64,000 bases of DNA from Actinomycetota bacterium (lineage in GTDB: Bacteria; Actinomycetota; UBA4738; HRBIN12), in the NCBI GenBank assembly GCA_035697485.1, contig DASSCU010000025.1:52705-116704 (forward strand), read 5' to 3'. Position numbers and translations under genes: made by a program. Position 1 is the first letter of the stretch. Each line of letters begins with the position of its first letter. The notes beneath the pieces were generated by a model. It did no database searches. It was not told the origin of the DNA and saw nothing but the letters and a program-made list of their open reading frames with translations. Below are positions 1-64,000 of the stretch, in pieces.

Positions 1-1
1 C

Positions 2-979
2 AACCAGTTCGGGGACAGCTTCGGCGGCGTCGACATCGAGTACACCGTGTTCGAAACGCCCGACGAGATGGTGTCGAAGATGCAATCGAACGCATCGGAC
101 TTCGACCTGATCGTCACGGTGACGCTCGAGAACATCGGCAAGCTCGCTCAGGGCGGCCTGATCCAGCCCCTGAACTACACGTACCTCCCGAACGTGGAAG
201 GCAACCTCGCCACCGGCATCCCCGACTTCTACGACGTGGGACGGCAGTACTCGGTCCCGTACGTGATCTTCACCACCGGCGTCGCGTGGCGGAACGACCT
301 GATCACCGACGACATCCTGAACATGGACAACCCCTACGACATCTACTGGGACACGGCGTACGAGGGTGAGACCCACCTCCTGAACGGCTCACGCGACATG
401 CTCGCGGTCGGCCTGCTCCGCAAGGGGTACGACCCCAACGAGAGTGACCCGGCGATCCTGGACGAGGTCAAGCAGGACATGCTCGAGGGCGCCGATGCGA
501 TGGGCTGGAAGTACGACCACGTGGACTACACCGAACTCAGCGCGAACCAGTGGAAGGTGCACAACACGTGGTCCGGACAGATGGCCTACTACCAGTACTA
601 CCTGCCGAAGGGCCTCGATATCACCGCCCTCTCATATGCCTGGCCGCCCCAAGGGTCCGGCGGGAGAGACGGCCTGCTCTCACACGACCTGTTCGCGATC
701 TCGAAGGGCGCCACGAGCCCGGTGCTCGCCCACGAGATGATCAACTTCCTCTACGAACCGACGAACGCGATCACGAACTACTCGTACGAGGGTTACCAGC
801 CGACCGTCGAGTCGTTCGACGAGGAGAGCGCCGTGAAGGATGGGTACCTCCCCGAGAGCCTGACCTACACGATCGTCACCGCCGACATGATCCCGATGGG
901 GGTCACCGAGCTCGAGCTCGAGCCCGCTGTGAACCAGCTCTATCAGCAGATCTACCAAGAAGTCACCGGCGGTGCGTGA
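2..979 (+). CDS. Polyamine-type ABC transporter substrate-binding protein, 5'-partial
   Basis: This is the C-terminal part of a PotD-like periplasmic or surface solute-binding protein. The frame is open to the window edge (the first readable codons give NQFGDSFGGVDIEYTVF), so the real start and the expected lipoprotein signal lie upstream. Family features visible are the FDLIV and YSVPYVIFTTGVAWR segments and the late LLSHDLFAISKGA block, all common in spermidine/putrescine binding proteins. It is followed by two permease genes with overlapping ends, so it belongs to one operon with them. The exact ligand cannot be read from sequence; polyamine is the family default. The ATPase gene is not in the window. 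Confidence 0.85.
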   Translation, partial: NQFGDSFGGVDIEYTVFETPDEMVSKMQSNASDFDLIVTVTLENIGKLAQGGLIQPLNYTYLPNVEGNLATGIPDFYDVGRQYSVPYVIFTTGVAWRNDLITDDILNMDNPYDIYWDTAYEGETHLLNGSRDMLAVGLLRKGYDPNESDPAILDEVKQDMLEGADAMGWKYDHVDYTELSANQWKVHNTWSGQMAYYQYYLPKGLDITALSYAWPPQGSGGRDGLLSHDLFAISKGATSPVLAHEMINFLYEPTNAITNYSYEGYQPTVESFDEESAVKDGYLPESLTYTIVTADMIPMGVTELELEPAVNQLYQQIYQEVTGGA

Positions 980-1892
980 GAGGAACACGGACGGAGGGAG
1001 CTGGTTCCCCCGCTGGTTCTGGCCGTCGTTCGCCGCACCCGCGACGACCTGGCTGCTGCTGTTCTTCGTGCTGCCGTTCTACGTCGTGCTCTCGGTCGCC
1101 TTCGGCACGCTCGACCCGATCTTCCTGACCGCGAAGCCCGTCTACAACCCGGTGCAGTGGGACGTGACGGCCTTCCGCGGCGTGGTCGGGAACCTGTTCA
1201 CGAGTGGATCGATCGAACAGCAGACATTGGGACGAACGATGGTGTACGTGGGGATCGCGACGATCGCGTGCCTGCTGATCGGGTATCCGGTCGCGTACTT
1301 CATCGCTCGGCACGCGAGACGCACGAAGGTCTTCTTCCTGATCGCGTTCATCGCTCCGTTCTGGATCAGCTACATGATGCGGATGTTCGCCTGGGTGAAC
1401 CTGCTCCAACCCGACGGTTACGTGAACCGCATCCTCGAGTCCTTCGGGATCATCAGTGAACCCAGGCTCTGGTTGAACGGGAAACCGTCGACCGTGATCT
1501 TCGGACTCATCTACGGGTACGTGCCGTTCATGATCCTGCCTCTGTTCGGGACCCTCGACAGGATCGAACGATCGACGATCGAGGCCGCACGCGACTTAGG
1601 CGCAGGTCAGTTCCGGGCCTTCACGCGGGTCACGTTGCCGCTCTCCAAGCAGGGCATCCTGGCCGGCTGCATCATCGTGGCGCTCCCGATGTTCGGTGAC
1701 TACTTCACACAGACCCTGCTCGCGAGTACTCGGCAGACCGCGATGTTCGGCAACCTGATCGTCGCGTCGATCGAGAGCTCCCTCGTGAACGCAGGTGCCT
1801 CACTGGTGGTCCTGCTGTTGCTGCTGTTACTGATCCCCATGCTCTACTACCTTCGGAGCACGAACGTGGCTGTCGAGTTGGCAGAGCGATGA
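972..1892 (+). CDS. ABC transporter permease, PotB-like
   Basis: This is an integral membrane permease of a spermidine/putrescine-type ABC importer, 306 residues with about six hydrophobic segments. The cytoplasmic EAA loop that docks the ATPase is visible as EAARDLGAGQFRAF near residues 200-213. The GTG start at 972 overlaps the end of the binding-protein gene by 8 bases, which points to translational coupling. The next permease begins inside its stop codon. It is an ordinary family member in length and layout. Confidence 0.9.
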   Translation: MRERNTDGGSWFPRWFWPSFAAPATTWLLLFFVLPFYVVLSVAFGTLDPIFLTAKPVYNPVQWDVTAFRGVVGNLFTSGSIEQQTLGRTMVYVGIATIACLLIGYPVAYFIARHARRTKVFFLIAFIAPFWISYMMRMFAWVNLLQPDGYVNRILESFGIISEPRLWLNGKPSTVIFGLIYGYVPFMILPLFGTLDRIERSTIEAARDLGAGQFRAFTRVTLPLSKQGILAGCIIVALPMFGDYFTQTLLASTRQTAMFGNLIVASIESSLVNAGASLVVLLLLLLLIPMLYYLRSTNVAVELAER

Positions 1893-2779
1893 GCGCCCAG
1901 ATGACGGTCGACCGACCGAGCGCCACGAGGCGGTTCGGCGCGTGGGTCTTGAACCCGTGGTCGCAGGCACGGTTCCTGTGGATCGCCGCGATCGGCTACG
2001 TCGTGTGGACGATCGTGCCCGTCGCGATCGCGGTCGCGTTCTCGTTCAACGCCGGCAAGGCACAGACCACGTGGCAGGGATTCTCGATCAACCGCTGGTA
2101 CACGCGCGATGTGAACGCCGTATTCCAAGACCCCGCACTGCGCGCGGCTCTGATGCAGAGCCTGAAGCTGTCCACGCTCACGGTCCTGATCGCGGTGCCA
2201 CTCGGCATCGCATTCGCGATCGCCCTCGACCGCTGGCGAAGCCGATCGGCTCGAACCACGGATTTCGTGATGCTCTTCTCGTTCATCACACCGGAGATCG
2301 CGATCGGGGTCGGGCTCTTCCTCATGATGACCCAGCTCCTCACCTCCGTCGGTCTCGGGTTCAGAGCGCAGGTCCTCGGGCTCTCGATGTACGAGATGGC
2401 GTACACCGTGATCATCGTGCGAGCGCGCCTCCTGTCGATCGGGCGAGGTTACGAGGAGGCCGCCATGGATCTCGGGGCCTCGCCGATGCGCGCGATCCAG
2501 CGCGTCCTGCTCCCGCTGCTGACCCCGGCGATCATGGCGAGCGTGGCCATCGTGTTCGCATCGTCGATCGACAACTTCGTGATCTCGCAGCGACTGTGTG
2601 CCTCGGCCAGCTGTCAGACGATCCCGATCGTCATCTACAGCTCGGCCCGACGCTCGCCGCTGCCCTCGCTGAACGCCCTCGCGTCCATCACGCTCGCCGC
2701 CTCGACGGTCATCATCACCCTCGCCTTCGTCGTGTACCGCCGCTTGACAGCTCGGGAACGGGGGGAATCCGCGAGATGA
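1889..2779 (+). CDS. ABC transporter permease, PotC-like
   Basis: This is the second membrane permease of the same importer, 296 residues, expected to pair with the preceding permease. The EAA loop reads EEAAMDLGASPMRAIQRV. The start overlaps the previous stop as ATGA (1889-1892), and the next gene, a PPK2 kinase, starts in the same way at 2776, so four genes run as one transcript. The N-terminus up to about residue 28 is hydrophilic before the first membrane segment. The operon as seen lacks an ATPase, which must lie upstream of the window or be shared. Confidence 0.9.
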   Translation: MSAQMTVDRPSATRRFGAWVLNPWSQARFLWIAAIGYVVWTIVPVAIAVAFSFNAGKAQTTWQGFSINRWYTRDVNAVFQDPALRAALMQSLKLSTLTVLIAVPLGIAFAIALDRWRSRSARTTDFVMLFSFITPEIAIGVGLFLMMTQLLTSVGLGFRAQVLGLSMYEMAYTVIIVRARLLSIGRGYEEAAMDLGASPMRAIQRVLLPLLTPAIMASVAIVFASSIDNFVISQRLCASASCQTIPIVIYSSARRSPLPSLNALASITLAASTVIITLAFVVYRRLTARERGESAR

Positions 2780-3609
2780 CTCGACAGCCCGCGATCACCG
2801 ACCTGCTGCGACCCGACGGTGAGGGGGCGATCCTGCCCGGCATCGACCCGCGCTCGACGCCGGGCGTCGACGACCGCGGGGCCGCCGAGGCCGAGCTGCC
2901 GGCGCTCGCCGATCGTCTCGACGAGCTGCAGGAGCGGCTCTGGGTCGAGAGCTCGCGCTCGCTCCTCGTGGTGCTCCAGGGGATGGACACGAGCGGGAAG
3001 GGCGGCACGGTGCGCCACGTCTTCTCGTCGATGAACCCGGCCGGCGTGGAGGTCGCATCGTTCAAGAAGCCGACCGAGGAGGAGCTCGCCCACCACTTTC
3101 TGTGGCGCATCGAGCAGCGGCTGCCGCTGCCCGGCGAGGTGACCGTCTTCGACCGCTCCCATTACGAGGACGTGCTCGTGGTCCGCGTGCGCTCGCTCGT
3201 CCCCGAGGACGTCTGGCGAGCCCGCTACCGGGAGATCGTCGCGTTCGAGGAACGGGTCGCCGCCGCCGGTACGACGATCGTGAAGTGCATGCTGCACATC
3301 TCCTACGACGAGCAACGGGAACGACTGCTCGCCCGCCTCGACGACCCTTCGAAGCACTGGAAGTTCCACGAGGCCGACATCGAGGAACGGACCCGCTGGC
3401 AGGACTACCAAGCAGCGTACGAAGCCGCGATCCGGGAGTGCTCGACCGAGACCGCCCCCTGGTTCGTGATCCCGGCCGACCGCAAGTGGTACCGGAACTG
3501 GGCGATCTCGAAGCTGATGGTCGAGACGCTCGAAGCCATGGATCCGCAGCTGCCTCGGCCCGACCTCGACGTCGAGGCCCTGAAGGCGAGGCTGCAACCA
3601 CCGAACTGA
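2776..3609 (+). CDS. Polyphosphate kinase 2 family (polyphosphate:nucleotide phosphotransferase)
   Basis: This is a cytoplasmic PPK2-family enzyme that transfers phosphate between polyphosphate and nucleotides. It has 277 residues, the usual single-domain length. The Walker A loop is GMDTSGKGG at residues 69-77, the Walker B region includes VFDRSHYEDVLVVRV, and the lid module contains KHWKFHEADIEERTRW. The same frame is open far upstream, but ATG 2776 is chosen because it overlaps the permease stop as ATGA and matches the family N-terminus. The location downstream of a polyamine importer is unusual; no direct functional link is known to me. Nucleotide preference cannot be told from sequence alone. 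Confidence 0.92.
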   Translation: MTRQPAITDLLRPDGEGAILPGIDPRSTPGVDDRGAAEAELPALADRLDELQERLWVESSRSLLVVLQGMDTSGKGGTVRHVFSSMNPAGVEVASFKKPTEEELAHHFLWRIEQRLPLPGEVTVFDRSHYEDVLVVRVRSLVPEDVWRARYREIVAFEERVAAAGTTIVKCMLHISYDEQRERLLARLDDPSKHWKFHEADIEERTRWQDYQAAYEAAIRECSTETAPWFVIPADRKWYRNWAISKLMVETLEAMDPQLPRPDLDVEALKARLQPPN

Positions 3610-3671
3610 CGGAACCGATGCACCGGGCCTGACCGGATCCATCCGTCAAAATCGACGCGTACCATCGTCTG

Positions 3672-4265
3672 ATGCGCGCCAACACGGTTCGGACGTTCGC
3701 CACACTCGCGCTGCTCGGCCTCGTGCTCGCGTCGTGCTCGAGCCCAGAGGGAAGTGAGGCGGGCCCGGCGCCATCACGGTCCGCCGAGGACTCGGCCGCC
3801 GACGCCACGCCCGGACCCACGGGCAGCGTTGAGGGAGGCGGCGAAGGCGGAGGAAGGGTGCCCGAGGTCTTGCGCTTCTCCGCCCCGCGACTCGGCGGTG
3901 GCACGGTCGAGGGCGAAGACTTCTCCGGCGAAGACGTCGCGCTCTGGTTCTGGGCGCCGTGGTGAACGACGTGCCAGGGGGCCGCCCCTGAAGTCGCGCG
4001 GGTCGCGCGAGCCTACGAGGACGAGGTGGCCTTCGTCGGGGTGCCGGGCAACGACGATGCCGAGAACATGCAGGCGTTCGTCGACGAGTTCGGGCTCGGG
4101 TTCCCACAGGCCGTGACCGAGGACGGTTCCCTCTGGGCGCGGTTCGACGTCGCGTATCAGCCTGCGTGGGTGTTCGTCGACGACTCGGGCGAGACCACCC
4201 TGGTGCCCTACGAGTTGCCCCGGGCCGAGCTCGAACGCGTGCTCGACGACCTGATCGCGACCTGA
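3672..4265 (+). CDS. Mpt53/DsbE-like thioredoxin-fold lipoprotein, predicted selenoprotein (UxxC)
   Basis: This is a secreted thiol:disulfide oxidoreductase read through an in-frame TGA at 3963-3965 as selenocysteine, giving 197 residues with Sec at 98. Residues 1-22 form a lipoprotein signal with lipobox LASC. A Gly/Ser/Glu-rich linker follows, then a TlpA/thioredoxin fold. The active site reads WFWAPW-U-TTC, so Sec replaces the first Cys of WxPWCxxC and the resolving Cys101 is intact. Downstream the same frame continues without a break through AFVGVPGN and the cis-Pro segment YQPAWVFVDD to a TGA at 4263. Both halves resemble mycobacterial Mpt53/DsbE proteins, which have Cys here. A hairpin directly after the TGA supports recoding. 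The alternative is a nonsense mutation or a base error at that codon. The start ATG has no clear Shine-Dalgarno sequence. Confidence 0.82.
3967..3996 (+). other. Putative bacterial SECIS element
   Basis: A stem-loop starts one base after the in-frame TGA at 3963. The lower stem is CGAC (3967-3970) with GTCG (3993-3996). An internal loop GTGC/AA follows, then the upper stem CAGGGG (3975-3980) with CCCCTG (3985-3990). The apical tetraloop is GCCG (3981-3984), and its first base is a G lying 16 nt after the TGA. This matches the known layout of bacterial SECIS hairpins, which recruit SelB within the coding region just 3' of UGA. Folding was done by eye only. Confidence 0.7.
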
Positions 4266-4281
4266 CCGGCTCGGGACGGCA

Positions 4282-5247
4282 TCAGCCCTCGAGCTCGTCG
4301 GGCACGTCGACGAGTGACCACCCGAACAGCCCTCCGACCACGAACCCGAGCCCACTCACGGTGCCGTGCAGCTCGAGCATGCGCGTGACGGACAACGTGT
4401 AGTCACCGCTCCATCGTCCGAAGGCGAACTGGACCGCGAGCACCAGCGCGAAGAGCAGGGACCCTGCCGACACGACGAGGAGGGCGGTCGACCCGGCGGT
4501 GCGGCCACGGTGCATCGCGCCCATGAGCATCACCACGGCGAGCACGAGCAGCGCTCCCGACAGGAGCAGCGACCCGACGACGTCGAGAACGCCTCGTTCG
4601 CTCACGAGCCCGGCGGCGAGCACCGGGATCGCCACGACGGTCACGACGCCCGCCGCGCCGGCCACCGATCGCGGGCGGCGCCTGGTCGCTGCGGCTCGGG
4701 TCCGGTCCGCGACGATCGCCGCGCCGAACCCCGCGAACGTCAGGTGCACAGCGGCGAGCGCGACGCGGGTGTCGGAGAGCCCCATCGGGCGCAGCTGCCC
4801 TCGCCAGGCAACGAGGCTCGCCGCCCCGAGGGCGAGGAGTACGAGCCCTGCGACGGGAACGATCAGCTTGGCGCGCGGCGACGGGCCGAGCACCACCCAT
4901 CGCACACCGGCCCACAAGGCGATCCCCGTCACCACGACCCACGGCGCCGTGATCCACGCCGACATCGCCCCCGGTTCGGCCAGGATGCTCACGACCACGA
5001 GCACCCCAGCGGGCAAGGCGAGGAGTCGGGCGAGGGCCAGCGCCTGCTCCGGCCCCCCGGCCGGTGGGCGCACCAGCGCCAACCCGAGCGGCACGACGAC
5101 GAGCGGCCCGACCAGCCAGAGCCCCTCGAGCAGCCCGATCCGCTCCGAGAGCGGGCCGGTCGCGAGCGCGAAGATCGCGACCCACACGACGGTCCCGACG
5201 ATCGCGTCGAGCGGCGGGCCAGATAACGATCGACGGGCGGCACTCAT
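4282..5247 (-). CDS. YndJ-like polytopic membrane protein
   Basis: This is an integral membrane protein of about 321 residues with roughly nine to ten hydrophobic segments and short charged loops such as RTRAAATRRRPRS. Its composition and C-terminal pattern (a histidine in LELHGTVSGLGFVVGG) resemble the YndJ family, whose function is unknown. The ATG at 5247 shares one base with the stop of the upstream epimerase-like gene (TGATG), so the two are co-translated. The gene converges on the selenoprotein gene with 16 bases between stops. The family assignment is moderate; no catalytic motif is seen. Confidence 0.7.
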   Translation of the reverse strand: MSAARRSLSGPPLDAIVGTVVWVAIFALATGPLSERIGLLEGLWLVGPLVVVPLGLALVRPPAGGPEQALALARLLALPAGVLVVVSILAEPGAMSAWITAPWVVVTGIALWAGVRWVVLGPSPRAKLIVPVAGLVLLALGAASLVAWRGQLRPMGLSDTRVALAAVHLTFAGFGAAIVADRTRAAATRRRPRSVAGAAGVVTVVAIPVLAAGLVSERGVLDVVGSLLLSGALLVLAVVMLMGAMHRGRTAGSTALLVVSAGSLLFALVLAVQFAFGRWSGDYTLSVTRMLELHGTVSGLGFVVGGLFGWSLVDVPDELEG

Positions 5248-6236
5248 CAGCGTCCGCTCGCGTGCCAAGCGGCGAGCAGTGAGCGCTCGCGGTCGGGGTC
5301 GAGTCCCGCCTTCATGACGCCCTGGGGTCGCGTGCGATCCCAGGCGAGCGTATCCCGCACCGTCTCGATCGGCGCACGGCACGTCAGGCCGGCCTCGAAC
5401 GCCCGGCTCGGATCGTACGCGTGGAAGCCCGGTGCCTCGGGCCACCAGAGCGGGAACGCCTCGTGCGGATCGTCGGCCTCACCCTCGAAGGCTTCAGCGA
5501 TGAAGGCGTCGTCGACCCACGCTACTCGCGTGTCGGTCCCGGCCGCAGCAGCCGCCTCACCGATCAGGCCCCCCAGGGTCATCGTCGGAGCTCGATCGAC
5601 GACGCCGTACACGCCGGGCGTGGCGCCCTCGGCGAGGGCGAGCACGAACGCCGCCAGATCCCGGGCATCGACCCACTGCAGGCCGTAGTCCGCCGGCGCG
5701 GGTGCAAGCATCTCCCCCCCGGCCGCACCTCGACGCACCCAGGAGGTGAAGCGGTCGGTCTGGTCGTGAGGACCGACGATGAACCCCGGGCGGATCACGC
5801 AGGCTCGGTCGCCGAAGACGTCGATGACCTCCCGCTCACACGCAACCTTCAGCGGCCCGTACGTCTCGTCGGTCACATCCTCCGTGTCGGGGAACGGTTG
5901 CTCGAACGTCGGCGAGTCCTCGGTGCCGCCCGGCGGCAGGTCCTCGGGGTGCGCCGAGAGCGACGAGATGAAGCCGTACCAGCCGCTCCCGGCGAGCAGC
6001 TCCGACGACGAGCGCACGGCCCGAGGCACGTAGCCGCACGTGTCGACCACTGCATCGAACGAGCGACCCGCGAGCGCGTCGACCCCCTGTTCCCGGTCGC
6101 CGATCACGTGCTCGGCCTCGGGGAACAGCTCGGTCGGGGTGCGATGGAACAGCGTGACCTCGTGACCGCGTTCGATCGCGAGCTCGCTGAGCGCGCGGCC
6201 CGAGAACCGCGCGCCGCCGATCACCAAGAGCTTCAT
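5247..6236 (-). CDS. NAD-dependent epimerase/dehydratase (SDR) family protein
   Basis: This is a cytoplasmic Rossmann-fold protein of 329 residues. The N-terminal MKLLVIGGARFSGRALSELA is the dinucleotide loop of atypical/extended SDRs (GGxxFxG form). FDAVVDTCGYVPRAV and the later RPGFIVGPHDQTDRF match the group of small nucleotide-sugar epimerase-like reductases found in actinobacteria. The catalytic YxxxK is represented by YGPLKVACE. It is the first gene of a two-gene unit with the downstream membrane protein. The substrate is unknown; reduction of a sugar or isoflavone-like ketone is possible. Confidence 0.85.
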   Translation of the reverse strand: MKLLVIGGARFSGRALSELAIERGHEVTLFHRTPTELFPEAEHVIGDREQGVDALAGRSFDAVVDTCGYVPRAVRSSSELLAGSGWYGFISSLSAHPEDLPPGGTEDSPTFEQPFPDTEDVTDETYGPLKVACEREVIDVFGDRACVIRPGFIVGPHDQTDRFTSWVRRGAAGGEMLAPAPADYGLQWVDARDLAAFVLALAEGATPGVYGVVDRAPTMTLGGLIGEAAAAAGTDTRVAWVDDAFIAEAFEGEADDPHEAFPLWWPEAPGFHAYDPSRAFEAGLTCRAPIETVRDTLAWDRTRPQGVMKAGLDPDRERSLLAAWHASGR

Positions 6237-6331
6237 ACGACTCCTTCTCCTCGCGGAAGCGCTCCACGGGTACTACCACGTCCGTCACCCGCTCGACGCG
6301 GCGACTCATCCCCGCGCGGTGGACGCGCGAC

Positions 6332-7372
6332 TCATCCCCGCGCGGTGGACGCGCGAGGCACCACCTTCGTCGAGATCGTCACGGGGGAGGGATCGGTCAC
6401 GGTGCCTTCGACCAGATCGGCCAGCATCTCGGCGGCGGCCGTGCCGAGGTCACGCGGGTGTAGCTCGAGAGAGGTGAGCGGCGGTTTCGTGCCGTCGGCC
6501 AGCCCGCGATCGGAGAGCGTGGCCACCATCAGGTCGCCTGGCACGTCGATCCCTCGCCGGGCGCATTCTGCCAGCACGGCCATCGCGTACGACTCGGAGA
6601 GGCAGTACAGGGCATCGGGCGCGTCGGGTGCGTCGAGGCAGCCCGCCGCGGCCGTCCGCGCGATCTCTTCGAACCCGACCCACGTTCGCGGCGATGCCCA
6701 GTCGACGTGCTCGGTGGCGTAGACCCACGGCTCCGAGCCGCGGCGTTCGCACCACGCGCGGTACGCCGCCAGGCTGTCGGATTCGAAGGACTCCCCGATC
6801 GACAACGTCATGACTCCCACGCGGCGGGCGCCGGACCCCACGAGGTGATCCAGCATCGCGGCGGTGCCGACCGGGTAGTCGTTGTCGACGACCCTCGTGT
6901 CGACGTCGCCCTCGGGCAGCTTGCCGACGGTCACGATCGGCACCGCCCGGTTCCGCAGCTCGCGAACCGCGGGGTCGTCGGGCACCGGATCGACGACGAT
7001 CAGGCCGTCGAGCGGCAGCCGGTCCCAGATCGTCGCCTCGCCCGACGGCACGATGACGAGCGCTAGCCCACGCGCGATCGCGGTGGCGGTCGCCGCGTCG
7101 ATCAGGTGGGCGTTGTGCACGAACTCCTCGATCAGCTCGTGCACCCCGTCGGGGAGCGACACGGTCAAGGCCACCAGCCCCGTGCGTCCCGACGCCAGCT
7201 GCCGACCCCGGGGGTCGGGCCGGTACCCGAGGCTCTCGGCGACCTCCCGGACGCGCTGTCGCGTTCCCTCGGAGACCCCGCCCTTCTCGTTGAGGGCGTG
7301 GGAGACGGTGGTGATCGACACGCCGGCCGCCCGCGCGACGTCTCGGATGCCCACGTGGCGGCGTTCAGTCAT
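6332..7372 (-). CDS. LacI family transcriptional regulator
   Basis: This is a DNA-binding repressor of about 346 residues. The N-terminal helix-turn-helix and hinge read IRDVARAAGVSITTVSHAL and RQLASGRTG, followed by a periplasmic-binding-protein-like effector domain. An upstream in-frame ATG at 7399 exists, but ATG 7372 gives the normal LacI N-terminus. It is a clear paralog of the LacI protein at 21031-22068, sharing the hinge and the effector-domain phrase PLDGxIVxDP. It lies between an aldolase gene and an epimerase gene on the same strand. By analogy with the second copy it may control a transporter, perhaps the upstream polyamine-type operon, but no operator was identified here. Confidence 0.9.
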   Translation of the reverse strand: MTERRHVGIRDVARAAGVSITTVSHALNEKGGVSEGTRQRVREVAESLGYRPDPRGRQLASGRTGLVALTVSLPDGVHELIEEFVHNAHLIDAATATAIARGLALVIVPSGEATIWDRLPLDGLIVVDPVPDDPAVRELRNRAVPIVTVGKLPEGDVDTRVVDNDYPVGTAAMLDHLVGSGARRVGVMTLSIGESFESDSLAAYRAWCERRGSEPWVYATEHVDWASPRTWVGFEEIARTAAAGCLDAPDAPDALYCLSESYAMAVLAECARRGIDVPGDLMVATLSDRGLADGTKPPLTSLELHPRDLGTAAAEMLADLVEGTVTDPSPVTISTKVVPRASTARG

Positions 7373-7425
7373 TTCGTGATGATAGAACCCCGGAGGCATG
7401 ACCTCGGGCGACCGGCAAGGAGTGT

Positions 7426-8448
7426 TTACGCTGCAGAGGTTTCCAGGTTACTCCGGTACGCGCCGGTCCGCGCCAGGCCGTTCATGCGGGCCCGGTGGGC
7501 CAGCGCCGCCTGGGCGGCCGCGACGTTCGCGTCGTCGCCTCGCCAGGCCGCGAGCGAAGGCGCCTGCAGCGCCCGTCCGTAGGAGAAGCTCAGCTCCCAG
7601 GGTAGGGAGCCTGCACCGATGCGGTTCATCTCGTTCAGCCGGCTCGTCGCGTGCTCGTCGCTCATGCCCCCCGACAGGAACACGACGCCGGGCACCTCGG
7701 TGGGAACGTGCGCGGTGAGGCACCCGACCGTCGCCTCGGCGATCACGACGTCGGCGTCCTGCGTGGGGCATCCCTTCCCCGGCACGACCATGTTCACCTT
7801 GAGCAGCGAGCCCGGGAGGTCGATCCGCGCCGTCGCGAGAGCCGAGTAGAGCGCGTCGAGCGTACGCCCGGTCGCCGCCTCGCACGCGGCGAGGCCGTGG
7901 TCGCCATCCATCAGCACCTCGGGCTCCACGATCGGCACGATGCCTGCCTCCTGGCAGAGCGCCGCGTAGCGGGCCATCGCATGCGCGTTCGCCGCGATCG
8001 CGCCGTCGGTGGGCAGCCCCTCGCCGATCGAGATCGTGGCCCGCCACTTCGCGAACCGTGCGCCGAGCTCCACGTACTCGGCGAGCCGCTCACGCAGGCC
8101 ATCGAGCCCCTCGGTCACGGTCTCGCCGGGGAACAGCGCCAGCGGCTTCGCGCCGGTATCCACCTTGATCCCTGGGATCACGCCCGCGTCGACGAGCACG
8201 TCGACGAACCGGCGTCCGTCGTCGGTCGACTGGCGGATCGTCTCGTCGTAGAGGATCGCCCCGCTGATGTGTTCGCCGATCCCGGGAGTCGTGAAGAGCA
8301 GCTGGCGATAGCGCCGGCGCGCGTCCTCGGTCGACTCGACGTCGATCGAGGCGAAGCGTTTCGCGATCGTGCCGGTCGATTCGTCGGCCGCCAGGATGCC
8401 CCTGGACGGCGCCACCAGCGCCCGTGCGGTCTCCTGCATCGAGGTCAT
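7426..8448 (-). CDS. Class I fructose-bisphosphate aldolase
   Basis: This is a cytoplasmic glycolytic and gluconeogenic enzyme cleaving fructose 1,6-bisphosphate, 340 residues. The N-terminal LVAPSRGILAADESTGTIAKRF is the class I signature. The Schiff-base lysine is K217 in LLKVNMVVPG, and the C-terminal block SFSYGRALQAPSLAAW binds the phosphate in this family. The start could be ATG 8448 or the ATG three codons later. Class I enzymes of the eukaryotic type are uncommon but present in actinobacteria. A LacI regulator gene follows 53 bases downstream on the same strand. Confidence 0.95.
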   Translation of the reverse strand: MTSMQETARALVAPSRGILAADESTGTIAKRFASIDVESTEDARRRYRQLLFTTPGIGEHISGAILYDETIRQSTDDGRRFVDVLVDAGVIPGIKVDTGAKPLALFPGETVTEGLDGLRERLAEYVELGARFAKWRATISIGEGLPTDGAIAANAHAMARYAALCQEAGIVPIVEPEVLMDGDHGLAACEAATGRTLDALYSALATARIDLPGSLLKVNMVVPGKGCPTQDADVVIAEATVGCLTAHVPTEVPGVVFLSGGMSDEHATSRLNEMNRIGAGSLPWELSFSYGRALQAPSLAAWRGDDANVAAAQAALAHRARMNGLARTGAYRSNLETSAA

Positions 8449-8571
8449 CGTCGTCCGGTTCCGATCGATGGAACCGCTCCCGCATCCAGCCTATCGCCGT
8501 GATGGTGGCCCCCCGCCGCGGGCAACACGGCGTCGCCTTCAGATGCAGTGGAGCACGGCCGATAGGGGTGC

Positions 8572-9435
8572 ATGCGCAACCTCAACCTGCGCGCGTCGTG
8601 GGTGGCGATCGGGATCGCGCTCGCCCTCGCGGTCGCCTCACCCGTCGCGTCCGGGCTCACGGGCATCGCCGGTGCGGTGCAGGTCGACCTCGTCGCCGGG
8701 GCCGTCTCGAACGCGCACGACCTGGAGGCGTTCGGCGACGCCGGCACCGTCGCGGCCACGGGGGGAACGAAGGAGCCGGGTCGGTCACGAGCCGCGAGCG
8801 CGGCGCCGAGCGCGCCACGACCCGCCGAGCGCACGAAGCACCTGCTCGTGCGCGTCCCTCGCGACCTCGCGGTCCGCGCCCGCCCCGACGCCCACGCTCG
8901 GGTGGTCGGCAGGATGCCGAGCGGATCGAAGTACTACGACGTGGCGGTCACGGCCTGGGTCGAGGAGGTTTCCCCCGACGGCCGCTGGGGCCGGGTCGAG
9001 ATCCCGTACGTCTGGCCGCGGCGCCAGGGATGGATGCCCCTGCGAGGGCTCGCCAGGCGCACGACGGGCATCGAGGTCCACGTCGATCTCTCCGAGCACC
9101 GCGTCACGGTCACGAAGCTCGACCGGCTGCTGTTCGGCATGCCGGCAGCGACAGGGGCGGCGGCGTCGCCGACGCCTCCCGGCGAGTACTTCGTGACCGA
9201 CCGCATCCCGTTCTCGGGCGGATACCTCGGCACCTTCGCGTTCGGCATCTCGGGCATCCAGCCGAAGCTTCCGCCCGGGTGGAGCGGCGGGAACCAACTC
9301 GCGATCCACGGCACGAACGACCCGTCGTCGATCGGACGATCGGCGAGCGCCGGGTGTCTCCGCGTGAGCGAGCGCTCGCTCGATCGCCTGAAGCCGCTGT
9401 TGCAGCTCGGCACGCCGGTGATCGTCGTCCCCTGA
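8572..9435 (+). CDS. L,D-transpeptidase (YkuD domain) with SH3-like domain, secreted
   Basis: This is an exported cell-wall crosslinking enzyme of 287 residues. Residues 1-35 are a signal or anchor segment (VAIGIALALAVASPVASG). A charged linker follows, then an SH3-like region near residues 85-155 (LLVRVPRDLAVRARPDA). The C-terminal YkuD domain has the catalytic motif HGTNDPSSIGRSASAGCLRV, containing the expected His and Cys of the HxGxxx...SxGC(I/L)R pattern. It should form 3-3 peptidoglycan crosslinks or attach proteins to the wall. It is transcribed divergently from the aldolase and converges on the DinB gene. Confidence 0.9.
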   Translation: MRNLNLRASWVAIGIALALAVASPVASGLTGIAGAVQVDLVAGAVSNAHDLEAFGDAGTVAATGGTKEPGRSRAASAAPSAPRPAERTKHLLVRVPRDLAVRARPDAHARVVGRMPSGSKYYDVAVTAWVEEVSPDGRWGRVEIPYVWPRRQGWMPLRGLARRTTGIEVHVDLSEHRVTVTKLDRLLFGMPAATGAAASPTPPGEYFVTDRIPFSGGYLGTFAFGISGIQPKLPPGWSGGNQLAIHGTNDPSSIGRSASAGCLRVSERSLDRLKPLLQLGTPVIVVP

Positions 9436-9463
9436 CGGAGAAGCTCCTCGCTGGGCCGACCCC

Positions 9464-9994
9464 CTACGTGGCCCGCTCCTCCACGATCGCACGCAGCTGA
9501 CGGAGGTGCGCGTCGGCGTGACGGAACGGGCCCGGTGGGCCGCCGAGCATGTTCCCGAGCCGGGCTCCTGCGGGCGTGCGCCCTCGCGAGGTCCCCGGAC
9601 GCTTCCAGCGAGCGTCGCCGAAGGCCTCCAGCCGGGCGAGCAGCCGCTCGTGGGTCGCCTCGGAACGCCGACGCTGGTCCGCCGGGCGCCGGGCAGCCTT
9701 CCTCGCGACGGCGTCGCGGTTGAGCGTCGAGGTGCTCGTCGACCAGATCACCGCGTCGATCGCCGGCCCGTGATCCTCCTCCCAGGCATCGAGGGCCTCC
9801 AGCGCGTACTCCTGCCAGCTCTCGAGGTGACCGAGCAGGTCCTTCGGCGACCAGTCGCCCCCTCCGAGTCCCGTGGTCGTTCGGTCCCTCGACGACAGCC
9901 GATCGTACAGAGCGAACGTCTCCCGCATGCCCTCGTCGACGATGCGGATCGCCCGCCGCCTCGACGGCACCTGATCGGTCTCGTCCCGTCCCAT
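9464..9994 (-). CDS. DinB/maleylpyruvate isomerase-like four-helix protein
   Basis: This is a 176-residue cytoplasmic protein of the DinB / mycothiol-dependent maleylpyruvate isomerase superfamily. The segment DWSPKDLLGHLESWQEYAL contains the first metal-ligand histidine, and HADAHLRQLRAIV near the C-terminus gives the later histidines. The frame is open well upstream, but ATG 9994 gives the usual N-terminus (RAIRIVDEGMRETFALYDRL). It lies 11 bases downstream of the SIS-domain gene and is likely co-transcribed with it. The biochemical reaction is not predictable; actinobacterial members often use mycothiol. Confidence 0.8.
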   Translation of the reverse strand: MGRDETDQVPSRRRAIRIVDEGMRETFALYDRLSSRDRTTTGLGGGDWSPKDLLGHLESWQEYALEALDAWEEDHGPAIDAVIWSTSTSTLNRDAVARKAARRPADQRRRSEATHERLLARLEAFGDARWKRPGTSRGRTPAGARLGNMLGGPPGPFRHADAHLRQLRAIVEERAT

Positions 9995-10005
9995 CGTCGG
10001 CGAGC

Positions 10006-10965
10006 CTACGCCTGCGCGTCCTGCGCGAGCCACCACCGCGCCGCGACGAGCTCGGCCACGAGGACCTCGGTGAGCAGCGCCGCGTCGGGGTTGCCGTCGT
10101 GGCGGTACCGCACGGTGCGGTCCACCCCGTCGACGTCGCCGCCGACGGCGACGACCCGGGAGCCTCGATCGCGCATCCAGGCGATGATCGCCGGGTCGGA
10201 ACGCGAGCCGGCGAAGAGCAACGCCCGGTAGTCCAGCGGCTTCGTGAGGTACACGTCGACGTGCAGCCAGTCCCCCGCCTCGCACGCGCCGGCGGTGCGG
10301 CGGGGTCCCTCACGGAGCATGAGCGCGCCTTGTTCCGCCGAGGAGAGCCGCTCAGCCGGCGCGATCGTGAACGTCGCGGGCCCCTCTGCGAGCAGGTCGC
10401 CCACCCCGGGCAGCCACGTATCCCGGCGCTCGAGCAGGTCCTCGCTCGCCTCGGCGGCCCGGCGCACCGCGCCGGCGACGTCGCCGCCCCCGGCCGTCGA
10501 GGCCTCGAGAGCCAGCAGCAGGGCGAGCGTGTGTTGGAACGACCGGCACGCCACCCCGCCGTCCTCGTCGCCCGCGAGCATCGGCACGACGGCGTCGGCG
10601 GCCCGCTCGATCGCCGAGCCGGACCGGTTCGTGAGCGCAACGGTCGTGCTCGAACCCCCGTGCCTCGCGAGCGCCTCGATCGTCTCCTCGGTGGCCCCGC
10701 TGGCGGAGATTCCGATGGCGAGCACGCCGTCGCCGGGCGGCGTCCCGACCTCGAGCGACGCGTACTCGCCGACCGCATCGACGCCGGCGGCACGCATCCT
10801 CGTCGCGGCGACGCCCGCCGCGAACCTCGACGATCCCATGCCGATCATCACGATCCGCTCCGGACGCCGCCTCGGCCAGAGCTCGGCGGCATCGAGGGAG
10901 TCGGCGAGGGCGCGCAGCATCTCGGGCTTGCGCTCGAGGTCGCGCAGGAACGCCTGCGGGTTCAC
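10006..10965 (-). CDS. SIS-domain sugar isomerase / glucosamine-fructose aminotransferase-like
   Basis: This is a 319-residue double-SIS protein binding phosphosugars. The first SIS domain shows IVMIGMGSSRFAAGVAATR and GVLAIGISASGATEETIEAL, the phosphosugar-binding serine loop. The GTG start at 10965 overlaps the stop of the upstream kinase-like gene as GTGA, so translation is coupled to it. It lacks the glutaminase domain of GlmS and resembles stand-alone aldose-ketose isomerases. Pairing with a maltokinase-like protein suggests a role in carbohydrate phosphate metabolism; the exact substrate is not known. Confidence 0.85.
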   Translation of the reverse strand: MNPQAFLRDLERKPEMLRALADSLDAAELWPRRRPERIVMIGMGSSRFAAGVAATRMRAAGVDAVGEYASLEVGTPPGDGVLAIGISASGATEETIEALARHGGSSTTVALTNRSGSAIERAADAVVPMLAGDEDGGVACRSFQHTLALLLALEASTAGGGDVAGAVRRAAEASEDLLERRDTWLPGVGDLLAEGPATFTIAPAERLSSAEQGALMLREGPRRTAGACEAGDWLHVDVYLTKPLDYRALLFAGSRSDPAIIAWMRDRGSRVVAVGGDVDGVDRTVRYRHDGNPDAALLTEVLVAELVAARWWLAQDAQA

Positions 10966-12299
10966 GGGGTCTCCTGCGGGAACATCGCCCTGATCGCCAG
11001 GTCCGGCACGTATCGCCACCGTGGCAGGAACCTGGCCGCGTACACGTACTCGTGGCATTCCTGCGCGACCTCGAGCGGTCTCAACAGGCGCTCGTCGAAC
11101 AGCTGCGGCATCCCGCGATCGTCGAGCTCGCCGTGGTACGCGTCGAGGAACCCTCGCCGGCTCGCCTCGATCCACGACGCGACAGCGCCATCGTAACCGG
11201 GTCGCCGCGTCGACGCGACCCGCCCGAGGTGATCGATCGACCGCACGAACGCGGCGACGTCGCGCACCGGCGTATCGGGTGCGCCCCGCTCGGCCGGCGG
11301 GGCCATCGGGTTCCCGTCGAAGTCGGTGACGGCGTAGCCGTCCCGCCACTCGAGCACCTGTCCGACGTGGAAGTCGCCGTGGATCCTGGTCGTGACGGCG
11401 CCCGTCGCCTCGCCGAGCCGGTCCACCTCGGCACGGATCGCATCGGCACGCGCCGCGAGCCGGGCGCCCTCATCGCCGTGGGTGAGCGCGATGGCCTCGT
11501 CGGCGACGGCCAGGGCTGCTCGCCGCCAGGCATCGGCGGTCGACGCGTCGGCCGCGGCGACGGGGTGCGGCACGACGTCGGACGCCGTCGCGAATGCGAT
11601 GTGCATTCCCGCACCGATGCGCCCGAGCGTCGCCGCGGGCCCGAATGCTGCCTCCTCGTCGACAACGCCGTCGAGCCACCCGAGCAGCCGCGCAAGGTAC
11701 CAGTCCCAGCCGTCACGGGCCGCGGGAAGGAACGAGGCCGCCGTCGCGAGCACGACCTCCTCGCCCGCCGGCGACCGCCACCGCAGCGCCCCGAGCGGTG
11801 TGGGCAGGTGGGGGAACCCGACGGCGGCGAGGTGCACGGGCAGTTCGAGGCCCGGCTGCGGGCCCGGGGACGTGAGGGGGAACAGCTTCACCACCGCCGA
11901 CCCGCCGACGACCACCGAGTCGTTGGACTGGTCCACGTCGATCGCGACCTCGTCGTCCCCCTCGCCGTCGAGCCCCGTGCCGAACGCCTCGCCCCGGAAG
12001 GCGCCGTCGGAGCGTTCCCGTCGCATCGTCTGGAGGATCGCTGCGAACGCGCCGTCGCCGGCCGCGGCGCGCCTGGGCGACCGATCGGCGCCGGCGACGG
12101 GGACGACGGCGAACCCTCGTTCGACCCCCGCGATCACGAGGGCTCGGCCGGGGCCGAGATCCAGCTGATCGAGCGGCTCAGCCCCGGGCTCGGACGTGGT
12201 CGTCTCGCGCCGGCGCGGCGGGAGCAGCTCGTGCCTCGGCGCCGCGCGCAGCCACGACGCCACCGCGGTGCGACCGCCGTTCACCTCCGCCGCCGACAT
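10962..12299 (-). CDS. Maltokinase-like phosphotransferase
   Basis: This is a 445-residue kinase of the aminoglycoside-phosphotransferase fold, resembling maltokinase (Mak) or the kinase part of TreS-Pep2 systems. The N-terminal cap runs to about residue 130. Catalytic features are the VVKLFPL lysine strand, HGDFHVGQVL for the catalytic loop, and VTDFDGNP for the metal-binding DFG-like loop. ATG 12299 is chosen because the upstream extension of the frame has unrelated composition. It leads an operon with the SIS gene (4-bp overlap) and the DinB gene. Maltose 1-phosphate for glucan synthesis is the family product, but GlgE and TreS are not in the window. Confidence 0.8.
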   Translation of the reverse strand: MSAAEVNGGRTAVASWLRAAPRHELLPPRRRETTTSEPGAEPLDQLDLGPGRALVIAGVERGFAVVPVAGADRSPRRAAAGDGAFAAILQTMRRERSDGAFRGEAFGTGLDGEGDDEVAIDVDQSNDSVVVGGSAVVKLFPLTSPGPQPGLELPVHLAAVGFPHLPTPLGALRWRSPAGEEVVLATAASFLPAARDGWDWYLARLLGWLDGVVDEEAAFGPAATLGRIGAGMHIAFATASDVVPHPVAAADASTADAWRRAALAVADEAIALTHGDEGARLAARADAIRAEVDRLGEATGAVTTRIHGDFHVGQVLEWRDGYAVTDFDGNPMAPPAERGAPDTPVRDVAAFVRSIDHLGRVASTRRPGYDGAVASWIEASRRGFLDAYHGELDDRGMPQLFDERLLRPLEVAQECHEYVYAARFLPRWRYVPDLAIRAMFPQETP

Positions 12300-12453
12300 G
12301 CCGGCGAGCTTACCTGCCGCGACCGTCCTCACCTGCAGGAACGCCTGTGCCGGAAGTGAAGCCAGTCTTGACCCGCGGTCGGGGCGACGCTGGACCACCT
12401 CCCAGAACGCGGGTACGGTCCCGGGCGATCTCTGGACGAAAGGCATGCCCACC

Positions 12454-13920
12454 ATGGCCGGCCGCACGATCCGCCATATCGAGCACACGCGACGCATCGA
12501 CATCCTGAGCGAGCAGGAGCTCGAGGACATCCGTGAGGCGAGCCTCGAGGTACTCGGTCGGACCGGCATCGAGGTGCGATCCGAGCGGATGCTGAAGGAA
12601 CTCGGCAAGGCCGGCGCCGTGATCGACGAGTCGATCGGGCGGGCACGCTTCCCCAGAGACGTGTCGCTCGGCGCGCTCGCCCAGGTGCCGCTCAACCTGC
12701 CGCTGTCCTCACGCGAGCCCGGGCTCGATCTCACGCTCGATGGCACGCGGGGTTACCTGGGGGTCGACGGTAACGCCGCCGAGGTGCTCGACCTCGAGAC
12801 CGACGAGCGCCGAGCCTCGAACAAGAGCGACTGCGAGACGGCCACGCGGATCGGCGACGCCCTGCCGCAGGTCGGCTACATCTGGCAGCCGGCATCGGCG
12901 CGCGAGTTCCCGGTGCCGATCGAGCCGCTGAACAACTTCCAGGCCAACCTGCACAACACCGGCAAGCACGTCTGCATGATGACGGCGGTCACGCCCGAGC
13001 AGGCCCGCGCGGTCGTCGAGATGGCCACGATCGCGGCCGGCGGCGAGATCGACCTGCGTGAACGTCCGATCGTGAGCGCGTTCCAGTGTTCGGTGTCCCC
13101 GCTCGTCTACGACGGCGGGCCGCTCGAGGCGGCGGTCGAGTTCGCGAACGCCGGCGTGCCGTGCGGGTTCATGGTGATGCCGATCCTCGCCGCGACGGCG
13201 CCGATCAGCCGGGCCGGCACGCTCGTGATCTCCAACGCCGAGGTGCTCGCCGGCGTGATCTCGTTGCAGCTGCTCGCCCCGGGCGCCCGCACGTTCTTCG
13301 GGTCGTGCGCGACCACGATGGACATGCGATCGGGCGCCGCGCTCTGCGGTGGTCCCGAGGACCTCGTCTTCCAGATGGGCAACGCGCAGCTCGCGCGCAG
13401 CTACGGGCTGAAGTCGATGATCGGCACGTTCGCGAGTGGCTCGAAGTCCGCGGACTGGCAGGCCGGGGCCGAGAACGCGCTGAGCGGTTTCGCGAGCTGG
13501 ATCTCCGGTGTCGACCTGTTCTCCGGCGCTGGCCTGCTCTACGCTGCCCGCGTGTTCAGCCACGCCCAGCTCGTGCTCGACGCCGAGCTGTTCGATCTCG
13601 TCGCCTCGACGGCCGAAGGGGTGCGGTCGACCGCCCCCGAGGAGCTCGCCGTCGAGGTGATCGACGCGGTCGGGCCGGGGCAGCACTTCCTCGATCAGGA
13701 GCACACGCTCGAGCGCATGCACGACGTCTGGCCCTCGAAGTACTTCAGCCGCAACTCCTGGGAGGAGTGGGAGGCAGAGGGTCGCCCGGTCCCGAAGCAG
13801 AAGGCGACCGACGAGGCGAAGCGCCTGATCGCCGAGCACGAGGCCCACCCACTGCCCGACGGCGCTGCCGATGCGATCCAGAAGGTGATCGACGACTTCG
13901 AGGAGGAGCACGTCCGGTAG
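12454..13920 (+). CDS. MttB-family methylamine/betaine:corrinoid methyltransferase (non-pyrrolysine)
   Basis: This is a cytoplasmic methyltransferase of the trimethylamine methyltransferase superfamily, 488 residues. Family blocks are RTGIEVRSERML near the N-terminus, GYLGVDGNAAEVLDL, and GFASWISGVDLFSGAGLL near the C-terminus. No in-frame TAG is present, so it is the pyrrolysine-free type. Characterised members of that type act on glycine betaine, proline betaine or carnitine rather than trimethylamine. ATG 12454 is preferred over ATG 12445 because the GAAAGG at 12438-12443 then has about 10 nt spacing. The corrinoid protein gene follows at 75 bases and is the expected methyl acceptor. Confidence 0.88.
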   Translation: MAGRTIRHIEHTRRIDILSEQELEDIREASLEVLGRTGIEVRSERMLKELGKAGAVIDESIGRARFPRDVSLGALAQVPLNLPLSSREPGLDLTLDGTRGYLGVDGNAAEVLDLETDERRASNKSDCETATRIGDALPQVGYIWQPASAREFPVPIEPLNNFQANLHNTGKHVCMMTAVTPEQARAVVEMATIAAGGEIDLRERPIVSAFQCSVSPLVYDGGPLEAAVEFANAGVPCGFMVMPILAATAPISRAGTLVISNAEVLAGVISLQLLAPGARTFFGSCATTMDMRSGAALCGGPEDLVFQMGNAQLARSYGLKSMIGTFASGSKSADWQAGAENALSGFASWISGVDLFSGAGLLYAARVFSHAQLVLDAELFDLVASTAEGVRSTAPEELAVEVIDAVGPGQHFLDQEHTLERMHDVWPSKYFSRNSWEEWEAEGRPVPKQKATDEAKRLIAEHEAHPLPDGAADAIQKVIDDFEEEHVR

Positions 13921-13994
13921 GGCCCCGTTATCGGCGCTGCGCGGGCCTGGGATAGCCTCGCGGCGCGCTTCCCCGCAACCCGAAAGGAACGACG

Positions 13995-14675
13995 ATGTCC
14001 GAGGAACTGCTCGAGATCCTGCGGGTGAACCTGATGGGCGCGAAGAAGGAACCCGCGCTCGAGGCCACCCAGATGCTGGTCGACCAGGGAGTCGACCCCG
14101 TGATCATCCTGGAACAGGGCATGGCCGCGGCCATGTTCGAGCTGGGAGAGCGCTGGAAGCGCGGCGAGGTGTTCCTGCCCGAGGTCGTCGCCTCGGCCAC
14201 GCTGTTCAAGAGGTGCAACGAGATCGTGGAGCCTGCGCTGCTCGCGAAGGGTGGCGCGAGGAAGGGCGAGCTCGTGGTGACCGCCACGGTGAAGGGCGAC
14301 CTGCACGACCTCGGCAAGAACATGGTCGGGGCGATGCTGAAGACCGTGGGCTTCGAGGTGCACGACCTCGGCAAGGACGTGCCCACCGAGAAGATCATCG
14401 ATGCGGTGAAGGAGCTGAGCCCCGCGATCGTCGGCCTGTCGGCCCTGCTCACCACGACGGTCCCGCAGCAGAAGGTCGTGATCGAGGCGCTCGAGGCCGA
14501 GGGTCTGCGTGACACGGTCAAGGTCATGGTCGGGGGCGCCCCGGTCACCGAGGAGTGGGCCACTTCGATCGGCGCCGACGGGTTCGCCCCCGACGCCCCC
14601 GAGGCCGTGCAGAAGGCGCTCGAGCTGGTGGGCCGCGGCGCCAACGAGGCGGAGGCTGTGCTCGGCGGCGTCTGA
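13995..14675 (+). CDS. Corrinoid-binding methyltransferase protein (MttC/MtgC-like)
   Basis: This is a small corrinoid protein of 226 residues that would carry the methyl group from the preceding MttB-family enzyme. The N-terminal helical cap covers residues 1-90. The B12-binding Rossmann domain carries the base-off ligand motif in ATVKGDLHDLGKNMVGAML (DxHDxG) and the later SALLTTTVPQQK and VMVGGAPVT strands. The ribosome binding site AAAGGAA lies 7 nt before ATG 13995. No second methyltransferase to tetrahydrofolate or CoM and no corrinoid-reactivating (RamA-like) gene is in the window. Confidence 0.92.
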   Translation: MSEELLEILRVNLMGAKKEPALEATQMLVDQGVDPVIILEQGMAAAMFELGERWKRGEVFLPEVVASATLFKRCNEIVEPALLAKGGARKGELVVTATVKGDLHDLGKNMVGAMLKTVGFEVHDLGKDVPTEKIIDAVKELSPAIVGLSALLTTTVPQQKVVIEALEAEGLRDTVKVMVGGAPVTEEWATSIGADGFAPDAPEAVQKALELVGRGANEAEAVLGGV

Positions 14676-14763
14676 CGATCGACGCCGCTCCGCTCCGATC
14701 CGCAGGCGATGCCCGTAGGATGGGTCGGTCCGTCGACCATCGGTGATCCCAAGGAGGCCCCCC

Positions 14764-16326
14764 GTGTTCGAGCGTGGCTCGGTCCGCGCCCGACGAAGGT
14801 TCACATCGCTCGTCGTCGTCGCCGTCGCAGCGTGCCTGGTCCCGCAGACGGCGATGCAGTCGTCCGCGGCGCCGGCACGCCCCGGGCTCCGGCCCGCGAC
14901 TCCGGAGCTGATCGAGCGAGCGGTTCGTCGCGGTGAGCTCTCCGAGGCCCGGGGGGCCTTGTATCTGACATGGGCGTTCACCGCCCCGTCGAGGCTGCCC
15001 GAGGCCTACGTGAGCGAGACCCCCTGGTCTGGCACCCTGCCGTTGCTCCGGCTTCGAGAGCGCCTCCTGGCGCTGGGCGATGCGCCGGCCGCCGTCGCGG
15101 CTCGCATCGAGCTCCGCGGTCGCACGTTCGCCTGCCCGGGCACGAGCGGATCGCTCCCACAGACGAAGTCGACCTCGCACTTCTACGTCCAGTACCGGGC
15201 TTCGGCCTTGCAGGCGCTGTCGATCGGGCAGTACGCGACCGCCCTCGAGACCACGTGGAAGACCGAGATCGGCAGGTTCGGGTGGGCGAAGCCGCCGCCG
15301 GACCCGGTCAGCTACCCGCCGGGCCGGCGCTACCCGGTGCGGATCGAGAACCTCGGCACCGGGCTGTACGGCTACGTCGCCGGCACACGCCTAGCGCACG
15401 ACAACCCCTCGACCCCATGGAACGACCGGGACGCGGTCGCCACATGCATGGTGCTGAACCGGAACTTCGGACCGTTCCCCGGCACGCCGCTCGACGCCCT
15501 GCGTGCGACCGCCGCCCACGAGTTCAACCACTCGATCCAGTTCGGCTACGGTGCCCTCGCGGGCGCTGTTAGAGCGAGCGACGTCATGGTGGAGGGCCTG
15601 GCCACCCAGATGGAAGACGAGGTCTTCGACTCCTCGAACGACAGCTACTACTACCTCTGGCCGGATCTCGCCACCCCGATGGGTCGCTACACCAAGTCGC
15701 CCTACCCGTACTGGGTAGTGTTCCGGGCCATGGCCGAACGCTTCGGCTCTGGCGAGCGCAACGGCTCGGAGGCCGTCTACCAGGCCTTCTGGGAACAGAT
15801 CGGCAAGGGCAACGCGACCAACCTCGCCGCGCTCGCCAAGGCGTTCAAGAGCGAGCACACGACCCTCGCCGAGTCGTACCACGGCGCCGCGATCGCACTG
15901 CGGTTCCTGGCCGACTGTTCACCCACGCCGCGGAAGTACTGCCTCGACGAGGGGCCGGCCTACGAGGTGACTGCGGGTCCCAACGACGACCACGCGACCC
16001 TCGGTGCCGCCCCGGACTCGCTCTCGCGGACGATCCCGAACGACTTCGCGCTGAACTGGATCGGCTTGCCCACGGCCGCGGGGACCGACCTCACGGTCAC
16101 CCACGACCGCGGCAAGGGCGTGTTGCGGGTGGGCGTCGCCTGCCTGGCCGGCGATGCGGTCTCGGTCAGACCGATCGGCACGGCCACGAGGAGCGATGCC
16201 GCCGCCAGATCCGGCCTCGATCTGTCAGGGTGCGACGCCGCGAGCGCGGTGATCTCGAACGTGAAGATGACCGCCGCGACGCCGACGTCGATCACGCGGA
16301 CCGACTACACGATCGCGACCGGGTAG
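14764..16326 (+). CDS. Secreted HExxH metallopeptidase-like protein
   Basis: This is a 520-residue exported protein with a signal segment at residues 13-35 (FTSLVVVAVAACLVPQTA). A zinc-binding HEFNH motif lies at residues 252-256 in ATAAHEFNHSIQFGY, with a glutamate-containing VMVEGLATQMED about 20 residues later, a gluzincin arrangement. The C-terminal third has paired cysteines and beta-rich sequence. The GTG start at 14764 has a perfect AAGGAGG at 14751-14757. I do not recognise a named peptidase family with certainty, and substrates are unknown. It converges on the desaturase gene with only 9 bases between the stops. Confidence 0.75.
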   Translation: MFERGSVRARRRFTSLVVVAVAACLVPQTAMQSSAAPARPGLRPATPELIERAVRRGELSEARGALYLTWAFTAPSRLPEAYVSETPWSGTLPLLRLRERLLALGDAPAAVAARIELRGRTFACPGTSGSLPQTKSTSHFYVQYRASALQALSIGQYATALETTWKTEIGRFGWAKPPPDPVSYPPGRRYPVRIENLGTGLYGYVAGTRLAHDNPSTPWNDRDAVATCMVLNRNFGPFPGTPLDALRATAAHEFNHSIQFGYGALAGAVRASDVMVEGLATQMEDEVFDSSNDSYYYLWPDLATPMGRYTKSPYPYWVVFRAMAERFGSGERNGSEAVYQAFWEQIGKGNATNLAALAKAFKSEHTTLAESYHGAAIALRFLADCSPTPRKYCLDEGPAYEVTAGPNDDHATLGAAPDSLSRTIPNDFALNWIGLPTAAGTDLTVTHDRGKGVLRVGVACLAGDAVSVRPIGTATRSDAAARSGLDLSGCDAASAVISNVKMTAATPTSITRTDYTIATG

Positions 16327-16335
16327 ACGTCTCGG

Positions 16336-17301
16336 TCAGGCCGTGCCGATCGGGTCGCTGGAGAGGTCACCGCGCACCGGTCCGAGGGGTTCGCCGAGCT
16401 TCGACGCGACCCGGTCGAGCCTCGCGACGTACACATAGATCTCGTCTCGCAGACGCTTCGCGCGGTCGCTGAGGCCGTGCAGGTCGGCGAGCTTCCAGTG
16501 CTTGTCGAGGATCGGCCGCAGCACTTGGTCGTGATGGATGCGCAGGTTGTAGATGCCGGCCTGCGCCATCGCCTTGGCCTTCTCGCGGAAGCCCGGGATG
16601 CCCGCGCCGGGCATCGCGAAGTTCGTGATCTGGCGGTGCATCGCCTCGACCATCGCGTCCGGGTCGAGCTCGATCGCGCTCACCGCCATGTCGCGGTAGA
16701 AGACGTAGTGCAGGTTCTCGTCGGTGGCGACGCGCGAGCACAGCTTCTCGGCCGACCCGTCGTCGGTGCTCGCACCGGTGTTGCGGTGGGAGATGCGGGT
16801 CGCGAGCTCCTGGATCGTGGTGAATACGACCCCGTCGAGCGGCCCCTGTTCGGCGAACTCCGGATACCAGCCGCGGAGCGCCTGATCCATGCGTCCCTGT
16901 TCGAGCAGCGTGGGGTCGACGCCACGCGTAACCGTGAGGTAGTCGCGCAGCACGATCGCGTGACGGCCCTCCTCGGCCGTCCAGCGTCGGACCCACTCTC
17001 CCCAGGCCTCCTCGTCGCCGAACGTGCGCCAGAGGCTGAGGTGGTAGTAGGGAAGGTTGTCCTCCGTGAGCAGGTTGACCTCGAGAGCCGTCTGCGCCAC
17101 GTCGGGGAGCCGTGAGTCGGCGGCCTGCCAGGGCTCCTTGATGAAGTTGCGGCCCTCTTCATAGGGCACGTAGTCGTGCGGCATCCACTCCGAGGTGGTG
17201 GCCACGTGGCGGTCGAGAGCGGAGCCCACCTGGGGCATCAGCTCGTGCAGGATCGCCTCGTTGGACATGCGGGGTGCGCCCGCTCCGTTCGCTGACGTCA
17301 T
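16336..17301 (-). CDS. Acyl-ACP desaturase (ferritin-like di-iron)
   Basis: This is a soluble di-iron fatty-acid desaturase of the plant stearoyl-ACP desaturase / mycobacterial DesA2 family, 321 residues. Iron ligands are visible in WTAEEGRHAIVLRDYL (EExxH) and RVATDENLHYVFYRDM (DExxH), with an earlier glutamate in EVNLLTEDNLPYY. It should introduce a cis double bond into acyl-ACP using O2 and ferredoxin. It is transcribed divergently from a flavin oxidase / DUF1365 / cyclopropane synthase operon. That operon would modify the double bond made here, so shared control is likely. Confidence 0.92.
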   Translation of the reverse strand: MTSANGAGAPRMSNEAILHELMPQVGSALDRHVATTSEWMPHDYVPYEEGRNFIKEPWQAADSRLPDVAQTALEVNLLTEDNLPYYHLSLWRTFGDEEAWGEWVRRWTAEEGRHAIVLRDYLTVTRGVDPTLLEQGRMDQALRGWYPEFAEQGPLDGVVFTTIQELATRISHRNTGASTDDGSAEKLCSRVATDENLHYVFYRDMAVSAIELDPDAMVEAMHRQITNFAMPGAGIPGFREKAKAMAQAGIYNLRIHHDQVLRPILDKHWKLADLHGLSDRAKRLRDEIYVYVARLDRVASKLGEPLGPVRGDLSSDPIGTA

Positions 17302-17341
17302 GTGCTCACTCCTCGGATCGGTTCCGGTACGTCGGCCCGTC

Positions 17342-17427
17342 GGTGCTGCATAGCTCTTTGCATAGGTTCAGCACCAGAACCTCTGCACCGCTCTGACACG
17401 CTGGGGTGTATCGCTCAAAGAGCGGTG
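17342..17427. promoter_or_regulatory. Divergent promoter region with two inverted repeats
   Basis: The 261-base gap between the desaturase and flavin-oxidase genes holds two nested symmetries. GGTGCTG (17342-17348) pairs with CAGCACC (17369-17375) and encloses a direct repeat TGCATAG at 17347 and 17359. CACCGCTCT (17386-17394) pairs exactly with AGAGCGGTG (17419-17427), with an inner ACAC/GTGT pair. These could be operators for a regulator shared by both divergent units, or a leader hairpin. No known motif is recognised. Confidence 0.5.
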
Positions 17428-17562
17428 TGGCGGATCACCTCCAAGGGTACCGCGTGCACCGGCCGGTCCGCCGGAAAGCATCCGACGCTCGGTCAGGCGC
17501 GAAGACGTGATCGGCGGTCGGATCACCCCGGCGGCCGGGACGACATGGATGAGGAGTCGTAC

Positions 17563-18873
17563 GTGAAGATCGCCGTGATCGGCAGTGGTATCTCGGGACT
17601 GGGCGCCGCCTGGGCCCTCTCCCGTCACCACGCGGTGACGGTGTTCGAAGCCGAGGATCGTCTCGGGGGCCACGCAAACACCGTGGAGATCGAGGACCGT
17701 GGACGCCTCGTGCCCGTCGACACCGGTTTCATCGTCTACAACGAGCGCAATTACCCGAACCTCGTGCGCCTGTTCGAGGCGACCGGCGTGGCGACCGAGC
17801 CCAGTGACATGTCGTTCTCGGTCTCGGCCGACCGCGGCGCGTTCGAGTACCGCGCTCGTGCGCTCGGGCTGCTGGCGCAGCCGTCGAACCTGTTGCGCCC
17901 GTCCTACCGGCGGATGGCCCGTGAGATCGTGCGGTTCAGCCGCGAGGCGAAGGCCCTGATCGGGCGGGCACCCGCCGAGTCCACGGCCGACTGGCTCCGA
18001 CGCGCCGGCTACTCGTCGGCGTTCCGCGATGACTTCCTGCTGCCGATGGTCGCGTGCATCTGGTCCTCGAACCTGCGGCAGATGCTCTCCTATCCGGCGG
18101 CGACGATGGCCGGCTTCCTCGACAACCACGGTCTGCTCGATCTCGGGAACCGTCCACAGTGGCGCACGGTGACGGGCGGCAGCCGGGAGTACGTGCGCCG
18201 GGTCGCCGCGAGCCTCGACGACGTCCGACTCGCCACGCCGATCGCCTCGGTGCAGCGCGAGGCCGACTCGGTGCTCGTCCGCGATCCGAACGGACATGCG
18301 GAGCGCTTCGACCACGTGGTCGTCGCGACGCACGCCGATACCGCGCTGGCGATGCTCGGCCGCGACGCCACACCCGAGGAGCGGGGCCTGCTCAGTGCCT
18401 TCCGCTACCAGGAGAACCTCGCCGTGCTCCACTACGACCCGGCAACCATGCCGCAGCGACGCCGGGCGTGGTCGAGCTGGAACTACCAGGCGCGCGAGCG
18501 TAGCCTCGAGGGCGAGCGAGCCGTCTCACTTACGTACTGGATGAACCTGCTGCAGAACCTCGACACCGAGCGTCCGGTGTTCGTCACGCTGAACCCGATC
18601 GAGGAACCGCGCGATCGGATCACATCGTTCGTCTACCACCACCCCCAGTACGATCGGGCGTCCGTCGACGCCCAGTCGGCGCTGCCGTCGGTGCAGGGGG
18701 TGCGCCGCACATGGTTCTGCGGCAGCTACTGCGGATACGGGTTCCACGAGGACGGGCTGCGCGCCGGCCTGGGGGTCGCCGCGAGCCTCGGAGCTCCCGC
18801 GCCGTGGACGACCGAGCCGCGCGTGCCGGCCGACGTCTCGACGATCGAACCCGAACCGGTTCCCGTCGGATGA
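17563..18873 (+). CDS. FAD-dependent amine-oxidase-like protein (fatty-acid modification, UfaD-like)
   Basis: This is a flavoprotein of 436 residues of the COG2907 group. The N-terminus KIAVIGSGISGLGAAWAL is the FAD dinucleotide loop, followed by FEAEDRLGGHANTVE and VDTGFIVYNERNYPNL. The C-terminal FAD contact is CGYGFHEDGLRAGL. GTG 17563 is chosen for its GAGGAG at 17551-17556; an upstream ATG at 17545 is possible. It heads an operon overlapping DUF1365 (ATGA). Proteobacterial relatives sit beside cyclopropane synthase and DUF1365, and one was linked to desaturation of methylated acyl chains on the way to furan fatty acids. That role is inferred here, not shown. Confidence 0.82.
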   Translation: MKIAVIGSGISGLGAAWALSRHHAVTVFEAEDRLGGHANTVEIEDRGRLVPVDTGFIVYNERNYPNLVRLFEATGVATEPSDMSFSVSADRGAFEYRARALGLLAQPSNLLRPSYRRMAREIVRFSREAKALIGRAPAESTADWLRRAGYSSAFRDDFLLPMVACIWSSNLRQMLSYPAATMAGFLDNHGLLDLGNRPQWRTVTGGSREYVRRVAASLDDVRLATPIASVQREADSVLVRDPNGHAERFDHVVVATHADTALAMLGRDATPEERGLLSAFRYQENLAVLHYDPATMPQRRRAWSSWNYQARERSLEGERAVSLTYWMNLLQNLDTERPVFVTLNPIEEPRDRITSFVYHHPQYDRASVDAQSALPSVQGVRRTWFCGSYCGYGFHEDGLRAGLGVAASLGAPAPWTTEPRVPADVSTIEPEPVPVG

Positions 18874-19721
18874 CCGTGCACAGCGCCCTCTACCTCGGCA
18901 CCGTGATGCACGAGCGATCGTTCCCCCGTCGGCATCGTCTGTCGTACGGGGTCTGGTACCTGCTCGCCGACCTCGACGAGCTGCCCGAGCTCGACCGGCG
19001 GGTGCCCGGCTTCGGGTTGAACCGGCCGGCGCCGGTGAGCTTCCACGAGGTCGACCATGGGGCGCGCGACGGATCGCCGCTGCGCCCGTGGATCGAGGGA
19101 CGGCTCGCCGAGGGGGGCGTCGATATCGAGGGCGGGCCCGTGCGCGTCCTCACGTTCCCTCGCGTCTTCGGCTACGCGTTCAACCCGATCTCGGTGTGGT
19201 TCTGCCATGGACCCGACGGCGACCTGCGCGCGATCCTCTACGAGGTCTCGAACACCTTCGGGGAATGGCACGACTACCTCGTGCCCGTCTCCCCCGGCGA
19301 CGTGACCGGCAACGGCCGGGGGCGCAGCGTGCGGACGGTCTTCGACAAGGAGCTGTTCGTCTCGCCCTTCATCGACATGGCCGCGACGTACGACTTCTCC
19401 ACGCGCGTGCCGGACGAGCGGGTCTCCGTCGTGGTGCGGGAGACCGCGGCCGGCGGCCGGGTGCTGGTGGCTACGCTGGGTGCACGCCGCCGGCCGCTCA
19501 CCGGGCGCTCGCTGGTGTCGGTGCTGCTCCGCTACCCGCTGGTCACCGTGAAGGTGATCGGAGGGATCCACTGGGAGGCGCTGAAGCTGTGGCGCAAGGG
19601 CGCACCATACCGCCGGCGAGGGGCGCCACCCGCCTCGCCGATGACGGTGGTGCACGGCGCCAACCGCCCGGCCCGGGTGCCTTCCGGCATGGGTTCGGAC
19701 CGGGGTACGCTCGTGCGATGA
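18870..19721 (+). CDS. DUF1365 family protein
   Basis: This is a 283-residue protein of the conserved DUF1365 family, which commonly neighbours a COG2907 flavoprotein and a cyclopropane-fatty-acid synthase. Family blocks are LYLGTVMHERSFPRRHRLSY, FPRVFGYAFNPISVWFC and KELFVSPFIDMAATYDF. The start overlaps the previous stop as ATGA and its own stop overlaps the next start, so all three are translationally coupled. It is predicted to act in membrane-lipid acyl modification, but no reaction has been assigned to the family that I can state with certainty. Confidence 0.88.
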   Translation: MTVHSALYLGTVMHERSFPRRHRLSYGVWYLLADLDELPELDRRVPGFGLNRPAPVSFHEVDHGARDGSPLRPWIEGRLAEGGVDIEGGPVRVLTFPRVFGYAFNPISVWFCHGPDGDLRAILYEVSNTFGEWHDYLVPVSPGDVTGNGRGRSVRTVFDKELFVSPFIDMAATYDFSTRVPDERVSVVVRETAAGGRVLVATLGARRRPLTGRSLVSVLLRYPLVTVKVIGGIHWEALKLWRKGAPYRRRGAPPASPMTVVHGANRPARVPSGMGSDRGTLVR

Positions 19722-20905
19722 ACGCGCTCGTCGGTGCCGCCGAGCGACGCATCCTCGACATCGTCGGGGCGCGTGTCCGCGCGGGACGGGCTTCGATCAC
19801 GCTCCCCGACGGCACGCACCGCCTGTACGATGGTCGCGATCCAGGGCCGGCCGCGCACGTCACGCTGCATCGGTGGCGGCCGCTCCGGCTCGTCACCACG
19901 ACCGGCGCGATCGGCCTCGCCGACGCCTACGTGCGCGGCGATTACGACGTCGACGACCTCGAGGCGTTCCTCGAGCTGTGCGCCCTCCATCTCGAGCCGC
20001 GATACCGCGACCCGGTGCCGGCGTGGCTCCACCGCTTCGGACGGTGGGCGTGGCGAGTGCTCGGAGATCCGTCGCGGCCGCGCGGACCGCTCACCGACAT
20101 CGTGCAGCACTACGATCTCGGCAACGACTTCTACGCCGAGTGGCTCGACGAGACGATGACGTACTCCTCGGGCATCTTCGACGCGGGCGATTCGCTTGCC
20201 GACGCGCAGCGGCGGAAGTACCGGCGGCTCGCCGCCCGCACGGGGGTTCAGGAAGGCGATCACGTGCTGGAGATCGGCTCGGGCTGGGGCGGGTTCGCGG
20301 TGTACCTGGCCGGCGAGCTCGGCTGCCGGGTCACGATCGTGACGGTCTCGAAGGAGCAACACGAGTACGTCGAGAAGCTCGTCGTCGAACACGGGCTCGT
20401 CGATCGCGTCGACGCCCGACTGCAGGACTTCCAGACGCTCGAGGGTTCCTACGACCGGATCGTGTCGGTGGAGATGATGGAGTCGATCCCCAAACAGCTG
20501 TGGAACCCATTCTTCCGGCAGCTCCGTGCGCGCGTGCGTTCCGGAGGATCGATCGGCCTGCAGCTGATCGTGGTCGCCGACCGTCATTGGCGTGAGTCCG
20601 ACGAGCACCCCGACTTCGTCCGACGCTACATCTTCCCGGGCGGGCAGGTGCCCGCGCCGCGGGTGCTCCACGAGCTCGCCGCGCGACATCGGCTCGCCTG
20701 GCGCGAGGACGAGGGCTTCGGCGGCTCGTATGCCCGCACGCTCGGGTGCTGGCTCGAGCGCTTCGACGCGGCGTGGCCCGGCATCTCGACGATGGGCTTC
20801 GACGAGCGCTTCCGCCGCATGTGGCGCTACTACCTCGCGTACTGTGGCGCGGGCTTCGCGAGCGGCCGCACCGACGTGCGGCAGATCGTGCTCGACCCGG
20901 CCTGA
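19718..20905 (+). CDS. Cyclopropane-fatty-acyl-phospholipid synthase family methyltransferase
   Basis: This is a SAM-dependent methyltransferase of 395 residues acting on double bonds of membrane phospholipid acyl chains. The N-terminal lipid-binding domain covers about residues 1-110. IVQHYDLGNDFYAEWLDE is the family signature, VLEIGSGWGGFAVYLA binds SAM, and SVEMMESIPKQLW and YIFPGGQVPA are conserved active-site blocks. It may make cyclopropane or methyl-branched chains; sequence alone does not decide. As last gene of the operon, it probably works on the products of the divergent desaturase and with the flavin oxidase. Confidence 0.92.
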   Translation: MNALVGAAERRILDIVGARVRAGRASITLPDGTHRLYDGRDPGPAAHVTLHRWRPLRLVTTTGAIGLADAYVRGDYDVDDLEAFLELCALHLEPRYRDPVPAWLHRFGRWAWRVLGDPSRPRGPLTDIVQHYDLGNDFYAEWLDETMTYSSGIFDAGDSLADAQRRKYRRLAARTGVQEGDHVLEIGSGWGGFAVYLAGELGCRVTIVTVSKEQHEYVEKLVVEHGLVDRVDARLQDFQTLEGSYDRIVSVEMMESIPKQLWNPFFRQLRARVRSGGSIGLQLIVVADRHWRESDEHPDFVRRYIFPGGQVPAPRVLHELAARHRLAWREDEGFGGSYARTLGCWLERFDAAWPGISTMGFDERFRRMWRYYLAYCGAGFASGRTDVRQIVLDPA

Positions 20906-20931
20906 CCCGTTCCGCGTCGGCGGTGGCGGCC

Positions 20932-20960
20932 TCGGCCCGATGGCGGGGGAAATCGGCCGA
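20932..20960. terminator. Possible bidirectional hairpin terminator
   Basis: Between the convergent cyclopropane synthase and LacI genes, TCGGCCCGAT (20932-20941) can pair with ATCGGCCGA (20952-20960), nine base pairs with one bulged C and a G-rich loop. There is no clear T-tract, so termination is uncertain. The rest of the 125-base gap shows nothing else I can name. Confidence 0.35.
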
Positions 20961-21030
20961 ACGTCGCTTCCCCTGCCGCGCAGGTCAAGACGAGAGCCGG
21001 CCGACGCCGATACGTGCAGCAGCGGGTGTC

Positions 21031-22068
21031 CTAGCGCACCCGCGTCGTCGAACCGCGGACCGAGATCGAGGTCGGGACGTCGCGGACGGAGACGACCGGG
21101 CGTCCCTCGAGCACGTCGACCAGCAGCGTCGCGGCCACCTCACCCAGCCGGTCCTGGTTGAGCTCGAGCGTCGTGAGTCCGGGATGCGCCGACGCCGCGA
21201 GCCCCACCTCCGCGATCGTCGCGACGAGTAGCTCGCCGGGCAGGGCCACGCCCGCCTCGCGAGCGGCGGCGGTCAGCTCCACGGCCTGGCGCTCGTAGAG
21301 GCAGAACACGCCGTCTGGACGGTCGTCGCGCTCGAGGAACGCCGCCGCGCCGGCGCGGAGCTCCTCAGACGACGCCGTGGAATCGGCATCGACCGTGTGC
21401 ACGAACGGTCGCTCCCCGCGGTCGGCGCACCATGCGCGGTAGGCGGCGACCGCGTCCTCGGAGAAGGTCTCGAACGTGCGCAGGCCGATCACGCCGACCC
21501 TGCCGGCGCCCGCCTCCACCAGGTGGTCGAGCATTGACCGAGTTGCCGCCGCCCGATCGTTCTCGACGACGAGGTCGCCCGGTTCGCCGTGCGGGTCGCG
21601 GCCGACGAACACGATCGGCGCCCCCCGGCCCCGGAGCATCGACAGGGTCGCGTCTCCGTCGGCCGGGTCGATCACGATCACGCCGTCGAGCGGGAGGCGG
21701 CCCCACGTCTCGGGACCGGCGGTGGAGGGAGCGACGACGAGCGCGTAGCCGCGTCCGACCGCCGCCCGTGTGGCGCCGTTCATCAACGCGACGTAGTAGT
21801 CGATCTGCGTGAACGCGATCGGAGCGTTCCCGGGCAGCGAGACCACCGTGGCGATCATGCCGGTGCGCCCGCTCGCCAGGCTCTGGGCGACCGGGTGCGG
21901 GGTGTAGCCGAGGTCGGTCGCGATGCGGCGGACCCGCAGCCGCGTCTCCTCGGTGAGCCGGCCCTTGCCGCTCAGCGCGTGCGAGACCGTCGTGATGGAC
22001 ACACCGGCGGCCTCCGCCACGTCCTTGATACCGACCCTGCGCTTGGCTCCGTTCGACGGACGGCTCAT
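21031..22068 (-). CDS. LacI family transcriptional regulator of the adjacent ABC operon
   Basis: This is a 345-residue repressor with HTH IKDVAEAAGVSITTVSHAL and hinge AQSLASGRTG, followed by an effector-binding domain. It is the last gene of the transporter operon; its ATG overlaps the permease stop as ATGA (22065-22068). Such placement usually means control of its own operon. A LacI-type operator-like palindrome centred on AGCGCT lies over the predicted promoter of that operon at 24986-25000. It is a paralog of the LacI protein at 6332-7372. Confidence 0.92.
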   Translation of the reverse strand: MSRPSNGAKRRVGIKDVAEAAGVSITTVSHALSGKGRLTEETRLRVRRIATDLGYTPHPVAQSLASGRTGMIATVVSLPGNAPIAFTQIDYYVALMNGATRAAVGRGYALVVAPSTAGPETWGRLPLDGVIVIDPADGDATLSMLRGRGAPIVFVGRDPHGEPGDLVVENDRAAATRSMLDHLVEAGAGRVGVIGLRTFETFSEDAVAAYRAWCADRGERPFVHTVDADSTASSEELRAGAAAFLERDDRPDGVFCLYERQAVELTAAAREAGVALPGELLVATIAEVGLAASAHPGLTTLELNQDRLGEVAATLLVDVLEGRPVVSVRDVPTSISVRGSTTRVR

Positions 22069-22865
22069 GCGCCGACCCCGAGACCGGTCGATACCTCGCC
22101 TTTCGGCCGCGTGAGCCGCAGTGCGACCACGATCGTCAGCAGCGAGACCACCATGACGATCGCCGCCACCGCGTTGATCACGGGCGTCACGCCGAAGCGG
22201 ATCATCGAGTACACCTTGATCGGGAACGTGATCGACGTCGGGCCCGAGTTGAAGAAGGCGATCACGAACTCGTCGATCGACAATGTGAAGGCGACGAGCG
22301 CCCCGGCGATCACGCCCGGCAGGATCGCCGGCAGCGTCACGAGCAGGAACGTCGTGACCGGGTTCGCCCCGAGGTCCGCGGCGGCCTCTTCGATCCGCCG
22401 GTCGAAGTAGCCGAGCCTCGTCCGCACGATCGCGGCCACGAAGATCATGTCGAACACCACGTGGGCGATCACGATCGTCTGCAGGCCGAGCGTGAACCGC
22501 AGCAGGTTGAAGAACGAGAGCAGCCCGATAGCGAGCACGATATCGGGGATCACCGCCGGCAGGAACAGCGCGCTGTCGAGGACGCGGCTTCGCACCGTGC
22601 GCTGCAGCCCGAGCGCGAGCAGCGTGCCGAGCACGACCGAGATCGCGGTGACGAAGCCCGCCACGATCAACGAGTTCTTGATCGCCGCGAGCAGCTCCTC
22701 GTCACCGACGAGGTCCCGGTACCACTGCAGGGAGAAGCCTTCCCAGACGGTGGGCAGCCCCGAGCTGTTGAACGACAGGAACACGAGCACCGCGATCGGA
22801 AGGTAGAGGAACGCGAACAACAGCCCCATATGCACTCGCAGGGAGCGGCTACGCCGGACGGCCAT
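22065..22865 (-). CDS. ABC transporter permease, PotC-like (second system)
   Basis: This is an integral membrane permease of 266 residues with about six membrane segments. The EAA loop reads EEAAADLGANPVTTFLLVTL. The C-terminal segment FTLSIDEFVIAFFNSG is typical of PotC proteins. Its start overlaps the preceding permease gene by 17 bases and its stop overlaps the LacI start. The operon order is binding protein, PotB-like, PotC-like, LacI, with no ATPase gene. Confidence 0.92.
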   Translation of the reverse strand: MAVRRSRSLRVHMGLLFAFLYLPIAVLVFLSFNSSGLPTVWEGFSLQWYRDLVGDEELLAAIKNSLIVAGFVTAISVVLGTLLALGLQRTVRSRVLDSALFLPAVIPDIVLAIGLLSFFNLLRFTLGLQTIVIAHVVFDMIFVAAIVRTRLGYFDRRIEEAAADLGANPVTTFLLVTLPAILPGVIAGALVAFTLSIDEFVIAFFNSGPTSITFPIKVYSMIRFGVTPVINAVAAIVMVVSLLTIVVALRLTRPKGEVSTGLGVGA

Positions 22866-23745
22866 GTTCCACCTCCTGCGTCCGCCGGAGCACCTGCGCC
22901 TGCACGGCCAGCACCACGAACATCAGCACGATCACCGACATCGCGAGCACGGCGCCGAACGGCCAGTCACGCGCGGTCAGGAACTGCTGTTGGATCACGT
23001 TACCGATCATCACTGTCTGCCCGCCCCCGAGCAGGTCCGGCACGATGAAGTTCCCGAGGCTCGGCACGAAGACGAAGATGCACCCCGCCACGATGCCGGG
23101 CAGCGTGAGGGGGACCGTGACCCTCCACAGCGTCTGGGCAGGGGTCGCGTACAGATCGGCCGCCGCTTCCGACGCCTGCGGCCCGAGGCGCTCGAGCGAG
23201 GCGTAGATCGGCAACACCATCAGCGGCAGATACGCGTAGACGAGGCCGAGCGTCACCGCGAACTCGTTGTAGAGCAGTGGCAGCGGCTCGTCGATCACGC
23301 CGATGCCCATCAGCACCCTGTTGATCAGGCCGGCAGGGTTCAGCAGCACCATCCAGGCGTAGGTCCTGATCAGGAAGCTCGTCCAGAACGGCAGGATCAC
23401 GAGCACGAGCAGCGGCACCCGCCAGCGTGACGACGCCCGCGCGATGAACAACGCCGCCGGAAAGGCGAGCACCAGCGCCACCGCCGTCGCGATCGACGCG
23501 ATGCGCACGGAGGTCCACAGCACGCCGATGTAGAGCGGATCGAGGGCGCGGACGTAGTTCTTCAGGGTCGGCTCGTAGATCACGCCGCCGTAGGGGCCCC
23601 TGCTGAAGAACGAGTACGCGATCAGCACCCCGACCGGGACCAGGAAGAAGACGAGCCACCACGCCGTACCCGGCCCGAGCAGCACGACGCGCGGGCCCCA
23701 GACCCGGCCGCGGGCTCGCCGGGCCGGGGCCGCCGCGGTGCTCAT
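22849..23745 (-). CDS. ABC transporter permease, PotB-like (second system)
   Basis: This is a membrane permease of 298 residues. ATG 23745 is chosen over an in-frame upstream start because the upstream residues are arginine-rich and unlike the family. The EAA loop is SEAAADLYATPAQTLWRVTV, and the family motif FWTSFLIRTYAWMVLL is present. It lies 19 bases after the binding-protein gene and overlaps the next permease by 17 bases. It should form the translocation channel with the PotC-like protein. Confidence 0.92.
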   Translation of the reverse strand: MSTAAAPARRARGRVWGPRVVLLGPGTAWWLVFFLVPVGVLIAYSFFSRGPYGGVIYEPTLKNYVRALDPLYIGVLWTSVRIASIATAVALVLAFPAALFIARASSRWRVPLLVLVILPFWTSFLIRTYAWMVLLNPAGLINRVLMGIGVIDEPLPLLYNEFAVTLGLVYAYLPLMVLPIYASLERLGPQASEAAADLYATPAQTLWRVTVPLTLPGIVAGCIFVFVPSLGNFIVPDLLGGGQTVMIGNVIQQQFLTARDWPFGAVLAMSVIVLMFVVLAVQAQVLRRTQEVEHGRPA

Positions 23746-23764
23746 GACCGGTGGAGCGGTCGCC

Positions 23765-24886
23765 TCACGCCTTGATCTCGGTCGCGGCCTCCGACCACAG
23801 GACCGTGCCCTCCTCACCCAGGTCGGTCTGTACCTCCTGCTCGAAGAGCTCGGCGGGCGAGATCGCGAGCGTCGGGTAGTCCTCGATCACCGCGGGGTCG
23901 ACCGCGGCCATCACCTCGGCGTTCGGCATCTTGTAGAACGTGAACTCGACGATCGACTTCCCGACGTCCGGGCGCAGGATGTAGTCGATGAACGCATGGG
24001 CGGCGGCCTTGTTCTCGGAGGCCTCGAGCACGACCATCGTGTCGACCCAGAGATCGCTGCCCTCGTCGGGGATCACGAACTGGATGGTCTCCGGGTCCTT
24101 CACCTCGAGCCGCCCGTACTCGCACCACCCGTCCCACGCATGCACCAGGCTGGCCTCGCCGGACGCGAGCTTCGAGTAGAAGGTCGTGTCGTCGAACGCG
24201 AGCAGGTTCTCCTTGGCCTCCATCGTCCACGCCTTCGCCTCGTCGATCTCGGCGGGGTCGGTCGTGTTGACCGAGTACCCGAGGCTCAGCAGCGCCGGCT
24301 GCAGTAACCAGCGGTCGGTGCCGAGCATCGTCATCTTCTGATCGGTGTCGGCCGCCGCCGTGTGGAAGGCCTCCCAGGAGCTCGGCGTCTCCGAGAGGAG
24401 GTCGCTTCGGTAGCAGATGCCCGTCGTGCCCCACGTGTAGGGCACCGAGTGGGTGTTCCCCGGGTCGAACGCGAGCTGTGTCGCCTCGGGGTCGAGGTTC
24501 GCGAGGTTCGGGATCTGGGAATGGTCGAGCTCGGCAGCGTACCCCAGCCCTTGCAGGGCCTGAACGAACGGGCCGGACACGAAGACGAGGTCGAAGCCCG
24601 TGCCGTTCGCGGCAGTGAGCTTGCCCATGATGTCTTCGTTCGTCGTATGGAGCGCGTACTCGACGTTGACCCCGGTCTCCTCCTCGAACCCCTTGATCAC
24701 CGACTTCGGCATGTAGAGGTCCCAGTTCGAGACCGTGAGCGTGGTGCCGCTGATGTCGACCGGCCCGGCCGAGGTCGCCGCATCGTCGACGGGCGGCGTC
24801 TCACCCCCCTCGTCAGATCCACAGGCCGCGAGCACGAGCACCGCGACCGACATGAGCGCTGCGAGACGAAGGAACCGCTGACGCAT
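23765..24886 (-). CDS. Polyamine-type ABC substrate-binding lipoprotein (PotD-like)
   Basis: This is a 373-residue lipoprotein. The signal peptide is followed by lipobox LAAC at residues 19-22. The mature protein begins with an acidic linker, and the binding-protein fold starts at LTVSNWDLYMPKSVIKGFEE. Family blocks include FDLVFVSGPFVQALQ, VPYTWGTTGICYRSDLL and FIDYILRPDVG. A GTG at 24892 is an alternative start. It is the first gene of the operon; a promoter and LacI-like operator lie upstream. Spermidine or putrescine is the family ligand, but this branch may bind other small cations or acids. Confidence 0.9.
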   Translation of the reverse strand: MRQRFLRLAALMSVAVLVLAACGSDEGGETPPVDDAATSAGPVDISGTTLTVSNWDLYMPKSVIKGFEEETGVNVEYALHTTNEDIMGKLTAANGTGFDLVFVSGPFVQALQGLGYAAELDHSQIPNLANLDPEATQLAFDPGNTHSVPYTWGTTGICYRSDLLSETPSSWEAFHTAAADTDQKMTMLGTDRWLLQPALLSLGYSVNTTDPAEIDEAKAWTMEAKENLLAFDDTTFYSKLASGEASLVHAWDGWCEYGRLEVKDPETIQFVIPDEGSDLWVDTMVVLEASENKAAAHAFIDYILRPDVGKSIVEFTFYKMPNAEVMAAVDPAVIEDYPTLAISPAELFEQEVQTDLGEEGTVLWSEAATEIKA

Positions 24887-24962
24887 CCTGACGCACCCCC
24901 CAGGGATATCCCGGACCGACCTGTCGACAAGGTGTACGGAGAAAGGTCGGCGTGAAGCGCAT

Positions 24963-25000
24963 GGTATAACCCACCTGAAAGGGATGCGCAAGCGCTTTTG
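24963..25000 (-). promoter_or_regulatory. Promoter with overlapping LacI-type operator
   Basis: On the minus strand a -35-like TTGCGC (24991-24986) and a -10-like TATACC (24968-24963) are separated by exactly 17 nt, upstream of the binding-protein gene at 24886. The palindrome CAAAAGCGCTTG (25000-24989), centred on AGCGCT, overlaps the -35 box. LacI-family operators commonly have such a central CG palindrome, so repression by the operon's own LacI protein is likely. The divergent glycosyltransferase gene at 25072 may share the control. Confidence 0.6.
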
Positions 25001-25071
25001 CACCGGAGGGGACGTCTTGCGCGCGAGACATGATGCGGCGGAGGGTGGAACGAGCGAAGGGGGATCTCGAG

Positions 25072-26373
25072 ATGGACGAACGGCTCACGATCGTGTTCAT
25101 GCCCGAGAGCGCGTACGGGCCCACGAACAACTGCATCGGCATCGGCAAGATCCTCGAGCAGCGCGGTCACCGGGTCGTCTTCGCCGCCGAGGCATCGTGG
25201 AAGGGCAAGCTCGAGCCACTGGGGTTCGAGGAGGATCTCGTCGACCTCGCCCCCCCGCCCGAGGGCGACGACGAGCAGGATGCCGGCCAGTTCTGGATCG
25301 ACTTCATCAGCGAGACCGCGCCCGAATTCCGCAAGCCGACGATCGAACAGCTCTCCACGTTCATCGAGCCCGTCTTCGCCTCGTTGATCGACGGCGCCAC
25401 CTACTGCGAGCCGCAGCTGAAGGGGATCCTCGACCGCGCCCGACCCGACGTGATCGTCGAGGACAACGTGAACACGTTCCCCGCGTTGATGACCCACGGC
25501 GCGCCGTGGGTCCGCATCATGAGCTGCAACCCGCTCGAGATGAAGGACCCGGCGCTCCCGCCGACGTTCAGCGGGTACCCGATCGACGACGAAGGCGAGT
25601 GGGCGGCGTTCCGTGAGGAATACGATCGGTCGCATCGCGAGACGTGGGACCGGTACAACGCGTTCGTGATCGACGCCGGCGCCCCGCCGCTCCCCGACCT
25701 CGAGTTCATCCACGAGTCCGACGTGCTGAACCTCTCGGTGTACCCGGCGGTCGCCGACTACCCGCGGTCGCGGCCGCTCGCCTCCACGTGGCACCGCCTC
25801 GAGTCGAGCGTGCGCGAGACGGAGGAGCCGTTCGAGGTGCCGGCGTCGCTCAGCGACGGCGACGGCTCACTCGTGTACCTGTCGCTCGGCTCGCTGGGCT
25901 CGGCCGACGTCGAGCTGATGCGTCGACTCGTGGCGGTGCTCTCGGAGACGCCCCACCGCTACATCGTCTCGAAGGGACCCAGGGCCGACGAGATCGACCT
26001 GCCCGACAACATGTGGGGCGAGGCGCGAGTGCCGCAGACGTCGATCATCCCGCACTGCGACCTCGTGATCACCCACGGCGGGAACAACACGACCACCGAG
26101 GCGTTCCACTTCGGCAAGCCGATGATCGTGCTCCCCCTCTTCTGGGACCAGTACGACAACGCGCAGCGGGTCGACGAGTTGGGGTTCGGCGCGCGCCTCG
26201 ACACGTACGGGTTCGAGGACCGGGAGCTCCGCGATGCGGTCGGCAGGCTCGCGGGTGACGAGGATCTGCACCGGCGCATGCGAGCGGCCGGTGAGGCGAT
26301 CCGCGCCCACGACGGCACGCGGGTGGCCGCCGACCTGATCGAGGTGGCCGCGCTCGAGGGCCGGAAGGGCTGA
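25072..26373 (+). CDS. GT1-family UDP-glycosyltransferase (macrolide/flavonoid GT-like)
   Basis: This is a 433-residue GT-B fold glycosyltransferase. The N-terminal domain begins MDERLTIVFMPESAYGPTNN with an acceptor site of unknown specificity. The C-terminal donor-binding signature is THGGNNTTTEAFHFGKPM followed by LPLFWDQYDNAQR. ATG 25072 is chosen for the AAGGGGGA upstream and the family N-terminus; an earlier in-frame ATG exists at 25030. It is divergent from the polyamine-type ABC operon and its upstream region holds the LacI-like operator, so it may glycosylate or detoxify a related compound. That link is inference. Confidence 0.88.
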   Translation: MDERLTIVFMPESAYGPTNNCIGIGKILEQRGHRVVFAAEASWKGKLEPLGFEEDLVDLAPPPEGDDEQDAGQFWIDFISETAPEFRKPTIEQLSTFIEPVFASLIDGATYCEPQLKGILDRARPDVIVEDNVNTFPALMTHGAPWVRIMSCNPLEMKDPALPPTFSGYPIDDEGEWAAFREEYDRSHRETWDRYNAFVIDAGAPPLPDLEFIHESDVLNLSVYPAVADYPRSRPLASTWHRLESSVRETEEPFEVPASLSDGDGSLVYLSLGSLGSADVELMRRLVAVLSETPHRYIVSKGPRADEIDLPDNMWGEARVPQTSIIPHCDLVITHGGNNTTTEAFHFGKPMIVLPLFWDQYDNAQRVDELGFGARLDTYGFEDRELRDAVGRLAGDEDLHRRMRAAGEAIRAHDGTRVAADLIEVAALEGRKG

Positions 26374-26385
26374 GCGCCGGGCCCT

Positions 26386-27816
26386 TCAGGGCCGCACGTA
26401 GGCCGTCTTCACCGTCGTGAAGAACTCCACCGCGTAGCGGCCCTGCTCGCGGCTTCCGCTCGACGAGCCCTTCGTGCCGCCGAAGGGCACGTGGAAGTCG
26501 ACGCCTGCCGTGGGCAGGTTCACCGTCACGATGCCGGCCTGCAGCCCGTCGCGGAAGCGTACGGCCTGCGCGAGCGAGGTCGTGCACACGCCTGCGGAGA
26601 GGCCGTACTCCGTATCGTTGGCCAACGCGAGGGCTTCGTCGGCATCGCCGGCTCTGATCACCGTCGCGATCGGTCCGAAGATCTCCTCGCGGTTCACCCG
26701 CATCTCGTTCGCCGTCGAGACGAACAGGGCGGGCTCGAGGAAGTAGCCGTCGGTCTCGCGCTCGAGCCGGGCGCCGCCCTGCACCAGCTCCGCGCCCTCG
26801 TCGCGCCCGAGCGCGAGGTACCCGAGGTCCTGCTCGAGCTGGTCGGCGCTCACGACCGGCCCGATGTCGGTGTCATCGCCGAGGGCATGGCCGACCCGCA
26901 GCGACCGGAGCCGCTCGACGAGGGCGTCGACGAACCGGTCGTGGATGCCCTGGGTCGCGATCAACCGTGAGGAGGCGGTGCACCGCTGCCCCGTCTGGAA
27001 GAAGGCACCCTGCAGAGCGCAGTCCACCGCGATGTCGAGGTCGGCGTCGTCGAGGATCACGAGGGGGTTCTTGCCGCCCATCTCGAGCTGCGCCTTCCCG
27101 AACCGAGCGGCGAGCGCCTGGGCGACCCGTGAGCCGATCGCCTGGGAGCCCGTGAACGTCACCCCGCGAACCCTCGGGTCGTGGAGGAGCCGTTCGCCCA
27201 CGACGCGACCGGGCCCGACCACGAGGTTGAGCACACCGGGCGGGAGCCCCGCCCTCGCGCAGATCTCCACCATCGACCACGCCGACGCCGGCACCAGCTC
27301 GGCGGGCTTGAACACGACGGTGCACCCGTACGCCAGCGCGGGCGCGATCTTCCACGCGGGGATCGCGATCGGGAAGTTCCACGGGGTGATGACGCCGACC
27401 ACGCCGAGCGGCTCGCGCAGCACATCGACGTCGACGCCGGGACGAACGCTGCGCATGTGCTCGCCGGGGATGCGCAGCGCCTCGCCCGCGAAGAAGCGGA
27501 ACAGCTGCGCCGCGCGCAGGACCTCACCGACGCCCTCGGCTCTCGGCTTGCCTTCCTCTCGCGAGAGCTGTTCGCCGAGCTCTCGTGAACGGGCCTCGAG
27601 CTCGAGCCCCACCCGCTCCAACACGGTGAACCGTTCGGCCGGTGTCGACGCTGCCCACTCCGGGGCGGCAGCCACCGCGGCATCGATCGCGGTGTCGACC
27701 TGCGCCTCGTCGGCGACCGCGAACTCGTCCACGACGTCGGAGAGGTCGGACGGGTTGACGTCGTCGACGGTCGTCGAGCCCTCGAGCCACTCGCCGCCGA
27801 TGTAGTTCGCTCGCAC
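26386..27816 (-). CDS. NAD(P)-dependent aldehyde dehydrogenase
   Basis: This is a cytoplasmic aldehyde dehydrogenase of 476 residues, normal length. The cofactor region is GVITPWNFPIAIPAWKIAPA, the general-base glutamate is E245 in LEMGGKN, and the catalytic cysteine is C279 in GQRCTASS. The overall pattern is closest to succinate-semialdehyde, alpha-ketoglutarate-semialdehyde or benzaldehyde-type dehydrogenases, which cannot be separated here. It converges on the glycosyltransferase gene. With polyamine-type importers in the window, oxidation of amine-derived aldehydes is a plausible role. Confidence 0.9.
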   Translation of the reverse strand: MRANYIGGEWLEGSTTVDDVNPSDLSDVVDEFAVADEAQVDTAIDAAVAAAPEWAASTPAERFTVLERVGLELEARSRELGEQLSREEGKPRAEGVGEVLRAAQLFRFFAGEALRIPGEHMRSVRPGVDVDVLREPLGVVGVITPWNFPIAIPAWKIAPALAYGCTVVFKPAELVPASAWSMVEICARAGLPPGVLNLVVGPGRVVGERLLHDPRVRGVTFTGSQAIGSRVAQALAARFGKAQLEMGGKNPLVILDDADLDIAVDCALQGAFFQTGQRCTASSRLIATQGIHDRFVDALVERLRSLRVGHALGDDTDIGPVVSADQLEQDLGYLALGRDEGAELVQGGARLERETDGYFLEPALFVSTANEMRVNREEIFGPIATVIRAGDADEALALANDTEYGLSAGVCTTSLAQAVRFRDGLQAGIVTVNLPTAGVDFHVPFGGTKGSSSGSREQGRYAVEFFTTVKTAYVRP

Positions 27817-27888
27817 CTCCGATCGACCCCCATCCGGTTCCGGCCGCCGTGGTTCCGGTCGCAGCCTAGCGAGGCGACGACGGCCCGG

Positions 27889-28275
27889 TCACGTGACGAG
27901 CAGCACGCCGATCGAGACGACGCCCCCGATCGCCCCGACCAGCATCGGGATCGCGTACGGGCGACGCGATCGCAACGCGAGCGTCCACCCCAGGGAGTTG
28001 ATCGACGTGTAGGTCAGGGCGCCGAGCGCAACGAGCGACACGCCCTCGGCCCACCCCACGTCGGCGATCAGGCCGATGCCGCCGACGACGAGCCCGATCG
28101 CGGTCGAGTACTCGGCGATCCAGTGCGGCAAGAAGAGCGATCCATCCCGACGGTCGCGTGCCCTGAGCAGCCCGGCGGACCGGTCGACCTCGGGGCTGGA
28201 CCGCATGTCGCGAGCCCAGGTCAGCGCGATCGCGAGACCCATCACGACCAGGAATCCCCCGACGAGCGACGACAC
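27889..28275 (-). CDS. Small membrane protein of unknown function
   Basis: This is a 128-residue protein with about four hydrophobic segments (for example LVGGFLVVMGLAIALTW and AIPMLVGAIGGVVSIGVLL) and a charged loop after the first (RSSPEVDRSAGLLRARDRRD). GTG 28275 is selected because GGGAGGAGCC precedes it and the protein then starts directly before the first membrane segment. No family is recognised. It is divergent from the DUF7144 gene, and the intergenic region contains one of the recurrent 21-bp palindromes. Confidence 0.65.
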   Translation of the reverse strand: MSSLVGGFLVVMGLAIALTWARDMRSSPEVDRSAGLLRARDRRDGSLFLPHWIAEYSTAIGLVVGGIGLIADVGWAEGVSLVALGALTYTSINSLGWTLALRSRRPYAIPMLVGAIGGVVSIGVLLVT

Positions 28276-28356
28276 GGCTCCTCCCTCGTGCCGAGATATC
28301 GTGCCCCGGCTACCACTTCCTTCCGGGGCAACGAGTATCGTGCACCTCGAGGGCAT

Positions 28357-28377
28357 TTTCATCCCACACGGGTGATG
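28357..28377. promoter_or_regulatory. 21-bp palindromic box, site A
   Basis: The left half TTTCATCCC matches CATCATCCG at 6 of 9 positions and the right half CGGGTGATG matches CGGATGATG at 8 of 9, separated by ACA. It lies 71 bases before the DUF7144 start and about 82 bases before the divergent small membrane protein start. It is one of seven such sites in this window. Confidence 0.6.
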
Positions 28378-28447
28378 TACGAAGGCCTATCGAGAGGTCG
28401 GATAGAGGTGATCGCGGTCGACGCGGTCCGGAGAGGGAGGAGAACTC

Positions 28448-28843
28448 ATGGCTAGCAACCGCAGCGGCGCCGCCGTCGGGTTCACCATGTTCGCCGCGTT
28501 CATGATGATCCTGATCGGCTCGTTCCACATCATCGCCGGCATCGCCGGCATCCTGGAGGACGAGTTCTACACGGTGACGCCGAACTGGGTCCTGCAGTTC
28601 GACGCCACGACGTGGGGCTGGATCCACCTGATCGCGGGCGTGATCGTGCTGCTCGCCGGTTTTGGGCTCTTCTCGGGCGCGGTGTGGGCACGCACGGTCG
28701 GCGTGATCATGGCGACGGTGAGCGCGATCGCGAACTTCGCGTGGATCCCCCACTACCCGTTCTGGGCACTGACGATCATCGCGATCGACGTCTTCGTGAT
28801 CTGGGCGCTCACGGTGCACGGGCGCGACATCGCCGAACCGTAG
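28448..28843 (+). CDS. DUF7144 family membrane protein
   Basis: This is a 131-residue protein with four membrane segments, matching the actinobacterial DUF7144 family by its layout: an N-terminal helix with IIAGIAGILEDEF, then WGWIHLIAGVIVLLAG, RTVGVIMATVSAIANF, and the final YPFWALTIIAIDVFVIWAL. The ribosome site GAGGGAGGAG precedes ATG 28448. The function is unknown. A strong terminator follows immediately, so it is probably monocistronic. The palindromic box in its promoter suggests co-regulation with stress genes downstream. Confidence 0.85.
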   Translation: MASNRSGAAVGFTMFAAFMMILIGSFHIIAGIAGILEDEFYTVTPNWVLQFDATTWGWIHLIAGVIVLLAGFGLFSGAVWARTVGVIMATVSAIANFAWIPHYPFWALTIIAIDVFVIWALTVHGRDIAEP

Positions 28844-28862
28844 TTCGTCACGCGCGAACCAA

Positions 28863-28894
28863 CAGGGCCGGCCTCCGCAGCGAGGCCGGCCCTG
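28863..28894 (+). terminator. Rho-independent-type hairpin terminator
   Basis: CAGGGCCGGCCTC (28863-28875) pairs perfectly with GAGGCCGGCCCTG (28882-28894) around the loop CGCAGC, 13 base pairs, followed by the T-rich CTCTTGTTCTTG. It lies 20 bases after the DUF7144 stop and just before the convergent carboxymuconolactone decarboxylase-like gene, so it probably works for both strands. Confidence 0.88.
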
Positions 28895-28911
28895 CTCTTG
28901 TTCTTGGGCGG

Positions 28912-29259
28912 TCAGACGTCGTGCGACTCGAGCGCGGCGTCGAGGTCGTAGTCGAGGGCCAGCGCAACCGTCGGCACGATCGCGGCGACGCGCGCGACGC
29001 CGACGAGCGGCGCGATCGCGAGGAGCACCGCGACCACCTGGTCCTCATCGGCACCCGCCTCGAGGGCATCCTGGATCGTCCAACGGAACGTCTCCACCGG
29101 CCCTCCGACGGCGGCGAGCGAGGCGACACGCACGAGCGCCGTCGTTCGGGGATCGAGGTGCCGACACACGGCCGTCGCCTCGTCGACGCCACGCAGTCCG
29201 GCGAGCAGGCGGCGGTCGTTCACCGCGAGGAGACGCAGGACGTCCTGGTATCCGGGCAC
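28912..29259 (-). CDS. Carboxymuconolactone decarboxylase family protein
   Basis: This is a 115-residue all-helical protein of the CMD/AhpD superfamily. The conserved core is LDPRTTALVRVASLAAVGG with VETFRWTIQDALEAGADEDQVVAVL. The position that in AhpD carries the CxxC pair reads VGGPVETF, so the peroxidase cysteines are absent and this is not an AhpD-type reductase. The specific reaction is unknown. It lies downstream of, and on the same strand as, the large LuxR regulator, with 83 bases after the regulator's stop. Confidence 0.82.
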   Translation of the reverse strand: MPGYQDVLRLLAVNDRRLLAGLRGVDEATAVCRHLDPRTTALVRVASLAAVGGPVETFRWTIQDALEAGADEDQVVAVLLAIAPLVGVARVAAIVPTVALALDYDLDAALESHDV

Positions 29260-29342
29260 ACGCGCCTCCGATCCACAGATCTGCCCACATCCTCTGGCCT
29301 TCGGGAGCCGGGAAGCATCGCCTCGACCGCATGAAACAGCGG

Positions 29343-31589
29343 TCAGGGGGTGAGCAACCCGATCTCGCGCGCGACGCGCACCGCCTCGCCTCTGGAGGAC
29401 ACCCCGAGCTTGCGGTAGATCGAGATCGCCTGCGTCTTCACGGTGTGGGACGAGACGAACAGCTCCCCGCCGATCTCCCGGAAGGAGAGGTGGGTGGTCA
29501 GTAGCGGCAAGAGTCGTGCCTCCGCGGGCGTGAGCGTCGGTGCCCCCACGGCCGACGCGCGGAGCGCGTCGAGCTCGTCGCGAGCGCTCTCGAGCTCCGA
29601 AACGAGCGTGTCGAGGTGAGGCCGATGGGCGATCACATCGTCGGCGCGACTCAGGAAGCCTTCGGCGGATGCGGTGTCACCGAGCCCCATCGCTGACCTG
29701 GCGAGGAGCAGGTCGGTCTGGAGGGCGAACACGGGCATCACGTACGTGAGACCGGGGTCCAGCGACGCAGCCTCTTCCGCGCACGCTCGCGCGCGGACCG
29801 GGTCGCCCTGCACGAGCGCGACCCTCGCACCGACGGCGTAGGTCAACGCGCTCGTCGGGTAGCCCTGGAGCCTCCCTTCCTCCACGATCCGCCTCGCGGC
29901 GGACGCGTGCGCCGCCGCGGAGAGGACGTCACCGATCTCGAGGCCGACGATCGTGAGCTCCGCGTGCGCGAGCGCCCACGGGATCGCGATCCCCATCTGG
30001 CTCGCGAACTCGACGGCGTGTTGAAAGGCGCGCGAGGCCGACTCCAGATCCCCGCTGCACAGGGAGGCAAGCCCGGTGACCAACCATGCGTTGGGGCGCC
30101 AGGGACTGGCGGCGGGGAGGAGCGAGGAGACCCGCTCGGCGTCCACGCGCATCCGCTCGACGCCGTCCCGCCCCATCGTGGCGTGGAGCAGGGCCCGGGC
30201 TGCCTCGCGCTCGCGATCCGCGGCATCGATGCCATCCGAGGGCGGCACCGCATCGATCCATCGCTCCGCCTCGACGGGATGCTGCTCCGCCGCATGGAGC
30301 CACGCTCCGAGCAGGGCGACGCCAGGGTGTCGACGGAGGTCCCCGTGGTCGCCGAACCACTCGATCCAGGCACGGACCACGTTCGCCCGCCCCCCGTAGT
30401 ACGTGGCCTGGGCGTATCGCTCGATCAAGGCGCCGACTCGATCGACGTCGTGCCCAGCGATCGCGTACGCCACGGCCTGGTCCGTGAGGTTCTGGCCTTC
30501 GCACCACACCGACGCACGCGCGGTGAGCACCGGCACGAGCTCAGGCGATCGATGCTCCAACTCCATCCGCAGCAGATCGCGGAACAGGTGGTGATAGCGG
30601 AAGCGTTCGCGGCGGTGGTCCAGCGGCACGACCAGCAGGTTCGAGGCCTCGAGGGTCTCCAGCATCGCCCCGGACCCGGTCGTCGCGAGCGTCGCGTCGC
30701 ACAGCTCGCCGGACAGCTCGTCCAAGACCGAACTCCGGACGAGGAAGTCCACCTCCTCGGGAGCCAGGTCGGCGAGCATCGTCTCTCGCAGGTAGTCGGC
30801 CACGTATCGATCGTCCCCGCTGAACGAGGGGGCGGCAGACGGGTTGGCCGCGATCGACCGGGCGGCGAGGTACAGGCCGACGGCCCATCCTTCCGTCTGA
30901 TCAGTGAGGCGGGCGACGTCCTCGGCATCGATCTCGCGGGCGCCCGACGCTCGCAGCAGATCTGCGGCGTCGTCAGGCGTGAAGCGCAGATCGTCGATCC
31001 CGAGCTCGAGAAGCTCCCCGGCGGCTCGAGCACGTCCCAGCGCGAGAGGCGTCTCGGATCGGGCGACGAACACGACCAGGCATCCCGGTGCTACTTCCCC
31101 AGAGAGATTGCGCAGCAAGGCGAAGCAGCGTCGATCCGTGAGCAGATGAACGTCGTCGACGACGAGGATGAACGGGGCGTCGGCCCCGCGGATCGCGGCG
31201 GCGAGCCCCGCCGTCACGAGGCGGATCCTGGGTTGGAGACCGTCGAGCTCGTTCGTGAGGCTCTCTCCGACCGGCGCCACCGGGTCGATCGCGAGCGCGA
31301 GGTATCGCGCCAGGGCCACAGGGTCGTCGGCGTCCTCGCCCAGGCTCAGCCATGCGGAAGGGCGGGGGTCGTGGTCGACGAACTGCGCCATGAGGGTCGA
31401 CTTCCCGTATCCGCTCGCGGCGATCACGCTCACGATCGGAGCGGTCGAAGCGCCCACCGCCGCCACGAGGTCGGCTCGCATGACGTCCGACGCCCTCGAC
31501 ACCGGCGGCACGACCCTGGAAGGAAGCAGGCCCCATCGCACCGCAAGCGGCGCGTGCGCGACGGTGCGACGTGCGACCTGCGTAGCCAA
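29343..31589 (-). CDS. MalT-like LuxR-family ATP-dependent regulator
   Basis: This is a large signal-integrating transcription activator of about 748 residues. An N-terminal STAND-type ATPase carries a Walker A in VIAASGYGKSTLMAQF near residues 55-65 and the Walker B FILVVDDVHLL. A central helical repeat region follows. The C-terminal LuxR helix-turn-helix is TPAEARLLPLLTTHLSFREI with VSSHTVKTQAISIYRKLGV. The start is uncertain: TTG 31589 after a G-rich tract or GTG 31541 are both possible. MalT itself recognises GGA(T/G)GA boxes. The recurrent half-site CGGATGATG found across this region contains GGATGA, so this protein is a candidate regulator of those sites. Confidence 0.85.
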   Translation of the reverse strand: MATQVARRTVAHAPLAVRWGLLPSRVVPPVSRASDVMRADLVAAVGASTAPIVSVIAASGYGKSTLMAQFVDHDPRPSAWLSLGEDADDPVALARYLALAIDPVAPVGESLTNELDGLQPRIRLVTAGLAAAIRGADAPFILVVDDVHLLTDRRCFALLRNLSGEVAPGCLVVFVARSETPLALGRARAAGELLELGIDDLRFTPDDAADLLRASGAREIDAEDVARLTDQTEGWAVGLYLAARSIAANPSAAPSFSGDDRYVADYLRETMLADLAPEEVDFLVRSSVLDELSGELCDATLATTGSGAMLETLEASNLLVVPLDHRRERFRYHHLFRDLLRMELEHRSPELVPVLTARASVWCEGQNLTDQAVAYAIAGHDVDRVGALIERYAQATYYGGRANVVRAWIEWFGDHGDLRRHPGVALLGAWLHAAEQHPVEAERWIDAVPPSDGIDAADREREAARALLHATMGRDGVERMRVDAERVSSLLPAASPWRPNAWLVTGLASLCSGDLESASRAFQHAVEFASQMGIAIPWALAHAELTIVGLEIGDVLSAAAHASAARRIVEEGRLQGYPTSALTYAVGARVALVQGDPVRARACAEEAASLDPGLTYVMPVFALQTDLLLARSAMGLGDTASAEGFLSRADDVIAHRPHLDTLVSELESARDELDALRASAVGAPTLTPAEARLLPLLTTHLSFREIGGELFVSSHTVKTQAISIYRKLGVSSRGEAVRVAREIGLLTP

Positions 31590-31681
31590 TCTCCCCCCCG
31601 GAATCCGATTGGCGGCCCGACGGGGAAGGCTAACGCATCGAGGTGAACGGGGGGAAGTCGGATGCCCCCGGTCGAGCGAGC

Positions 31682-31972
31682 TCAGCCGTCGAGGATCTTC
31701 GCCTTCTGCGCTTCGAACTCGGCGTCCGTGAGGACGCCTGAGTCCTTCAGCTGACCGAGCTCCTTGAGTTGTGCGAGCTTGTCGTCGGTCGACGGCGCGG
31801 CGGGGGCGGGCGGCGGGGGAGCTTGCTCCTGCGGAGCTTGCTCGTAGCCCTGCTGCGGCTGTTCCTGCTGCGACCACTTGTTGTACTGGCGCCGTGACAC
31901 GCGGTTCGAGACCGCGGTCGCGGTGCCCGCGACGACCGCGGTGCGGGCGACACCTCTGATCAACCCGGGCAT
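31682..31972 (-). CDS. SHOCT-domain protein
   Basis: This is a 96-residue protein. A hydrophobic or basic N-terminus (RGVARTAVVAGTATAVSNRV) is followed by a Gln/Pro-rich spacer and a C-terminal SHOCT domain, KLAQLKELGQLKDSGVLTDA with EFEAQKAKIL. SHOCT domains are short oligomerisation modules common at the ends of actinobacterial stress proteins. It starts 2 bases after the DUF6325 stop, and the same arrangement recurs at 43.1 kb. Its function is unknown. Confidence 0.85.
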   Translation of the reverse strand: MPGLIRGVARTAVVAGTATAVSNRVSRRQYNKWSQQEQPQQGYEQAPQEQAPPPPAPAAPSTDDKLAQLKELGQLKDSGVLTDAEFEAQKAKILDG

Positions 31973-31974
31973 CG

Positions 31975-32415
31975 TCACTCCTCCTCTTCGAGTTCGTCGA
32001 GCGCCTGGATGAGGGCGTTCACGGGGATACGGCCGTTCGCGACGAGCTGCGCACCGCTGCGCCGCAGCGCGGTCGCGAACGGGGCCGCCCACGTGTTCTC
32101 GTAGACGAGCAGGGCCGCGGAGCTTCCCGGCTCGATCGCCGCACCGGCCTCGTCGTAGTCGTCCTGCCCGAGGAGCCCGGATGACGCCCCTTCGAACACC
32201 GTCAGCTCCGGACCTTCACCGAAGTCGCTCAGGTCCACGGCGATGACGGAGCCGTCATCGTCCTTCCGCACGAAGGCGAGGTCGAGGAGGCGGATCACGC
32301 CACGATCGACCAGATCGACGATGATCGGCAGTCCCTCCCCGCTCGGTTGCTTCCCAGCCGGCCACTCCACGACGAGATAGTCGATCGGGCCGAGCTCGAC
32401 GTCGGTATCGCTCAC
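31975..32415 (-). CDS. DUF6325 family protein
   Basis: This is a 146-residue cytoplasmic protein of the actinobacterial DUF6325 family. Conserved blocks are ELGPIDYLVVEWPAGK, VDRGVIRLLDLAFVRKDDDG and ALLVYENTWAAPFATALRR. GTG 32415 has AAAGGGGGC upstream at good spacing. It is followed by a SHOCT gene and is a paralog of 43089-43547. Relatives are often found in stress-induced gene sets; no biochemical role is established. A 21-bp palindrome lies about 114 bases upstream. Confidence 0.86.
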   Translation of the reverse strand: MSDTDVELGPIDYLVVEWPAGKQPSGEGLPIIVDLVDRGVIRLLDLAFVRKDDDGSVIAVDLSDFGEGPELTVFEGASSGLLGQDDYDEAGAAIEPGSSAALLVYENTWAAPFATALRRSGAQLVANGRIPVNALIQALDELEEEE

Positions 32416-32528
32416 CAGAGCCCCCTTTCGGTTGCACGCCACCGTGGGCGCGTCATCCACCAGGAGTGAGAATCTCAGGTCTCGTGCGAGACGGCATCTC
32501 TCCGGCGACACCGTCATCGCCGGGGGGT

Positions 32529-32549
32529 AATCATCCGAACGGGCTGATG
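32529..32549. promoter_or_regulatory. 21-bp palindromic box, site B
   Basis: The left half AATCATCCG matches the consensus at 8 of 9 positions and the right half GGGCTGATG at 7 of 9, separated by AAC. It sits between the DUF6325/SHOCT unit on the minus strand and the GH15 gene on the plus strand, about 90 bases before the GH15 ATG at 32639. Confidence 0.62.
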
Positions 32550-32638
32550 AGCCTTCGATCCGGCGCTGCCACGATGCCGGGAACCAGGGCGCATGAGACC
32601 GCAGGGTCGAACGAAGCCGGCCGAACGGGAGGGACCTG

Positions 32639-34420
32639 ATGGCACTTCGCATCGAGGACTATGCGCTGATCGGAGACACGCACACCGTCGCGCTCGTGGG
32701 ACGTGACGGCTCGGTGGACTGGCTGTGCCTGCCCCGGTTTGACTCCGCAGCGTGTTTCGCGAGCCTGCTGGGCACCGAGGAACACGGGTCGTGGATCCTC
32801 GCCCCGAGCGGGGAGGTCGTCGCCACGTCGCGCCGGTATCGGCCCGGGACATTGGTGCTCGAGACGGAGTTCGAGACCCGCGATGGGGCCGTTCGGATCG
32901 TCGACTGCATGCCAGCGCGACAGGAACATCCGCGGCTCGTCCGGCTCGTGGAGGGGTTGAGAGGCTCCGTGCCGATCGTCTCGAGATGCGTGCCGAGGTT
33001 CGACTACGGCAAGACCAGGCCGTGGATCCACGGATCGGGCTCCGTGGTGAACGCGGGTGCCGGCCCCGAGGCGATGGAGCTGAGGGCCGATGCCCCAGTC
33101 GCGATCGCGGATCACGGTCTCAACGCGAGCTTCGTCGCGAACGAAGGAGAGCGCGTGGGGTTCGTGCTCACGTGGCACTCGTCGTGGCAAGATGCACCGG
33201 CGCCGATCGACCCGCTCGAGGCCGTCGACGAAACCGACCGATGGTGGCGTGAGTGGTCGAGCCGGTCCACCTACGAGGGCGGATGGAAGGACGAGGTCGA
33301 GCGTTCCCTCATCACGCTGAAGGCGCTCACGTACGAGCCGACGGGGGGCGTCGTGGCCGCCCCCACGACCTCGCTCCCGGAGTTCCTCGGAGGGGTGCGG
33401 AACTGGGACTACCGGTTCTGCTGGATCAGAGATGCGGCGCTGACGCTCGATGCCTTGATGGCCGCCGGGTACGTGGACGAAGCGACGAAGTGGCGCGACT
33501 GGATGGTCCGCGCGGTCGCGGGCGATCCCGAGGACCTGCAGATCATGTACGGCGTCGCGGGAGAACGCCGGCTCGAGGAGTACGAGCTCGACTGGCTCCC
33601 CGGGTATGAGGGTTCCGCCCCGGTGCGGGTCGGGAACGCCGCGTCGGGGCAGCTGCAACTCGACGTCTACGGAGAGCTCACCGACGCGATCTATCGGGCC
33701 CGCCAGCTCGGCATGGCGCCGGCACCCGAGGCGCTTGACCCCGCGCGGGGTGTGATCGAGTGGCTCGAGGAACACTGGCGTGATCCCGACGACGGCATCT
33801 GGGAGGTGCGCGGCCCGCGGCGCCAGTTCGTGCACTCGAAGGTGATGGCCTGGGTCGCCGCTGACCGTCTGGTGAAGATCCTCGAGGAATCCGGCGTCGA
33901 GCGGCCGCTCGACAGGCTCCGACGCATGCGCGACGAGATCCACGACGAGGTCTGCCAAGAGGGCTTCGACGCCGAGCGGAACACCTTCACCCAGTACTAC
34001 GGGTCGAGCCAGCTCGACGCCGCCTTGCTGTTGATCCCCCAGGTTGGGTTCCTTCCTCCGTCGGACCCTCGGGTGGCGGGCACTGTCGACGCGATCCAGC
34101 GAGAGCTCGTGCGCGACGGGTTCGTGATGCGCTACATCCCCGACGAGGACGCAGCCGACGGGTTGCCTCCCGGGGAGGGCGCGTTCCTCGCGTGCAGCTT
34201 CTGGCTCGTGATCGATCTCGCGATGCTCGGGCGACTCGATGAGGCGAGAGCGCTGTTCGACCGCTTGCTCTCGTTGCAGAACGATCTGGGATTGTTCGCG
34301 GAGGAGTACGACCAGGAGCACGAACGCCTGATCGGGAACTTCCCACAGGCGTTCACCCACCTGACCCTGATCGCGGCAGCGGTCGCGCTCACCGATGCCG
34401 CGGACGACAAGGAGGCGTGA
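32639..34420 (+). CDS. Glycoside hydrolase family 15 protein (glucoamylase/trehalase-like)
   Basis: This is a 593-residue GH15 enzyme without a signal peptide, so probably cytoplasmic. The N-terminal beta domain begins RIEDYALIGDTHTVALVGRD with GSVDWLCLPRFDS. The (alpha/alpha)6 catalytic barrel begins near residue 220 and contains NWDYRFCWIRDAALTLDAL and the late CSFWLVIDLAMLG and LGLFAEEYD blocks, the latter holding a catalytic-type glutamate. Actinobacterial relatives act as trehalases or glucoamylases, so hydrolysis of trehalose or alpha-glucans is expected. The site B palindrome is upstream. Confidence 0.9.
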   Translation: MALRIEDYALIGDTHTVALVGRDGSVDWLCLPRFDSAACFASLLGTEEHGSWILAPSGEVVATSRRYRPGTLVLETEFETRDGAVRIVDCMPARQEHPRLVRLVEGLRGSVPIVSRCVPRFDYGKTRPWIHGSGSVVNAGAGPEAMELRADAPVAIADHGLNASFVANEGERVGFVLTWHSSWQDAPAPIDPLEAVDETDRWWREWSSRSTYEGGWKDEVERSLITLKALTYEPTGGVVAAPTTSLPEFLGGVRNWDYRFCWIRDAALTLDALMAAGYVDEATKWRDWMVRAVAGDPEDLQIMYGVAGERRLEEYELDWLPGYEGSAPVRVGNAASGQLQLDVYGELTDAIYRARQLGMAPAPEALDPARGVIEWLEEHWRDPDDGIWEVRGPRRQFVHSKVMAWVAADRLVKILEESGVERPLDRLRRMRDEIHDEVCQEGFDAERNTFTQYYGSSQLDAALLLIPQVGFLPPSDPRVAGTVDAIQRELVRDGFVMRYIPDEDAADGLPPGEGAFLACSFWLVIDLAMLGRLDEARALFDRLLSLQNDLGLFAEEYDQEHERLIGNFPQAFTHLTLIAAAVALTDAADDKEA

Positions 34421-34659
34421 CGGTGGCCGCGACGAGATCCCGAGACATCCCGTGGCCGGTGCGCAGCGTCGTCGCGGGAGCCGCTGGCACCGCGGCGATG
34501 AGCCTCGCCTACGGGTCCGAGCGCCGAGTCCGACAGGCCACGTCGTCGCTGGATTACGACGACAGCCTCGTGCCGGGACGTCACGCGCCCGGGGTGAGCC
34601 CAGCTAGCCCTACCCGCCTTCGCTCGTCGCCGCGGTACGCCTGCCGAGAAGCTGCGTGA
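34417..34659 (+). CDS. Short hypothetical protein, possibly truncated
   Basis: This 80-residue frame starts by GTGA overlap with the GH15 stop, so it is probably translated. Residues 1-53 look like the start of a real small membrane-associated protein (VVAGAAGTAAMSLAYGSERR, then LDYDDSLVPG). After the VPG the sequence turns to Ser/Arg-rich text with no structure. I infer truncation or loss of the C-terminal part, perhaps at a junction just before the next, opposite-strand genes. No family is recognised with confidence. Confidence 0.45.
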   Translation: MTVAATRSRDIPWPVRSVVAGAAGTAAMSLAYGSERRVRQATSSLDYDDSLVPGRHAPGVSPASPTRLRSSPRYACREAA

Positions 34660-34744
34660 ACGCACAGGCGAAACCCGATAGGAATGAGATTGCTGACCCG
34701 CTGAGGTGGATCCAAGGCGTGGGCTACGACTCGACGTGATGAAG

Positions 34745-35561
34745 TCAGGCGTCGCTGAGCTCGGGGATCAGCAGCAGGGCGCCGAGGAATAAGCAGACCG
34801 CCCCCGCGAACGTGCCGAGATTCGCGAGCGGGAGGCTGAGGATCTCGCCGGTCGAGGGCTGGATGAACGCAGCGACGGCCGAGACGAGGAATGCGATCGA
34901 ACCGAGCAGGTTGAGCGCCACGATCCGCCACGGCGTGTCCCCCGGGTGCCAGCCCCACCATCCGTCGCAGACCTCGATCCAGGCGAGGGTGCTCGCGACC
35001 ATGAACGCGATCCCGAACGAGCCGTTCTTGCTGCTGCGTGCTGAGCGCAGCGTCCATCGCGTTGAAGGTGCTGCGGTTGAACGCCAAGGTCCCGACCGAC
35101 TGCACGCCGGCCGCCCACCAGTCGATGCGATGGGGCTGCCAGGCGAGCAGGCGATGACGACGACGGGCAGCCCCCACGGGGGCGGCGTTGATCGTCTGCA
35201 CGAACTGCAGGTAACCGGCCGAGGTGAAGAAGAACGAACCCACGAAGTACGTCATCGCGACCTCGCTCGCCGAGACCGCGTCACTGTAAGGGGGGAACGA
35301 GCCCAGCGTGAACGCGGCCGAGCCGACCATGAACAGCACCGCCACCCACCAACCGATGAGCCCCGGGCGCCACCAGGGGTGAGTGACCCCTCGGCGGTGC
35401 TCCTCCGCCCGCCCTATCTTGCGGTGGCGTCGGGAGTTCCAGCTGCGGTGCGAGCCGTCGGGCAGCGTGTATCGCTCCCGGGTGACGAACGGTCCGACCT
35501 TACGGCGCTCCTCGAGCACCCAGTCGCCCGGGGCGCGAACCAGCGAGCCCGAGCCGCTCAC
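34745..35561 (-). pseudogene. Membrane protein gene with a single frameshift
   Basis: This is a polytopic membrane protein split by one indel near 35040. The first part reads from ATG 35561, with a soluble N-terminus (GPFVTRERYTLPDGSHRSWN) and membrane segments GLIGWWVAVLFMVGSAAF and MTYFVGSFFFTSAGYLQF. The frame is then lost. In another frame the protein continues as KNGSFGIAFMVASTLAW, WIEVCDGWWGWHPGDTPW and two more membrane segments to the stop at 34745. Total length is one base over a multiple of three. Four bases separate it from the upstream decarboxylase gene, so they form one unit. It may be a real lesion or a consensus error. Function unknown. Confidence 0.7.
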
Positions 35562-35565
35562 CTGG

Positions 35566-36953
35566 CTACGTGTGGCTGAAGCCGTGCGTCGCCGACCCCA
35601 ACCTGGGTGGGTTCTCCGTCAGGTGGTCGACGGCCTCCTGCAGATCGGCGATCAGCGCCTCGGCAAGGTCGAAGCTGAAGCCCTCGCGAACCACGACCCG
35701 CATCACGGCGACGTCGGTGGCGTCGTCGGGCATCGTGTACGAGGGCACCTGCCAGCCCGTGATACGGAGCCGTTCGGAGACGTCGAAGACCGTGAACGGT
35801 CCTACGTCCTTCAGCGAGAACGCGAGGACCGGGATCGCCGTGCCGTCGCTCACCAGCTCGAAGGGACCGAGTTCGGCGATCTTCCCCGAGGTGTGCACCG
35901 CCAGGTCGCGGAGCGTCTGCATGATGCGCTGGTACCCGGAACGCCCGAGTCGCAGGAAGTTGTAGTACTGGCCCACGATCTGGTTGCCGGGTCGCGAAAA
36001 GTTCAGTGTGAACGTGGGCATGTCGCCGCCTAGGTAGTTCACGTGGAAGACCAGATCTTCAGGCAGGTCTTCCTTGTCGCGCCACACGACGAAGCCGACA
36101 CCCGGGTACGTCAGTCCGTACTTGTGCCCCGAGACGTTAATCGACTTCACCATCGGGAGACGGTAGTCCCACTTCACTTCCGGGTGCAGGAACGGTGCCA
36201 CGAAGCCGCCGCTGGCTGCGTCGACGTGCACCGGGACGTCGAACCCGGATTCGGCGTTGCTCGCGACCACCGCATCGTGGATCGCCTCGATCGGCTCGAA
36301 CTCACCCGTGTAGGTCGTGCCGAGGATCGCCACGACGCCGATCGTGTTCTCGTCGATACGCTCCACGGCTTCCTCGGGCGCGATCACGTAGCGGCCCTTA
36401 TGCACCGGGATGTAGCGGGCCTCGACGTCCCAGTACCGGCAGAACTTCTCCCACACGACCTGCACGTTGGAACCGAGGATCATGTTGGGCTTGTCGGTGG
36501 GTTCGCCCGATGCTTCGCGACGCGCCCGCCACCGCCACTTCATCGCGAGGCCGGCGAGCATCACCGCCTCGCTCAGCCGATCGTGGAAGCACCGACCGCG
36601 TCGCCGTCATCTGGCGCGTTGAACATGTGCGCGACCATGTTCACGCAACGCCGCTCGATCTCGGCGGTCTGCGGGTACTCGTCCTTGTCGATCATGTTCT
36701 TGTCGAACGCCTCGGCCATGAGCCGGTCGGCCTCGGGTTCCATCCACGTCGTGACGAACGTCGCGAGGTTCAACCGGGAGCTCCCGTCGAGCAGGAGCTC
36801 GTCGTGGATCAGCCGGTAGGCCGCCTCGGGACGGGCGCCGTGCTCCGGCATCTCGAACTTCGGGATCGGTTCCAGGTCGAGCCGTTGGGTGTATGCGGGG
36901 GCGACGGCGGTCCCGTCGCCTTCGTCGTCATGCCGTTCGTGGCCGTGCAACAT
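35566..36953 (-). pseudogene. gadB: Glutamate decarboxylase gene with a single-base deletion
   Basis: This is a PLP-dependent glutamate decarboxylase split at about 36573. The N-terminal part from ATG 36953 runs to FNAPDDGDAVGASTIG and then meets TGA. The rest, from the SEAVMLAGLAMKWRWRAR block onward, lies in another frame. Inserting one C (GGCT-C-GAGCGAG) restores the canonical TIGSSEAVML. The PLP lysine is in SINVSGHKYGLTYPG, and HVDAASGGFVAPF is intact, as is the C-terminus. All else looks functional, so a sequencing error is as likely as a true mutation. GadB consumes protons in acid stress; the downstream membrane protein might be its partner, but it does not resemble GadC. Confidence 0.85.
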
Positions 36954-37013
36954 CAGTCACCTCCAGGTCGGAACGAACCGATCCTCCGCGCCGGGGCTCG
37001 GGCCTCGCCGGGC

Positions 37014-39920
37014 TCAGCCTGCGACGCCGGCCGCAACGGTCTGGTGGATCTCGTGGACGTGCAGCTTCCGCTCGTCATCATGGGTCCCCGGCGTCAGGTC
37101 GAAGGTCACCTTCTTGACCGTTCCCCTGAAGGCGTACGGCGCCTCGTCCTCGTAGTCGAGGTCGACGACCAACCCGTTGTCCCGGCCGATGTCCATCCCC
37201 GCGTAGCTCGTGAACGTGATCGGCACGGTCTGCGGCATGTCACCCTCGCCGACCTGCTGGCCGTTCACGAAGAGCGTGACATGCCCCCCGCTCCCAGGCG
37301 TGTTCTCCTGAGTCTCGAAGAGCATCTTCACGTTCACCTCGCCCGAGGGCAGCTTCGTCTCAGCGGCCTGCCGGTAGGTGTCGACACCCAGCAACGAGTA
37401 CGTGTGCTTCAGGATGCCGTCGCCGTCGACCCAGAGGCCGAAACCTCCGATGAAGTCGGCCATGGCGACGATGACGCCATCGGCTCCCGTCTCGGGCACG
37501 ACGAGCTCGGCTTCGATCGAGTACGACCGGCCGTAGATCCGAGGGATCATGCCCCAGTTGATGTTCTGCACGTCGCCCGCGAAGGTGAAACGCGTGTTGG
37601 TCGGCAGCGGCGGCAGGATCCCGTAGATGACGGAGAAGCCCGCCATCAGCGGCAGCACGCGGTTGCGCTCGGCCTCCTGCCACCACAGTTCCTGGAGCTC
37701 TTGCACCTTCTCCGGATGCTCGACCGCGATGTCTTTGGCCTGTGAGAAGTCGTCCGGCAGGTGGTAGAGCTCCCAGCCGACGTCGCGATCAGGGTCGAAG
37801 TCCGCCTCGGGCCCGAACGGCGCCAACGTCTCCGGGGAGAGGTCCCACGGGAGACGATCGGGCCGCGACGCGGCCCACCAGCCGTCCTTGTACATGCCCC
37901 GGCTCGCGAACATCTCGAAGTACTGCGTCGTGTGGCGCTCCGGCGCCGTGGCATCGTCGAGCGTGTACAGGAAGCTCGTGCCGTCCATCGGTTCCTGCGC
38001 GATGCCGTCGACCGTCTTCGGCTCCGGGATCCCGGCGGCCTCGAGGATCGTGGGGCCGACGTCGATCACGTGCGTGAACTGCGAGCGCACCGTGACATCG
38101 GCCTTCAGCCGGGACGGCCACGCGACCACCATCGGGTCGCGCGTGCCGCCGAGGTGGCTCGCCGTCTGCTTCCCCCACTGGAACGGGGTGTTGCACGCGT
38201 GGGCCCAAGCGGCGGCGATGTGCGGCGCGGTGTGGTCGCTGCCGAGGGCCTCGAGACCCCCGTACTTCTCGATCAGCTCGGTCTGCTGCGCGGGATCGAG
38301 GACCAGCCCGTTCAGGAACGTCAGCTCGTTGAACGAGCCAGTGATCGTGCCCTCGAGGCTGGCGCCGTTGTCGCCCCAGATGAAGATGATCAGTGTGTTC
38401 TCGAGGTCGCCCATCGCCTCGATCTCGTCCAGCAGCCGGCCGATGTTCCAGTCGGCGTTCTCCTGGTACCCGGCGTACACCTCCATCTGCCTCGCATAGA
38501 GCTTCTTCGACGCATCGTCGAGCGAGTCCCACGCCGGGAAGGCGTCGGGCCGCTCGGTCAGCTCGGTGTCCTGCGGCACGATGCCGAGCTGCTTCTGACG
38601 CTCGAGCGTTCGCTTCCGCAGCTCGTCCCAGCCGTCGTCGAACCGACCTGCGTACTTGTCGGCCCACTCCTTCGGGACGTGGTGGGGGGCATGCGCGCAG
38701 CCCGTGGAATAGAACATGAACCAGGGCTTCTCCGCGTCCTGCGCGCGGACCCCGTGGAGCCACTCGACAGCCTTGTCGGTGATGTCGTCCGGGAAGTAGT
38801 ACTGTTCGCCCTCTTTGCCCTCCGGCACACCGAGGACCGCGTCGTCCTGCGTGATGATCGGGTCGTATTGGCCCGCAGCGCCCGACAGGAACCCCCACCA
38901 GCGGTCGAAGCCCCAGGACTTCGGCCAGTGATCGAACGGCCCCGCCGTCCCCTGCACGGTGTTCGGGGTCAGGTGCCACTTCCCGAAGCCGCCGGTCACG
39001 TACCCGTTCTCCCTGAGGATGCGCGGGAGGCCGGCACAGCTCTTCGGCTTCGCGGCCGTGTAGCCGGGGAAAGGGCCCGGGTACTCGGCGATCGAGCCGA
39101 ACCCGACCCGATGCTGGTTCCGCCCGGTGAGCAGCGCGGCGCGCGTCGGGGAGCAGACCGCGGTCACGTGGAAGCTGTTGTAGGTCACGCCCAACTTCTG
39201 CACCCGGCTAAAGGCGGGGGTGCTGATCGGCCCGCCGAAGGTGTCGATCGAGCCGAAGCCCGCGTCGTCGATGATCGCGAGGAGCACGTTCGGCGCTCCC
39301 TCGGGCGCCTTCGGGCCGGGGATCATCGACCAGTCGGCGACGGAGTCCTTCAGCGTGCGGCCGGCGGTACCGCCGAAGGTCCGGTCCGGGATCGGGAGCT
39401 CGCTCCGGTCCTGCACGAACTTGCCCATCGCGGTGGCGAGCTCGGCCTTCAGCGCTCGGATGCCGCCCGTGTCCGTCTGGGCGATGGACTTCGCCGGCGA
39501 CCCGGGCAGCGCCTGCTCGATCGCGAGCCGATGTTCGTCGTCGAAGACGGTGATGACCCCGGCCGTGCCCGGCGGCAGCTGGTCGGCGAGCCCTTCCATA
39601 CCCGCCTCGACCTTGCGGTCCGTGAACTTCCCGATCAGACCACCGACGGCGCCGCCCATAGCGACAGAGGCCAGGAGCGGTGGGGCGAAGAGCCCGACCA
39701 CCAGGCCGGCGCCGGCACCCCAGCCGAGGCCCTTGCGGCCCAGGTGGTCGCCGTGCTGGACGACCGTGATCGCGCCATCGGCGTCGTGCGTGACGAGGAT
39801 CGCGCCCTCGATCTCGACCTTCTTGTCCTTGACGATCTGCATGAGAACGTCGAAGTCGCGGGTCGCCGCGTCGATGTCCCGGTAGCCGGCCACGAGGACA
39901 TCGGTCGGTGTGTCGGTCAT
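37014..39920 (-). CDS. Sulfatase with N-terminal DUF1269 glycine-zipper domain
   Basis: This is a 968-residue fusion. Residues 1-150 form a DUF1269-type domain (VLVAGYRDIDAATRDFDVL, the glycine-rich membrane-like GWGAGAGLVVGLFAPPLLA, LPPGTAGVITVFDDEH). Residues about 205-750 are an arylsulfatase. It starts APNVLLAIIDDAGFG, with the formylglycine site C256 in CSPTRAALLTGRN, GKWHLTPN, and the metal site DNGASLEGT. The last 200 residues are a beta-rich C-terminal domain. No signal peptide is seen, so it is cytoplasmic or membrane-associated. The upstream radical-SAM maturase gene should convert C256 to formylglycine. The second sulfatase at 58297 has the same two modules as separate adjacent genes. 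The sulfate ester substrate is unknown. Confidence 0.9.
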   Translation of the reverse strand: MTDTPTDVLVAGYRDIDAATRDFDVLMQIVKDKKVEIEGAILVTHDADGAITVVQHGDHLGRKGLGWGAGAGLVVGLFAPPLLASVAMGGAVGGLIGKFTDRKVEAGMEGLADQLPPGTAGVITVFDDEHRLAIEQALPGSPAKSIAQTDTGGIRALKAELATAMGKFVQDRSELPIPDRTFGGTAGRTLKDSVADWSMIPGPKAPEGAPNVLLAIIDDAGFGSIDTFGGPISTPAFSRVQKLGVTYNSFHVTAVCSPTRAALLTGRNQHRVGFGSIAEYPGPFPGYTAAKPKSCAGLPRILRENGYVTGGFGKWHLTPNTVQGTAGPFDHWPKSWGFDRWWGFLSGAAGQYDPIITQDDAVLGVPEGKEGEQYYFPDDITDKAVEWLHGVRAQDAEKPWFMFYSTGCAHAPHHVPKEWADKYAGRFDDGWDELRKRTLERQKQLGIVPQDTELTERPDAFPAWDSLDDASKKLYARQMEVYAGYQENADWNIGRLLDEIEAMGDLENTLIIFIWGDNGASLEGTITGSFNELTFLNGLVLDPAQQTELIEKYGGLEALGSDHTAPHIAAAWAHACNTPFQWGKQTASHLGGTRDPMVVAWPSRLKADVTVRSQFTHVIDVGPTILEAAGIPEPKTVDGIAQEPMDGTSFLYTLDDATAPERHTTQYFEMFASRGMYKDGWWAASRPDRLPWDLSPETLAPFGPEADFDPDRDVGWELYHLPDDFSQAKDIAVEHPEKVQELQELWWQEAERNRVLPLMAGFSVIYGILPPLPTNTRFTFAGDVQNINWGMIPRIYGRSYSIEAELVVPETGADGVIVAMADFIGGFGLWVDGDGILKHTYSLLGVDTYRQAAETKLPSGEVNVKMLFETQENTPGSGGHVTLFVNGQQVGEGDMPQTVPITFTSYAGMDIGRDNGLVVDLDYEDEAPYAFRGTVKKVTFDLTPGTHDDERKLHVHEIHQTVAAGVAG

Positions 39921-40016
39921 GTCAGTGCTCCTCCCCATCGGTTCCGGCCTGCCGCGCTTCCTCCATACAACCGCGGCCGGTCGACGCAACCATCGTCTAC
40001 ATGAGATGAATCCGGG

Positions 40017-41381
40017 TCACAGCTGGTCGGTACCGTGGCAGTGCTTCCATTTGCGACCCGAGCCGCACGTACACGGTTCGTTGCGCCCCCGCTTCGCGTC
40101 CTCCGCCGCGTAGACGTGCACGAGCTCCGACGGCGCTCGGTCCGCACGAATGAGGTCGCACATCGCTTCCATCGTCGGCCGGATGTGTGCGAAGAACTCC
40201 TTGTAGCTCGGACAGAGGTAGTGCAGCCCAGGGTCGCCGTCGGGCGTCGAGGTGAATCGGTCCTTCGGGCACCCGCCGTGGCAGGCGAACCGCACGTCGC
40301 ACTCCAAGCAGAACGGGGGCAAGGTGTCGCGCTTCGCCCGGCCGAACTCCTGCTGCTGCGGCAGCACGATGAGGTCGATCATGCGTGATTCCGTGATGTT
40401 GCCGAGCTTGTACGCCGGCTCGACGAAGTGGTCGCACGAGTACAGGTCGCCGGTGTGCTCCATCGCCAGTGCGAGCCCGCACGTCTCGGAGTGGACGCAC
40501 AGCCCGGGCGGTTCCCCGTACCAGTTCGCGAGGGCGACGTCGAACATCTGCACGTAGACCTCGCCGACATCGCGACGCTTCCACTCCTCGAAGACGTCGA
40601 TCAGGAACCTTCCGTAGCCCTCGGGCGGCACCGACCGGTCGGTGACTAGGTCGCCGTCCTGCACGTAGAGCGGACGGTCCCTCACGGTCTCGCCCCAGCC
40701 CTCGTTGGCCACCGTGAGCAGCTCGGGAGTGGTGCGTTCGATGATCGGGATGAACTGCATGAACCGGGCGCCGCACTCATCCCGCAGGAACCGATAGACC
40801 TCCCGCCCTCGGTCGTGGTTGGCCGCGTGGATCGTGGTGAGCGCGTTCCACTCCACGTCGTGGCGCTGCAGCGTTGCGAGGCCCTCCATCACCCGGTCGA
40901 AGCTGCCCTTGCCGCCCTTGTCGACCCGGAAGGTGTCATGCATCTCGCGGGGACCGTCGATCGAGAGCCCCACGAGGAAGCCGTGCTCCGCGAGGAACGC
41001 GCCCCACTCGTCGTCGAGCAGCGTGCCGTTCGTCTGGATCGTGTACACGATCCGCTGATGCGGCAGCCGCAGCTGCTCCGCCAGCTCGACCGATCGTCGG
41101 AAGAAGTCGAGCCCCATCATCGTCGGCTCGCCTCCCTGCCACGCCACGGCGACCTCTTGCGACCTGGCGTGCGCCTCGATCAGCTGCCGGAGATACGTCT
41201 CGAGCAGGTCGTCGGCCATGCGGAACCGGCTGCCCGGGTACAGCATCTCCTTGGACAGGAAGAAGCAGTACGTGCAGTCGAGGTTGCAGACGGCTCCCGT
41301 GGGCTTGGCGAGGAGATGGAAAGCGGGGGGCGCATCGCGAGGAAGCGTCGTCCCGGTCGCGCGCACGTCGATACTGCTCAT
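40017..41381 (-). CDS. Anaerobic-type sulfatase-maturating radical SAM enzyme with SEC-C tail
   Basis: This is a radical SAM/SPASM protein of 454 residues matching anaerobic sulfatase-maturating enzymes, which oxidise the sulfatase Cys to formylglycine. The SAM cluster motif is C32-x3-C36-x2-C39 (AVCNLDCTYCFFL). VAWQGGEPTMMGLDFF and YTIQTNGTLLDDEW are SAM-contact regions. Auxiliary cluster cysteines occur in CVHSETCGLAL, YSCDHFVEP and CLECDVRFACHGGCPKDR. Residues 432-450 form a SEC-C zinc motif (GRNEPCTCGSGRKWKHCHG), an extra module. It is directly upstream of the sulfatase gene on the same strand, so it very likely serves that enzyme and perhaps the second sulfatase. Confidence 0.92.
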   Translation of the reverse strand: MSSIDVRATGTTLPRDAPPAFHLLAKPTGAVCNLDCTYCFFLSKEMLYPGSRFRMADDLLETYLRQLIEAHARSQEVAVAWQGGEPTMMGLDFFRRSVELAEQLRLPHQRIVYTIQTNGTLLDDEWGAFLAEHGFLVGLSIDGPREMHDTFRVDKGGKGSFDRVMEGLATLQRHDVEWNALTTIHAANHDRGREVYRFLRDECGARFMQFIPIIERTTPELLTVANEGWGETVRDRPLYVQDGDLVTDRSVPPEGYGRFLIDVFEEWKRRDVGEVYVQMFDVALANWYGEPPGLCVHSETCGLALAMEHTGDLYSCDHFVEPAYKLGNITESRMIDLIVLPQQQEFGRAKRDTLPPFCLECDVRFACHGGCPKDRFTSTPDGDPGLHYLCPSYKEFFAHIRPTMEAMCDLIRADRAPSELVHVYAAEDAKRGRNEPCTCGSGRKWKHCHGTDQL

Positions 41382-41503
41382 CGCGCCAGCCTATCTCCGA
41401 GCCAGCGGACGATGCCCCAGGAACCTCCTGCTCGACGCCGTGACAGGGCGAGCCGGTCGCCGATGATGAGCCGCGGCCGCGATCGGGACGGGGGACGCGC
41501 GAC

Positions 41504-42380
41504 GTGACGACCGAGCAAGTTCTGGACTCCGTGTTCGACGTGGGCATCGCCGTGGCGATCGTCGCCACCGTGGCCTCGCTCGGGCTGTCGCTGACCATCT
41601 CCGAAGTCGTGGCGCCGTTGCGGCGCGTCGGTCTCGTCGTCGGCCTGATCGCAGTGAACGTCGTCCTCATTCCGCTCGCGGCGTGGGGACTCACGGTGTC
41701 ATTCGGTCTCTCCGAAGACGCGGTCTCCGGCGTGACGCTGGCCGCGATCGGCTCGGCGGGCGCTGCTGGGCTCAAGGCGTCGCAGCTCTCGGGCCGAGCC
41801 GACCTCGCGCTGGCGGTATCGATGGTCATCGTGCTCCAGGTGCTCAACCTGATCGCCGTGCCGCTGTGGGCCGGCCAGGTGGTGGCAGGAGCCACGATCA
41901 GCCCGGTCACGATCCTCCAGAACCTGATCGTGCTCGTGCTCGTACCGCTGCTGGTCGGCCTCTTCGTCCGGGGGCACTCCGAGGTGACGGCGTCACGATG
42001 GCGCTCGAGGCTCGTGCGGATTCGCGAATCTATCCTTGGCGATCGCCCTCGTGGCGGGTATCGCGGTGAACCTGAGCTCCATCGTCGAGCTCGCGGGCTC
42101 CCGGGTCATGCTCGTCTCGGTGGCCATCGTCATTTTCGCGGTCGCGAGCGGCATGCTCGTCGGGGGCCGCGATCCCGCCACGCGTGCCGCGACAGGGCTC
42201 GTGTCCGGGATGCGGTTCGCCGCGCTGGGCCTGGTCATCATCGCCGGTCAACTCGACGGAAGGGCTTCGGTGCTCGGACCGGCGATCGTCTACGCCCTGA
42301 TCGACATCGTCGTGGCCATCGCCATCGCGCTGGCAATGGCGCGGCGAGCGACGGGGGTCGGCGAGGTCGAGGCGGCCTGA
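41504..42380 (+). pseudogene. Bile acid:sodium symporter family transporter with one frameshift
   Basis: This is an SBF/BASS-type membrane transporter of about 290 residues broken near 42025. From GTG 41504 it encodes VLDSVFDVGIAVAIVATVA, LAAIGSAGAAGLKASQL and several further membrane segments up to RWRSRLVRIRES. The continuation, NLSLAIALVAGIAVNLSSI and then GLVSGMRFAALGLVIIAGQL, is in another frame to the stop at 42380. The full interval is one base more than a multiple of three, consistent with a single inserted base. Family members carry organic anions with Na+. It is divergent from the sulfatase maturase gene, so export or import of a sulfated organic anion is possible. Confidence 0.75.
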
Positions 42381-42412
42381 CCCAATCGGGATGCCTTGCC
42401 CGATCGCGTGGG

Positions 42413-42823
42413 TCAGGCGGGCTCGTTCACGGCGTCGAAAGGACCGAGTAGAGCCCCCCGGTGCTCGGGCCCGGTGGCAACCTCCAACGTGTCGCCGTCA
42501 GGCATCAACAACGTCGCGATCGCGAAGCCGTCGCCGAGGGGATGCAGCTTCTTGCGTTCGTGTGGGTCCGGGTCTCGCAGCGTCACGCCGACGACTTGGG
42601 CGAGATACTCGTTCCAAGCAGCGGGGCTACCCCGCCACCCGAACACGTCGGACACCCAAATCGCGTGCCCGCGCGTCCATCGATCTTTCCCCGGTCGCTT
42701 GACTCGGACGGGAATGTCGCCGTGGCGCGTGCGCAGCTTCCGGTTGTTGACGACGACCATGAGGATACCGAGGGCGCAGAGCCACAGCGGAACACCGAGG
42801 AGCGCCAGGATCACCCAGATCAT
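42413..42823 (-). CDS. DUF2550-like membrane-anchored protein
   Basis: This is a 136-residue protein with one N-terminal membrane segment (VILALLGVPLWLCALGILM) and a soluble domain with KDRWTRGHAIWVSDVFGWRG and VVGVTLRDPDPHERKKL. The pattern of a small basic beta domain after a single helix resembles actinobacterial DUF2550 proteins, whose role is unknown. A GAGGAGG ribosome site precedes ATG 42823. It lies 12 bases after the preceding small frameshifted gene and probably shares a transcript with the DUF6325 gene upstream. Confidence 0.7.
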   Translation of the reverse strand: MIWVILALLGVPLWLCALGILMVVVNNRKLRTRHGDIPVRVKRPGKDRWTRGHAIWVSDVFGWRGSPAAWNEYLAQVVGVTLRDPDPHERKKLHPLGDGFAIATLLMPDGDTLEVATGPEHRGALLGPFDAVNEPA

Positions 42824-42835
42824 CGTCGCCCTCCT

Positions 42836-43086
42836 CTATGGCTCGTGGTTGCTGAACGCACCACCGATCCGGTCGTACGTGTTCCCCAGCTCGTTCCACC
42901 CTCGAGCCGTCGGGTTGACCTTCTTCAGCGTCGATCCCGGCGGCCGTCGCGTCGGTCGTCGCGCCTGTCATGACGGCGGTTGACGCCGTGCACCGCGACC
43001 GCAGCCGTGCCTGCGACTGCTGCCGTTCTGGCCACCGGGCGGCCGATCACGCCGCGGCGGGCTGCTCGTGCTGGTCGAAGTGGCAT
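42836..43086 (-). pseudogene. Small basic protein, probable frameshifted relative of the SHOCT cassette gene
   Basis: The reading frame starts 2 bases after the DUF6325 stop and encodes GRPVARTAAVAGTAAVAVHG, closely resembling the N-terminus of the SHOCT protein at 31682-31972, then an Arg/Asp-rich tract ending at TGA 42925. In a second frame the sequence continues as STLKKVNPTARGWNELGNTY and ends at TAG 42836. The joined length is one base short of a multiple of three. I infer a single indel in the repetitive CGACGA tract. The C-terminal part is not a SHOCT domain, so the two cassette partners differ after the first 40 residues. Confidence 0.5.
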
Positions 43087-43088
43087 CG

Positions 43089-43547
43089 TTACGCTCCTTC
43101 GCTCATGGCGGCTTCTTCCGCCTCGATCGACGCGATGATCGCCTGGATCGGGATCCTGCCCGTCGCGACCAGCTGCCCACCGGCCCGGCGAGCCGCGGAG
43201 GCGAACGGGGCCGCCCAGACGTTCTCCCAGACGAGCACACCGGCCGTGCTGCCGTTCTCCATCGCCTCGGCGAGGTAGACGACATCGTCGGCCGCGAGGA
43301 TCTCCGCGACGTGAGCCTCGAGGCCACGCAGCTCGTCGACATTCTCGAGGTCGTCGATCTCGAGGCCTTCGACGGTGCCGTCGTCGTCCTTGTGCAGGAC
43401 CAACAGGTCGAGCACACGGATGATCCCCTTGTCGACCAACGTCGCCAACTCGTCGGCCATCTCGCCGGTGAAGCTGCTCTTCCCCGCAGGGAACTCGACG
43501 ACCAGGTAATCGACCGGGCCCAGTTCGTCGATCTCGTTGTCGCTCAT
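43089..43547 (-). CDS. DUF6325 family protein (second copy)
   Basis: This is a 152-residue protein, a paralog of 31975-32415. Matching blocks are ELGPVDYLVVEFPAGK, VDKGIIRVLDLLVLHKDDDG and VLVWENVWAAPFASAARRAG. ATG 43547 with AGGGAG upstream gives the family start. It is followed at 2 bases by a small basic gene, as in the first copy. The promoter contains palindrome site C, about 91 bases upstream, the same distance class as the first copy. Function unknown; probably stress-related. Confidence 0.87.
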   Translation of the reverse strand: MSDNEIDELGPVDYLVVEFPAGKSSFTGEMADELATLVDKGIIRVLDLLVLHKDDDGTVEGLEIDDLENVDELRGLEAHVAEILAADDVVYLAEAMENGSTAGVLVWENVWAAPFASAARRAGGQLVATGRIPIQAIIASIEAEEAAMSEGA

Positions 43548-43637
43548 CCCCTGGCTCCCTTCACTCGAGCCGAAACCGACCGTCGACGCGACGATCAGCA
43601 CCACCGAGGCCATGCTCGCCCCTTCCGGCTCGAACGG

Positions 43638-43658
43638 CATCGTCCGAGTCGGATGATG
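43638..43658. promoter_or_regulatory. 21-bp palindromic box, site C
   Basis: The left half CATCGTCCG matches the consensus at 8 of 9 positions and the right half CGGATGATG at 9 of 9, with AGT between them. It is the best copy in the window: nine of ten outer base pairs are symmetric and the tenth is G opposite T. It lies between the DUF6325 gene on the minus strand and the bestrophin-like gene on the plus strand (57 bases before 43715). Confidence 0.7.
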
Positions 43659-43714
43659 CTGAACCCACCCCGCATCGCTAGGGTGCCGCCAACGCGTTCT
43701 CGGGAGTCCTGGTC

Positions 43715-44539
43715 TTGGATCTCGTCTGGGCTGTGCTGATCACCATCGGGGTGACGGCGGCCATGGTCGCCGCGATGCTGCTCGTCCGGCGAGGGGCACC
43801 GGAGGGCAGCCGCTTCCAGGACGGCGACCGCGCGTCGGGAGTGTTCGGCGTGTTGTCGACCGGATTCGCGCTCCTGCTGGGGTTCGTGGTCTTCCTCGCG
43901 TTCACGAAGTACGACGACTCGCGGAGCGGCGCCGAGACGGAAGCACTCGTGCTCGTGCAGCAGTTCGAGACCGCCCGGCTGATGCCACCGGAAGTGAGCC
44001 CCCGCCTCTCGGGCGAGTTGATCTGCTACGGACGCTCCGTCGTCGAGCAGGAGTGGCCGGCGATGGGATCGGGTTCGGAGACCGACTCGATCAATCCGTG
44101 GGGCATCGCCATGTTCCGAACGCTGGAGAGCGTCGAGCCGCGAGCTGCCAGCGAACAGAGCGCCTTCGACGCTTGGTTGTCCCAGACCGGTGCGCGGGAA
44201 GAAGCTCGGCGCGACCGGCTGCACGCGGCGGAGGGCATCGTGCCGCTTCCCGTGTGGCTCGTGCTGTTCTTCAGCGCTGCCCTAATCTTCGTGTACCTGC
44301 TCTTCTTCGCCGACAGCGGGGAGTCGGCCGTCGTGCAGGGCATGATGGCCGGCTCCGTCACCGCGGTGGTCGTCGCGACGCTCCTCGTGCTGGGAGCGCT
44401 GAACCGCCCCTACCAGCCGGACATCGGAGGACTTCGCCCCGTTGCGATGCAGCGGTCGTTGGCGATCATCGACGAGGCACGGGCCACCCTCGCCATCGAT
44501 GACCCCCTCCCCTGCGATGAGACCGGCGACCCGACGTGA
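43715..44539 (+). CDS. DUF4239 (bestrophin-like) membrane protein
   Basis: This is a 274-residue membrane protein. Two N-terminal membrane segments include VFGVLSTGFALLLGFVVFLAF, followed by YDDSRSGAETEALVLVQQFE, the DUF4239 signature. Two further membrane segments lie at LPVWLVLFFSAALIFVYLLF and AGSVTAVVVATLLVLGAL. The start is probably TTG 43715 with GGGAG upstream, which is weak support. It overlaps the next gene by GTGA. DUF4239 proteins resemble bestrophin anion channels, but transport is not shown. Confidence 0.75.
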   Translation: MDLVWAVLITIGVTAAMVAAMLLVRRGAPEGSRFQDGDRASGVFGVLSTGFALLLGFVVFLAFTKYDDSRSGAETEALVLVQQFETARLMPPEVSPRLSGELICYGRSVVEQEWPAMGSGSETDSINPWGIAMFRTLESVEPRAASEQSAFDAWLSQTGAREEARRDRLHAAEGIVPLPVWLVLFFSAALIFVYLLFFADSGESAVVQGMMAGSVTAVVVATLLVLGALNRPYQPDIGGLRPVAMQRSLAIIDEARATLAIDDPLPCDETGDPT

Positions 44540-45189
44540 CCTCGTCGAACGGAGAGCCGTCCGCGAAGGCGAAGGGTGGGTGGGTCGACACGGCCGCCGC
44601 GATCCTGCTCGCGGCGGCGGCGGTGGCGACGGCCTGGAGCAGCTACCAGGCGAGCCGTTGGACCGGCGAGCAGGCGAAGGCCTTCAGCGTCGCGAACGCT
44701 GCCCGCGTCGAATCCACCAAGGCGTCGAACCTCGCGAACGCACAGAGCCAGATCGACATCGCGCTCTTCACGCAGTGGGTCGACGCCTATCTGACCGACG
44801 ACGATGAGCTCGCCCGCTTCTACGAACGGCGCTTCCGTGACGAGTTCGATCCGGCGTTCCGGGCGTGGATCGACACCGACCCGTTCACCGACCCATCTGC
44901 CCCGGATTCTCCTTTCGCGATGCCCGAGTACGCGGTGGCCGCGAACGAACAGGCCAGGAAGCTCGAGGCGTCGGCCAACGAGACCGCCGAGACCGCCCGG
45001 GAGTACGTGCAACGGGCGACCAACTACGTCTTGGCCGTCGTGCTGTTCGCGGTCGCCCTCTTCTTCGCGGGCATCAGCACGAAGCTCCCGCGCCCGGGTC
45101 TGAAGAAGACCGTCCTCGCGGTCGGCGTGATCGTGTTCCTCGTCGCCGCCGTCTGGATCGCGACGTTCCCGATCAGCCTCCAGATCTGA
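44536..45189 (+). CDS. Membrane protein of unknown function, coupled to the DUF4239 gene
   Basis: This is a 217-residue protein with an N-terminal membrane segment (TAAAILLAAAAVATAWSSYQ), a soluble helical middle rich in Ala/Glu, and two C-terminal membrane segments (ATNYVLAVVLFAVALFFAGI and VLAVGVIVFLVAAVWIATF). It starts inside the stop of the DUF4239 gene (GTGA), and the two likely form a complex. The long middle helices suggest a coiled-coil. No family with known function is recognised. Confidence 0.72.
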   Translation: MTSSNGEPSAKAKGGWVDTAAAILLAAAAVATAWSSYQASRWTGEQAKAFSVANAARVESTKASNLANAQSQIDIALFTQWVDAYLTDDDELARFYERRFRDEFDPAFRAWIDTDPFTDPSAPDSPFAMPEYAVAANEQARKLEASANETAETAREYVQRATNYVLAVVLFAVALFFAGISTKLPRPGLKKTVLAVGVIVFLVAAVWIATFPISLQI

Positions 45190-45207
45190 CAGCGTCGCCC
45201 GAGGCCC

Positions 45208-47718
45208 TCACAGGTAGTCGTGCTGCTTCATCCATCGCATCGCGAACGTTCCCCAGAGTGGCGGCAGGTAGAAGGTGACCAGCCGGAACGCCAAGGCGGT
45301 CGATGTCGCCGCCCCTTCGGGGATGCCCACCGCGATCAACCCTGCCGTGTAGCCCGCCTCCGCCACCCCCACCCCGCCCGGCACCGGCATGAAGCCCGCG
45401 AAGAGGCTGACGAAGGTGTTCACGAGGATCAGCGCGGCGAGCGAGGTGCTCTGCCCGAATGCATGCAGGCAGAGACCGAGGATGATCGCGAGCATCACCT
45501 GCGCGAGGAAATTCCCGCCGAGCAACAGCAGGAGCTTCCTCGGGTGACGGACCACGCGGAGGGCAGCCTTCGCGTCGGAGGCCTTCTCTCGCAGGACCTT
45601 CCAGAACCCGTACAGCATCCTGCGGGTCTTGGGGACCAAGAGGGCGATGATGACCGCCGCCACCACGAATGCGGTCGCGATCAGCAGCGCTTGCCAGTTG
45701 AAGGACCCCGACGACCCGTCCGACGAACCCTGACCGCTCGAGGACAGGTTCAGGCTGACCATGCCGGAGATCAGGATGACCGTGATCAGCAGCATCTGGA
45801 TCACGAAGGTGCTGAAGCTGTCGATCAAGCCGATCGAGATTGCTCCGGCTCCCGGCACGCCGACCCGTTGGAAGAACCGGATCTCGAGCGCGACCCGTGC
45901 CGCGGAACTGGGCACCGCGAGCGCGATGAACTGCACCCCGTACTGCAACATGAGCACCGGCCAGAACCTGACGGACTGCATCGTGGCCCCCATCGTTGAG
46001 AAGGCCTGCGGCACCTGCGCGAACGGGGTCACGATCAAGGCGGCCACGAGCCAGGCCCAGTCGGCGTTCTTGAACTCCTTCACGATCGTGTCGATGCCCA
46101 CGTCGGCGAACGTGGAGATCAGCGCGTAGGCGAGGAAGCCGGCCACCGCGATCTTCGCCAGGCCCCCCCAGGTGATCCGTCGGATCGGTTCGAGCGGCGG
46201 GATGTCGCTCTCGGTGCGCTCGGCGATGTGCGCCCGGAGGTCCTTGAAGGACCATTCCTCTGCGCGGATCGCCTTGCGCGTGTCGAGGTCGAACACGGCG
46301 GGTTGCAGGAACGGGAGCACCTCGGTGATGCCGTCGTCGCCGAGCACGTCGATGGCCACCGAGACCGCCCGATCGCTGCCGACCGACAGCGCCGTGAGCA
46401 CCAGAAGCTGCGCCCGATCGGTCAAGAGTTCGTTCTCGGTGGCGGCCACCCTCGCCGCGCTGAGGTCGATGAAGACCGGTGAGCCGTCGGCACGCACCCC
46501 CAGTCGATCCGCATCGACCCGGCCGTGCGACAGTCCCAGCTCGTGGAGCCCGCCGAGGATCTGCCACCAACCACGCATCAGGTCGTCGTCGATCTCGTCG
46601 GCGGCGAGGGACCCATAGGATCGCCCATCCGCCTGGAGCACGAGGAACGCGTCTCCCTCGGCGACCTCCCCGGCGGCCACGACCGACAGGACCGGCACCC
46701 CACCGCGCTCGGCGAGCAGCGTCACGAGCGCCTCGTGCTCGACCTGCTGCAGCCGTCCTCTGCCCACCGGTTTCGCGCCGCGATTCCAGATCGCGGACCA
46801 GGTGGCCGCGACCAGCTGACCGTCCCAGGCGTCTCGGCCGAAGACCTTCACCATGAGCGGACGGCCATCGGGGGACGATGCGAACGCGAGCACGACGCCA
46901 CGATGCTGCAGCACCGCCTCGCGCAGGTCGCTCGCCGCCACGCCGAGCTCGCTGAGAGCCTCCGACACCTGCTCCACGGTGAGGTTCCCCCCCGGAGAAC
47001 CGACGAGCAGGTGCGTCAACGCGGCAGCCGCGATCCCGATCAGGAAGCCGGCGGCCGCCCCGATCGGGAGCGTCGTCCCCAGCGCGATGCCCGCGACGAT
47101 CCCGAGGGCGATCAGCCACCGCCCGATATGCCGCAGCGGACGGGCCAGATGCGGCGACGCAGTCACGATCACGGCCGTCGCCACGGCGACGCGCGTGGCG
47201 AGGTAGATCGGCGGCGACGAGGAGTTGAGGAGACCCTCGAGGCTCGTCGAGGTGTCGGTGCCGCTGACCCCCGCGACGAGGATCGTCGATCCGAGGCCGA
47301 GCGCGACCGCGAGCACCTCGTCGAGGAACAGCCGCTTCCGGCCGCGCGCGACCAGGGCGACCAGCAACAGGACCAGCGACCAGACGAGCAGCAGGTCGTA
47401 GGCGATCTCCCAGAACCACCCGATCAGTCCCGGGAGCTCGGCGACCAGATCGGCGACGGCGGTGTCGAGGGCGGTCGGCCCCGGCGCCGGGAACGAGAGG
47501 GCGACGATGCCCAGGAACGCGAGCACCAACAGCACGCCATCGGTCGGTCGTCGAGCGCGCGGCGCGTGGGGCGCCGACGAGAAGACCCTGATGCCGGCAA
47601 CCTGCCGACCGCGACGTGTCGTGGGGACCGATGCCTTCTCGGTGGTGCCCGCAGGCTCGTCGTTGACCCCTGCTACCACTTCATCTCCCGCCATGGCAGA
47701 CTCCATCGATCCGGCCAT
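45208..47718 (-). CDS. Kinase-like domain fused to LPG-synthase/flippase-type membrane domain
   Basis: This is a protein of up to 836 residues; ATG 47718 or the later ATG 47694 could be the start. Residues about 60-240 have five or so membrane segments. Residues about 250-480 form a degraded protein-kinase-like domain with an MVKVFGR lysine strand, GLSHGRVDADRLGV at the catalytic-loop position and PVFIDLSAAR at the DFG position. Residues about 510-830 are a UPF0104 / lysylphosphatidylglycerol-synthase-type membrane domain (PVPGGVGVAEAGYTAGLIA is its signature). The catalytic lysyl-transfer domain of MprF is absent. It is probably an envelope lipid or glycan flippase with a regulatory pseudokinase. 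Confidence 0.82.
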   Translation of the reverse strand: MAGSMESAMAGDEVVAGVNDEPAGTTEKASVPTTRRGRQVAGIRVFSSAPHAPRARRPTDGVLLVLAFLGIVALSFPAPGPTALDTAVADLVAELPGLIGWFWEIAYDLLLVWSLVLLLVALVARGRKRLFLDEVLAVALGLGSTILVAGVSGTDTSTSLEGLLNSSSPPIYLATRVAVATAVIVTASPHLARPLRHIGRWLIALGIVAGIALGTTLPIGAAAGFLIGIAAAALTHLLVGSPGGNLTVEQVSEALSELGVAASDLREAVLQHRGVVLAFASSPDGRPLMVKVFGRDAWDGQLVAATWSAIWNRGAKPVGRGRLQQVEHEALVTLLAERGGVPVLSVVAAGEVAEGDAFLVLQADGRSYGSLAADEIDDDLMRGWWQILGGLHELGLSHGRVDADRLGVRADGSPVFIDLSAARVAATENELLTDRAQLLVLTALSVGSDRAVSVAIDVLGDDGITEVLPFLQPAVFDLDTRKAIRAEEWSFKDLRAHIAERTESDIPPLEPIRRITWGGLAKIAVAGFLAYALISTFADVGIDTIVKEFKNADWAWLVAALIVTPFAQVPQAFSTMGATMQSVRFWPVLMLQYGVQFIALAVPSSAARVALEIRFFQRVGVPGAGAISIGLIDSFSTFVIQMLLITVILISGMVSLNLSSSGQGSSDGSSGSFNWQALLIATAFVVAAVIIALLVPKTRRMLYGFWKVLREKASDAKAALRVVRHPRKLLLLLGGNFLAQVMLAIILGLCLHAFGQSTSLAALILVNTFVSLFAGFMPVPGGVGVAEAGYTAGLIAVGIPEGAATSTALAFRLVTFYLPPLWGTFAMRWMKQHDYL

Positions 47719-47778
47719 GCTGCACGCAGGAAGCGCCCGCCGCGGTCTCCCGTGGCCCGGAACGGCAGCGGAAGGGGT

Positions 47779-49413
47779 ATGCGACAGGTGGAGCGTAGCC
47801 GAGCGGTCGGCGAGAACGGGTCATCCGACCCGGATGATGTCGCAGCCACGTCGGCGTCCGCGCAGGCGCCGCAGCGAGCCGGCCTCGTCCTGGCGGCGTT
47901 GATCCTGGTCGCCGCGGTCGCGAACCTGAACCTCGCGGTGGCCAACGTTGCGCTTCCCTCGATCGGACAGGCCTTCGGTTCGTCGCAGACCGCGCTCGAC
48001 CTCATCGCCGTCGGGTACTCGCTGGGGCTCGCCGCGTCGGTGCTCTACCTGGGTGCCGTCGGCGACCGACACGGACGCAAGATGATGCTGGTGCTCGGCA
48101 CCGTGCTCGCGATCCCGGCATCGTTGCTCGCCGCCTTCGCCCCCACCGACACGGTGCTCGCGATCGCGCGGGTGTTCGGCGGGCTCGCGGCCGGCATGGC
48201 GTTCCCGACCACCTTGGCCCTGATCACGGCGTTGTGGTCCGGACCGGGTCGCACGCGCTCGATCGCCCTGTGGTCGGGCATCGGCGGGGCGATCTCGGCC
48301 CTCGGTCCGTTGCTGTCCGGCTTCCTCCTCGAGCACTTCTGGTGGGGGTCGGTGTTCCTGGTGACGTTGCCGTTGGCCGCGGTCGCCGCCGTGCTCGCCG
48401 TCCGGCTCGTGCCGAGCCACGTCAACGAGACGACGGACCCCGTCGACAACCTCGGAGGCATCCTGTCGGTCGTGCTCGTCGCCGCGCTCGTGCTCGGCAT
48501 CAACTTCGCGGCCGTGCCGGGAGCCGCCACCCTCGTCGTGAGCCTCGCGATCATCGCGCTGGCGGCGGGCATCGGCTTCGTCGTGCGCCAGCGCCGCGCG
48601 AGGAATCCCCTGTTCGACCTGCACGTCGCGGGCCGGCGGATCTTCTGGGTCGCGGCGTGCGCCGGCGTCATCGTGTTCGGCACGCTGATGGGGGCGATGT
48701 TCGTCGGTCAGCAGTTCCTGCAGAACGTGCTCGGCTACTCCACCCTCGACGCGGGCATCGCGATCCTCCCCGCGGCGATCCTGATGGTGCTGATCGCCCC
48801 TCGCTCCGCGAAGCTCGTCGACGCGCATGGCGCCCGCTTCACCTTGCTCGTGGGCTACGGGTGCTGTCTGCTCGGGTTCGTCGTCATGCTCGCGATGTGG
48901 AACGAAGGCATCCCCTACTGGCAGGTCGGGCTCGCCTACGGGCTCGTCGGCGCCGGGGTCGGGTTCGCCGGCACGCCGGCCTCCCACTCGCTGACCGGCT
49001 CGGTGCCGGTGCGTCGAGCGGGCATGGCATCGGGCACCGCGGATCTGCAGCGCGACCTCGGGGGCGCGATCATGCAGTCGATCCTCGGCGCCCTGCTGAC
49101 GGCGGGGTACGCGACGGCGGTCGCATCCGCGATCGCGGCGGCGCCGAAGGCGACCCAGGACAAGGTCACGAACGCCGTCGCCGCCCAGCTCCAGAAGTCG
49201 TTCGCCGGGGCCGAGGAGGTCGCGAAGAGCTATCCGAAGTACTCCGACCAGATCGTCGCGGCCGCCAAGACGTCGTTCATCGACGGAGCGGACTGGGCCT
49301 TCATCGCCGGCATCGTCGCGATCGTGCTGGGCGGCGTGCTCGTCTTCTTCTGGTTCCCACGGCGAGATGAGGAGCAGAGCCTTCTGCAGCGCTATCAGAG
49401 GGAGGATGCGTGA
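47779..49413 (+). CDS. MFS transporter, DHA2 (EmrB/QacA-like) family
   Basis: This is a drug/proton antiporter-type membrane protein of 544 residues with about 14 membrane segments. The loop motif GDRHGRKMMLVLG between helices 2 and 3 is the MFS signature, and ALWSGIGGAISALGPLLSGF is the family motif in helix 5. A hydrophilic N-terminus of about 30 residues precedes the first helix. ATG 47779 lies very close to GGAAGGGG; GTG 47788 has better spacing and may be used. Its stop overlaps the K+ channel start as GTGA. Substrates are unknown. Confidence 0.88.
   Translation: MRQVERSRAVGENGSSDPDDVAATSASAQAPQRAGLVLAALILVAAVANLNLAVANVALPSIGQAFGSSQTALDLIAVGYSLGLAASVLYLGAVGDRHGRKMMLVLGTVLAIPASLLAAFAPTDTVLAIARVFGGLAAGMAFPTTLALITALWSGPGRTRSIALWSGIGGAISALGPLLSGFLLEHFWWGSVFLVTLPLAAVAAVLAVRLVPSHVNETTDPVDNLGGILSVVLVAALVLGINFAAVPGAATLVVSLAIIALAAGIGFVVRQRRARNPLFDLHVAGRRIFWVAACAGVIVFGTLMGAMFVGQQFLQNVLGYSTLDAGIAILPAAILMVLIAPRSAKLVDAHGARFTLLVGYGCCLLGFVVMLAMWNEGIPYWQVGLAYGLVGAGVGFAGTPASHSLTGSVPVRRAGMASGTADLQRDLGGAIMQSILGALLTAGYATAVASAIAAAPKATQDKVTNAVAAQLQKSFAGAEEVAKSYPKYSDQIVAAAKTSFIDGADWAFIAGIVAIVLGGVLVFFWFPRRDEEQSLLQRYQREDA
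47819..47839. promoter_or_regulatory. 21-bp palindromic box, site D
   Basis: The left half GGTCATCCG matches the consensus at 7 of 9 positions and the right half CGGATGATG at 9 of 9, with ACC between them. It is about 100 bases upstream of the minus-strand LPG-synthase-like gene, the same distance as the other minus-strand targets. It overlaps the first codons of the divergent MFS gene, where it encodes a hydrophilic stretch before the first membrane helix. Confidence 0.55.
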
Positions 49414-50204
49414 GCGCCGTGCCGAGACCTCGGAGGGCGCGGCGTCGGCGGCTGGCACGGGCGCTGGTCTCGCCGGACAGCTACGGCTCGATCCTCGTGC
49501 TGTTGCTGATCACGTACGTCGCCTCCGCGACGGCGTCCGAGCAGTGGCAACGATCGCTCATCGTCGTCCTGCAGGTGCTCACGGTCTCGCTGGCGTTGCG
49601 GGTCGCGGGCGCGCGACGCGTGGTGCTGACGATCGCAGCGATCGCGCTCGCCTACGCCATCGTCGTTGCCGTCATCGGGCTCTTCTCGAGCGAATCGGAC
49701 CGGACGACCGGTCTCCTGTTCATCGCGAGCGCCGCGCTCTACTTCCTCGCACCGCTCTCGATCCTGCGATCGATCGTGCTGCAGCAGGAAGTCGATCAGG
49801 AGACCGTGCTGGGAGCGGTCGACGCGTACCTGTTCCTCGGCATGTTCTTCGCCTACGCGTACCAGGCGGTCGGCGCGTTCGACGATCCCTTCTTCCAGGG
49901 GGGCGTCGAGGCGACGGTCCCACGCTCGTTGTTCTTCAGCTTCACGACGCTCACGACGACCGGGTACGGGAACCTCGTGCCCGCCGGCCAGATCGGGCAG
50001 ACGGTCGCGGTCGGCGAGATGCTCCTTGGGCAGCTCTTCCTCGTGACCGCGGTCGCGAAGGTGATCACCGTCTGGCGACCGGCTCGCTGGCGTGCTGCGG
50101 AGGGTGGGGGCGGTACTTCCCCGTCCGATGGGCCGGGGACTCGGCCATCGGATCAGCCCTCGGGATCGGCCGCCGACGACCCACCCCCTCCGGCTGCGGG
50201 CTGA
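49410..50204 (+). CDS. Potassium channel (two-helix pore domain)
   Basis: This is a 264-residue membrane protein. About four N-terminal hydrophobic segments precede a classic pore domain: an outer helix, the selectivity filter TLTTTGYGNLVP, and the inner helix VGEMLLGQLFLVTAVAKVI. The C-terminal 40 residues are Gly/Pro/Ser-rich and disordered. It is translationally coupled to the MFS gene (GTGA overlap). The last 52 bases overlap the 3' end of the convergent antiporter gene. It should conduct K+ for turgor or membrane-potential control. Confidence 0.9.
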   Translation: MSAVPRPRRARRRRLARALVSPDSYGSILVLLLITYVASATASEQWQRSLIVVLQVLTVSLALRVAGARRVVLTIAAIALAYAIVVAVIGLFSSESDRTTGLLFIASAALYFLAPLSILRSIVLQQEVDQETVLGAVDAYLFLGMFFAYAYQAVGAFDDPFFQGGVEATVPRSLFFSFTTLTTTGYGNLVPAGQIGQTVAVGEMLLGQLFLVTAVAKVITVWRPARWRAAEGGGGTSPSDGPGTRPSDQPSGSAADDPPPPAAG

Positions 50205-51478
50205 TCCGGCGCGACCCCTCTGCGGAGGAAGTGCCGACGAACATGAGGTTCCGCCACCTCGACGAGTTCGGGCGCCGAGGGATCTCCCGAACGGATGCGG
50301 TTCCCATACGCGCGTGCGAGCGGATGTGCGCTGATGCCGTGCAGGATCACCGAGAGCAGGATCGTCCAGGTCGCGATCTCCAACAGCGGTACGTCGACGT
50401 CGGTGCCACTGAACTCCTCGATCGCGAGCAGCGTGAACACCACCGACGCCAGGCCTCGGGGGCCGAACCACCCCATGAAGGCGACGGTGGTCCGCCTGAA
50501 CCCCTCTCCCGTCAGGGCGATCGCGACCGGGACCATGCGGACCAGGGTGAGGCTGGCCGCGGCGTACACGACGGCCATCGCGTCGAACGAGCCTGCGAGG
50601 ACGGGTCCCACGAACGAGGCGCCGAACACCACCCACACGAGGAATGAGGCGAACAGGGACGCGTCCTCGGTGAAACCGATCGCATCCCGGTGGGCACGCG
50701 CGACGGCGCCGAAGACGAGGCCGGCCGTGAACGCGCTCACGAAACCGTTCCCCCCGACCTCGACCGCCCACACGTAGGAGAGGATCGCGAGCGAGAGCAC
50801 GCAGAGCTGCTCTGACACGTGGGATGTCCATCCGAGGCGCGCGGCGATCGAGAGCAGGCGACCGCCGACCGCCCCTACGACGAGCGCGACGAGGATCGCG
50901 AGACCGATGTCGACGATCGCATCGAGGACCCACGAGCCGCCCTCGACCCCCTCCTCACTCAACAGAGCCGCGAGGAAGACCGTCACGAACGGCGTCGCGA
51001 TGCCGTCGTTCAAGCCGCTCTCGATGTTCAGGGCCCGGCGGATGCGAACCGGGACCGCCCGGTCGGTCACGACTGCCATCCCCAGTGCGGCGTCGGTGGG
51101 AGCCAGAACCGAAGCGACGAGCGCGGCTCCCGCCCAGCCGAGCTCCGGGGCGACGACCAGCCCCAGGATCGTTCCCGCCGCGATCGTGAGCAGGAGTCCG
51201 ACGCCGAGGAGCCGACCGGGAACCCCGGCATCGCCTTCGACGGCGCGCAGGGGCACCGTGCTCGCATCGGCGAACAGCAGTGCAGCGAGCGTGACCTCCG
51301 TGAAGGTCAGGACCACTTCGCTGTCGAGCGAGAGCTCGAGCAGTCCGGCACCGTCGGGGCCGAGCGCCATCCCGGCGGCCACGAAGACCATCGGCGCGCT
51401 GATCTGCAGCCCGTCGAGTCGTCGCGCCAACAAGGCGTAGACCGCCACGATCACCAGAAGGATCACGAAGCCGCTCAC
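50153..51478 (-). CDS. Cation/proton antiporter, CPA1 (NhaP-like) family
   Basis: This is an Na+/H+ or K+/H+ antiporter of 441 residues with about 12 membrane segments. The ion-binding motif region is SVLAPTDAALGMAVV with downstream LNIESGLNDGIATPFV, where ESGLND is the CPA1 signature aspartate. GFFGPRG-like residues appear as GWFGPRGLASVVFTLLA. The C-terminal soluble tail after about residue 395 is short, and its last codons overlap the K+ channel gene tail-to-tail. The divergent region upstream contains palindrome site E. The role is pH and ion homeostasis. Confidence 0.9.
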   Translation of the reverse strand: MSGFVILLVIVAVYALLARRLDGLQISAPMVFVAAGMALGPDGAGLLELSLDSEVVLTFTEVTLAALLFADASTVPLRAVEGDAGVPGRLLGVGLLLTIAAGTILGLVVAPELGWAGAALVASVLAPTDAALGMAVVTDRAVPVRIRRALNIESGLNDGIATPFVTVFLAALLSEEGVEGGSWVLDAIVDIGLAILVALVVGAVGGRLLSIAARLGWTSHVSEQLCVLSLAILSYVWAVEVGGNGFVSAFTAGLVFGAVARAHRDAIGFTEDASLFASFLVWVVFGASFVGPVLAGSFDAMAVVYAAASLTLVRMVPVAIALTGEGFRRTTVAFMGWFGPRGLASVVFTLLAIEEFSGTDVDVPLLEIATWTILLSVILHGISAHPLARAYGNRIRSGDPSAPELVEVAEPHVRRHFLRRGVAPDQPAAGGGGSSAADPEG

Positions 51479-51575
51479 CGGCGCCCTCGAGTCCTTCCCG
51501 ATGTGGACACGCTCGGCAATCTACGCGGGTCGGTCCTGCCGCGCATCACCCGACGCGCGTGAAGCTGCCCGAGAC

Positions 51576-51596
51576 CTTCGCCCACATCGGATGAGG
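51576..51596. promoter_or_regulatory. 21-bp palindromic box, site E
   Basis: The left half CTTCGCCCA is weak (5 of 9 matches); the right half CGGATGAGG matches at 8 of 9, and the spacer CAT keeps the 3-nt spacing. It lies about 98 bases upstream of the antiporter and 70 bases upstream of the DUF2252 gene, in a divergent promoter. It is the weakest of the seven listed sites. The remaining part of the gap shows no other signal. Confidence 0.45.
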
Positions 51597-51665
51597 TGCA
51601 GCGGGCCTGGCGGTGCGACGATGAGCCGGGATAGGGTCGGTCGGCGCACGAGGAAGGTGGTCCCC

Positions 51666-53078
51666 ATGGCGACAGGCAAGGTTGAGCACCCGACGCTCGA
51701 GGAACGCCACGACGCGGGAAGGGCCGCCCGAAAGCGGACGCCACGTCTGAGCCATGAAGGCTGGATGCCGGCGGACGATCGTCCCGATCCCGTAGCGCTC
51801 CTCGCGGAGCAGGACGAGTCCCGCGAGCCAGATCTCGTGCCGGTTCGACACGGCCGCATGATGGTCTCGCCGTTCACGTTCTACCGAGGCGCCGCAAGGA
51901 TAATGGCGGCGGATCTCAAGGACGTGCCGCGGTCGGGCCTCGATGTCCAACTCTGCGGCGATGCGCACCTGTCGAACTTCGGGGTGTATGCCTCGCCCGA
52001 GCGGACGCTGCTGTTCGACCTGAACGACTTCGACGAGACCCTTCCCGGTCCCTTCGAGTACGACGTGGCTCGGCTCGCCGCGAGTTTCACGATCGCCGCA
52101 CAGAACAATGGCTTTACGAAGGAAGACGCGCGAGCGGCCACGGAAGCCTCGATCACCGCCTACCGCACGGCGATGCGTGAGTTCGCCCAGATGCGCACGC
52201 TCGACGTGTGGTACTCGCGTCTCGACGCCGAGTCATTGCTCCAGAAGGCGGCGAGCGAGGCTTCCAAGCATGAACAGAAGGCCGTCGCCCGGGGCGAGAA
52301 GGTCCTGGAGAAGGCCAGGACGAAGGACAGCCTGCAGGCCCTCTCGAAGCTCACCGAGATCGTCGACGGACGCCACCGGATCATCAGCACCCCCCCGGTG
52401 GTGGTCCCGGCTCGCGATCTGTACGAGACGTACGGGATGTCGCCGGACGAGGTGCACGATGCCGTGCACGGGATGCTCCGGGCGTATCGGTCGACGCTGA
52501 CCGACGATCGTCGCCACCTGCTCGAGCGATTCGAGCTCGTGGACCTCGCCCGCAAGGTCGTCGGCGTCGGCAGCGTCGGCACGCGGGCCTGGATCGTGTT
52601 GCTCCAGGGCAGAGACGGGGAGGATCCGCTCTTCCTGCAGGTGAAGCAGGCCACGCGATCGGTGCTCGAGGACCATCTGCCGAAGAGCAAGTTCCGACAG
52701 CCGGGCGAGCGCGTCGTGCAGGGGCAGCGGTTGATGCAGGCGGCCAGCGACATCTTCCTCGGCTGGACCAAAGGGGTTCAGGCAGACATCCACTACTACT
52801 GGCGCCAGCTCCGAGACATGAAGGGGTCGTCGGACCCCGAGCGCATGATCCCGGCGAGCATGAACTTCTACGCCGGCGCCTGCGGTTGGACGCTCGCTCG
52901 GGCGCACGCCCGCTCCGGCGATCCCGTCGCGATCGCCGCGTACCTCGGCAAGGGGCGGGAGTTCGATCACGCGATGGGCGACTTCGCGGTGCGTTACGCC
53001 GAGCAGAACCTGCGTGACTACGACGCGTTCGTGGCCGCGATCAAGTCGGGGAAGCTCGAGGCGACGGAGGGCGTCTGA
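51666..53078 (+). CDS. DUF2252 family protein
   Basis: This is a 470-residue cytoplasmic protein of the DUF2252 family, related to the kinase-like fold. Conserved blocks are VSPFTFYRGAARIMAADL, QLCGDAHLSNFG (the HxxN catalytic-loop-like motif) and LLFDLNDFDETLPGPFEYD (the DFD metal-site-like motif), with VGSVGTRAWIVLLQGRD later. These suggest ATP-dependent phosphotransfer, but no substrate is known. ATG 51666 has GAGGAAGG upstream. It is the first of three tightly linked genes and is preceded by palindrome site E. Confidence 0.9.
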   Translation: MATGKVEHPTLEERHDAGRAARKRTPRLSHEGWMPADDRPDPVALLAEQDESREPDLVPVRHGRMMVSPFTFYRGAARIMAADLKDVPRSGLDVQLCGDAHLSNFGVYASPERTLLFDLNDFDETLPGPFEYDVARLAASFTIAAQNNGFTKEDARAATEASITAYRTAMREFAQMRTLDVWYSRLDAESLLQKAASEASKHEQKAVARGEKVLEKARTKDSLQALSKLTEIVDGRHRIISTPPVVVPARDLYETYGMSPDEVHDAVHGMLRAYRSTLTDDRRHLLERFELVDLARKVVGVGSVGTRAWIVLLQGRDGEDPLFLQVKQATRSVLEDHLPKSKFRQPGERVVQGQRLMQAASDIFLGWTKGVQADIHYYWRQLRDMKGSSDPERMIPASMNFYAGACGWTLARAHARSGDPVAIAAYLGKGREFDHAMGDFAVRYAEQNLRDYDAFVAAIKSGKLEATEGV

Positions 53079-53308
53079 TGGTGCGCGCGACCGAACGACC
53101 AACCGCCTCCGAACACCGACGAGTGGTCGAGCGAGAGCTCCGGGCCGAGTTCTCGGGGCTCCTCGACCCCAGCGACATCGAGCGCCTGACCTCCGAGTCC
53201 CTCTCGCGGTACGAGGAGGCGCCCGTGCGCACGTTCGTACCGATCCTCGCGACCCGCACCGCTCGCCGACTGGCGCGGGCACACCTCGCCGGAGGTCCCG
53301 AGCGATGA
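53078..53308 (+). CDS. Three-helix-bundle dimerisation domain protein
   Basis: This is a 76-residue protein predicted as three helices: HRRVVERELRAEFSGLLD, DIERLTSESLSRYEEAPV and FVPILATRTARRLARAHL. It matches the small actinobacterial three-helix-bundle domain proteins by pattern. It begins on the last base of the DUF2252 stop (TGATG) and ends inside the next start (ATGA), so it is translationally coupled on both sides. Its function is unknown; relatives often accompany stress genes. Confidence 0.75.
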   Translation: MVRATERPTASEHRRVVERELRAEFSGLLDPSDIERLTSESLSRYEEAPVRTFVPILATRTARRLARAHLAGGPER

Positions 53309-53769
53309 TGGTCGTCGCCGTCTACGAGACCGACGAGCAGGCCCAGCTCGCCCTCGAGTCGCTGGGCGAGGCCGGCATCACTCTCGACCAGGCCTCGGTC
53401 GTCGGGGTTGGCGAACACGAGGACGAGGCCGCGGCCCTCGAGGGCGGCCAGAGCGCGACGGCCCGGGGCGCCGGGCGGGGTGCCGTGTTGGGTGGGATCG
53501 CCTGCGTCGTGCTCTGGGTGATCCCCGGGGGCCCGATCGTCGTCGGCGGGGCGTTGGCCGCGGGGGCGGTCGGAGCCGTCGCGGGTGGTGGGCTCGGTAT
53601 CCTCGCGGAAGCCGGAGCGTCTCAGGAGTCCCTGCCCGACTACGAGGAAGACCTCACCGAGGGTCGCTATCTCGTGTGCGTGCATGGCGACGCCGACGAG
53701 GTCGAGCGTGCTCGCCGAGCGTTGGAGATGACCGACACCGAGGAGATCGACGTGTACGGCGCCGGCTGA
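53305..53769 (+). CDS. Glycine-zipper general-stress-type membrane protein
   Basis: This is a 154-residue protein. Residues 1-40 form a ferredoxin-like strand-helix unit (VVAVYETDEQAQLALESLGE). A glycine-rich membrane hairpin follows (RGAVLGGIACVVLWVIP, GGALAAGAVGAVAGGGLGIL), then a second strand-helix unit (RYLVCVHGDADEVERARRAL). The layout resembles YflT/general stress protein 17M-like and DUF1269-like proteins. ATG 53305 overlaps the previous stop. Its similarity in architecture to the DUF1269 modules tied to the sulfatases is notable. Confidence 0.72.
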   Translation: MMVVAVYETDEQAQLALESLGEAGITLDQASVVGVGEHEDEAAALEGGQSATARGAGRGAVLGGIACVVLWVIPGGPIVVGGALAAGAVGAVAGGGLGILAEAGASQESLPDYEEDLTEGRYLVCVHGDADEVERARRALEMTDTEEIDVYGAG

Positions 53770-53799
53770 TCCCTCGTGACCACGTGATTCACTGAGCTG

Positions 53800-54786
53800 A
53801 TGCGCACCCCGATACGGAACCCCCCGGACCCGATGTACGCCGAGATCGAGGTGCACCGGACGATGATCTGCGACCGCGTCCGCACCGATGCCTTCCGTCG
53901 CGCGATCGACTCGGTCGTGAGACAGGGCGACGTCGTGCTCGACGTCGGGGCCGGCACCGGCATCCTGAGCCTGTTCGCGGCGAGGGCGGGGGCCACGCGC
54001 GTCTACGCGGTGGAGCGAACGACCGTGGCCGTCTTGGCGCAGGAGCTCGCCGTCGCGAACGGGGTCGCCGAGGTCGTCGAGGTGATCCAGGGAGATATCA
54101 CGAGCATCGAGCTTCCCGAACGTGTCGACGTGATCGTCTCGGAGTGGCTCGGAGGCTTCGGGATCGACGAAGGGATGCTGGTTCCGGTCATCGTCGCCCG
54201 TGACCGCTGGCTGAAGCCGGGCGGGGTCATGATCCCCCGCTCGGTCACGGCGTGGACCGGTTTGGTGCAGGACCGCCATCTCGGACAGACGATGGGGTTC
54301 CTCCGCGACGACCCCTATGGTCTCCGGCTCGACGGACTGGTCGAGATGACCGTCAACGAAATCATCTATTCCGGCAGCTTCCGACACCTGGGGGAAGACG
54401 ACCGGCGCTCGGAGCCGGGACGATTGTGGACGACGGATGCGGCTGTGATCTCGCTCGAGCAGGCGCAGTCGCCCCACGAAGCCGAGACGTTGCTGCACGT
54501 CCGCGACCCCGGAACGGCCAACGCGCTCGCGCTCTGGTTCGACGCCGACCTCGCGCCAGGGATCTCGCTCGCGGTGGGTCCGGGCGATCCACCGACACAT
54601 TGGGGGATGACGACGGCCCCACTGCGCTCTCCCGTGGAGCTCACGCCCGGTACGGACGTCCGCGCCAGGGTCCGGAACGCCCCGGCCCGGCCGGAAGGCA
54701 CGTGGACGCGCTGGGCGATCGCGATGCCGGGCGGCGATTGGGAGGAGCACGACGAGCGTTCGATCTGGGAAGAGTTCGACGACTGA
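53800..54786 (+). CDS. Protein arginine methyltransferase-like SAM enzyme
   Basis: This is a 328-residue protein with the PRMT architecture. Residues 12-35 (MYAEIEVHRTMICDRVRTDA) match the PRMT helix that caps SAM. SAM motif I is VVLDVGAGTGILSLFAAR at 45-62. The double-E loop is SEWLGGFGIDEGML, with E115 and E124. A THW-like loop occurs at T266-H267-W268 within the beta-barrel region. All three hallmark motifs are therefore present, so methylation of a protein arginine is plausible, though some bacterial homologs act on small molecules. It starts 31 bases after the DUF1269-like gene and may be in the same operon. Confidence 0.82.
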   Translation: MRTPIRNPPDPMYAEIEVHRTMICDRVRTDAFRRAIDSVVRQGDVVLDVGAGTGILSLFAARAGATRVYAVERTTVAVLAQELAVANGVAEVVEVIQGDITSIELPERVDVIVSEWLGGFGIDEGMLVPVIVARDRWLKPGGVMIPRSVTAWTGLVQDRHLGQTMGFLRDDPYGLRLDGLVEMTVNEIIYSGSFRHLGEDDRRSEPGRLWTTDAAVISLEQAQSPHEAETLLHVRDPGTANALALWFDADLAPGISLAVGPGDPPTHWGMTTAPLRSPVELTPGTDVRARVRNAPARPEGTWTRWAIAMPGGDWEEHDERSIWEEFDD

Positions 54787-54801
54787 GCGGAACGACCGGC
54801 A

Positions 54802-54822
54802 CATCGTCCGGTCTGGATGATG
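54802..54822. promoter_or_regulatory. 21-bp palindromic box, site F
   Basis: The left half CATCGTCCG and right half TGGATGATG each match the consensus at 8 of 9 positions, separated by GTC. It begins 16 bases after the PRMT-like stop and is 92 bases upstream of the SHOCT gene at 54914, the only listed site not between divergent genes. Confidence 0.65.
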
Positions 54823-54913
54823 TCCCGCCGTCTCCGTGAGACTTGAATGTCGGTGGCAGGACTCGTCGGTCGCCGGTCGGGCGGCCGGCCGAGCGAACTC
54901 GAGGGGGTTGTCC

Positions 54914-55180
54914 ATGGGAATGAGGCGACGGACGAGGCGCCGCGCACTGATCGCAGGAGCGGCGATCGCTCACCACGAGACGAAGAAGAACATGGAGGCG
55001 CAACAGGCGCCCGCCGACGATCAGGCCCAGTACGCGCCGCCTCCCGAAGAGCCGGCACAGTACGCGCCGCCCCCGGCGGACCCGACCGAGCAGATCGACC
55101 ACTTCGCTCAGCTGCACGACTCCGGTGCGATGACCGATGAGGAGTTCGCGGCGGCCAAGGCGAAGGTCCTGGGGACCTGA
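54914..55180 (+). CDS. SHOCT-domain protein
   Basis: This is an 88-residue protein. It has a basic N-terminus (MRRRTRRRALIAGAAIAHHE), a Gln/Pro spacer with two copies of QYAPPP, and a C-terminal SHOCT domain IDHFAQLHDSGAMTDEEFAA followed by AKAKVLG. GAGGGGG at 54901-54907 supports ATG 54914. It is a paralog in layout of the SHOCT protein at 31682 and is likewise preceded by a palindromic box. Function unknown. Confidence 0.85.
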   Translation: MGMRRRTRRRALIAGAAIAHHETKKNMEAQQAPADDQAQYAPPPEEPAQYAPPPADPTEQIDHFAQLHDSGAMTDEEFAAAKAKVLGT

Positions 55181-55241
55181 ACCTCGGGTCGTAGGAACGA
55201 CGCTCGTCAGCTCGATACGTGCGAAAGGGCAGGTGGCTGCG

Positions 55242-55657
55242 ATGAGTGAGTCCCGCAAAGACGTGCTGCTGAAGGCGCTCGAGGCCGAGGTCGGCGGTGG
55301 ATCGGATGATCTGAGCACCCTGTTCACCGACGATGTGGTCGGGTGGTCGCCCTACGCGACCGTGTCAGGGCTCACGGCGCTTGCCGAGCTAGCCGCCCTC
55401 CGCGACGTGGCGTTCTCCAACGTCGTCCTGTCGTTCCGGGGGCTCGACGAGGTGGGCAACAAGGCGTTTGCCGAGTGGGTCATCGAGGCCGATCACACGG
55501 GACCCCTGGTGCTCAGTGAGGATGAGGCGCTGGAAGCGTCCGGGAAGCATGTCCAGTTGCCCGGCGTCACGGTGGCCGACTTCCGCGACGGAAGATCCGG
55601 TCGTACCGGACGTACTTCGACGACATCTCGCTGATCGAGCAGATCGTCGACGCCTGA
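55242..55657 (+). pseudogene. SnoaL/NTF2-like protein with a single-base deletion
   Basis: From ATG 55242 this encodes a small NTF2-fold protein (VLLKALEAEVGGGSDDL, TDDVVGWSPYATVSGLTAL, KAFAEWVIEADHTGPLVL). After VTVADFRDG the frame fails near 55590. One missing base (GGA-AG should be a GGx AAG pair) restores KIRSYRTYFDDISLIEQIVD and a stop at 55657, the usual end of this fold. The interval is one base short of a multiple of three. Such proteins are often ester cyclases or isomerase-like; no substrate is known. It is probably a sequencing or assembly indel. Confidence 0.75.
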
Positions 55658-55670
55658 CGACGGTGGCGCG

Positions 55671-56096
55671 GTGGATTTCCAGGTCGACGACGATCCGGAT
55701 CCGCTCGACATCGGATTCCTCGAAACGCAGATCCGTCGTGAGGCCTCCGCCGCCCTGGGGCTCGGCGACGAGGTCGACCTCGCGATCTTCGTGCGCGACC
55801 GCGGAAGGATCGTCGCCGGCATCAGCGGCTGGACCTGGGGTGACTGCTGTGAGCTGACGAGCCTCTGGGTGGAGCCGAGCTCTCGAGGCCGCTGGCTCGG
55901 TCCTCGGCTGCTCGCCGCTGCAGAGGCCGAGGCCGCGGCGCGCGGATGCACTCAGACCGTCCATCTCACCTACGACTTCCAGGCTCGGCGCCTCTATGAG
56001 TGGGCGGGCTACGAACTCATGGGTCGAGTCGACGACTTCCCATCGGGGGCCGCCGTCCTCTGGTACCGCAAACGCCTGAACCGAGGGAGAACGTGA
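55671..56096 (+). CDS. GNAT family N-acetyltransferase
   Basis: This is a 141-residue acetyltransferase with the GNAT core. LTSLWVEPSSRGRWLGPRLL carries the acetyl-CoA pyrophosphate loop (RGRWLG), followed by the helix AAAEAEAAARGCTQTVHLTY and the C-terminal FQARRLYEWAGYELMGRVDD. GTG 55671 starts 13 bases after the SnoaL-like gene, so they are likely co-transcribed. The acetyl acceptor is unknown. Confidence 0.85.
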   Translation: MDFQVDDDPDPLDIGFLETQIRREASAALGLGDEVDLAIFVRDRGRIVAGISGWTWGDCCELTSLWVEPSSRGRWLGPRLLAAAEAEAAARGCTQTVHLTYDFQARRLYEWAGYELMGRVDDFPSGAAVLWYRKRLNRGRT

Positions 56097-56129
56097 GCAG
56101 ACGGAAACATCCTCCGAAGGGATCGACGG

Positions 56130-57848
56130 CTACGTCGCAGACTGATCTCGGGCGCCGAAGGCGGCGAGCGCCTCGCCGACCGAGTCGAACACAGCATCGG
56201 CACCGATCGCCTCAGTGAGCCCGTATCGGTCGAGCTCGGCTCGCACCTCGTCATCGAGCTCGGCGAGCACGAGATGGGACCCCTTCTCCTTCATCTGTTC
56301 GAGCAGGTCGAACAACGTCTGGCCGCCCGAGAAGTCGATGTCGCCGATCGCGGCGCAATCGATGCACACCCATGCCGGAGCGCCACCGGGCCGATCGAGG
56401 ATCCCCCTGATCTCCTCGGTGAATCGATTCGCGTTCGCGTAGTAGAGGGACGCCGCGAACCGGTAGACCACGAGCCCCGGCTCCGCGTCGGTCGCGGTGG
56501 ACGGCGCGTCGAGCGTGGCGGGGATCGGCATGGTCCGCCAGCGGCCCGAATCATCCTTGACCAGCAGCGTGTCGCGCGGGTGATAGCTCCGGCGGATGTG
56601 ATCGAGCAGCGAGAGCACGATCGCGAGCAGGATGCCCTGCTCGACTCCGATCGTGACGACGACCAGTGCCGTGATCGCCGCGACCACGAACTCGTCGAGG
56701 CGCCACCGCCGGATCGTCGCCATGCCCCGGAGGTCGATCAGCTCCACGCCGATCAGGAACACGATCGACGACAGGACCGCCTCGGGCATGTACTGCAGCG
56801 GCACGGTGAGGAACAGCAGCACGATCAGCACGATCACGGCGGTGGAGAGCTGGGCGAGCTGGCTCCGGCCGCCGGCGCCATCGACCATCTGGGTCTTCGT
56901 CGGGCTGCCGTTCACGACGAACGTTCCAGAGAGGCCCGCCGACACGTTCGCCATCGAGAGGCCGACGAGGTCGAGGTTCTCGTCGAAGCGATCGGCGTAT
57001 TTCGCCGCATAGGCCCGCGACGTTGCCGCGCTCTGGGCCAGCACTACGAGGAAGATCGACGCGGCGGTCGCGATGATCGGCGAGAGGTCGTCCCACCCGT
57101 AGTCCGGGATCCCGAACGACGGCAGCCCGCTCGGCACCTTCCCCAGCACGGCGACGCCGTGCGCCTGTAGGTCCCAGATCCAGCTGACCGCGATCGCGCC
57201 GATCACCGCGATCAGGGCTCCCGGGATCTTCGGCGAGATGGCCTTCGCTCCCAGGATCACGATGAACACCGACGCCGAGACCGCGGCCGTCGTCCAGCTC
57301 GCCTCCGAGGGGATCTGGGTGAGCGTCTCGATGAACTTCTCGATCGTGCCTCCCTCGCTGCCGCCCGGCACGCCGAACATGCCGGCCACTTGTCCCATCG
57401 CCACCTGGATGCCGACCCCGGTCAGGAACCCGATCAACACGCTCCTCGACAGGAAGTCGGCGAGGAAGCCGAGCCTCACGATGCGTGCCAGCAGCAGGAA
57501 GGCGCCGGTCGCGAGCGCCACGATGCCGGCGATCGAGACGTAGTGGGGTGAGGCGATCGGCGCGAGCCCCGCGATGCCGGCCGCCATGATCGCCGCAGAC
57601 GCGGAGTCGGCGCCCACCACGAGATGACGAGACGAACCGAGCAGGGCGAACACGGCGATCGGGATCAGGATCGTGTACAGGCCCGTGATCACCGGCATGC
57701 CGGCGATCGTCGTGTACCCCATCACCTCGGGGATCCCGAGGGCGGCCAGCGTGACACCTGCGATCACGTCGGTGGCCACGCGCGATCGAACGATCGGCAG
57801 TATTCCCTGCATCACCGGCAGCCCCCGGTGCGTCTCCGTCGCGCTCAT
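56130..57848 (-). CDS. SulP family anion transporter with STAS domain
   Basis: This is a 572-residue SulP/SLC26-type membrane transporter. The N-terminal part has about 12 membrane segments, with the family signature near IPEVMGYTTIAGMPVITGLY, and the conserved NGSPTKTQMVDGAGGRSQ region. The C-terminal STAS domain covers about residues 440-560, with VYRFAASLYYANANRF and CIDCAAIGDIDFSGGQTL. Sulfate is the common substrate, but bicarbonate and other anions are also known. It is divergent from the sulfatase operon with palindrome site G between, so sulfate uptake or export linked to sulfatase action is plausible. Confidence 0.92.
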   Translation of the reverse strand: MSATETHRGLPVMQGILPIVRSRVATDVIAGVTLAALGIPEVMGYTTIAGMPVITGLYTILIPIAVFALLGSSRHLVVGADSASAAIMAAGIAGLAPIASPHYVSIAGIVALATGAFLLLARIVRLGFLADFLSRSVLIGFLTGVGIQVAMGQVAGMFGVPGGSEGGTIEKFIETLTQIPSEASWTTAAVSASVFIVILGAKAISPKIPGALIAVIGAIAVSWIWDLQAHGVAVLGKVPSGLPSFGIPDYGWDDLSPIIATAASIFLVVLAQSAATSRAYAAKYADRFDENLDLVGLSMANVSAGLSGTFVVNGSPTKTQMVDGAGGRSQLAQLSTAVIVLIVLLFLTVPLQYMPEAVLSSIVFLIGVELIDLRGMATIRRWRLDEFVVAAITALVVVTIGVEQGILLAIVLSLLDHIRRSYHPRDTLLVKDDSGRWRTMPIPATLDAPSTATDAEPGLVVYRFAASLYYANANRFTEEIRGILDRPGGAPAWVCIDCAAIGDIDFSGGQTLFDLLEQMKEKGSHLVLAELDDEVRAELDRYGLTEAIGADAVFDSVGEALAAFGARDQSAT

Positions 57849-57923
57849 CGCCCCCTCGGCTGGCTGAGTAGCGTACCGTTGCTTTGCGATCGACGTGATT
57901 CAACGCTCAGAACGGGTGGGGGG

Positions 57924-57944
57924 CATCATCCCGACCGGACGATG
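57924..57944. promoter_or_regulatory. 21-bp palindromic box, site G
   Basis: The left half CATCATCCC and right half CGGACGATG each match the consensus at 8 of 9 positions, separated by GAC. It lies 76 bases upstream of the SulP gene and 36 bases upstream of the small gene that opens the sulfatase operon, in a divergent promoter. Confidence 0.66.
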
Positions 57945-57979
57945 TGCCCGTGCCGGAGGTCGCATAGCGTGGCGTGAGG

Positions 57980-58273
57980 ATGAGCCAGATCGAGTTCGAC
58001 GACGCCGTGTCCAAGCGGTTCGAGGAGGTCGCGACGATCGTCGCGTTCGTCACGGTGATCGGCATCGCGTATGCGTGCGAGCGTGCCTACCGTCGGTGGA
58101 CGACGGAGATCAACCCCCTCACCGCTCCGCGTGCCCGCGTCGAGCACATGAGGACCGACTACCGGGGCAAGCGCGAGACCGTGAGCGACGTCGCCGAGAT
58201 CATCGGCGCGGTGTTCGGCGAGGTCGGAGACGCGCTCGCGACGAGAAGGGGCTACTTAGGAGAACCGGCGTAG
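57980..58273 (+). CDS. Small membrane-anchored hypothetical protein
   Basis: This is a 97-residue protein with one probable membrane segment (VATIVAFVTVIGIAYACERA) followed by a soluble tail (RVEHMRTDYRGKRETVSDVA). ATG 57980 has GTGAGG just upstream; an earlier GTG at 57974 is in frame. It precedes the sulfatase gene by 23 bases and is likely co-transcribed with it. No family is recognised. Confidence 0.6.
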   Translation: MSQIEFDDAVSKRFEEVATIVAFVTVIGIAYACERAYRRWTTEINPLTAPRARVEHMRTDYRGKRETVSDVAEIIGAVFGEVGDALATRRGYLGEPA

Positions 58274-58296
58274 CCGCAGCATCACAGGAGGGGACG

Positions 58297-60705
58297 ATGA
58301 CCGAGCCAGACCGTATGAACCTTCCCATCCGCCGTGGGGCCTTCCAAGGGGTGATGAACAAGACCCTGGACGGTTCCCAGCCGGACTGGAACCTGATCGG
58401 ACACCCGGTGCCGCCGAAGGGCGCACCCAACGTCCTGCTCGTCTTGATCGACGACGCCGGCTTCGGCAACCCGAGCACGTTCGGGGGCCCGATCCAGACG
58501 CCGAACTACACGCGCATGGCGGAGCAGGGACTCAAGTACAACCGGTTCCACGTGACGGCCCTCTGCTCGCCGACCCGCGCCGCTTTGCTGACCGGTCGCA
58601 ACAACCACGCCGTGGGGTTCGGCTCGGTGGGTGAGTTCGCCGGCGGATTCCCCGGTTACTCGGCAACCTTGCCCCGGGACTGCGCGCCGCTGCCTCGCAT
58701 CCTGCGCGACAACGGCTACAGCACCGCCGCGTACGGGAAGTGGCATCTGACACCCGATGGGCAGCAGGGCACGGCAGGTCCGCTCGACCGCTGGCCGAAC
58801 GGTTGGGGGTTCGACTACTTCTACGGCTTCCTCGCCGGGGACTCGGGCCAGTGGGACCCGTGCCTGATCGAGAACCAGAAGGTGATCGGGACCCCGGAGG
58901 GGTTCTACGACGACGAGGATCCCTATTACTTCCCCGACGCCATGGCGGACAAGACCATCGAGTGGATCCATGGGGTTCGAGCGCAGGATGCCGACAAGCC
59001 GTTCTTCGTGTACTTCTCGACCGGATGCAGCCACGCGCCGCATCACGTGGCCTCATCGTGGGCCGACAAGTACAAGGGGCAGTTCGACCAGGGCTGGGAC
59101 ACGCTCCGGGAGGAGACGTTCGCGCGCCAGAAGGAGCTCGGCGTCGTCCCCGCGGACGCGGAGCTGACACCGCGCGATGCCGCCTTCCCTGCGTGGGATG
59201 ACGTGCCCGACAAGCTGAAGACGTTCTACGCCCGTCAGATGGAGGTCTACGCCGGCTTCTCGGAGAATGCCGACCACAACGTCGGACGCGTGATCGACGC
59301 AATCGAGGAACTCGGCGAGCTCGACGACACGGTGATCGTCTGGATCTGGGGCGACAACGGCGCCAGCATGGAGGGCACTGTCACTGGGTCGTTCAACGAG
59401 ATGACGATGCAGAACGGCATCCCGTTGACCGACGAGATGCAGCTCCAGCTAGCAGAACGCTTCGGCGGCATGGACCAGTGGGGGGCCCAGATCATGGACC
59501 CGCACTACGGCGCGGCCTGGGCATGGGCGGGGAACGCTCCGTTCAAGTGGGGCAAGCAGGTCGGCTCGCACCTGGGCGGGACCCGCAACCCCATGGTCGT
59601 GCACTGGCCGGAGCGCATCACGGATACCGGCGGATTGCGTTCGCAGTTCGGCCACGTGATCGACATCGCCCCGACGATCCTCGACATCGCGGGCATCCCG
59701 CAGCCGCACACCGTCGACGGGATCGAGCAGGAGCCGATGCACGGCACGTCGATCGCCCCCACGTTCGCCGACGCGAACGCGCGCGAGTTCCGGACGCAGC
59801 AGTACTTCGAGACGATCGGCAACCGGGGCATGTACAAGGACGGCTGGTGGCTCGCGATGAAGACCGAGCGCATCCCGTGGGTCGTCACGCCAGAGGCACT
59901 GAAGCCCTACGCCCCCGGCGTGTGGGACCCGGATGCGGGTCCGGCCGAGCTCTACTACCTGCCCGACGACTTCACGCAGGCCCACGATCTGGCCGCCGAG
60001 CACCCGGACAAGGTGCAGGAGCTGAAGGACCTATTCTGGGAGGAGGCCGAGAGGTACAAGGTTCTGCCGTTGCTGGCCACCCTGTCCACGTTCTTCGGGA
60101 TCCTGCCGCCGATCACGGAGAAGACGACGTTCGAGTTCCGCGGAGACGTGCAGAACGTGCTCTCGGGCATGATCCCGCGGATATACAACCACTCGTACGT
60201 GATCAGCGCCGACCTCGTCGTGCCGGAAGGCGGTGCGGAAGGCGTGATCGTCGCGGAGTCGGATCACCTCGGCGGGTTCACGCTCTACGTGGAGGACGGG
60301 AAGCTCACCCACACCTATTCGATGATGGGCGTCTTCGTATTCAAGCAGGTCGCCGAGGAAGCTCTCCCGGCCGGCGAGGTCACCGTGCGCATGGAGTTCG
60401 CCGCCGACGAGGCGAAGCCTGCGACCGGCGGCGAGGTGACGCTGTTCATCGACGACCGACCGGTGGGGAAGGGGCGGATGGACCACACCGTGCCCATCAG
60501 GTTCTCGGCGTACGCGGGCATGGACATCGGCCGTGACAACGGCGGTGTCGTGGACCTGGCCTACGAGGATCGGAAGCCGTTCGCCTTCACCGGCACCGTG
60601 AAGAAGGTCGTGTTCGACATCAAGCCGCACCTGTCGGACCAGGACGAGCTCGACCTGCACGCCGAGGCGCACCGCGGGAGCGCCGCGCACAGCCTGTCGG
60701 GCTGA
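58297..60705 (+). CDS. Arylsulfatase (type I, Cys-type formylglycine)
   Basis: This is an 802-residue sulfatase, a close paralog of the sulfatase part of 37014-39920. Metal-site residues begin APNVLLVLIDDAGFG. The formylglycine precursor is C90 in CSPTRAALLTGRN, and GKWHLTPDGQQG and WGDNGASMEGTVTG are further conserved sites. A C-terminal beta-rich domain of about 200 residues follows (RFSAYAGMDIGRDNGGVVDL). It has no signal peptide and no N-terminal DUF1269 module; that module is the next gene instead. AGGAGGGG precedes ATG 58297. No maturase gene is adjacent, so the radical SAM enzyme at 40017 is the best candidate. The substrate is unknown. Confidence 0.92.
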   Translation: MTEPDRMNLPIRRGAFQGVMNKTLDGSQPDWNLIGHPVPPKGAPNVLLVLIDDAGFGNPSTFGGPIQTPNYTRMAEQGLKYNRFHVTALCSPTRAALLTGRNNHAVGFGSVGEFAGGFPGYSATLPRDCAPLPRILRDNGYSTAAYGKWHLTPDGQQGTAGPLDRWPNGWGFDYFYGFLAGDSGQWDPCLIENQKVIGTPEGFYDDEDPYYFPDAMADKTIEWIHGVRAQDADKPFFVYFSTGCSHAPHHVASSWADKYKGQFDQGWDTLREETFARQKELGVVPADAELTPRDAAFPAWDDVPDKLKTFYARQMEVYAGFSENADHNVGRVIDAIEELGELDDTVIVWIWGDNGASMEGTVTGSFNEMTMQNGIPLTDEMQLQLAERFGGMDQWGAQIMDPHYGAAWAWAGNAPFKWGKQVGSHLGGTRNPMVVHWPERITDTGGLRSQFGHVIDIAPTILDIAGIPQPHTVDGIEQEPMHGTSIAPTFADANAREFRTQQYFETIGNRGMYKDGWWLAMKTERIPWVVTPEALKPYAPGVWDPDAGPAELYYLPDDFTQAHDLAAEHPDKVQELKDLFWEEAERYKVLPLLATLSTFFGILPPITEKTTFEFRGDVQNVLSGMIPRIYNHSYVISADLVVPEGGAEGVIVAESDHLGGFTLYVEDGKLTHTYSMMGVFVFKQVAEEALPAGEVTVRMEFAADEAKPATGGEVTLFIDDRPVGKGRMDHTVPIRFSAYAGMDIGRDNGGVVDLAYEDRKPFAFTGTVKKVVFDIKPHLSDQDELDLHAEAHRGSAAHSLSG

Positions 60706-60721
60706 GAGCGGGGAGGATCAG

Positions 60722-61231
60722 ATGGCGAAGGAGCCCACGAACGTACTGATCGGCGGCTACCTGTCGACGGAGGCCGCCCACGAGGACTACGAGGCGGTCC
60801 TGAGCTGCGGCGCCGAGATCATGGGCGCCGTCGTCGTGAGCAAGGACCTCGAGGGCAACCTGTCGGTCGAGCAGACCGACCACATGGTCAAGGAGGGCGC
60901 CGAGGGCCTCGCCGGCGTCGGGTTCGTGGTCGGGCTGTTCGCGCCTCCGCTCCTGGCGGCAACCGCGATTGGAGCCATGATCGGTGCAGGCGCCGGGAAG
61001 GTCTTGCACGAGAGGACCGGCAGCAAGCTCGAGGAGGAGGCCGGGAAGACGATCCCTCTCGGCGGGGCCGGGCTGATCGTCGCGTACAAGCACGACCATG
61101 CCGAAACGATCGAGCCTGCCGTGACGCGTGCGATCCAGAAGGTGGTCGGCGAGGCGGAGGGCCGCCACGTCGAGGCACTCAAGGGCGCGCTCGCCGATGC
61201 GCAGACCAAGATGGCCGAGCCTGGCGGGTAA
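60722..61231 (+). CDS. DUF1269 family glycine-zipper protein
   Basis: This is a 169-residue protein. The N-terminal strand-helix NVLIGGYLSTEAAHEDYEAV is followed by GAVVVSKDLEGNLSVEQTDH, a glycine-rich hydrophobic hairpin (GVGFVVGLFAPPLLAATAIG), and GAGLIVAYKHDHAETIEPAV. It aligns along its length with residues 1-150 of the sulfatase fusion at 37014-39920 (shared VVGLFAPPLLA). It starts 16 bases after the sulfatase stop with GGGGAGG upstream. The fused and split arrangements argue that the two proteins act together, perhaps to bring the sulfatase to the membrane. Confidence 0.85.
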   Translation: MAKEPTNVLIGGYLSTEAAHEDYEAVLSCGAEIMGAVVVSKDLEGNLSVEQTDHMVKEGAEGLAGVGFVVGLFAPPLLAATAIGAMIGAGAGKVLHERTGSKLEEEAGKTIPLGGAGLIVAYKHDHAETIEPAVTRAIQKVVGEAEGRHVEALKGALADAQTKMAEPGG

Positions 61232-61311
61232 CGGCTCCCCGGGTTGTCAGCGGGACTACGCGACGCCCACCGCGGCCCATGATGGGTCACTCGTGAGCGG
61301 TGGGAGACGAT

Positions 61312-62239
61312 ATGGGAATGGAACGCGACCTCGCACTGGCGGCGGCGCAGGAGCTCCTGCTCGAACGATACGCACCCGATACGCGGGTGCGACGGATCCG
61401 CTGGTCACACGGTGAGACACAGGTGCTCGAGCTCGGGGACGGGCCTCCCCTGCTCCTCGTGCACGGAGGTGGGGACGGCGCGTTCGAGTGGGTGCCGATC
61501 TTGGGCATGTTGGCCGAGTCGCACCACGTCCTCGCCGTGGATCGACCCGGCCACGGCCTCGCGAACGCGTTCTCGTACCGATATGTCGACCTCCACAGTC
61601 ATGTGCGGTCGTTCCTCGCCGGACGTCCTCGACGCCCTCGAGCTCGAGTCGACCGACGTCCTCGCGAACTCGATCGGAGGCTATTGGGCCGCGGTCTTCA
61701 CGCTCGCCGTACCGCATCGGGTACATCGACTCGTCATCGCGGGCGTGCCGCCGGGGGTGGTCCGCGATGCCCCGCTCCCCCTCCGCGTGATGGGGCTCCC
61801 GGCCGTGGGACCGGCGGTCGCACGCCTCGTGATGGGGAAACCGTCGCAAGAGGGAAGCCGGAAGTTCTGGGGCCAGATGCTCGTGGCCCACCCCGAGCTG
61901 CTCCCGGACGAGCTCCTCGACGTCGACGCGGCGCACATGCGACGGAACGCGGCGGATATCCGAGAGCTCCTCTACATCCTGATCGGGCCCCGCGGGATAC
62001 GTCGCCACCTCGTGCTCGGGAACCGATGGAACACCATCGAAGTGCCGACGCTGCTCCTCTTCGGTGAACACGATGCGTTCATGACACCCCGGATGATGCA
62101 CGCATGGGAGAGGATCGCCGCGGCCTGTCCCAGCATCGACGTCGTTCGAGCACCCGGAGCGGGGCATCTGCCGTGGATCGACGAACCCGAGTTCGTCGTC
62201 GGTGAGATCGAAGGGTTCCTCGATGCTGCTGATGACTGA
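61312..62239 (+). pseudogene. Alpha/beta hydrolase with a single-base insertion
   Basis: From ATG 61312 (GGGAG at 61302) the gene encodes an alpha/beta hydrolase: oxyanion-region LLLVHGGGDGAFEWVPIL and VDRPGHGLANAFSYR. The frame shifts at about 61620. In the next frame the protein continues DVLDALELESTDVLANSIGG (nucleophile Ser in NSIGG), LLLFGEHDAFMTPRMM (acid Asp) and APGAGHLPWIDEPE (catalytic His) to the stop at 62239. Removing one G from GCCGGAC restores the frame. All three catalytic residues are kept, so the enzyme may be intact in the organism. Substrate unknown. Confidence 0.8.
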
Positions 62240-62768
62240 ACCGAGACCGAGGGGGGCATCAGGCGTCGACAGTGAACGGTCGCCATGCATACAACAGAGG
62301 GTCGCGATGCTGGCGGTGCCCGGGGTGGGAGTCGAACTCCCACCGAACGGATGATGACCCGTGCCGAACTGTGACAGCCGATGCCACGACCAGGGGATCC
62401 TGGTCCCCGCCTCTGTCGGCCGGTACCGGATCAGTTCGACCGATGACGTAAGGGCCATTAGCAGATCGTTAGCAAGATCGAGCTTCTGGCTCAAGCACGA
62501 CACGAGTCCACCGAGGATAGGACTTGGGTGCGGGCGAGTGCTGAGCACTGCGCGAGTTCGTACCTCGATCCGGACTGCCCGTTCCTGGCGTTCTCGTCGC
62601 CGGTGAGGTGTTGATGCGGATCGCGCCGCGGGAGTGAAGGCGTACAGGGACTCCTGGAGGCGCGCGCAGGCTCCGCTTCCTGCTGCGTTCTCGCAGGGAT
62701 TCTGAAGTCGTTTGAACGAGTGCGAGCGAGTATGCTCCGCGGCCAGGGACCAAGTGAGGAGCGAAGCG
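62240..62768. other. Non-coding interval of 529 bases
   Basis: No convincing coding frame is seen here on either strand. The interval holds a tRNA-3'-end-like hairpin at 62315-62343 (listed separately) and a short repeat region near 62457-62478 with AGATCG twice around TTAGCA. Base composition appears somewhat less GC-rich around 62440-62500 than in the neighbouring genes. It marks the change from the conserved gene block to an accessory-looking end. Confidence 0.5.
62315..62343 (-). other. tRNA 3'-end-like hairpin (possible attachment-site remnant)
   Basis: On the minus strand GTGGGAG-TTCGA-CTCCCAC forms a perfect 7-bp hairpin like a T-arm and is followed by CCCGGGCACC, like the acceptor 3' end of a leucine tRNA. 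No matching 5' half (GCCCGGG) is found nearby, and the T-loop would carry two extra bases, so this is not a full tRNA gene. Such 3' fragments often mark integration sites of mobile elements. A simple terminator hairpin for the hydrolase gene is the other reading. Confidence 0.38.
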
Positions 62769-63041
62769 ATGGCGGAACGAACGATGCTCGTCTGCGACAC
62801 CTGCGGGAGCCCCGCCGCGGAAACCGTGACCTTCAAGACGTCCAGGGGCAACCGGCAGCGGGACTACTGCACCCAGCACCTGGACGTGCTGCTCGATCCT
62901 TCGCGCGCTCCGAAGCGCGGACGCAGACCGGGAACGACGGGAAGCGGCGCAGGCCAGACTAGGACGAGGAAGAAGTCGACCGCGAAGCGAACCACGAAGA
63001 AGTCGGCAGGGACCCGGAAGAGGCAAGCCAGCAAGCGCTAG
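62769..63041 (+). CDS. Small zinc-ribbon protein with histone-H1-like basic tail
   Basis: This is a 90-residue protein. The N-terminal part has a CxxC (VCDTCGSPAAETVTF) and a second pair in DYCTQHLDVLL (CxxH), a plausible zinc site. From residue 48 the tail is almost entirely Lys, Arg, Ser, Thr and Ala (KKSTAKRTTKKSAGTRKRQA), as in histone-like nucleoid proteins. It should bind DNA or RNA. GAGGAGCGAAGCG precedes ATG 62769. The N-terminal phrase ETVTF recalls Lsr2, but the rest does not match it. It lies in the accessory-looking end next to a transposase remnant. Confidence 0.68.
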   Translation: MAERTMLVCDTCGSPAAETVTFKTSRGNRQRDYCTQHLDVLLDPSRAPKRGRRPGTTGSGAGQTRTRKKSTAKRTTKKSAGTRKRQASKR

Positions 63042-63053
63042 GTTCTGCTTACG

Positions 63054-63339
63054 CTAGTGTAGATTGAATTCACCGTCGGGCTGACGCCTTCGGGGACGGC
63101 CTGACCTGCGGAGGTACCGGTTCCGGGGGGCCTCCAACTCCCGCTCCCGGGCCGGTGCTACCGCCCGCCCGGACAAGGCCAGCTCCATTCCGGCAGCACC
63201 ACTTCCCGCCAGCGGGCGAACCCAGGTCTCGGACACCCCCAGCTCCCGGCACACTTGAACTGACCGTCTTCCCCTTGCTCATCACCGCCAGCACCGCGTC
63301 CAGCTTCTGCTGCGGCGAATACTTCGAAGGCCGTCCCAT
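63054..63339 (-). mobile_element. Degraded transposase (IS3-type OrfA-like) fragment
   Basis: On the minus strand ATG 63339 encodes MGRPSKYSPQQKLDAVLAVM, then SKGKTVS, the HTH start of an OrfA-type transposase. The frame is lost near 63255 and continues in another frame as VCRELGVSETWVRPLAG with a further degraded remainder (LALSGRAVAPARERELEA). Several disruptions and the absence of the catalytic OrfB partner show it is inactive. No terminal inverted repeats were identified by eye. Confidence 0.72.
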
Positions 63340-63442
63340 CGCACGCTCCTCCCTCGAGGATCCCGCGACCCGGCCACCGGAACAAGCTGTCACCCACGCC
63401 GAGGGGTCCAGCTGTCCGTGGCCAGCATGTCGTCCGGCGGAA

Positions 63443-64000
63443 CTAGGCGAGCTCAGTCGGACCAGTTTGCGGAGTCGGGGTGCTCACCATAGCTGCTTGC
63501 GCGACCGATAGGAGCCGCTGCGTCACTAGCCGGTCGATCACGAGTCGAACCTTGCCCACGTCGAAGGTCCCGGTGATCGCTGTCGGGGGAAGGTACGGAG
63601 TCTTAGTCGAAACGAGCTCGAACGACACCTTCTGCGAGTCAATACTGGCGGTTCCGGTCAGGACCACGGTGCCCGAGCGTCGTGTAACGTTCACGCGCAC
63701 TCGCTCGTTCGCCTCGGGGTCCGTCATCGTTACGTGCGATGGGTTGAAGTGCCCGGTCTCGAGACTTCGCTGCAGGATGATGACCGGTATCGCCTGGGCA
63801 CGAGCGAGCCTCGACGCCTCGGCTTGCGCGAACTCGCTGTTGATCAGGGCCACGAAGTCCCTCCCCGCACAGGAGAAGGCGGTCGCACCCTGGGTGGTGA
63901 ACCTGATGCCCAGTATCGGATCCGCAATGGTCGTCGCGAGCTCCGTTTGCGTACTCCTGGGTAGGGGACCGGTCTCAACCTCGTCGGTCGTGCTGAGGTC
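63443..64000 (-). CDS. Hypothetical protein, 5'-partial
   Basis: The frame is open to the window edge on the minus strand (first readable residues DLSTTDEVETGPLPRSTQTE), so the start lies beyond 64000; the GTG at 63853 is internal. The 185 residues seen contain IRFTTQGATAFSCAGRDFV, ALINSEFAQAEASRLARAQA and a beta-rich part RVRVNVTRRSGTVVLTG that resembles the mature part of a secreted or lipoprotein-type protein. No family is recognised. Codon use is less GC3-biased than in the metabolic genes, consistent with an accessory origin. Confidence 0.55.
   Translation of the reverse strand, partial: DLSTTDEVETGPLPRSTQTELATTIADPILGIRFTTQGATAFSCAGRDFVALINSEFAQAEASRLARAQAIPVIILQRSLETGHFNPSHVTMTDPEANERVRVNVTRRSGTVVLTGTASIDSQKVSFELVSTKTPYLPPTAITGTFDVGKVRLVIDRLVTQRLLSVAQAAMVSTPTPQTGPTELA

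Follow-up and report, generated by a model that had tools for sequence, protein, structure and literature searches.

In an actinobacterial genome, the TGA at codon 98 of a gene located in the 64,000-nucleotide stretch of DNA analysed here (the window) replaces the first active-site cysteine of a DsbF/Mpt53-type thioredoxin-fold protein. We put the probability that this codon is read as selenocysteine (Sec), with insertion likely guided by a hairpin at 3994–4010, at roughly 0.88. The first-pass annotation, made from the sequence alone, had inferred a Sec form of a secreted Mpt53/DsbE-type oxidoreductase, and this main inference is strongly supported by Sec/Cys exchange among relatives, by the Sec machinery, and by kinship in sequence and fold, DsbF being included. 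The features of the gene are listed in Table 1.

Table 1 Features of the predicted selenoprotein gene (positions are those of the window).
Feature	Position	Strand	Basis
Predicted gene for a DsbF/Mpt53-like selenoprotein of 197 residues (Sec98)	3672..4265	+	Sequence, family and fold matches
Likely signal peptide of a lipoprotein, with LASC at its end; predicted lipidated Cys = residue 22	3672..3737	+	Sequence; alignment
TGA predicted to encode Sec98, first Cys position of CxxC	3963..3965	+	Same column in 37/37 TGA-bearing homologues
TGC, Cys101, partner of Sec98 (UxxC)	3972..3974	+	Invariant in the 48-row alignment
Two-part hairpin of the first-pass annotation; overlapping, and incompatible with, class A	3967..3996	+	−16.6 kcal/mol
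Upstream stem-loop, which in the window co-folds with class A; register not conserved	3975..3990	+	−22.3 kcal/mol jointly; 1/32 in register
Class A hairpin, likely SECIS: stem 3994–3999/4005–4010, loop GGGTC 4000–4004, 34 nt after the TGA	3994..4010	+	Covariation; −10.5 kcal/mol

The TGA codon, its column among relatives, and the protein family

The gene starts with ATG at 3672, carries the internal TGA at codon 98 within WAPW-TGA-ACG-ACG-TGC, and ends with a terminal TGA at 4263–4265. The mechanical list of open reading frames halts this frame at residue 97. As the first-pass annotation had stated, the TGA lies at the first Cys of a WxPWCxxC motif and 99 codons stay open beyond it, with no further stop before 4263; its coordinates and frame were confirmed. 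The GC content by codon position past TGA 3963 was 0.747/0.434/0.909, matching that of the adjoining polyphosphate kinase 2 (PPK2) gene (0.715/0.437/0.915), so the post-TGA half of the gene looks coding. The open frame by itself is weak evidence, because 98 or more open codons follow the TGA in 75 of 253 long TGA-ending frames of the 64-kb window. It is the position of the TGA, not the openness of the frame, that exceeds chance, since every TGA-bearing match has its TGA in one column. The gene is flanked by PPK2 (2797–3609, + strand) and a YndJ-like protein (4282–5253, − strand). Across the whole window, the sole Rfam match at gathering scores was ASdes, which Rfam names a TB small RNA, at 16904–16971 (+ strand; 52.6 bits, gathering 40).

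We compared 37 TGA genes, including that of the window, from 36 Actinomycetota genomes, and all 37 had the TGA in the first-Cys column of WxPWCxxC. Thirty-two of them came from phylum-sample loci and five from a later search of another class; together they represent 11 coded families, or 10 without one divergent row (L161). Profile mapping of the fetched loci (124 genes) gave 32 TGA, 83 TGC and nine TGT codons in the first-Cys column, and no other stop was found in the aligned domain of any of these genes. The five later genes each had one TGA only in the match, in the same column (5/5). The full set compared 37 TGA with 100 TGC/TGT codons in one column, 80 Cys-control loci having come from a pattern scan of genome contigs in which the pattern required a Cys codon. 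The first-pass annotation had suggested aligning homologues for Cys/Sec exchange at residue 98 and had named random stops in them as a point against its reading; TGA and TGC/TGT were found to share one column, and the relatives carry the same TGA instead of random stops.

In the phylum sample of 396 genomes, 47 had a match at E ≤ 1e-20, with a TGA inside the match in 31 and none in 16; the match in one genome (G139) spanned two TGA codons, only one of them in the aligned domain. Within the window's class, seven of 27 genomes matched at E ≤ 1e-15, and the best two besides the window's (G017 and G023) had one TGA each. In another class (66 genomes), 26 matched at E ≤ 1e-20, 20 of these with a TGA match, and five of the genomes were new. 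Of the 17 genomes in the coded family to which the window belongs, 16 matched at E ≤ 0.001, and the TGA gene was present only in the window's genome; in the one genome of the same genus, all homologues were Cys forms (best E 4.2e-13). Among 57 database homologues, five stop exactly at WFWAPW, and gene calls thus likely truncate members of the Sec family. None of the 120 matches listed of 692 in a profile protein search was called a selenoprotein, most of them being unnamed. Two weak distant matches with stops, G011 C14:3949–4386 (one TGA, two TAG; E 6.7e-6) and G009 C30:2953–3279 (one TGA; E 8.5e-4), are possibly decayed or spurious. The divergent row L161 (from G056) is a WESW-TGA-PVC redoxin with its TGA at locus nt 801, and its genome has both tRNA-Sec and selA; it fits neither of the hairpin classes described below and may represent a Sec redoxin family of its own.

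The window protein matched the Pfam families AhpC-TSA, Redoxin, Thioredoxin and Thioredoxin_8 above their cut-offs, and Thioredoxin_2 below. Its closest solved relatives by sequence were DsbF (111 bits) and Mpt53 (90 bits). The AlphaFold2 model had a mean pLDDT of 85.6, with all blocks of ten residues beyond residue 60 at ≥94, and Foldseek ranked DsbF and Mpt53/DsbE (PDB 3ios and 1lu4) first and second, the former with a TM score of 0.94 by target and 46% identity. The protein is therefore kin to the DsbF/Mpt53 type in sequence and fold, with an active site predicted to be UxxC rather than CxxC: mycobacterial DsbF and Mpt53/DsbE are its best matches in fold and sequence and share the WxPWCxxC site, whereas the window gene has TGA as the first active-site Cys codon. 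The alignment made for the structure model had 48 rows, with 47 of the 57 database homologues; the ten omitted included the five truncated ones and P0002. In these 48 rows Cys22 was nearly invariant, and under the lipobox rule LASC is read as a putative lipidation site at this residue. The window protein exceeded the cut-off of no NCBIfam model. Two NCBIfam thioredoxin-fold models have a U motif in their names, like the predicted site here, but the protein belongs to neither, scoring 18.1 of the 300 bits needed for WAxxUGC_long (NF041054) and 13.4 of the 100 bits needed for redoxin_TUGYCR (NF053656).

Hairpins downstream of the TGA

Two hairpin classes were first spotted by eye in the TGA genes, followed by a scan of in-register helices of 5–6 pairs ranked by their occurrence in TGA minus Cys genes; class A topped the scan of all such helices. 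Counted from the T of the TGA, class A pairs nt 32–37 with 43–48, and class B pairs nt 22–24 and 26–29 with 34–37 and 39–41, leaving a GGTC loop at 30–33 that sits eight bases closer to the TGA than the class A loop. In the first set, class A was complete in 18/32 and class B in 10/32 TGA genes, and both in 0/92 Cys genes. In the full set, 21/37 TGA genes had a complete A (6/6 pairs) and 11/37 a complete B (7/7), so that either hairpin was complete in 32/37 TGA genes vs 0/100 Cys homologues. Synonymous-codon shuffles of the 37 TGA genes gave either hairpin in 2.6/37 on average and at most 8 (1000 runs), shared ancestry inflating the shuffle figures as well as the Fisher values given below. Four of the five later genes had a complete hairpin and the fifth had 6/7 pairs. 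The five misses in the full set were L043 and L155 (A, 5/6), L157 and L171 (B, 6/7), and L161 (neither).

In the class A alignment (23 genes), 98.6% of 138 cells were paired and 15 cells had both sides changed, neither value being reached in any of 500 shuffles; in the class B alignment (13 genes), 86.5% of cells were paired and nine had both sides changed (0/500 shuffles). Rows were sorted into A or B by their own pairing before these counts, which raises the paired percentages; neither the Cys-gene comparison nor the synonymous shuffles carry this bias. Two of the five measures for A (pairs and types) and the pair types for B (45/500) were not above shuffles. Compensatory pairs included C-G/U-A and G-C/A-U/U-A, and on our reading several of the hairpin changes join a silent substitution in one codon to an amino-acid replacement in a second codon. 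The class A loops were AGGTT (7), AGTTG (6), AGGTG (5), AGGTA (2) and GGGTC (1), and the class B loop was GGTC in 11/11. Relative to synonymous shuffles, the folding energy of the TGA genes had a mean z of −0.61, with 4/32 below −1.5, and class A in the window alone was marginal (p 0.065). With local folding energy unremarkable, the case for the hairpins rests on register and covariation.

The bacterial SECIS consensus given in the legend to Fig. 2 of PMC13188914 has a loop of 3–9 nt, a stem of 4–16 bp, a G within the first two positions of the loop, a distance of 16–37 nt from the UGA, and a minimum free energy of at most −7.5. The hairpin at 3994–4010 falls within this figure's ranges (loop GGGTC, 6 bp, 34 nt, −10.5 kcal/mol). 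Its single-sequence fold adds one pair, giving 7 bp and a GGT loop 35 nt from the TGA.

The first-pass annotation had assigned the SECIS role to a different structure, a two-part hairpin starting just after the TGA, and it is conceivable that Sec is inserted by means of that hairpin while the downstream one is incidental. The structure can indeed be drawn (CGAC 3967–3970/GTCG 3993–3996 and CAGGGG 3975–3980/CCCCTG 3985–3990), with a G at the first position of its GCCG loop. Its folding energy, however, is no better than that of shuffled sequences (z −0.13 to −1.62 in four windows), and its upper stem is complete in 1/32 TGA genes, that of the window only; 51.3% of its cells are paired, with covariation not above shuffles. 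Its loop lies 15 nt from the UGA, just outside the 16–37 nt of the published figure, and the more stable joint fold of the upstream stem and class A (−22.3 vs −16.6 kcal/mol) excludes it. Relatives commonly have a local stem of a different register (nt 16–20/24–28), which is complete in 10/32 TGA and 1/92 Cys genes and paired in 76.5% of cells in A3, so the upstream stem may still matter. We regard the two-part hairpin as an improbable SECIS: the drawing stands, but the hairpin is private to the window within the set and competes with the conserved one at 3994–4010, and the earlier assignment is set aside in favour of the latter.

On balance, we favour the view that one Sec family shifted its hairpin inside the coding sequence, the candidate SelB loop lying 34 nt from the UGA in some genes and 26 nt, as GGUC, in others, across ten coded families; this spacing may be set by the upstream stem, whose register shifts. 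If so, these genes would amount to a natural experiment on the distance over which a bacterial SECIS may shift and still recode UGA. Covariation backs both positions as candidate SECIS elements of a single gene, which makes the SelB spacing rule directly testable.

Sec machinery and proposed function

The assembly of the window's genome is 3.41 Mb and 95.6% complete. It encodes tRNA-Sec (74.2 bits; ARAGORN also calls tRNA-SeC), adjoining selA and selB (504 and 322 bits), and selD (383 bits); the four sel genes that the first-pass annotation had proposed looking for are thus all present. The fdhA of this genome (L206, G000 C33) has a TGA at the classical Sec site, CNRT-U-HAP, its family match of 619 bits being below the cut-off of 666. 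Both fdhA and the window gene have a hairpin past the UGA with a GGU-containing loop, but the loop is GGUCU at 18 nt in the fdhA SECIS and GGGUC at 34 nt in the window gene.

In the phylum sample, tRNA-Sec was found in 26/31 TGA genomes vs 7/16 Cys-only genomes (237/396 overall), selA in 29/31 vs 8/16, and either of the two in 30/31 vs 9/16. The Fisher p values were 0.007, 0.001 and 0.001, respectively, uncorrected for kinship. A tRNA-Sec match was missing in five of the 31 TGA genomes, and the one without selA as well was G023, which is 73% complete. In seven genomes (G105, G174, G251, G261, G280, G307 and G385), the gene shares a contig with selA or tRNA-Sec, at a distance of ~20–65 kb; in the window's genome, selA and tRNA-Sec are on contigs other than that of the gene.

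The combined evidence also bears on the idea that the gene is a pseudogene with a true stop, or that the TGA is a miscalled TGC. Many of the genomes with TGA genes are drafts and the weak distant matches G011 and G009 carry stops, but the same TGA codon recurs in 37/37 genes from 36 genomes, including the single-contig G055, G073, G130 and G232, the 32 mapped TGA genes have no second stop in the aligned domain, the window gene keeps its coding signal past the TGA, and complete hairpins mark TGA rather than Cys genes, all of which makes such an error very unlikely. It is just as unlikely that read-through or a variant genetic code puts some other residue at the TGA: the database protein P0002 has Trp at the Sec/Cys place (WAPWWIPC), possibly because its gene was called with a table that translates TGA as Trp, but TGA terminates both the window gene and PPK2, the 47 aligned homologues all have Cys in this column (P0002 being outside that set), and the Sec machinery is present in the window's genome.

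With Sec as the favoured reading of codon 98, SelB carrying Sec-tRNA-Sec would bind the loop of the 3994–4010 hairpin, 34 nt downstream of the UGA, and deliver Sec at this codon. The gene would then encode an exported, likely membrane-anchored lipoprotein in which Sec98 would attack substrate disulfides or oxidised thiols and Cys101 would resolve. The genome has a CcdA-like (DsbD_TM) match (37.2 bits, cut-off 27.1), and we would guess that this protein might supply electrons to the Sec protein. In a rough ORF comparison of 13 neighbourhoods (12 relatives and the window), no gene neighbour was common to more than two, and some of the matches common to two loci were antisense to the gene.

Relation to published selenoproteins and evolution of the family

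UxxC selenoproteins have been published as ‘Redoxin family protein’ (PF08534) and ‘Prx-like thiol:disulfide oxidoreductase’ (PF00578) in Table 1 of PMC13188914, and Sec redoxins with UxxC also appear in PMC2398784. The UxxC redoxins of PMC13188914 resemble the window protein, as predicted, in having Sec first in UxxC and a redoxin domain, the window protein passing the Pfam cut-offs of both PF08534 and PF00578; the sections of that paper compared name no Mpt53/DsbF-type actinobacterial lipoprotein, the comparison being by description only, with overlap possible. The first-pass annotation was aware of no described Sec form of this secreted family. This holds in the literature searched, with the qualification that generic UxxC redoxin selenoproteins are published: within the accessible parts of the sources, no Sec form of the DsbF/Mpt53 family and no two hairpin positions were described, and the ‘Redoxin family protein, UxxC’ label may overlap. 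The search returned no paper pairing selenocysteine with Mpt53 and, among the matches listed, none with DsbE or DsbF. Portions of PMC9312934, PMC12013277, PMC1088965, PMC1794560, PMC5029168 and PMC12421883 were also compared. Against these partial sources, Sec redoxins are already known, and the two-position hairpin of DsbF/Mpt53-type genes is unusual. The genes probably add an extracytoplasmic selenoprotein family to Actinomycetota.

A quick tree of 95 rows (37 Sec and 58 Cys, the contig-scan Cys loci thinned to every second) was built from few columns and placed 24 Sec genes, including that of the window, on one branch (support 88, not starred). It needs at least four Sec/Cys changes and is compatible with one or several origins. 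The class B gene L157, on a long branch, groups among class A genes. One genome (G174) holds two Sec genes, and another (G169) has a tandem pair (L057) in which a TGC gene (WAPWCSVC) is followed by a TGA gene (WAPF-TGA-SVC). Such Sec/Cys sister genes, the tandem pair included, allow the benefit of Sec in a DsbF-type enzyme to be measured.
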